A stretch of 29,043 bases of DNA, taken from positions 130,159 to 159,201 of the forward strand of contig NPFB01000009.1 in the NCBI GenBank assembly GCA_014084085.1, read 5' to 3'. The position numbers and the translations under genes were made by a program. Source of the stretch: Hondaea fermentalgiana (taxonomy: Eukaryota > Sar > Bigyra > Thraustochytrida > Thraustochytriidae). Of the stretch, positions 1 through 29,043 are shown one piece after another (the first letter of the stretch is position 1; each line of letters opens with the position of its first letter). The notes below the pieces were generated by a model, which saw only the letters and a list, made by a program, of their open reading frames with translations, was not told the DNA's origin and ran no database searches.

Positions 1-494
1 GCCCGCGCCCACCTACAGCTCGTGTCGCCCGCCACGGACACCTTGACGCGCGGCATCCTCCCGCCGCGCCGCGCCGCGCCGCCCGCGATGCCGGTCTGCA
101 GCGCGGCGCTCCCCTTCAGGTTCCTGCCCGCTCTCCTCGCCTCTCCCTGCCTCTCCCGCGGCGTTTTTCCCGCCGGGAGAAATGTTTCTGCGGCCCTTTT
201 GCGGCTCTTTTGCCGGCCGTATCTGCTGTTAGCGCCGACAACCGGAGTTCGACTTCGAGTCCGAGTCGCGGCCAAGCCGGGTTGCCGAGGTTCCGGAGGT
301 TCCGGAGGTTCCGGCGGCGAGAGCGGCGCACTGGCCGGGCGAGGATCGAGCGCTCGTCGATCGATCGATCGATCGATGGATCAATGGATCAATCGATCGA
401 TCGATCGACCTGCGCGAGAGGCCGCGCGGCGTCGCGGGGCGCGGCGTTGCGCGGGGAGGCCGCGCGAGGGCGGCGGGCGCGGCAGAGCGCGGCC
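1..494. promoter_or_regulatory. GC-rich 5' flank of the Ulp1-like gene
   Basis: No convincing gene is seen here. An open frame runs in from 210 ahead of the protease, but its translation is Arg/Gly/Ser low complexity and includes the GATC microsatellite, so I treat it as 5' UTR or promoter. It holds a GCGGCCCTTTTGCGGC element (190-205) resembling elements upstream of two other genes in the window, and three tandem copies of a GGTTCCGGA unit near 289-315. Confidence 0.5.
356..409. repeat. GATC-type microsatellite with palindromic arms
   Basis: Tandem TCGA/GATC units flank a short centre with two GGATCAAT units. The left and right arms are self-complementary, so the tract could fold into a cruciform or RNA hairpin. 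It lies about 90-140 bases upstream of the preferred start codon of the protease gene. Confidence 0.85.
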
Positions 495-2492
495 ATGTGG
501 TTCTGGGCCGCGCTGGGCCTGAACGCGGGCGCAGGCCGCGGCGAGGGCCTGCGCGAGGGGCAGGCCCGCGGCGCCGCGGCGGCGAAGGAGCACGAGGCGG
601 CGAGCGACGGCCTCGGCCCGAGCGGAGAGAAGAAGAAGAAGAAGAAGAAAAAGAAGAAGAAGGACAAGAAGAAGAAGGATAAGAAGAAGATCCGACAACA
701 GCAGCAGCAGCAGCAGCACACAACGACCAAGGAGAGCGATGGCCAGAAAGTGCTCGACGTCTCAGGGGTGGAGGTCGAGCCATCCAAAGCGCCTTGCGCA
801 TTAGATGACGTCCAGAACGCGGAGGACAACAAGCGTGCGCATGCTAGAGGCAAAAAACGGGCCGCAACGACGTCTACACCAAGTCTTTGCCTTCCTTCCG
901 ATGAGTTGTACAGTAGTCCAAACGGGGTGAACAGGAACAAAAAGCCCCGATTCGTCAATCCGAAGAATGCGTCTGCACAATCTGCCAACGGATATCGCGC
1001 AGAGGCTGCGTCGTCGCAATCCGCGGCCCATGCCCCGTTTCAATTTGCAAAAGACCTTGATAGCTCTTCGCCACCTCAAGTAATCAGTCGAGGCATGCGA
1101 AGTAATAGTCTCTGGAGTACTTCGAGTGCGAGTAGCTTCACATCACCTCCACGAGGCGAAGGACGACCAGCTTTGGCCAAGTCGCTCGTGGAGAGAGACA
1201 AACGTAGGCGAGCAGCGGTAAAGCGGAAGACTGCTTTGCTCAGGGAACAAGAGAAGGAAGCTCGAGTTTCAGAACCTCTGCACGCGCGAGACTATTCGAG
1301 ATACTCTTTTTCGCGGGTTCGAGGCGAAGCATTTGGCCGAGTGCTCAGCTCCCGGAATATCCCCGAGGCGAGCAAAGAGACATCCTGGACTTCGAACGGA
1401 TCGCACAAGAATTCGAGAAAGAAGGCCCCCACTCCGCTCAAACCTTTGCTTGCGACATCGTTCCGGACAAGTAAATCTTCTGTAGCTACATCGAAGCGAG
1501 AAAAGCTGCAGCGCGGTGATCTTGAACCTTTTGGGACTTCCTTGTCTCAGGAGTCGCCTGTTATTGATCTTTGTGAGAGCAGTGACGCTGAGTCTGATGA
1601 CGACAAGGGTCGACTTTGCAATGCCAAAAAGGCGCAAAAGAAAGGTAAGGCAACAATGTCTCGTGCGGCTTGGAGCCACGCCCAGTTACGTCCTCTTCAC
1701 CACCCATCGTCGGCATTGAGGGGACCCTGCGGTGAGAGGATATCGACGGCAGACATCAAGCGCATTAATGCTGCGCTCTCTTCTTCCAAAGATCAGAATC
1801 GGGTTCTTGCTGCCATGGGATCAACGAAGATCACGCGTCGGGATCTACAGTGCCTCCGAGACGGTGAATGGCTCAATGACGAAGTGATTAATTTTTTTCT
1901 TGCCACGGTCCAGGAACGTGTCCGGTGCAAGCGTCAGCTTTGGTACGGGAGACGAGCAGGCGATGATGACACCAAGATTCTGAATACGCACTTTTTCACC
2001 AAATTATCAAATCGACGAACGGACGACCCCAATGAGAGATTGACGTACTCGTACGAGAATGTCCGGCGCTGGATCAAGTTCGAACTCGCAGACTATGATC
2101 GCATCGTCGTGCCGCTTCACGAGGGCAATCATTGGCGGACGGCGGTCATCGACCTTGCGCGCAAGCGGATCATTTGCTACGACTCGCTTCTCCAGGCCCA
2201 ATTTGGTATTCGCGGCCTCAAGTTTTTGGCACGCTGGGTGCGTGACTTGTACGCCGAGGCATACGCACAAGATCTAAGTCTGTCTGATTGGTCATTGGAG
2301 CTTGCCAAGACGGCGCCCCAACAATCCAATACCGTTGACTGCGGCGTCTTTGCGTGCATGTTTGCCGTCACGGCTGGCTACAATCTACCCATCAAGTACG
2401 GCGCCCGGGACATGGCCTTTTTCCGCCGAAGGATTCTCCTCGATATTCTCGATTGGGGAAAGGAGAAAACGGGAGTCCAGGCACGCGCATGA
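495..2492 (+). CDS. Ulp1/SENP-type SUMO protease (peptidase family C48)
   Basis: A 665-residue protein with a C-terminal Ulp1-type cysteine protease domain (about residues 470-660). The catalytic set is visible: His546 in GNHW, Asp563 in YDSL, Gln610 in QQSNTVDCG and Cys616 in DCGVF. The family matures SUMO precursors and removes SUMO from substrates, typically at the nucleus or nuclear envelope. The N-terminal two thirds are low complexity: a polylysine stretch followed by a glutamine run (about residues 46-75), then a Ser/Lys/Arg-rich segment, all likely disordered with nuclear-targeting capacity. I chose the ATG at 495 over the in-frame ATG at 210 because the earlier stretch is a translated microsatellite. 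No intron is needed. Membership of the deSUMOylase clade rather than the deneddylase (SENP8-like) clade is inferred from the large N-terminus and motif details. Confidence 0.9.
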   Translation: MWFWAALGLNAGAGRGEGLREGQARGAAAAKEHEAASDGLGPSGEKKKKKKKKKKKDKKKKDKKKIRQQQQQQQHTTTKESDGQKVLDVSGVEVEPSKAPCALDDVQNAEDNKRAHARGKKRAATTSTPSLCLPSDELYSSPNGVNRNKKPRFVNPKNASAQSANGYRAEAASSQSAAHAPFQFAKDLDSSSPPQVISRGMRSNSLWSTSSASSFTSPPRGEGRPALAKSLVERDKRRRAAVKRKTALLREQEKEARVSEPLHARDYSRYSFSRVRGEAFGRVLSSRNIPEASKETSWTSNGSHKNSRKKAPTPLKPLLATSFRTSKSSVATSKREKLQRGDLEPFGTSLSQESPVIDLCESSDAESDDDKGRLCNAKKAQKKGKATMSRAAWSHAQLRPLHHPSSALRGPCGERISTADIKRINAALSSSKDQNRVLAAMGSTKITRRDLQCLRDGEWLNDEVINFFLATVQERVRCKRQLWYGRRAGDDDTKILNTHFFTKLSNRRTDDPNERLTYSYENVRRWIKFELADYDRIVVPLHEGNHWRTAVIDLARKRIICYDSLLQAQFGIRGLKFLARWVRDLYAEAYAQDLSLSDWSLELAKTAPQQSNTVDCGVFACMFAVTAGYNLPIKYGARDMAFFRRRILLDILDWGKEKTGVQARA

Positions 2493-3235
2493 GCCGGCGC
2501 GCTCGTGCAAAAAGGAAAAAAGGGGAAAAGGGTTGTTACGAGCGAGTACAATAAGAATAAGCAGGGTACTTTGCCAGATCGCATTCATTGGCGAGATGGG
2601 CGAATTATCACTCTATCTGCATTCTTCAATGCATCAGCGCGTGTCTCTTCACACATTCGGAGCACCTCTTTCGTCGCGCTGGATTGATCATCATATTTAC
2701 AACAGCAAGAACATCATCGTCTGGGAAAGGAACAGTAGTGTTCAAAAGTCGAGGATGCACGGCTTCAGAATTTATGTCCATAAATTTTGTGCGCCCGACA
2801 GAAAGGCGTCCCGCGTTGTGTATAAATCGCGTCAAAGATAGAAAGATCTTGTTCTTTTCTGACTTCTTCTCTTTTCTGACTTCTTCTTTTCTCGCGTTGC
2901 AAATAGCCTATTCTCTTCCTCTTCTTTCATCAGGAAAATAGGGATCTTGAGCGCATGCTCCCACTGTATGCATTGCCACCAAGGGGCAAATGCTGGCAAC
3001 CCAGAGACGGGCAGGAGAGAGAAAGGGCGACAAAGTCCCCCTGAGACCTTTCCTGACTGCAGTCAAATGCCCGGTCTTCGGTGGCAACGTCAAGACTGGC
3101 TTGTCGTCCGCCCTTCCCCCCTCACTCTTTCTCTCGTCGCTCTTGATAGTACGAGGTGACTTTGAGCGTTGCCCCCTGCATCAGCGTGGGCGGTCTATTG
3201 TACACAAAGAAGCCTTTCTAGAAAATCCATGAAGA
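2493..3235. other. Convergent intergenic region, no gene seen
   Basis: This lies between the 3' ends of the Ulp1-like gene and the membrane-protein gene on the other strand. I see no coding signal. There is a TATAAAT at 2821-2827 and an exact tandem 17-base repeat (2854-2870 and 2871-2887, CTTTTCTGACTTCTTCT). The remainder is probably two 3' UTRs. Confidence 0.4.
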
Positions 3236-4609
3236 TCAGGCCGAGGTCTTGCTTGACTTGCTCGGAAATCGCGACTTCGCGCCTTGGGCCCGCGCTTGTT
3301 GTACCGTCGTCTGAACCTCGTCCCGCTTTTCGCGTCGCTGCTGGCAATGTTCGATAGCGCGAAAGAGATACTGCTCCGTTTCGGTAGAGTCGAGCAAGAG
3401 GTTCAAAATGTTTTGAAGACTGCGCTCCTCCATGTCCTCAAACGTGAAACTCGCGTACATGAGGCAGCCTGCGACAACGAGTGGCACGAGTACGCAGCGA
3501 AAGACCCACATTTTCTCCCACGAGGTGAGCCAGCAGAGAACGGGGGCCTGGTTGACATAATCATAGCTATGCACTGGTGCTCCATATCCAATGACAGCCC
3601 TGCCGTCTACGAAAAGGAGGACACCGAGTGCAGTCAGCCCGGAGCGAAGGCCAGCGTGAAGGCGGCGACTCAGTGTACTTGCAAGAACGAGAACCCATAC
3701 GTGCACTGCATAGAAACCGAATACGCTTGAAAGGAGCCCCAAGAGCGCCCAAAGGCTCGAGACATTCCCCTGAGCTTGGCCAAACATGTCGTACGATTCA
3801 CGAAAATTTCCGTCGCGAAGCTTTGCAAAGAGCTCCTTCTCAGCGACATCACTCAAACCAAAGGCAGGATCGACACCTCGGCGCTTTGCGATCAACATGA
3901 AGCTTCCAAAACGTGGATCTTGCAAGGTGAAGGGCGGCACCCCGGCAATCTCAAAAAGATTGCGTGGCCTGTAGTAGCTGACCCACGTGAGCGCGATAAG
4001 TGCGGCCAGAATTACAGTTCCCCCCAGCAAATGAGGAAAGCCACCCATGTCTGGGATCCATGCCGGATACGGATGACGCGCGCGGACATCTGTAAGATTG
4101 CAGCCGCGAAGTTCGGGCTCGTCTTTCTCGAGATAAATGAGCATGAGCTTTCGCAGCATGACACGTTGGTCCTCACGAGTGAGCGTTCGACTACCGATTA
4201 TTTCGTCCTTGACCTTCTCCAAGCGCTTCTTTCGCGCAGCAGGCGCATCGGCAGCGGCGGCGGCTTCGGTCATCTCTGTTTCGAGCCACTTGCATTCCTG
4301 CTTTCGCAACTCGAAACGTTCTGCACGCTGCCGCTCACGCAAGCTGGGGCCCTTTCTAGGTGTGTCTTCGGTGCCCTTTGCTTCTCGTTCCTGGCCATCC
4401 TTACCCTGGGTCGTCGCGCCATTTTCGTGCTCGTCGCCGTCTCCGTTGTCGTCGCCGGCGTCTCCTTCTTCGTCGTCGAGGTCATCCACTTCGCTCAACG
4501 CGTGAAACTCCTCAAACTCTTCAAACTCTCCAAGCCAGTGCGCCAGGACTGCAGAGATCGCCACCACGCCTGCCTCCGCTACGGCGAGCGCGCTCACGGG
4601 TACCGCCAT
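3236..4609 (-). CDS. Unrecognised multi-pass membrane protein with acidic N-terminal region
   Basis: A 457-residue protein whose family I do not recognise. Residues 4-24 are hydrophobic and could be a signal sequence or first membrane segment. Residues 25-65 are strongly acidic (repeated EFEEF, then Asp/Glu/Gly/Asn), and residues 88-160 are charged and probably helical or coiled coil. Three clear membrane segments lie near 196-213, 285-310 and 366-387, with a weaker one near 322-340. The tail after 390 is charged (EDMEERSLQNILNLLLDS, then a Gln/Arg/Lys helix) and likely cytosolic. The start is the first ATG, 707 bases from the divergent RIO2 start, so the two may share a promoter region. The absence of frame breaks over 1.37 kb supports a real gene. 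The function is unknown. Confidence 0.75.
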   Translation of the reverse strand: MAVPVSALAVAEAGVVAISAVLAHWLGEFEEFEEFHALSEVDDLDDEEGDAGDDNGDGDEHENGATTQGKDGQEREAKGTEDTPRKGPSLRERQRAERFELRKQECKWLETEMTEAAAAADAPAARKKRLEKVKDEIIGSRTLTREDQRVMLRKLMLIYLEKDEPELRGCNLTDVRARHPYPAWIPDMGGFPHLLGGTVILAALIALTWVSYYRPRNLFEIAGVPPFTLQDPRFGSFMLIAKRRGVDPAFGLSDVAEKELFAKLRDGNFRESYDMFGQAQGNVSSLWALLGLLSSVFGFYAVHVWVLVLASTLSRRLHAGLRSGLTALGVLLFVDGRAVIGYGAPVHSYDYVNQAPVLCWLTSWEKMWVFRCVLVPLVVAGCLMYASFTFEDMEERSLQNILNLLLDSTETEQYLFRAIEHCQQRREKRDEVQTTVQQARAQGAKSRFPSKSSKTSA

Positions 4610-5316
4610 GGTTGACGCTGCGCTTTCTTTTTGATCTTGCTAATGCTGATGCTGCAAGAAGAAGGCGAAGGCGAAGAAGCAGGAAGAGTAATAAAAATGA
4701 AGGCAAATCCAGACAAGCCAAGTTTCGTCTTTTCCTGCAGGCTGCAGCTGCTCAGAGAGAAAGAAAGCAAGGAGAAGGAAAATGACGCTTACCATTTGGA
4801 AAAGAGAAAAAGAAGAAGAAGAAGAAGAATGCAAGCCGCTTGGTCGTATCACATCATCATCGTCATTATCATCATCAACCGAGACATGAGCTTGTAAGTT
4901 ACTTACTGTTACTACACAAGGATGCTGTCCATCAACTCTCTGACATCGAGAAATCACATACTGCTTATGGCCTGCGACATCATTTGCAGTCATGACATTG
5001 TCCTTCCCGAGTACTCCAAGTTGACTCAAGTTTAGCCGCCAAGCGGGTGGCCGCTTTGACCAAGGTCGACCGTTCTCGTTCCAGGTGCAGACGTTCTTTT
5101 CAGTCTTCTCAGTAAGACTCGACCAATGGAGTGGAGTGGGTGGCTGCTGCGCAGACCAGGAACTCGCGGCACGAAGCGAGCGCGAGCGGCTTGGACACGA
5201 ACGCACGAGCAAGCGGAGGCGGAGCGGCTGCGCCAAAAGGGCGCGTTTCTACTCAAAGCGCAAGTACTGAGTCGTAGCGAACGTGGAGAAGGAGAGAAAG
5301 TCTTGCACCACCCACC
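4610..5316. promoter_or_regulatory. Divergent promoter region with simple repeats
   Basis: This 707-base interval separates the divergently transcribed membrane-protein and RIO2 genes. It holds purine-rich GAA/AAG tracts (about 4660-4690 and 4799-4830) and an ATC-rich tract (about 4850-4880). No further gene is convincing: the short frames here consist of the same low-complexity sequence. The last 100 bases before the RIO2 ATG are probably its 5' UTR. Confidence 0.45.
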
Positions 5317-6882
5317 ATGAAGCTCGACGCCAACGCACTCCGGTACCTTGACCGCGAGGACTTTCGGGTCCTCACGGCGGTCGAAATGGGAATGCGAAAC
5401 CATGAACTGGTGCCTGTGGAGCTGGTGACGCAGATTGCATCGTTGCGGCTCGGCGGAGCCAAGAAGATTCTGAGTACGCTGCTGCGGCACAAGCTGCTGC
5501 ACCACGACAGGCAACATTTCGATGGGTATCGTTTGACGAGCCTGGGATACGATTTCTTGGCGCTGCGCACGCTCGTGGCGCGCGGTCTCGTCATGGGCGT
5601 AGGCAGGCAGATTGGTGTTGGCAAAGAGTCTGATATTTTTGTGGTCTTGAACGAAGACCACGAGGAGTTTTGCCTGAAACTGCATCGTCTCGGCCGGACG
5701 AGTTTTCGTGCCATCAAAAACAAGCGCGATTATCACCAGCATCGTGGAAGTCCCTCATGGCTGTATTTGTCCCGTCTGGCTGCTAACAAAGAACTCACGT
5801 TTATGCGCATCCTGCATGAACACGACTTTCCCGTCCCGACACCCATTGATGGCAATCGTCATGTGATTCTCATGTCCCTTGCGGACGGCTTTCCTCTGAA
5901 CCAGGTGCGCAACATGGAGGATCCGGCGCCGGTGTACACGGAGATGATGGATTTGATCGAGCGTTTTGCCAAGCATGGGCTGATTCACGGTGATTTTAAC
6001 GAGTTCAACGTGCTCATCAATGAAAAGGGCAAGCTGACTGTGATTGACTTTCCGCAAATGGTTTCGATCAATCATCCCAATGCGCGCATGTACTTTGAGC
6101 GTGATGTGAATTGCGTGCGCCGCTTTTTCCGGAAAAAATTCAACTTTGTTGCGGACATGCGGCCTGACTTTGACGAGGTTCTGGCCAACCGCGTTGCCGA
6201 TCTCGACGTCAAGGTTGCAGCCTCTGGGTTCACACGCAAGATGGCCAAGGACTTTGATCGCTTCGTGGAGTCCATGGCATCAAAAGAGGATCAAAGCGAG
6301 TCTGATGAGTCTGATGACGAGTCGGATGGCGACGATGGAGAGGAGAGTTCTGCTGACGAAGGCGATGATGATGAGGCTGGCAGTGAGGCCGATGTCGCCA
6401 AGGTAGACGAGTCGACACCCAAAGAGGCAACCAAAGAAGCCACGGCTACACAAGCCCCGCTTGCAGCTGCTGCGCCAGAGCCACCTTTGACGGAACAGCA
6501 AGTCGCAGGGGAAATCGCGACTGGAAATACGAATGCTGAGAAGGAAAGCAGCAACGATATCGCTGTCAACGCGAAGGAGCAGGAGAGGGAAGAAGATGAT
6601 GCAGAAGAAGAGCCAAAGGAAGAAAATCAACAACAACAAGAAGTTTCTGATGATGATGACATCGATGCCGCGACGCTCGGCGACGGACCACGAGCACATC
6701 TCGACTTTGACCAGACAAGCAAGGCATCGGAGCGGCCTCGGGTCGATGATATTCGGCGGCGCGTGCGGCGAGACTTGCGTAAGAAGCACAAACACGGCCA
6801 GGGCAAGGGCAAGTCGAGTCGTAACACCATTAAATCTCGGGAGAAGCGCTTGGTGTACCAGGACATGAAGAATGCGCTCTAA
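5317..6882 (+). CDS. RIO2: RIO2 atypical protein kinase, 40S subunit maturation
   Basis: A 521-residue single-exon gene. Residues 1-90 form the RIO2-specific winged-helix domain and residues 92-285 the RIO kinase domain. The ATP loop reads GVGKESDI (100-107), the ATP-contacting lysine is Lys121 in FCLKLHR, the catalytic loop is HGDFNEFN (Asp226, Asn231), and the metal-binding Asp244 sits in IDFPQM, where RIO kinases have DFP instead of DFG. In yeast and animals Rio2 binds cytoplasmic pre-40S particles near the 18S rRNA 3' end and works mainly as an ATPase during final maturation. The C-terminal third (about 290-460) is highly acidic, with Asp/Glu/Ser runs that are potential CK2 sites. It ends in a basic stretch (RRRVRRDLRKKHKHGQGKGK). 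The start ATG has a CACC context and begins with the family-typical MKLDANALRYL. Confidence 0.97.
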   Translation: MKLDANALRYLDREDFRVLTAVEMGMRNHELVPVELVTQIASLRLGGAKKILSTLLRHKLLHHDRQHFDGYRLTSLGYDFLALRTLVARGLVMGVGRQIGVGKESDIFVVLNEDHEEFCLKLHRLGRTSFRAIKNKRDYHQHRGSPSWLYLSRLAANKELTFMRILHEHDFPVPTPIDGNRHVILMSLADGFPLNQVRNMEDPAPVYTEMMDLIERFAKHGLIHGDFNEFNVLINEKGKLTVIDFPQMVSINHPNARMYFERDVNCVRRFFRKKFNFVADMRPDFDEVLANRVADLDVKVAASGFTRKMAKDFDRFVESMASKEDQSESDESDDESDGDDGEESSADEGDDDEAGSEADVAKVDESTPKEATKEATATQAPLAAAAPEPPLTEQQVAGEIATGNTNAEKESSNDIAVNAKEQEREEDDAEEEPKEENQQQQEVSDDDDIDAATLGDGPRAHLDFDQTSKASERPRVDDIRRRVRRDLRKKHKHGQGKGKSSRNTIKSREKRLVYQDMKNAL

Positions 6883-7541
6883 ACAGCCTTATCAACAACG
6901 AAAAGATCATCATCATCACTGAAAATTGTAATTTGTGAATCGTTTCTGCTTGCTTGCTTTCTTTTTTACGAAGAAAAGAAAAGAAAGAGTTGTGTCTTTG
7001 CGAGCAGCACGAACGTAAACAAGAGTAAAAAATATGGACGGAGTCATCGGCAAATGTTTTCTGTTTTTATGTGTCGCGTACGTGTCGAACGGATTTGTGA
7101 CTGTCCTTCGCGCGCAGACTAGATTCAGGATTGATGGGGATGTTATTTTCGTTCCTCATGAGTGGCGTCGACATCGCTTTCGCTGCCGATACTTCGAGCG
7201 ACGACTTTCCGAATGATATCTTGTGGTTCTGCAGGTAAGAGTGGAAGAGAAAAGCATTTGCTGCGATTGACTTTTATGAAGCGTCCATCCGATCCAAGTA
7301 TACCCTTGTTCCATGCGCGAAACGTTGCGAGGATGACGTCAACTTGCTTTGGAAAACTCACTTGAACGAAAAATCGGCTTCTTTTTCTTTACTGCTTCGG
7401 CGGATTACGCGTCACGTGCACTCTGCTGGATCTCGCAGATGCAAGCAAACAAGGTAGTAAATCGTGACTACAAGGTAGCATAGCAAATCGTCCCTGCAAA
7501 GTAGCAGAGTGGGTTCTTCGACTTGGTTGAGTTCATCTCGA
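6883..7541. other. Convergent intergenic region, no gene seen
   Basis: This lies between the 3' ends of RIO2 and the LRR-kinase-TIR gene. It contains AT-rich 3' UTR-like sequence and imperfect repeats near 7455-7515 in which CAAGGTAG and AAATCGT recur. I see no coding or structural-RNA signature. Confidence 0.4.
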
Positions 7542-10500
7542 TTAATTATCAAGCGCACTTGCACGCAGCGCCCTTCGCACACGAAGACATAACTCTGAAA
7601 TGAGCGCAGGCTGCTCGTGGTCCACCAGGTAGGTAGCATTCTCCTTGTTTGTCTTCGCGCGCCATGGGAGGACCTCGAGCTCGTCGAGAAGCTTCGTTTG
7701 CCATTCGGGCTTCAAGTCTTTGCGATCATCTGCGAACTTCCACTTATGGTGGACCGCTAGAAGCGGTACATTTGCGGGCGCAGCATCGAGTGCAGCATTC
7801 ACATCAGCTTGGCATTTTGGTTCCAGGACAACGAGAACAACGGGGGCTTTCTCTATCTTGCACAAGTTCGCCCCAGCATCTTGAAGCAGCTCCTTGAGCT
7901 CGTTTGCAATCGGTGACGATTGCTTACTCACAATGCAAAGACGCAGCTCTGACGATTGCGGCGGGGGCAGGGGCACAGCACGAAAGCCTGCGTGTCGTGC
8001 AAGTGCTCGGAGCATCGCCTCTTCTTCGTACATTCGACGACGGTATGGAATCTTGCTGCATTCTCGGACCGTATTTTCGGCATCACGCAGAACTTCTTGA
8101 GGGTCGAGGTCGAGGCTAGCGAGCCCTTCCTTGAGCTTTTCGATATCAGAGGCTTTGATGGACGAACTCCACGGGACGTTTTTGTCTTCATCCCACGCGC
8201 TGAAACGGCTGTCTCCCTCAACGACGAACGTTATGTACTTTGTGACCCCCCCTTCCAATCTGGAAAAGCGATCAATCGCAAACTTGAGTTCCGCAAGGCA
8301 AAAAGGACGGAAAAGCACATCTGTTGTCAAGACCATGACAAATCGCTGCGAAGATAGAACTCCGCGCTGCATGGACTTGAGCGTGATCTCACTGGCGCGC
8401 ATATCGACCCATGCCGTCATTTCGTTACGCTCGAGGCCCATCAAGAGGTCCTTGACGGTCCCCGCTGCCTGCGCTTGCATGTGAGAAAGGAAAAAGTGGT
8501 ATGCCGGGAGCTCAATGAGTTCGTTGTGCGCAGAAGCTGCGTAGAATTTGCTCGTATGACTGTCATTTTCGAGTGGCGGGGCTGTCGTGCGACCAAAGAG
8601 ACTAAAGCGTGTCGGGACCACGAGCCTGTGAAGGCCCATAACTCGCTCGGAGAACCGCGGGTTTTCTTGGGTGTTCGATCTACGCGGTGAGTTTCCGGAA
8701 TCGTAATCTTGATCCTCGTTGGAGTCGTTGCCCTGGCCCTCGTTCACGTCATCTTCTTGATCCTCATCATCCTGATCCTCGTTTGCGTCATCCTGATCCT
8801 CGTTCGAGTCCTCGCGATCCCCGTTCGGATCATCCTGGTCCTTGTTCGGCTGGCGCGCATTCAGGCGTTCAACATCGAAAAAGGGGTGATGTTCAACGAT
8901 CTGATCTACGCTGATCCGCTCACTCGGGTCGCCACGCAGACACAGGCGCACAAGGTCGCGTGCAGCTTCAATCTCAAAGTCCGTCGCAGTGAGACCATCT
9001 GCCTTTGACTTGCCCGTCTTGCCTTTGTCCTTGCGCTCGTTCTTGTCTTCCCGCTTTTGGATGCGGTGAAGTCGTTCGTTGTCTAGGGCAAGCCAATTCA
9101 TCAATTCCGTCTTGTCGTTGTTTGCGATGATGTTGTCGTCAGACTCGTCAACCATGAAAAGCTTCGTACCAGAAAGCAGCTGAAAGAGTACCACGCCAAA
9201 ACCCCAGACATCGATTGCTGGGACGGCCTCGGGTGCCACTCCCCCTTCTGTTCCATCGCGAAACTCCCATCGCGCGACTTCAGGCGCCACATAGCCAGTG
9301 CTCATTTTCCCGGTGAGCAACTTTCTCTCGTTGGGGTGTTCTACGCTGGAGATCTCCGCCGATGCATCCAAGTCAATCAGCTGCCAGTCCTCCTCGTCTG
9401 CGGCATCGAAGAGCTCCCCAGCGCTATCGTCCTTCCATGCCTTCGAGACTTCGAATTGACCGCCTTTTGCGCCATCTTTGAATGTGTGTTGCTTTGAAGC
9501 ATTCACGCGCACCACGTTCCGCGGCTTGATGTCACCGTGGATACGACCACTGTTGTGAAGGTTCTGAATCACGCAAATTACTTTGTACGCGATCATACGG
9601 ATCTTTGGCAGGTCTCGACCAGCAAATCGCTCCGTGTTGATGGCTTCGAAAAGCGAGCGAGAGGCTTGCGTCATGACCAAACAAAAGTCCTTGTCGAGGG
9701 CTTCTGCCAGTTCCGCGTCGTCGCGGTACAGAATCGACATGCAGCCGTCGACGGCCATTCCATCCGCGTCGCGCGCATCCTTTTCACGCTCGTACTGCTC
9801 TTTCACACGCATGATCTTGAGGGCCACAGGGCCGTCGGTCTCAATATCTGTCCCGAAGTGAACTGCGCAAGTCTTGGACTCGTGCACGGGCGGGCCTTCC
9901 GCGATGCGGAAGCGTTTGAGATACGTCCCGTACGATCGGGCCCAGTCCGAAGTATTGCTGTTTGCGAACGCGAGCGGCTGCAGAGACCGGCCTCCAGAGT
10001 CCTTGGCGTCCATCATGAGGAGTCCGTCTTCCAAACGCACCCAGTGATCGAACAATTCGCAAAACCTCCCGGGGAGGGCAAACTCATTGGATACATGACA
10101 GGCGAAAAGGGCATGGATCAAAGGAAGGCCTGTCGTAACCTCGACTCCGTCGCATTCCACAGCCTCCTGAAGCCAGAGACTGGGGTCGGAGAGCAGAGAC
10201 TGCACCTTGGTGTCCTTTTCGTTGAGATTGAACATCAAGACCGCAAAGACGTGTGCCGATTTCTGCGCCATCATGTGAGCATTCAGGGTCCACGCGTCGG
10301 ACTCACTGTCGAAAAGATAGTCGCGAATCCGCTCCATTCGCGCTTCCCCCTTCGGTGCAGAGAGAACCGCTCTCCACATTGAATCCAGATAGTCCTCCGG
10401 GAGGCCACTGACAGAACACATTCGAAAGGGTCAGTTTCCGCGGACTAAAATGACCGCAAAGCAATTATAGACTTACAGTACCTGGACCAAGGTATCGTTC

Positions 10501-13384
10501 TCGGTCAAGATCAGCTCCGCCAACGAGGCGATACCTTCGCAGTTAATCTCGTTGCCCCCAAGACTGTGCATGATGTTGTGAGGAACGTGAGTCGATCTGC
10601 CCTCTGCTACCCTTGCTTTTGACTCTCTATGAATATTTATCGCCCCCCGCATATACATGCCTGCCACCTTCAAGCTCGTCCTTCCACTTACACCAACGAG
10701 GTGAGCGAGCTGTTCTTGCCCAAACCTTTTCCGAGTCCGACCGCGCCCTTGTCTCCAATTTTGTTGCCGCGAAGGCTGTGCAGTATGCTCAAAGTGTCAG
10801 TGTCAGATTCCCAGGCTCCTACTGCCATTGCCTACCTTTGCGAAATCCCAGCTTTCGCAACTCTCCACCACACCGAATTCCCTCTTTGAGAGTAAGGTGC
10901 GAACAAACAAACTTACATTAAGGAGTCCAGAGAGCTGTTGTTGCTCAAGGCATCGCCGAGCGCGATGGTGCCCGATGCGCCGATTTTGTTGTCCTCAAGA
11001 CTGCGCATAATTATTAGCGTAATAAGTGCCAAGTGTAAGCGTTCGTTCATTCGAGCGTCCCGCCTTCCTGCTTCTCGGCAAAGCATGCTGGCGCCTTGCC
11101 TCAAATGACGCGCAACAAACATACATGAGTTCCTTGAGCGAGCGATTCTTGCTCACGCCTTTCCCGAGCCCGATGGCACCACTGTCACCGATCCTGTTCT
11201 TCTGGAGACTGTGCATCGCGATGGTGGGTGGAAACGGCCCCTCGACAATGTCAGTGTACGCTCTTCGCATTTCGATTTCCCGTGAATGCAGCCTTTTTGG
11301 TGTCGTCTCAAAACGCGAACGAACGACACAAGCTTCAAGCAACGTACGTCATGAACGTCAGCGAGCTACTCTTGCCAAGGCCTTTTCCGACCGCAGCAGC
11401 GCCCTTGCTGCCAATCTTGTTGTAAGAAACGCTGTTTGTCATGATTGTGGCGAAAAGTGCAAAGCGTCAGCATCAAACTCTCGTCTTGGTGGGGATTCCC
11501 GCCTCTCATTTTTGCTTTTCTCTGTATTTGCCGCCTACACACCCTTGCCCGCCATCTTCGAGTCAAAAATCTGGACAAGACACTTACTTGAACGAGGTCA
11601 GCGATTTGTGTTTACCCAGGCCCTCTCCGAGACTCTGACCGCCCGCAGGGCCGATGTTGTTCCACTGAAGACTGTGTGTCGATGTGCATTGTCAGAGACC
11701 GTTACCACATTCCCGTCGACTTGCCCGACATGGCCCTTTTTGAACTGATGGGACTGCGCAATTCGACATTCAACTTACGTAATCGAGGTCAGTGACTTGT
11801 TCTTGCCCAAGCCTTCCCCGAGCGCGACAGCGCCGTCGTCGCCGACCTTGTTGGAGTGAAGGCTGTAGATAATGATCGCGGCGAAGAGCGTGAAATGTCA
11901 GTATCTACCCTTTGGTGGTGCCACATTTGCGTCATTGGACGAGGGCACCTGAAACTTACTTCAAAAGTGTCAGCGATTTGGTCTCGCGCAGACCTCGACC
12001 GATCTCAGCAGCGCCCTCATCGCCGACGCTGTTGTTGTGGAGACTGTGTATGGAGTGCGTGTCAAAAGACATATTATCGTTAGAGTGCTGACAACACGTT
12101 CCGCCACAGTCAAGCTGCTTTGACGAAATCCTTGCCGGTATCGCCTCGGACCGTCTTTCGAAGAGCCATATGCGCAACCTACATCAACTCCTCCAGCAAG
12201 CTCTTGCCCAAGGCTTTCCCGAGAGCGCTGCCACCCTTTGCCTTGATCATGTTGCTATCGAGACTGTGTATCATACGATGGTGGTGATAATGTGAGTATT
12301 TTACACTGAACACCAGGCCATCTATTTCGTCTCTGCAATTCTGCGGCTAACGTACTTTAGGACCTTGAGCGGACAACCCATGGTCAGAGCTTCCGCGATA
12401 GCAAGTGCGCCGGTAGGTCCGATGGCGTTACGGTCTTCCCACCAATTGCCTCCGAGACTGTACAGAAAATCAAATCGAATTGAATGTGTGTGAGTCCTCT
12501 CTCTTCAATGATGGTCAACTTTCGCGCGTTCATGCTTCACTCTTGAGCAAGAGCTCTTTTAAGATCGAAGGTGTCCAGGTAACGCTGCCGTTTCAACTAC
12601 TTACTTGAGCGAGGTCAACGTCTTGTTTTTGCTCAGCCCTTTGCCAATCGCAATGGCACCCTGCTCATGGATGATGTTGTTGAAGAGACTGTGATAACCG
12701 GCCGGCCGGTTATGAGTTAGTATTTTCCTGTTTTCGATTTTCATTCATCTCGTCTCGGCCGTCTTGGGCCAGAGACTCTCTGAGACAAGGTGTCGAAGGG
12801 AAGAAAGGAAACTCACTTCAGCGAAACGAGCGAGGCATTCTTGCCAAGCTCTTCTCCGAGTACCTCAGCGTCTTCATCGCCAATTCCACGATCAGCGAGA
12901 CTGCGTATAGATGTCAGTATAAAAAGAAATCCGTCAGTCAAAGTGAAAGAGTGTCAGACATGCAAGACTTTTTCAGTGAAAAAACGTACTCGAGCTCTTT
13001 GACGCCTTTGCGCATCAGTGCAATCGCAGCATGCACCGCATCGAGTCCACGAAGCCGGTCCTCGATGCCATCTTCGGGGACTTGATCATCGTTCTCGTCG
13101 TCACTGCGATCGCCGCCACCGCCGCCGCTGCCATCGTTATCATCGTCGTTGTCATGCTCCTGACCGCCACCATCATCTCCTCCGTCGTCTCCCCCGTTGT
13201 CTCCATGCAGGGACCCCGTCTCTTGTACATGGTCACCTTCATCGTTGGGGTCGCGAACCTCGTTTTCTGCGAGATTACGACTCTCATCGTCTCCATGGCC
13301 TGCGCTACGCGCGGAAGGAGACGTGCGTTCGGCCTCCGACATGCGAGAAGCGTATCTAAAAAGCGAGGCAGTAAAGCTCTTCAT
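7542..13384 (-). CDS. LRR-kinase-TIR receptor-like protein, 14 exons
   Basis: Splicing model (minus strand): exons 13384-12990, 12900-12817, 12688-12605, 12457-12356, 12263-12183, 12043-11960, 11862-11779, 11671-11588, 11431-11348, 11208-11125, 11000-10917, 10775-10692, 10563-10477 and 10407-7542. Together they give 4287 nt and 1428 residues with no frame break. All 13 introns are phase 2, with GTACGT, GTAAGT, GTGAGT, GTAGGT or GTATGT donors and AG acceptors. Domains: acidic Gly/Asp-rich N-terminus (1-120); 12 RI-type LRRs (about 130-473); kinase (about 630-985) with VALK Lys671, HGDIKPRN (Asp766, Asn771), DLD in place of DFG (819-821), APE (848-850) and DVW; acidic NEDQD repeats (about 994-1044); TIR domain (about 1109-1215) with FFLSH and FCLAEL (Glu1180); and an alpha/beta-looking tail (1294-1428). 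There is no signal peptide or membrane segment, so it is probably cytosolic. A role in pathogen or stress sensing is inferred only from the domains. Met15 (13342) is an alternative start, and a 5' non-coding exon cannot be excluded. Confidence 0.85.
8697..8849 (-). repeat. In-frame minisatellite encoding acidic NEDQD linker
   Basis: Tandem units of roughly 18-21 bases (on the plus strand variants of CATCCTGATCCTCGTT) encode repeated NEDQDD/SNEDQD units between the kinase and TIR domains. The reading frame is kept throughout. The copy number is likely to vary between strains. Confidence 0.85.
10477..12900 (-). repeat. Array of 12 one-repeat-per-exon LRR exons
   Basis: Exons 2-13 of the gene each encode one leucine-rich repeat of the ribonuclease-inhibitor/NLRC class. 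Nine are exactly 84 nt (28 codons); the others are 102, 81 and 87 nt, all multiples of three. Each starts with a base completing the previous codon and ends two bases into the next, so all are interchangeable. The consensus begins LxxNxIGxxGAxALG and continues xGLGKNxSLTSLN. Introns are 69-156 nt. Several share a recognisable stretch just upstream of the acceptor (A/G-CTGAC-A/G followed by TTTCA/CTTTG-like sequence), which suggests duplication of exon plus flanking intron. Confidence 0.88.
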
Positions 13385-13717
13385 CTCCGCTCTTCGTCAC
13401 TTCCGTGTCGTCTGCTTCTGATACCGTCAAGTCGTCTGGCCGCTTGCTGTCCTCCCGCTACGCCGTCTCCCCTAGGTAGGCAGGCAGGCAGGCAGGCAGA
13501 CTACCTCCCTCGCTCGCTCGCTTGATCGCCGCGTACGCGCTTCGGACGCCGGTGAACTCGGGTTTCGCCTGCGCTTGGAGCGATGCTGCGTTGCGGATCT
13601 GCTGTTTGTCTCAAAAGAGTGGTGGGGACGCCCGTGCAATCGCCCGTGCTGCGCTGTCTCTGTTGATATCTTCTCTCTCCTTTGCGCTCCGGCGGGTTGG
13701 AGACCGAGGGTGTGTGT

Positions 13718-13737
13718 GGGGGGGGGGGGGGGGGGGG
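13718..13737. repeat. Run of 20 guanines preceded by GT repeats
   Basis: A GTGTGTG tract runs directly into 20 consecutive G, then TGT. It lies about 330 bases upstream of the LRR-kinase-TIR start on its 5' side. It could form a G-quadruplex. The exact length is unreliable because homopolymers are prone to sequencing error. Confidence 0.9.
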
Positions 13738-14741
13738 TGTAGCCGCCGAGCAGGGAGCCACTCGCGCAAGGACGGCCGCGGCATGCGGAGCGCGAGCTAG
13801 CGCGAAGGAGCGCGTTGTCCATTTCCTCGTGCCACTGGTCGCTCGCGCATGCCATGCAAAATAACGCAAACCTTCCTTTTACAGTAGACTCTGAAAGAAA
13901 GAGGGGACAAAAAAAAGGGACTGCAGCGCGTGCACACGCGCCGTCGTGCTGGGTGTGCACCCTACTCACTCTCAATGTTTGTATTAGGTAGGCCTAGTAG
14001 TTGGGTAGTAGGCCTATACTTCTTTTTTCTTTTGAATCTTATGCAGCGCCACCTCTGCTTCGATGCCGCGCTGCGGCTGCGCTGGCTGCGGCTACGCCGG
14101 CCGGCTGCGGCTATGTAGACCCGCTCTCCAGGGCGTTCACGCAAGCAGCCAATGGCCGTGGCGTGTAGACGCCGCGCGCTGCACAGCTGCAGAGCCGCGG
14201 TTGCCAACCGGCAGGGGCCGCCTGCCACGGCCAGCGGCCAATGGTCCGCGATCCCACAGTTGCCTCGACAGAGAGAAAGTCTCGCGGGCGGGAGCACTTG
14301 TCTTTGATGTAATGACAGTGAGTGCCAGGCAACGAGGCAACTGCGCCATGCAGCCTGTGCTACCGGCACCGTGGCTGGCGGCAGCTCTTGAGGCGCGAAG
14401 GGAGGGAGACTGACGGCGAGTACGAGGTGTCCACAACGCACACTGCCACGCTGGCCTCGTCTGGGTCTGGCCTGTTTGCTACTTCATACGCCGGGGCCGC
14501 TTTCGCGAGTCATGGTGGATGGCTGTTCTGCTCGGTGCTGGGGCATGGCACGCCCTTTTAGCTTGCACTTTTCGCTGGAGCATTGTCCGGCAAGCCTTCA
14601 TAATCAAGTTGCGACAGCCAGTATACCTACCCCCCCCACCCTTTCTCCTCAGGAAGTCGAATTTGCGCTGCCGGCTGGTCGTGCGACAGTACCCAGCCGC
14701 TGGGCTGGCCAAAATGGTAAGCACAGGGGAGGAACTGGGTC

Positions 14742-14769
14742 AAGAAGAAGAAGAAGAAGAAGAAGAAGA
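14742..14769 (+). repeat. AAG trinucleotide microsatellite
   Basis: About nine uninterrupted AAG units. Similar GAA/AAG tracts occur elsewhere in the window, both intergenically and as a lysine-coding run. Confidence 0.9.
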
Positions 14770-14942
14770 CAAACTTGCTCTTAGCAATCGTTGTTAGTCG
14801 GACTCGTCTCGATTTTGCAATACTTGGTCTTCACGTTGGCAATACTTGCCAAGATATGGGTCTCCGAAAGGTACTTATTTTAGTTGGCTTTGGCCCTTTG
14901 AAATGCTCAAAAAAGGTCTTCATAACTTGCTTGGGTGCCTCG

Positions 14943-15164
14943 TTAGGAGAAGTGACCTTGCGAAGTCCAATCTAACTGCCATGCTTCCTGTTGCGTGCTT
15001 AGCTGCCCGATGAGCAGGCTGATGCATTGCTCTAAAGGGAGACACAAGCATCCTGGCAAATCCTTCTCGAGCTGCGCGCGTATCGTACCCGGCCCCCATT
15101 GTGTTCGACGGATTTTCAACGCCATCTCTAAAGAGATCCTCAGCTGGCCACTTGAAAGGGCCAT
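14943..15164 (-). pseudogene. Possible relic of a DDE integrase-type transposase
   Basis: A 73-residue frame contains RTQWGPGTIRAQLEKDLPG, resembling the helix-turn-helix segment (hP.WGp..I...L) ahead of the catalytic core in rve/DDE integrase-like transposases. About 30 residues later comes EAWQLDWTSQGHF, resembling the beta-strand carrying the first catalytic aspartate (W-Q-x-D). The frame then stops, and no second Asp or Glu motif is found in any frame downstream. I recognised this by eye only, and chance similarity is possible. If real it is a decayed fragment lying in the less GC-rich part of the gene-free interval. Confidence 0.3.
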
Positions 15165-15781
15165 GAAGTAAGTCGTTGCCGAATGTTAAGCCGTGATCAG
15201 GCCGCTGCGCCAGACTTTGTGGTTTACCTAAAAGGCTATGGTGTTCAGCAAACGCGTGTACTCTGGCGAGTGAACCATTCTCTGCGAGTCATCGCTTACT
15301 GTTGCCATTCGACTCGCAAGCTTGATCAATTGTTTCCACGTCTCCTTGGGCGTCTTCGCGCACATCAATCCCTGTCGAGGTCGGGTCTCGCATGAGCAAG
15401 TCGCTACTTTGGTCGTGATCCTGCGTATGCAACGACATCACAAAGATTGCTAACCGCTGCTGCTCTCGTTGCTGCTGCAGTTGATGCTCGTCTGATATGC
15501 TATTGGCTCTTTTGTTTGTTGCACCGCTCGGCGGAGCTTGTCGTGAAGGCCCTTGAGGATTCGGAATAGTGCCATAACGAAATGCACGTATGCCATCTGG
15601 ACTCCCCAAGGATTGATATACCATGGTATGTACGCAAAGAATACAGGAACAAAAACACAATCAAGGAAAGGAGACGGAAAGGGATCAAGAAAGCCTCGTT
15701 ACGCATGGGCAAAACGCGATCAGTCAATCAGAAAAGGACAAAGGAGACAGCAAAAGCACGATGCCAATAGTTGTAAAAAAA

Positions 15782-16960
15782 TTAGAACTTGAGCAGGTGC
15801 GGGGCCATGCCCTTGGTCAAGGTGAAGGGGGCCTTGAGGTACTCAATGAGAAGGGGCTCCTTCTCGATGGCGCTGAGAAGGGCAGTGTCGACCGTCTTCT
15901 GGTCTTCCTTGCGCTTGGCGAGCCACTCGGGGTTGATCTCCTTCTGGAGGTTGAAGAAGCCCTCCTCGCCACGCTTTGGCTGCTTGGTGCGGGCAAAATA
16001 CTTGTCGTCAATGTGGTCCGGGATCTTGACGCCGCTGATGTCGACCTGTGTGGAGGTGCCAATGACAAAGGACTGGTTGATGCGGCGGATGGGGCAGCCG
16101 TTGCACTTGTAGGGGCCTATGGAGATTACATTGCGGGGGATGAGCGCTGTTAGTCACTTTTTCTTCTCTCTTCTATCTCTTTCTCGTCCTTCTTTCACCG
16201 CCCTTGTTGCGTTCCGAGATTGCTCTGTTCGCTTGCTCACGCTTGGCGGCCCTCAGCTCTCATAGCAATGGATCATTGCGCGCTCTTGCAGGCTGTGCCA
16301 CGAGACCGCATCAACGTCGAGGCTCTCGTTCACCCCACGTTCGCAGCGCGCGCGCGAGGAGGCCGATGGGAGACCGGCTGATCGGTCCACCGGAGCCACG
16401 GGCGCGCCACGAGTCGGAGGCGATAGCGTCAGACGGGGCCGACACCTCGCAGCACAACTAGCCACGCTCACTGAAAGTTTTTCGATCATCGAGCGCGCCC
16501 ATCGCATGAACTGAGAAGCTTGAGCGAACAAGCCATGAACAAACAGACCCACAAAAGCAACGGAGCGATACTTTTGTATCTCTTGTTGCTTGGTAACGCC
16601 GGGAGGCGGTGAAGGTGAAGAAGGACAAGACGAGGTCTCGACTCGCACAAGTTTCGAGACTTGTGCGAATCGAGATGAAAAGACAGAAATAAACGTACCG
16701 GTCACGAGAAGGTAGCCCGACTCGAGCTGCTTGAGGAAAACAACGCGCTTGCCACGGAAGCGGCCGGAGAGCACGATGAGCACAGAGCCTGGTTTGATCG
16801 AGGCCTTGAGCTTGGTCGGTCGCTCGGTGTTGTTGACGTTGACCTTGGGGATGGCCTCATCGTCGGCGAAGTAGACGCCCTCCTTGCGGGCCTGGAAGGC
16901 CTTGTTGCGCTTCTCGACGCGCTTCTTGTACACCGCCGAGCGGCTCACCTTGGTGGACAT
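15782..16960 (-). CDS. RPL6: 60S ribosomal protein eL6
   Basis: Two exons, 16960-16699 and 16116-15782, join in phase 1 (donor GTACGT, acceptor ATAG) to give 198 residues. The N-terminus is basic ([20 protein letters not shown]). The conserved eL6 core runs [30 protein letters not shown], then SGYLLVTG across the junction into [20 protein letters not shown] and STQVDISGV. The C-terminal region carries the family's DKYFAR and FF-Lys/Glu-rich segments. eL6 is a eukaryote/archaeal-class protein on the solvent side of the large subunit that contacts rRNA expansion segments. The length sits between yeast (about 176) and human (about 288). The open frame extends upstream of 16960, but MSTKVSR is the natural start. 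The 582-base intron is the longest simple intron in the window and carries a strong hairpin near its 5' end. Confidence 0.96.
16636..16675 (-). other. Strong hairpin in the eL6 intron near the 5' splice site
   Basis: Inverted arms 16636-16652 and 16659-16675 enclose a 6-base loop. Sixteen of the 17 positions are Watson-Crick. The remaining one is C-A on the plus strand but G-U on the transcribed (minus) strand, so the stem is continuous only as pre-mRNA. It begins 23 bases after the donor. No box C/D or H/ACA signature is visible in the intron. Confidence 0.75.
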
Positions 16961-17535
16961 CTTTCCTGACGGCCTTTCCGAGCTGTCTCGTCGACTCGCT
17001 CTGCTGCACGCCACGCAAACAAAGCCCCGCCACGCACGCGCCAGTCGTCGATCAATCACCGCCAATCAATCAATCCATCCATCCGCCGTCGATCCACAAG
17101 GTCCGCAGAGAAAGAAAGAAAGAAACAAGTCCGTCGCGTCGTGCCGCGCGCAGGTCCCGTCTCCGGCGTCAGTCTCCCGCTCGCTCCCGCGCGCCCTCGC
17201 CTCGCCTCGCCCCCCGCGCCGCCGCGNNNNNNNNNNNNNNNNNNNNNNNNNNNNNNNNNNNNNNNNNNNNNNNNNNNNNNNNNNNNNNNNNNNNNNNNNN
17301 NNNNNNNNNNNNNNNNNNNNNNNNNNAGCGGGCAGCCGCGGCCGCGCCGCAGCGAGGGGAAGAAGCGGCGAGACTCGAAGAATCGGCCCATCCGGGGAGG
17401 AAAGGCGCAGCTGCCAGCCACCGGGACCGCGGTCCCGCGACCAGCGAGGCGAGGAGAGGCCTCTCCTCGGCGAGGCCTCGCGCGGGCGGGGCAGGGCGAA
17501 GCAGAACTCGGGCGAGGACGTCCGGACGGGACGAC
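16961..17535. promoter_or_regulatory. Divergent eL6/zinc-ribbon promoter region, interrupted by gap
   Basis: This is the divergent spacer between eL6 (minus) and the zinc-ribbon gene (plus). The part next to eL6 has an ATCAATC/ATCC repeat (about 17050-17085) and a GAAA tract (about 17108-17125). The part next to the other gene is extremely GC-rich. The true length is unknown because of the gap. Confidence 0.5.
17227..17326. other. Assembly gap of 100 N
   Basis: Exactly 100 unknown bases, a conventional placeholder for a gap of unknown size. Frames that cross it are not interpretable. The GC-rich flanks probably caused the assembly break. Confidence 0.99.
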
Positions 17536-18972
17536 ATGGGCGAGCGCGCCGCGCCCGCCGGCTCCGCGCGAGAGGCGCGAGGGCAGGACCGGATGGGCGC
17601 GACGATGCTGGGAAACCAGTCGTCGCTCGAGGCCCAGCGCCGCCAACGCCTGCAGCAAGAGCAGCAGGAGCAGGAGCAGCAGCGGCGTGCGCGTCTGCGC
17701 CAGGAGGCCGAAGCCAAGAAACGCGCCAAGGCCGTCGCGCAGCTGAGACAAAGCGTCCTGCGCGCGTACCTCGAGGCCATGGAGCAGGCCAAGCCACAGG
17801 TCGTGGAAAAATTCGTTCCTTGCCGGCGCTGCGGCGCCTCGCAAACACGGGTCGTCGACGAGAAGAGCGGCGACGTCACGTGTCTGCAGTGCGGCTGCAG
17901 CGGGTTCGCCTGGGAGCGCAACGGCCAGGATGCTCACTTTGGCGCTGGCGCCGCACAGTACTCGGAGAGTTCCACGCGCGAAAGCTATGAACTCGACCGT
18001 GCCCTCCGAGAGCGCGCGCGCTCTGGCTGGCTCACAACGCGACTACACAAGAACAAACTAGCACGGAAGGCCCGCGCTGATCTCGAGGCACTCTGCAGCG
18101 ACGACCGCACCGTCGAAATCGCCGCCCGCATGTTCGAGGCCTACTCGGAAGGCCTGGAACGACTCTGTGGATTCTCCAAGGTCGTTCAGGCCTGTGCCGA
18201 CGCCGCGTCGACGCTTCTTAAAAGACGGGCACTCAACGAGGATGGAAAACCGCCCCCTACGTTTTCTTGCAAGCGTTGCAGACGTGCCTTTTCGTGTAAA
18301 AAGGATGTCCGGCTTCATCGGTGCAAACTTGCGCCAGGACTTGCACCGTTGGCCGACGCCAAACCCAAGTCCCGCGTGGATAGATTGTCTTCAACACAGG
18401 AGACCCGAGGCGTACGAGTCTCACTTGAAACAAGTCAAACGCTAGCGTCGTCGGCGCCTGCACAAACCAAGACCACAAGCGACCCCTTGTGGCCCTTTTC
18501 GCCTGCTTCCGCCGAAGTGCAGAGCCCTGCAGGCACTGACATGGTCAGCTCCGTGACAGGCGAAGAGGAAGAGGAAGCGAGCATGCACAGCAAGCATCAG
18601 CCACAACAGAAGTCTCAGCATGAACAGCAGTCCGAGCAGCAGCAATCGGCCGCCGTGAATGCCATCGGTTCCCGTGCCAAGGAGAAGGATTCCGTCGTTG
18701 TGGACTCCTCAGCAGAATCCAAGACACATCCGTCGCGCGACCTTTTATTGGCGGCCGCGCCTGGAAGTCTCAAGCGCAAGTTTCTTCAGGGAGGTCCCGG
18801 TGCCGACGCCGTAGGAGTCTCTGACACGAGCAAACTTTCCTCGAGTGGCGCTCAAAGCGAGACCACAACGTCTGGAGTTCTTGCCAAGTCACGCTCTTCT
18901 TCGCGTCCAATTCAGACGACCAAGCGCAAGGCGCGCCCCTCCAAGGCGAAAAAGCTTCGCACTCGTTGCTAA
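17536..18972 (+). CDS. Zinc-ribbon (TFIIB-like) and C2HC zinc-finger protein
   Basis: A 478-residue protein without a recognised orthologue. Residues 30-90 are Gln/Glu/Arg-rich and probably a coiled coil. A four-cysteine zinc ribbon follows: Cys96/Cys99 in PCRRCG and Cys116/Cys119 in CLQCG, with DEKSGDVTC between, resembling the TFIIB/Brf N-terminal ribbon (CxxC, then D..sGdvvC..CG). Residues 175-232 are helical and could be a partial cyclin-like fold, but I cannot confirm that. A second metal site, CKRCRRAF to LHRC (Cys245, Cys248, His261, Cys263), looks like a C2HC finger. Residues 270-478 are Ser/Gln/Lys-rich and probably disordered, ending in a basic cluster (KRKARPSKAKKLRTR) that would suit a nuclear signal. 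A nuclear, nucleic-acid-binding role is inferred. Met20 or Met24 are alternative starts, and 5' exons could be hidden by the gap. Confidence 0.75.
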   Translation: MGERAAPAGSAREARGQDRMGATMLGNQSSLEAQRRQRLQQEQQEQEQQRRARLRQEAEAKKRAKAVAQLRQSVLRAYLEAMEQAKPQVVEKFVPCRRCGASQTRVVDEKSGDVTCLQCGCSGFAWERNGQDAHFGAGAAQYSESSTRESYELDRALRERARSGWLTTRLHKNKLARKARADLEALCSDDRTVEIAARMFEAYSEGLERLCGFSKVVQACADAASTLLKRRALNEDGKPPPTFSCKRCRRAFSCKKDVRLHRCKLAPGLAPLADAKPKSRVDRLSSTQETRGVRVSLETSQTLASSAPAQTKTTSDPLWPFSPASAEVQSPAGTDMVSSVTGEEEEEASMHSKHQPQQKSQHEQQSEQQQSAAVNAIGSRAKEKDSVVVDSSAESKTHPSRDLLLAAAPGSLKRKFLQGGPGADAVGVSDTSKLSSSGAQSETTTSGVLAKSRSSSRPIQTTKRKARPSKAKKLRTRC

Positions 18973-19559
18973 CGTGCAAACAAGGCAGCAACCCATTGTA
19001 GACCTAGAAAGCATCTCCTGTCGATGAAAAAGGAGAGCGCCTTACACACACTGTGCAGATCGGACTTTCTTTCCTCTCCTGTCTCTTTTCCCTTTTCGTC
19101 GATGCGAATGAGCGAGCAAACTCTCGCGCCTTCTCGCTCTCTTTCTCCCTTTGTAGTAGAAAAAACCAATGACCTCATGATCTTCCGGTCCCGTTCTGGG
19201 ACACCATCACTTACTTCACCTACTTCTCCTTTCGCATCCGGCGTCTACGTACTATTATCCATTATCTGTCAAAGACTCGAATGGCAATCAATTCTCGTCT
19301 TGATATAGCCGTCGCGACCAGCCCAGCCAGCCAGCCAGCAAAAGCCGCGAGGTGTCTCTGCACAATTTCCTGCGGCAGCACGTGTCTCGCTGGTCCTTCT
19401 AAAGTAGCCGACTTGTTCTCCCTTGCTTGTTCTCCTACCAGCAGCAGCGCCTGGAATGTCGAGCGCAAGTAAAGTAAATCAAGGCGAAGCTCAAGCAAGA
19501 TTGCGTGGTCGACGCCGGCAGGAAGGCAGTCCTGCATTTGGCCAGCGGCGCGGCGCGAG
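18973..19559. other. Intergenic: 3' UTR of zinc-ribbon gene and 5' flank of transporter
   Basis: I see no gene. There is a short CCAG repeat (about 19322-19340). The last 100 bases before 19560 stay open in several frames and probably belong to the transporter's 5' UTR. Confidence 0.4.
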
Positions 19560-21584
19560 ATGCTGCGCGGGGACGGGAGCGAGGCCGACGGCCTCGGCCG
19601 CTTCGGCAGCGGCGATGACGGTGTTGGTGGTAGCAGCAGCGGCGGCGCAGGAGGACGAGGTGGAGCTGGAGGAGGTGGCGCTTTGCCGACAGCGTCCCGG
19701 GTCACGACGTCCACCGTCGGGGGAGGCCGCGGCGGCGGCGGCGCGAGCGCCGTGGGGAGCAGCAGCGGCGGCGGAAGCACAGGCTATGGAGGGTACTCGC
19801 GGAGGAGGTTGCTGTCCACGCCATCGTCACCACGAACTGCAGCAAGATTCGAACGGCTCAACGAAGGGATCGAGTTCGACCGCGGCAACTGTTGCGCACA
19901 AAGCGCGCAGACCGCGAGAAATCGCGCTGCGAGACTATGGAGGCTCGTGAAGACTGGGAGCATTTCGCTGCTTCGTTCATGCGGATTCATGGTCGACAGC
20001 ATTGACGCAATTCGGGCAAGCCAGCGGGATGATTACCTCGAGTTGGACTCGGAGGACGACCCCGAGGACCCCTCGTCGCTGATGCTTTCACATAACATCC
20101 AGCTTTTCCTCGCAGTTGTGGCACTTATCTGTGTCACCGCTCTCGAACCTGTTCTCCTCAAAGTCATGGCCGACCATACCATGGTGGACGAGCTGCGCGA
20201 CTACCGCTACGTGCTGGCTCAACTCTTGATGCTTACGCACGTCCCGCTCGCCATTGGTTCGGCCATTTGGTACTCGTGCAAGTATTCTCGCAATGCCATG
20301 GAATCGTGCGATTTTCCAAAGACCTGGTTTGTGCTGCTCGCCTTCCTCAATGCTCTTCATCTGATCATGCAAGTCGTTTCTAGCGGCTCTGTTCCGGCAC
20401 CCTTGACCATCCTTCTCGTTAACGCTTCCATCCCGCTCACAAAGCTCTTTGGGGCACTACTCACCGGTGTCATGATTGCAGTTCGCTACTGGATGCCAAA
20501 TCTTCCCGAATACTGGCTCTCAGACGACTCGCCGGCCGAGCCTATGCTCCAACAAGCGCAACACCAGCTCATGCTCGAGCAACGTAACCGGCAACAGCAG
20601 CAGAATGCATCGCGGGTCAATTTGTCGCCCGAGGTGACCTCAGACGCAGGCTGTTTCCGGCTTGCCTTCGAGCGGACACTGAAAAAGACCCGGCGGTTCA
20701 TTGTCAACCAGCCATATGCAATCATGTCCATGTTCCTGGTGGTGTGCGGTGTTGCAATTGGCCTTTTCCCTGTCATATCGAACAGTGTCTCTGCCCTCGG
20801 CGCAAAGTCCTATTGCCACGTTTACAATGCTGACTGCGCCTCGAGCACATTAATCTTCTTGCTTGCTGCAGTGCCAGCAGCGCTCTCCGCCATTTGCGAG
20901 GAGCGGACTCTCGTGCGATACTCGCTACCTGTTGCGCCCATGATGCTGCACGGCTGGCTTGTCCCTATGCAATTTCTTTTCGGCGTCATTTTGGCTCCCA
21001 TCGGCCGTCATCTCCAGCATCCAACGCGCAAGTGGTCCAATGTGAGCATGGAGCTCCACGGTCTCGATGAAGAGGTCTCACAAGGTCTGCAGTGTATTCT
21101 TCTTGGCAAAGAAACAGGCATAGGATACATTGGTCATGCGGACCCCGACTGGTGCAAGCCGCTGTTGCCGCTGCTCATTCTCTTTTTGCTCGTTAGCTTC
21201 TCGTACCACATGCTCACGCTCTATATTATGCGCAAGGCCACGGAACTTTGTCTTCGAATTTGCACAGCGCTTGCCATTCCTATTGGCTGGTCCGCGCTCA
21301 TCATTTACGACATCAATTTCCAGCCAAATGTTTCGAAAGACGTTCCAACTCAAATTGTTGTATCCTCGTACAACAAGGTGGCACTGGTTTTAATTGTACT
21401 CAGCATGTTCTTGCACAAAACCATTGCGGAGCCAGAGACCAGCTACATTCTCACGTCGCCTTTTGAGGAGCGAGATCGTATTTCCATTGAGGCCGCCTCG
21501 GAACGGCATCGACGAACACTCATGCAAGCTCGATCGCAAGACAACGGTTCGGAGGTCCGTTTGCCTTCTCATGAAATCTTGTAG
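19560..21584 (+). CDS. CRT-like transporter (drug/metabolite transporter superfamily)
   Basis: A 674-residue membrane protein with about ten hydrophobic segments (near 181-203, 216-239, 255-275, 280-308, 386-407, 428-447, 457-482, 534-557, 564-583 and 605-620). The pattern VNASIPLTKLFGALLTGVMI, then LLAAVPAALSAICEE, and a late segment pair interrupted by a polar loop resemble the CRT-like family (Plasmodium CRT and plant CLT proteins). Those are vacuolar or plastid carriers of the DMT fold that move amino acids, peptides or thiols. The N-terminal 90 residues are Gly/Ser-rich low complexity. A 75-residue loop after the fourth segment contains a Gln-rich stretch (332-349). The C-terminus after 620 is cytosolic-looking. 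An acidic stretch (160-171) precedes the first segment. The start codon is uncertain because the Gly-rich leader could be partly untranslated; Met144 is an alternative. The substrate and organelle cannot be read from the sequence. Confidence 0.72.
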   Translation: MLRGDGSEADGLGRFGSGDDGVGGSSSGGAGGRGGAGGGGALPTASRVTTSTVGGGRGGGGASAVGSSSGGGSTGYGGYSRRRLLSTPSSPRTAARFERLNEGIEFDRGNCCAQSAQTARNRAARLWRLVKTGSISLLRSCGFMVDSIDAIRASQRDDYLELDSEDDPEDPSSLMLSHNIQLFLAVVALICVTALEPVLLKVMADHTMVDELRDYRYVLAQLLMLTHVPLAIGSAIWYSCKYSRNAMESCDFPKTWFVLLAFLNALHLIMQVVSSGSVPAPLTILLVNASIPLTKLFGALLTGVMIAVRYWMPNLPEYWLSDDSPAEPMLQQAQHQLMLEQRNRQQQQNASRVNLSPEVTSDAGCFRLAFERTLKKTRRFIVNQPYAIMSMFLVVCGVAIGLFPVISNSVSALGAKSYCHVYNADCASSTLIFLLAAVPAALSAICEERTLVRYSLPVAPMMLHGWLVPMQFLFGVILAPIGRHLQHPTRKWSNVSMELHGLDEEVSQGLQCILLGKETGIGYIGHADPDWCKPLLPLLILFLLVSFSYHMLTLYIMRKATELCLRICTALAIPIGWSALIIYDINFQPNVSKDVPTQIVVSSYNKVALVLIVLSMFLHKTIAEPETSYILTSPFEERDRISIEAASERHRRTLMQARSQDNGSEVRLPSHEIL

Positions 21585-21801
21585 TGTGTTCAGATTTATT
21601 CTTTGCTCGTCCCGTTTGATTAAAAAAAAAAAGCATACCTCTCGCTGTTCAGCTTCCCCTTGACAGCAGCACTCGCGGGGTCGAAAGATGTCTACGTTGC
21701 AGAACAAGCCTTTTGTAGTCTCTGATATTTCTATATTTTCTTTTTCTAGCTTCCAAATCTTTTCCATCATTTCGAGACAATAAATTGCTTGTTCAAGAGC
21801 T

Positions 21802-22719
21802 CTACGATGCCACTCCGCGGCCATTCTCGGCCAAGGAACTCTTTGCTCCCGCCGATTTGCTGCGAGGTCCCGGGCTGCGGCTGCGACTGCGACTATGTTT
21901 CCGCCTGCGCTTGTGCCGGTGTCGTCTTTCCCCGTCAGATTTGCTATTGTCCTTTTTTTCGCCGTGATCGTCGTTGTCGCTACTTTCACTATCATCGCTG
22001 TCGCTCTTGCGGCGGTGCTTTCTCCGTTTGTGTTTGCTTCTTTTCGTGCTTCTTATAGCGCTGCGGTCTCTGTGACCGTTTTTGCTACTCTTACCGCCGT
22101 CGTCGCTCTCGACGTCATGATTGGCCTTGCCTCGAGGTCTAGGAGTATCACTGTCACTGTCGCTCTCGCTGTCGCTCGCATCCCTCTTTCGCTTGTCGTA
22201 TCGATTGCTCCGCCTTTTGCTCTTTTTCGAGGTGTCACGCCTCTTTCGACTTTTTCTCTCGCCACTTTCGCTGTTGCTGCTAGTGTCATCGTCGTCACTA
22301 TCGTCGTCACTATCGTCGTCGCGGCGTCGGCGGCTCTTGTGCTTTCGCTTGTGGTTTTTCTTGGACTTTTTGTGCTTTTTACTTTTCTTCTTTTCCCTTT
22401 TAGACCTTTTGCTCGAGTCTCGCTGCATGGCACGCAGCTTTTCCTCGCGTTCTTCATCAAGTGCGCGCTTGTACTCCTCCATGGCGTCCTCCATGTTATG
22501 TCCGAGCTTGTCCATGTGCTGCTGCTTGAAGTCTTCCCAGTCGGGCCGGCTCGTGTCTCCGATCCGGTCTTCGATCGTCGACATTTCGCGGCCGACCTTG
22601 AGCAAAAGCGGGTCCACGGTTTCCCCTCGCGCCTGCTGCGCCAGGATCATCGACTGCAGGCTCAGCGGCGCGGGCTTGGCCTTGGTCGCCTCGTCGGGTT
22701 TTCGAGGCCCAATCTCCAT
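21802..22719 (-). CDS. FAM133-like Lys/Arg/Ser-rich nuclear protein
   Basis: A 305-residue protein whose frame stays open far upstream. I place the start at the ATG at 22719 (MEIGPRKPDEATK) because translation before it is promoter-like low complexity. Residues 20-100 form the only folded-looking part: SLQSMILAQQARGETVDPLL, then STIEDRIGDTSRPDWEDFKQ followed by a charged helix. The PxWE-x-K pattern with the Lys/Glu helix resembles metazoan FAM133 proteins, a poorly studied nuclear family. From about residue 105 to the end the sequence is KKKSKKHKK-type basic clusters alternating with Ser/Asp runs (DDDSDDDSDDDD, SDSESDSDSD) and a closing RSRSRSRSPGPRSKS tail, typical of splicing-speckle proteins and rich in CK2/SR-kinase sites. 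It converges with the CRT-like gene (217 bases apart) and diverges from RPN13 (537 bases). Confidence 0.65.
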   Translation of the reverse strand: MEIGPRKPDEATKAKPAPLSLQSMILAQQARGETVDPLLLKVGREMSTIEDRIGDTSRPDWEDFKQQHMDKLGHNMEDAMEEYKRALDEEREEKLRAMQRDSSKRSKREKKKSKKHKKSKKNHKRKHKSRRRRDDDSDDDSDDDDTSSNSESGERKSRKRRDTSKKSKRRSNRYDKRKRDASDSESDSDSDTPRPRGKANHDVESDDGGKSSKNGHRDRSAIRSTKRSKHKRRKHRRKSDSDDSESSDNDDHGEKKDNSKSDGERRHRHKRRRKHSRSRSRSPGPRSKSAGAKSSLAENGRGVAS

Positions 22720-23256
22720 CTTGTCTTGCTGCTGATCCGGTAAATCCGCCCGCCGCGAGGACACCACGCGCGACGGCGACCGCCGGCAGGCGTTCTGCGC
22801 GGCGAGAGAGGACGCGCGGCGAGGCCAGCGCGTGCGAGCGCGTGGAGAGACGCGGCGGCGCGCCTGTGGATGGGGCGTCCGCGTTTTGCGCGTGGAGGGC
22901 GCCGCTGTTCCCTCTCGCGGCGGCATTCTCCACTTGCGGCGGCATTCCCGACTTGCGGGCGGCCATTCGGCCCTTGCCGCGCCGTTATTCCGCACTTGCG
23001 CGCGGCGGTGCCCGACTTGCCGCCGCCCCGCAAGTGCGGCTTCGCGCCGGCGCAAGTGCGGAATGGCGTTTGCGGCACTTGCGGCGGCGGCGAACGGGGC
23101 GAAGCTTCTTTTCCGCCTTCTCCCGCGCGTTGAACGGGGCGAGCAAAGTCGAACGAAGATCATCGATCCCGCGACCCGCGCGCGCACGGAAGCGAGCGAG
23201 CGAGCGAGCGAGCGAGGGACGGAGCGCGCGAGCCTGGACCCTGGTGGTGCGGCACG
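22720..23256. promoter_or_regulatory. Bidirectional promoter between FAM133-like and RPN13 genes
   Basis: This 537-base divergent spacer is strongly GC-rich. It contains a cluster of about eight copies of an ATTCCGCACTTGCGGC-like element in both orientations (22922-23089), and a GAGC tract next to the RPN13 start (about 23190-23215). The open frames across it on both strands translate to repeat-derived low complexity, so I do not call genes here. Confidence 0.6.
22922..23089. repeat. Cluster of ~20-bp promoter repeats in both orientations
   Basis: Direct units start at 22922, 22941, 22961 and 22981, with a weaker fifth near 23002, each of the form (G)GCATTC-CC-GACTTGCGGGC. Two inverted copies (GCAAGTGCGG near 23030 and 23052, the latter followed by AATGGCG) and a final direct GCGGCACTTGCGGC near 23072 follow. 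The units diverge at several positions, so this is not a fresh tandem duplication. Confidence 0.75.
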
Positions 23257-25026
23257 ATGGCGAGCGTGACGCTCTTCGAGTTCAAGGCGGGCATGCTGAA
23301 TGCCACGGAGAAACGCGGCGCGGAGGGCGTGTGGAAGGTCGAGGCAGACCCGCGCAAGGGCCAGCTGTGCCTTACGCGCGGCAACGAGGGCGCCATCCAC
23401 CTCGTGTGGAAGCTGCGCCCCAGCGGCCAGGTCGAAGAGGATCTCCTTGTTTTCCCTGAGAGCCAGACCTTCACCAAGGTGAACACCGGCCGTCGCGACG
23501 ACCGCGTGTACCTGTTGCAGTTCAACAACTCCCGCCGCCGTAACTTCTTTTGGATGCAAGGCAAGAAGGAGGATGACGAGGACAATGCTCGCAAGCTTAA
23601 CGAGTACATGTCGAACCCGCCTGCTGCTCCTGTCGGCAGCCTTGGTGGCGCAGGTGGCACCGCATCGGGAGCCCCGGATCAGCACGCCATGATGCAGCTC
23701 TTGTCCCAATTTGGCGCTGGCGGTGGCAATGGCCGCCAGCAGCTTGACGAGAGTCAGCTACAGAGCGTGTTGCAGGGTTTTGGTATGACGGGCGGTACGT
23801 TACAAAGACAAGGCCTGAGAAATGGAGCTAAAAAGGACAGGAGTAAAAGAGAAGAGGTCTGACTGACGCTTTGGATCATCAATCCATTTTCTTGCTTACG
23901 CGCGGACGTTCTTGCGTATCGCGTCGCATCGCATCGCATCGCATCGCATCACATCGCATCTCATCGTATCGCACAACCCCTTTGTCATCGGACTTGCGAC
24001 TGTGCAGGCTCTGGGAACCCAAGCTCGAGCCGGAGCCAGCGTCGGCGCGGCGGCGACAATGATGACGACGACGACGACGAAGAGGAGGGAAGCTCAGGTC
24101 GGTCTAGAAATCGTCGCAACCGCGACAACAACGACGAAGACGACGAGGGCAAGGACGACGACTTTTACAACTGATGATAAAAACCCGACGCAAGGCTTAG
24201 CGCTCGCCAGCTTTATTCCTCTTTGCTGGCCTGGCCGCATCTGTCGAGCGATCTGTCTGACTGTCGGACTGTTTGGTGGCGCAGTGCCGTGCCGTGCCGT
24301 GTAGTGCAGTACATTCAGAATTCTGCTCCTGGCTTTGACATTTGCGCGTGCACGCTCAGGTGCTAGAAAAAAGCTACTTTGAGTGGGTAGACGAAGCGCT
24401 TCGCGTCGGGCTTATATCCGCGTCGTGAGGCCAGTCAGTCCCTGCAGTCGGTCGGTCGGTCGGTTGCTTGTTGTTGATAGATCGAAACTAACCGGATACC
24501 ATGTTTTTTTGCTTTTTACGCCACAGGCTCTGGATCAGCTCCTGCAGCTCCTGCGCCCCCCGCAGCTTCCACCACGGCGGCTTCGACGAGCGGTGCATCC
24601 ACCGATGCCCCGGCTGCCAGCGGGACACAGCAGCAATTTACCGCTGAGGATCTTCAGCGTGCCCTTGCCGGCGTCTCGGGCGCCATGCAGCAACAGCGCA
24701 CACCGCCATTAAACGAGATTTACAGGGCTTCGGAACTTCTCCCGATGCTCGAGGATCCTGCCATTCGCGACGAGCTCATGCAGTTCTTGCCAGAGGATCG
24801 ACAAACAGACCAGGAGCTGCGATACTCGCTGTCGAGTCCGCAAGTCAGACAAGCCTTTGCCATGCTCTCGCATGCACTGCAATCAGACAACTTCAACTCT
24901 GTCATGACCAATTTTGGTCTTGATCCCATGGCCGGCGCCGCGGAGCTTCAACGTGGCGATGGCATCGGCGCTTTCTTGCGTGCACTCCAGGCCAAGGCTG
25001 ACGAGGAGAGCGACCTGTATGATTGA
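23257..25026 (+). CDS. RPN13: 26S proteasome ubiquitin receptor RPN13/ADRM1
   Basis: Exons 23257-23794 and 24527-25026 join in phase 1 (donor GTACGT, acceptor CCACAG) to give 345 residues. Residues 1-115 are the Pru domain: LFEFKAGML, IHLVWKLRPSGQVEEDLLVF, VYLLQFNNSRRRNFFWMQ and the closing ARKLNEYMSNPP. In yeast and animals this domain binds ubiquitin and docks on Rpn2 in the regulatory particle. A Gly/Gln, then Ala/Pro/Ser/Thr-rich linker (116-232) leads to a DEUBAD-type helical domain (233-335; SELLPMLEDPAIRDELMQFL, then the PQVRQAFAMLSHAL helix), which recruits and activates UCH37/UCHL5 in animals. The C-terminus is acidic and ends ESDLYD, a hydrophobic-Tyr-X ending. The 732-base intron contains a second candidate last exon. 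Divergent from the FAM133-like gene. Confidence 0.95.
23921..23974 (+). repeat. GCATC pentanucleotide repeat in RPN13 intron
   Basis: About ten GCATC or near-GCATC units lie 34-87 bases upstream of the alternative-exon acceptor. The pyrimidine/branch region of that exon lies between the repeat and the acceptor, so repeat length could affect its use. Confidence 0.85.
24008..24174 (+). CDS. RPN13: Candidate alternative last exon of RPN13 (short isoform)
   Basis: Inside the RPN13 intron, acceptor TGTGCAG opens an exon beginning GCTCTGG, the same seven bases that start the canonical second exon. Joined to the same donor (23794) it stays in frame for 54 codons after the split codon: Ser/Arg, Asp/Glu-rich, Arg/Asn-rich, then acidic, ending DDDFYN before TGA TGA TAA. 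The product would be 234 residues, keeping the Pru domain and lacking DEUBAD. It could instead act as an in-frame 90-nt cassette exon through a weaker donor (GTCGGT at 24098). Vertebrate Rpn13 forms lacking DEUBAD are known. Use of this exon is inferred and needs transcripts. Confidence 0.6.
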
Positions 25027-25652
25027 TTCGTGGATCAATGTGATTGATTGATTCTTTCCTTTCCATTTCCTATCTATCTCCCGATTTCCCTCGTCTTCTA
25101 CCTCAGCTTTTCTCTTCCTTAGTTGGAGTGTAACAACAACAACAACAACAGGTTGAGGTTCTCAACTTGTTAATCTTGCGCTAGATGCTGATGCTCTCCC
25201 ATTTGCAACCAGATGCTTTTCTTGCTATTCCGACAATCCATTTCAACTTCGAGGCAAGTTCGAGTTGGCGCTCCCTCCCTCCCTCCCTCCCTCCCTTCCT
25301 CCATCGCCACCGCGGTCGTCTGGTTCATAGACTGCATATAGTCCTCCCTCCCTTGGCTTTCACGTCGGACTGGTCTTCCTTTTTGCACGACAAAGACCCA
25401 CGCGGACCGCGCGATTCGACCTCTGCAAACTCGCAACCCCCGCTTCTCTTGCGAGCGACGCAGCTAGATCACTTGCTTGTACGCGCACGCACGCACGCAC
25501 GCACGCACACGCGCACGCACGGACGTTCGTGCTCACGCCAAGGCGCGCACACGAACCCAGTGCGCTGTCGCGAGTAGAGAATAGAGGGACTCTCGCGTCA
25601 AGTCAAGCTTGACCAGCAGCGAAGTTTTCGCCTTTGGAGAGCAAGCACCAAG
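25027..25652. promoter_or_regulatory. Intergenic promoter region rich in simple repeats
   Basis: This lies between RPN13 and the thiolase gene, both on the plus strand. It contains GATT repeats (about 25040-25052), CAA repeats (25133-25150), CCTC repeats (about 25270-25296) and GCAC repeats (about 25484-25508). No gene is seen. The last 60-80 bases are likely the thiolase 5' UTR. Confidence 0.45.
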
Positions 25653-26918
25653 ATGCAGCAGCAGCAGCAGCAGGAGCGCGCGTGTATTGTGGGCGTGTCG
25701 CGGACGCCGTTCGGCTCGTTTGGCGGGGTACTGTCGAAGCTGAGCGCGCCAAAGCTCGGCTCAGCTGCTATCAAGGGCGCTCTGCAACGGGCGGGCGTGA
25801 AACCAGACGAGGTCAATGAGGTCTTCATGGGCCAGGTCGTGAGCGCTGGCGCGGGCCAGGCGCCTGCGAGACAGGCCTCCCTCGGCGCTGGCATCCCCAT
25901 TGACGTGCCTTGTACGACGGTCAACAAGGTATGCTCGAGCGGCATGAAGGCCATCATGTTCGGTGCGCAGAGTATCAAGCTCGGCGAGAACGATGTGGTC
26001 GTGTGCGGCGGCTTCGAGAGCATGAGCAACGTGCCATTCTACAGCCCGAGCACGCGGTTCGGAAGCAAGTTCGGTGACGCAAGTCTCATCGACGGTCTCG
26101 CCCGCGACGGTCTCCGCGACGCCTACACGAACGAGGCCATGGGCTGCGCAGGCTCCCTTTGCGCGGCCTCGGCGCAGATTTCCCGTCAAGAACAGGACGA
26201 GTACGCAGCCGCGAGCTACGCCCGCGCGCGCAAGGCCACGATTGACGGCGTCTTCAAGAACGAGATCACGCCACTGGAGATTCCTGGCAAGCGTGGCAAG
26301 ACCACTCTCGTGTCTGAAGATGAAGAGCCCATGCTTCGAGAGATCACCTATGAGACGCTGTCGAAGCTCCCGCCCGCATTCGAGCTGACCTCGAGCGGTA
26401 AGCAAGACAGCGCGCTTGCGTCCTCGCCTCATGCCAAGTCTGTGACTGCCGGAAACAGTTCTGTGCTTAGCGATGGCGCTGCAGCCGTTGTTCTGGCCTC
26501 AGAATCGTACGCGCGCAAGCATGGACTGCCCATTCTTGCATACATTGACTCGTATGCGGACGCGGCAAATCCTCCTGAGGAGTTTACGACAGCGCCGACG
26601 AAGGCCGCGCACAAAGCACTCGCTCGCGCTGGCACGAGCGTGGAAAAGATGGATCTCTTTGAGTTCAATGAGGCCTTTTCCGTGGTCGCCCTGGTCAATG
26701 CACGGAACCTTGGCATTCCTGCAGACAAGATCAATGTACATGGTGGGGCGGTCTCGATCGGCCACCCGCTTGGCGCAAGCGGGGCGCGCATCGTCATGAC
26801 TCTCATCACCGCACTCGAGCGTTACGGCAAGGAACGCGGCTGCGCCGCCATTTGCAATGGCGGCGGCGGAGCCTCTGCCATGGTCATTAGCCGCCCAACA
26901 AAGCGCGCTGCTCTTTGA
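25653..26918 (+). CDS. Acetyl-CoA C-acetyltransferase (biosynthetic-type thiolase)
   Basis: A 421-residue type II thiolase that condenses two acetyl-CoA to acetoacetyl-CoA, the first step of the mevalonate/sterol pathway (or the reverse in ketone and fatty acid breakdown). The nucleophilic Cys94 is in NKVCSSGMKA, His371 in GHPLGASGAR and the second catalytic Cys401 in ICNGGGGASAM; NEAF is also present. The length matches the family plus a short insertion (about residues 248-264) just before VTAGNSS, where most thiolases have only a short GT-like link. The N-terminus has a Gln run (residues 2-7) and no mitochondrial presequence. The C-terminus (RAAL) is not a standard peroxisomal PTS1. A cytosolic location is therefore inferred. 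The start is the only ATG before the conserved CIVGVSRTPFG strand. Confidence 0.96.
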   Translation: MQQQQQQERACIVGVSRTPFGSFGGVLSKLSAPKLGSAAIKGALQRAGVKPDEVNEVFMGQVVSAGAGQAPARQASLGAGIPIDVPCTTVNKVCSSGMKAIMFGAQSIKLGENDVVVCGGFESMSNVPFYSPSTRFGSKFGDASLIDGLARDGLRDAYTNEAMGCAGSLCAASAQISRQEQDEYAAASYARARKATIDGVFKNEITPLEIPGKRGKTTLVSEDEEPMLREITYETLSKLPPAFELTSSGKQDSALASSPHAKSVTAGNSSVLSDGAAAVVLASESYARKHGLPILAYIDSYADAANPPEEFTTAPTKAAHKALARAGTSVEKMDLFEFNEAFSVVALVNARNLGIPADKINVHGGAVSIGHPLGASGARIVMTLITALERYGKERGCAAICNGGGGASAMVISRPTKRAAL

Positions 26919-27041
26919 TGATGTCATAAAAAAGGAAGATTGAGAATGGATTATTTGTTTTTGGGAATGAAGTTTTGCCTCTCGACACAACTAAATGAGT
27001 GAGGTGTGAAAAGAGAGAGAGACACGAGGGGGGAAAAGGGA

Positions 27042-27165
27042 TATAAAAGAGTCACTAGAGCTCGCACACTAAAGAAAAGAAACCAGGTACAGTTGGGTCT
27101 TCTGGCTCCCTTGGGTGCATAGCACCCATCTGCAAAGACCCTGCCAGTGAGACATACTAGTTTTT
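27042..27165 (+). ncRNA. Candidate small structured RNA (TATA, nested stems, T-run)
   Basis: TATAAAAG at 27042-27049 is followed about 50 bases later by nested complementary segments: GGGTCTT (27095-27101) with AAGACCC (27135-27141), enclosing TGGGTGC/GCACCCA (27112-27118 and 27122-27128) with a 3-base loop. TTTTT at 27161-27165 could be a Pol III terminator. No tRNA, U6, U1 or other known RNA signature is recognised. It lies between the convergent thiolase and chorismate synthase genes and could instead be a 3' UTR structure of either. Confidence 0.3.
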
Positions 27166-27256
27166 GGTGAAGCTAAAGGAAGTGAGACAAAGCGCCCAAC
27201 GCCAGTCCTCTCCATCTGGCATTATGTGAGTTCTCGAACGTGCACTAACGCGCGGC

Positions 27257-28720
27257 TTACTCCGTCTTCTGACGCTTGGCCTCGCGCTCGGCAACGAGCT
27301 TAGCAGACTCGGAAGGATCGGCCTCAAAAACCTTTGCCCTTGAGGGAATGGTCTGGCTGCCGATCTGGTCAACGCGCGTGCGCTGGAGCATGGCCGCGTC
27401 AATAAGCGTGAGCGAGGTCATTGCTTCGATGAGAGGCGGCGTGCGAGGAAGCACGCAAGGGTCATGGCGGCCCTTGGCCTCGAGCACCGTGTCGTTGCCC
27501 TCAAAGTCCACCGTCTGCTGCGGTCGCCCGATGGTGCTCACGGCCTTGACGGCAACACGAAAGACAATATCGGCGCCGCTGGAGATACCACCGAGCGTGC
27601 CACCAGCGTTGTTGGTCTTGGGCTGGACCATGTGCGGGCGCGAGGACTTCTCAAAGGGGTCATTGTGCTGCGAGCCGCGCATCTTGGTTCCCTCAAATCC
27701 GGAGCCAATCTCGAAACCCTTGGTAGCGGGCAGCGACATGACACCGTGCGCGAGCATGGCTTCGAGCTTGTCAAAGCAAGGCTCGCCCAGGCCAGCAGGG
27801 ACGTTGGAGCAAACGCACGCCACCGTTCCGCCGATCGAGTCTTCCTCGGACTTGACCTGGCGAATCAGGGTCGACATGCGGCAGGCTGTGGCCGCATGCG
27901 GACACCTCACGTGCACGAGGTCATCAGTAAGGTGAGCCTCGACATCCTTGATGGTCTTTTCGAGCAGAACGCCCTGGCGCGTGTAAACACGATCCTTGGC
28001 GTCCACGTAGGCCGGGGTAGCATCATCATCTTCAGCCTTCAGAAAAGCCTCTTCGTCCTTATCGTCGAGGGCCTTTTGCGCCTTGGCGCGCGCAACCTCG
28101 TCGGCCTCGTCCTCCGCAGTGAGCGTGCGCCAGCCAGAAGCCGGGTTGCGCAGAATGCGCAGGCAGCCCTCGGCATCGACCTCCTCGCGGGTCCAGGGGC
28201 GGCCGCTCGGGTGCTGCATGCCCTCGGCGGGCAGCTTGATGTCACCGATGGAATGCACAAACGAGACGACGGTGGTCCCGTAGGTTTCCAGGAGCCACTT
28301 GTCGGCGACAGCGCCGGCAGCGACGCGGCCAATGGTCTCGCGGGCCGAAGACCGACCGCCGCCGCTCGTGGCGCGGATGCCGTACTTGATCTGGTACGTC
28401 AGGTCGGCATGTCCGGGCCGGGGCACCTTGCTCATTTCCTTGTAGTCGCCGGGGCGCACGTTGAGGTTGTCGACGCAGAGGAAGAGGGGCGTGCCGAGCG
28501 TGAACCCGCACTCGGTGCCGGCCTTGATGGTCACTGCATCCTTCTCGTCTCGCGGCGTCGTCAGCTTGCTCTGTCCGGGCCGCCGCCGCGTCAGCTGCGG
28601 CTGCACGTCGGCCTCCGTCAGCCGCATGCCGGGCGGGCACCCGTCGATGATCACGCCCACCGACTGCGCATGGCTCTCCCCGAAGGTCGTCGCGCGGAAC
28701 ACGCGCCCGAACGTGCTCAT
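27257..28720 (-). CDS. aroC: Chorismate synthase
   Basis: A 487-residue protein that converts EPSP to chorismate, the last common step of aromatic amino acid and folate precursor synthesis, using reduced FMN. The family signature segments are present: FGESHAQSVGVIIDGCPPGM (13-32), GGGRSSARETIGRVAAGAVA (120-139) and RGSQHNDPF (348-356). It starts at MSTFGRVFRATTFGESH, where the family normally begins; the frame is open further upstream, but that part translates to promoter low complexity. No plastid transit peptide is visible. Compared with bacterial enzymes (about 360 residues) it has a large charged insertion at about 165-265, including an Ala/Lys/Asp/Glu-rich helix (203-232), and a short C-terminal tail ending KRQKTE. 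Apicomplexan chorismate synthases also carry internal insertions. Whether this enzyme has its own flavin reductase activity, as in fungi, cannot be told. Confidence 0.96.
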   Translation of the reverse strand: MSTFGRVFRATTFGESHAQSVGVIIDGCPPGMRLTEADVQPQLTRRRPGQSKLTTPRDEKDAVTIKAGTECGFTLGTPLFLCVDNLNVRPGDYKEMSKVPRPGHADLTYQIKYGIRATSGGGRSSARETIGRVAAGAVADKWLLETYGTTVVSFVHSIGDIKLPAEGMQHPSGRPWTREEVDAEGCLRILRNPASGWRTLTAEDEADEVARAKAQKALDDKDEEAFLKAEDDDATPAYVDAKDRVYTRQGVLLEKTIKDVEAHLTDDLVHVRCPHAATACRMSTLIRQVKSEEDSIGGTVACVCSNVPAGLGEPCFDKLEAMLAHGVMSLPATKGFEIGSGFEGTKMRGSQHNDPFEKSSRPHMVQPKTNNAGGTLGGISSGADIVFRVAVKAVSTIGRPQQTVDFEGNDTVLEAKGRHDPCVLPRTPPLIEAMTSLTLIDAAMLQRTRVDQIGSQTIPSRAKVFEADPSESAKLVAEREAKRQKTE

Positions 28721-29043
28721 CCTGCCCCGCGCCCGCCGGGTCTGCTCTCTCCCGCGCCTCCTCGCTCGCTCCCTCGCCGCCTGCGCTGCCACCTCCGCCC
28801 AATCGCACTTTGCTTCTTTCTGCCTGCTCCTGCTCGCGCCGCGGCCACACGCTGCGGCCCGGCGCACACCCGCGCGGCCCCTCAAATGTGCCGCCGCCCG
28901 CGCGGCCCCGCAAATGTGCCGCTGCGCCCGGCCGGCCTCTCGAAGAACGCGGCGGCCGGATTTCAAACTACCAGCCGCACCTTCGCGGCGCGCGGCGCGG
29001 GCGAGCGCGGATTCGCCGGGGGACGGCCGCCCGGGGACGCCCC
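28721..29043 (-). promoter_or_regulatory. 5' flank of chorismate synthase
   Basis: Very GC-rich sequence upstream of the chorismate synthase start, with CGCTC tracts near the gene and a duplicated 24-base element at 28871-28922. No gene is called. The window ends inside this region. Confidence 0.5.
28871..28922 (-). repeat. Duplicated 24-bp element in chorismate synthase promoter
   Basis: Two copies (28871-28894 and 28899-28922, 28-base period) differ at one position. Each ends in CAAATGTGCCGC on the plus strand, which is GCGGCACATTTG when read toward the gene. The copies lie about 150-200 bases upstream of the start codon. Confidence 0.85.

Follow-up and report, generated by a model that had tools for sequence, protein, structure and literature searches.

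Hondaea fermentalgiana is a thraustochytrid stramenopile, a single-celled marine relative of the brown algae. The window analysed here, a stretch of 29,043 nucleotides, lies on contig C217 of its 36-Mb genome and carries a gene on the minus strand that runs from 13384 to 7542. The gene model, rebuilt from the reverse complement, comprises 14 exons and 13 introns, all of which (13/13) are of the GT-AG type. Translation begins at an ATG at 13384, with an in-frame stop codon a short way before it, and ends at a stop codon at 7544-7542. The coding sequence of 4287 bases specifies 1428 residues, and the single spliced frame of this length proposed in the initial annotation was thereby recovered.

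Gene structure and the evidence for the fusion

The encoded protein consists of an acidic N-terminus, the products of 12 LRR exons, a helical linker, a protein kinase, an acidic linker, a TIR domain and an alpha/beta domain, in this order. All coordinates given here refer to the minus strand. Exon 1 (12990..13384) contains the start codon and the acidic, Asp/Gly-rich N-terminus, and it ends in the first LRR strand. Exons 2-13 (10477..12900) are twelve one-LRR exons in phase 2 that encode residues about 132-473. Intron 13 (10408..10476; 69 bases) separates the last of these from the kinase-TIR exon, exon 14 (7542..10407), which encodes residues 474-1428 and thus both linkers flanking the kinase, the kinase itself, the TIR and the C-terminal domain. 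The acidic linker (residues 990-1060; 8649..8861) holds 26 Asp/Glu among 71 residues and has low model confidence.

A Pfam search of the spliced protein detected LRR_6, Pkinase and TIR_2, the families named in the initial annotation, each above its own cut-off and in the order LRR, kinase, TIR. This supports both the content and the order that had been read from the sequence (12 ribonuclease-inhibitor-type LRRs, kinase, acidic linker, TIR); that list had left out the C-terminal alpha/beta domain at about 1295-1427. No NB-ARC or NACHT match was found in the spliced protein at E up to 0.01, and Pfam detected no ROC-COR domains. Similarly, no membrane segment was found in a scan of hydropathy windows: the best 19-residue window scored 1.62 and lies within the kinase. 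The absence of a nucleotide-binding module and of a membrane segment, both claimed earlier, is in agreement with these results.

The database protein for the window locus, P0001 (931 residues), begins within exon 14 and has no LRRs. Comparison with the paralogues, however, shows that the AG splice acceptor of exon 14 keeps both its position and its phase in 7/7 loci, namely the window locus and six paralogues, and that coding sequence precedes the point at which P0001 begins. The first full codon after the acceptor encodes Gly in 6/7; the comparison covers the 7 of 11 loci whose kinase-exon start motif was picked by eye. Intronless paralogues on C106 and C9 encode LRR, kinase and TIR in a single open frame (1313 and 1570 residues, respectively), the C9 paralogue with a TIR_2 score of 26.7 bits, below the 28-bit cut-off. 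Two proteins from other sources, P0008 and P0009, also have the LRR-kinase-TIR order with all three Pfam families above their cut-offs, and the database models of the paralogues P0002 and P0020 link LRR exons with the kinase. Given the acceptor conserved in 7/7 loci, the intronless fused paralogues and the fused P0008 and P0009, the LRR-kinase-TIR fusion in the window gene is real.

The gene, noted earlier as a single one, is in addition a member of a family. A search of the genome with exon 14 returned 29 matches, which were sorted into types of loci by our own reading. Long frames that include both kinase and TIR are present at nine loci (C217, C162, C13, C161, C213, C218, C183, C106, C9). 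C221 encodes only the kinase, C14 and C217:525754 are stop-containing remnants, and three of the 29 matches are distant and comprise the TIR only. Ahead of the kinase exon there are at least 5 one-LRR exons on C13, at least 9 on C161 and at least 20 on C213, so the family is characterised by a variable number of LRR exons.

A putative LRR sensor built from exon cassettes

The N-terminus of the window protein is strongly acidic, with 33 Asp/Glu among the first 110 residues, and a similar acidic N-terminus leads into the first LRR of P0006. The LRRs that follow are of the ribonuclease-inhibitor type (LRR_6, E 3.9e-32). Nine of their exons measure 84 bases, with one each of 102, 81 and 87, and 12/12 are in phase 2 with one LRR per exon; the LRR exons of the paralogues are likewise mostly 84 bases long and in phase 2. 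A profile of the LRRs of family homologues, built without the window gene's own LRR exons, has PDB matches among ribonuclease inhibitors and NLRPs. In an AlphaFold model of the whole of P0008, an LRR solenoid of eight strands, for the most part with pLDDT above 90, is followed by linker, kinase, TIR-like and C-terminal domains.

Variability within the repeat is concentrated at a few positions. Among 42 of 45 LRR exon candidates (three of other length were excluded, and the exon scan missed the 102-base exon of the window gene), positions 3, 5 and 2 are the most variable of 27. Only 1/2925 triplets is as variable as 2, 3 and 5 (0.00034), a value that is no blind test, since this triplet was named after the window repeats had been viewed. 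Positions 2, 3 and 5 are those which we take to face the concave side of the solenoid. At these positions pN/pS is 0.99-1.14, compared with 0.69-0.82 at other exposed LRR positions and 0.19-0.35 at positions with a structural role. Positive selection could not be demonstrated for the LRR face, as pN/pS is about 1 at the presumed concave positions and pS there (0.54-0.67) is near saturation. The concave positions thus appear weakly constrained, which is compatible with diversifying selection and is no proof of it. There is also no sign of recent exon duplication: mean LRR exon identity is 44% within a gene and 43% between genes. This similarity suggests that the gains and losses behind the varying LRR exon number are probably of old and not of recent date.

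Kinase, TIR domain and their relatives

Exon 14 was modelled with AlphaFold from 15 sequences (mean pLDDT 72; model residue + 474 = protein residue). The model places linker helices at its residues 9-158, and the linker as a whole spans protein residues 475-636 (9921..10406). An alignment with ankyrin-bearing relatives shows little or no variation in the motif D..GR and the following WA ahead of the kinase, and the helical linker is perhaps ankyrin-derived.

The protein kinase (residues 656-981; 8886..9863) matches Pkinase with E 2.6e-20. Its motifs VALK, HGDIKPRN and LIDLDA retain the catalytic Lys and Asps, with Lys671, Glu682, the HGD Asp766, Lys768, Asn771 and the DLD Asp819 as the relevant residues. 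The claim of a kinase therefore stands, with the correction that it is atypical: HGD replaces HRD, DLD replaces DFG, and no GxGxxG glycine-rich loop was found ahead of VALK. HGD lacks the Arg of HRD, and kinases of this non-RD type are frequently found in plant immune receptors. The kinase motifs are kept in the window protein and in most of 30 relatives. Within these 30 kinase rows the catalytic-loop pattern is unmatched in P0007 and P0011, the VALK pattern in P0038 and P0041, and the DLD pattern in P0041. In the case of P0007 this is a gap of the database model, which skips the catalytic-loop stretch; the DNA of the locus on C183 (L016) encodes HGDIKPRN in frame.

A profile search for relatives, in which about 8000 candidates were scored, yielded 66 proteins, and 23 of the 66 were read as sequence; the first alignment used 11 of 17 matches, without P0011 and P0013-P0017. 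Domain combinations differ among these relatives. Ankyrin repeats occur with kinase and TIR in P0023, P0026 and P0034 and with TIR in P0013. P0038 (Aphanomyces stellatus) and P0014 (source label Tetstr1) are ankyrin-kinase proteins with no LRR or TIR among their listed domains. The ankyrin-bearing proteins of both kinds, from other protists and further sources, have a kinase related to that of the window protein and resemble it also in the residues that immediately precede this domain. P0021 (943 residues) combines LRR_6 and kinase with Peptidase_C14 (E 9.7e-18), a caspase domain in place of the TIR. In a kinase tree of 30 rows, labelled by us from Pfam and our reading of the loci, the window protein groups with five other LRR-kinase-TIR rows (98/96), and the 13 LRR-TIR rows require two label changes; P0021 is unplaced where long branches meet. 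The pre-kinase residues common to the ankyrin-bearing relatives suggest that an ankyrin-kinase is the older form and that LRRs may have been placed ahead of it later.

Relatives in other domains of life were sought with patterns drawn from the kinase, which cover kinase relatives and say nothing about TIRs. Among viral contigs, 51 stretches matched and 0 were confirmed; among bacteria and archaea, 35 matched and 2 were confirmed, in the kinase region only and at 23-25% identity. The PADLOC matches are all confined to the kinase and its surroundings (exon-14 residues 164-547). No choanoflagellate was found among the organism-named matches, a minority of the total, in three protein searches with about 8000 scored candidates each.

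The TIR domain with its C-terminal elements extends over residues about 1108-1283 (7980..8507). TIR_2 matches residues 1112-1204 with E 5.8e-7 and 30.5 bits against a cut-off of 28, and it falls below the cut-off in the relatives P0002, P0007, P0012 and P0019. In the exon-14 model, strands and helices alternate in the order of a TIR between model residues 636 and 730, more elements follow up to 805, and the predicted TIR has a long insert after beta-D. A separate alpha/beta domain is predicted at model residues 821-953 (protein residues about 1295-1427; 7548..7946). Fold searches with this model returned kinases only, with one domain filling the match lists. A tandem TIR was also considered, and comparison of the C-terminal domain with the TIR profile gave a probability of 5%; a second TIR is not claimed.

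Compared with solved structures, the family TIR profile matches Cat1 best, though weakly (E 0.0023); further matches at E up to 1 are TLR6, TLR1, AbTIR, SARM1 and RUN1, mixed with three DDX3X chains. A putative catalytic residue, Glu1180, lies in the CLAEL motif of the window TIR as its alpha-C glutamate, and TIR profile alignments place CLAEL opposite the WC..EL of the Cat1, TLR6 and TLR1 TIRs. This glutamate is present in 14/15 family rows, with Gly in P0002; the TIR alignment was made without 4 of the 15 rows. The TIRs of TLR6 and TLR1 are not known as NADases. As they have EL at the same alignment place, the alpha-C glutamate alone is not diagnostic of a NADase. Its occurrence in TLR TIRs, together with the lack of any sign of recent exon duplication, slightly lowers the likelihood of NADase activity. 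Plant TIRs depend on the alpha-C glutamate to hydrolyse NAD+ (PMC9153377).

Comparison with known systems and a possible receptor function

The order of domains had initially been called unusual, a description that calls for correction. Choanoflagellate Kinase TLRs have the architecture LRR-TM-kinase-TIR and Kinase TIRs combine kinase and TIR without a TM, and both were termed unique to choanoflagellates (Richter et al. 2018, PMC6040629). As described there, Kinase TLRs share the order LRR, kinase, TIR with the window protein and differ by a TM segment between LRR and kinase, whereas Kinase TIRs share the missing TM and the window protein adds the LRRs. The likeness is one of architecture; compared with the choanoflagellate proteins, the window protein has a stramenopile host, one-LRR phase-2 exons, a helical linker and an extra C-terminal domain.

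The exon arrangement also has a counterpart. According to Teng et al. 2024 (PMC11378527), brown algal LRR-ROCO genes have one-LRR phase-2 exons of 72 bases that undergo exon shuffling, and they are candidate immune receptors for which alternative splicing and diversifying selection are reported. These genes and the window gene are both stramenopile and have one LRR per phase-2 exon, but the former combine 72-base exons with a ROC-COR GTPase, while the latter combines mostly 84-base exons of the ribonuclease-inhibitor type with kinase-TIR. Oomycete LRR receptor kinases, likewise stramenopile proteins with LRRs and a kinase, are described as membrane proteins with two LRRs, and the consulted portion of the 2010 survey mentions no TIR in them (PMC2939053).

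Both the LRR-kinase-TIR order and the LRR exon device were therefore already known. The novelty lies in the stramenopile lineage, the absence of a membrane segment and the LRR sensor encoded by exon cassettes, all in one protein. The combination of domains extends from choanoflagellates into stramenopiles, where it occurs without a membrane anchor and with a sensor built by the genomic device of the brown algal LRR-ROCO genes. No earlier report of a thraustochytrid LRR-kinase-TIR protein was found among the matches listed by searches of open-licence papers.

The domain order, the gene structure, the conserved catalytic residues, the family, and the variable number and surface of its LRRs are established, and from them a function can be proposed. 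The balance of probability tips slightly towards a cytosolic receptor in which LRR sensing acts through the kinase on a TIR NADase to bring about defence or cell death. The window protein would belong to a thraustochytrid receptor-like family without a membrane anchor. A ligand, be it microbial, self or a damage product, would bind the variable concave LRR face and cluster or open the protein, and the kinase might then phosphorylate the acidic linker or adjacent copies of the protein. The TIRs would assemble and split NAD+ via Glu1180, and a signal nucleotide or the loss of NAD+ could trigger a defence or cell-death response. Ligand sensing, the coupling of kinase to TIR, NADase activity and an immune role are what we infer for the window family. 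The TIR glutamate, the variable LRR face and the caspase-bearing cousin make a role in innate immunity or cell death, as envisaged in the initial annotation, plausible. SARM1 and the plant and bacterial TIR NADases have the same alpha-C glutamate, and the NADase activity of the window TIR is putative; unlike them, this TIR has a long insert after beta-D.

A wider reading is more tentative. Animal and plant NLRs are cytosolic, and their central module is accompanied by an LRR sensor and an effector of the TIR or caspase type; the window family follows the same plan, and animal NLRPs have the LRR class of the family profile. NLRs have NACHT or NB-ARC in the centre, whereas the window protein has a kinase there and no NACHT or NB-ARC was found. 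It is possible, if somewhat less likely than not, that labyrinthulomycetes and other protists have a kinase-centred counterpart of NLRs, in which an atypical kinase replaces NACHT/NB-ARC between interchangeable sensors, either LRR exon cassettes or ankyrin repeats, and equally interchangeable death effectors, either TIR or caspase, to give an expandable intracellular recognition repertoire. Should the immune interpretation hold, a thraustochytrid would have its own expandable repertoire of intracellular receptors, and whether a kinase can do the switching of NACHT/NB-ARC becomes directly askable.

Alternatively, the TIR may be a scaffold, the protein resembling a MyD88-IRAK pair in one chain whose clustering recruits other TIR proteins, for example Roco-TIRs, with the kinase as the output. 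Possible partners abound, as the genome contains 74 TIR_2 matches, 68 of them above the cut-off; P0002 retains the domain yet has Gly for Glu; the TIRs of TLR6 and TLR1 have EL with no known NADase activity; and the catalytic residues of the kinase are kept. On the other hand, a pure scaffold would not need the glutamate found in 14/15 rows, and we regard this alternative as unlikely. The genome does contain a large Roco-TIR family: in the open frames of the best 30 of the 74 TIR_2 matches (G000, L028-L057), COR-A is present in 18/30 and Roc in 8/30, and the same frames include ankyrin repeats in 4, WD40 in 1 and another protein kinase in 1.

More improbable still is a stress or developmental regulator, in which the LRRs would bind house-keeping partners and the TIR would adjust NAD+ in the manner of SARM1. 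Its neighbourhood would fit, since none of the neighbours looks immune: three of six other long frames scanned near the gene have clear Pfam matches, to a RIO2-type kinase, a CRT-like transporter and a thiolase. The failure to show positive selection is also in its favour, but the variable face and the spread in LRR cassette number, at least 5 in one gene and at least 20 in another, suggest recognition of partners that change. A two-gene arrangement, with the LRRs in one gene and kinase and TIR in its neighbour, as the start of P0001 within exon 14 implies, is hardly credible and is rejected in view of the conserved exon-14 acceptor and the intronless fused paralogues, with the fused P0008 and P0009 and the joined models P0002 and P0020 also against it.

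Several database records of the family deserve mention. P0003 and P0006 are Hondaea family proteins on contigs of 82208 and 71999 bases, and the assemblies may differ; P0004 and P0005 read like the loci on C162 and C13, and the records may stem from more than one assembly. P0020 (locus L011; 2562 residues) represents the C161 kinase-TIR gene continued into an apparent next gene and is likely an annotation fusion. In the window itself, a run of 20 G lies at 13718-13737, some 330 bases upstream of the ATG.
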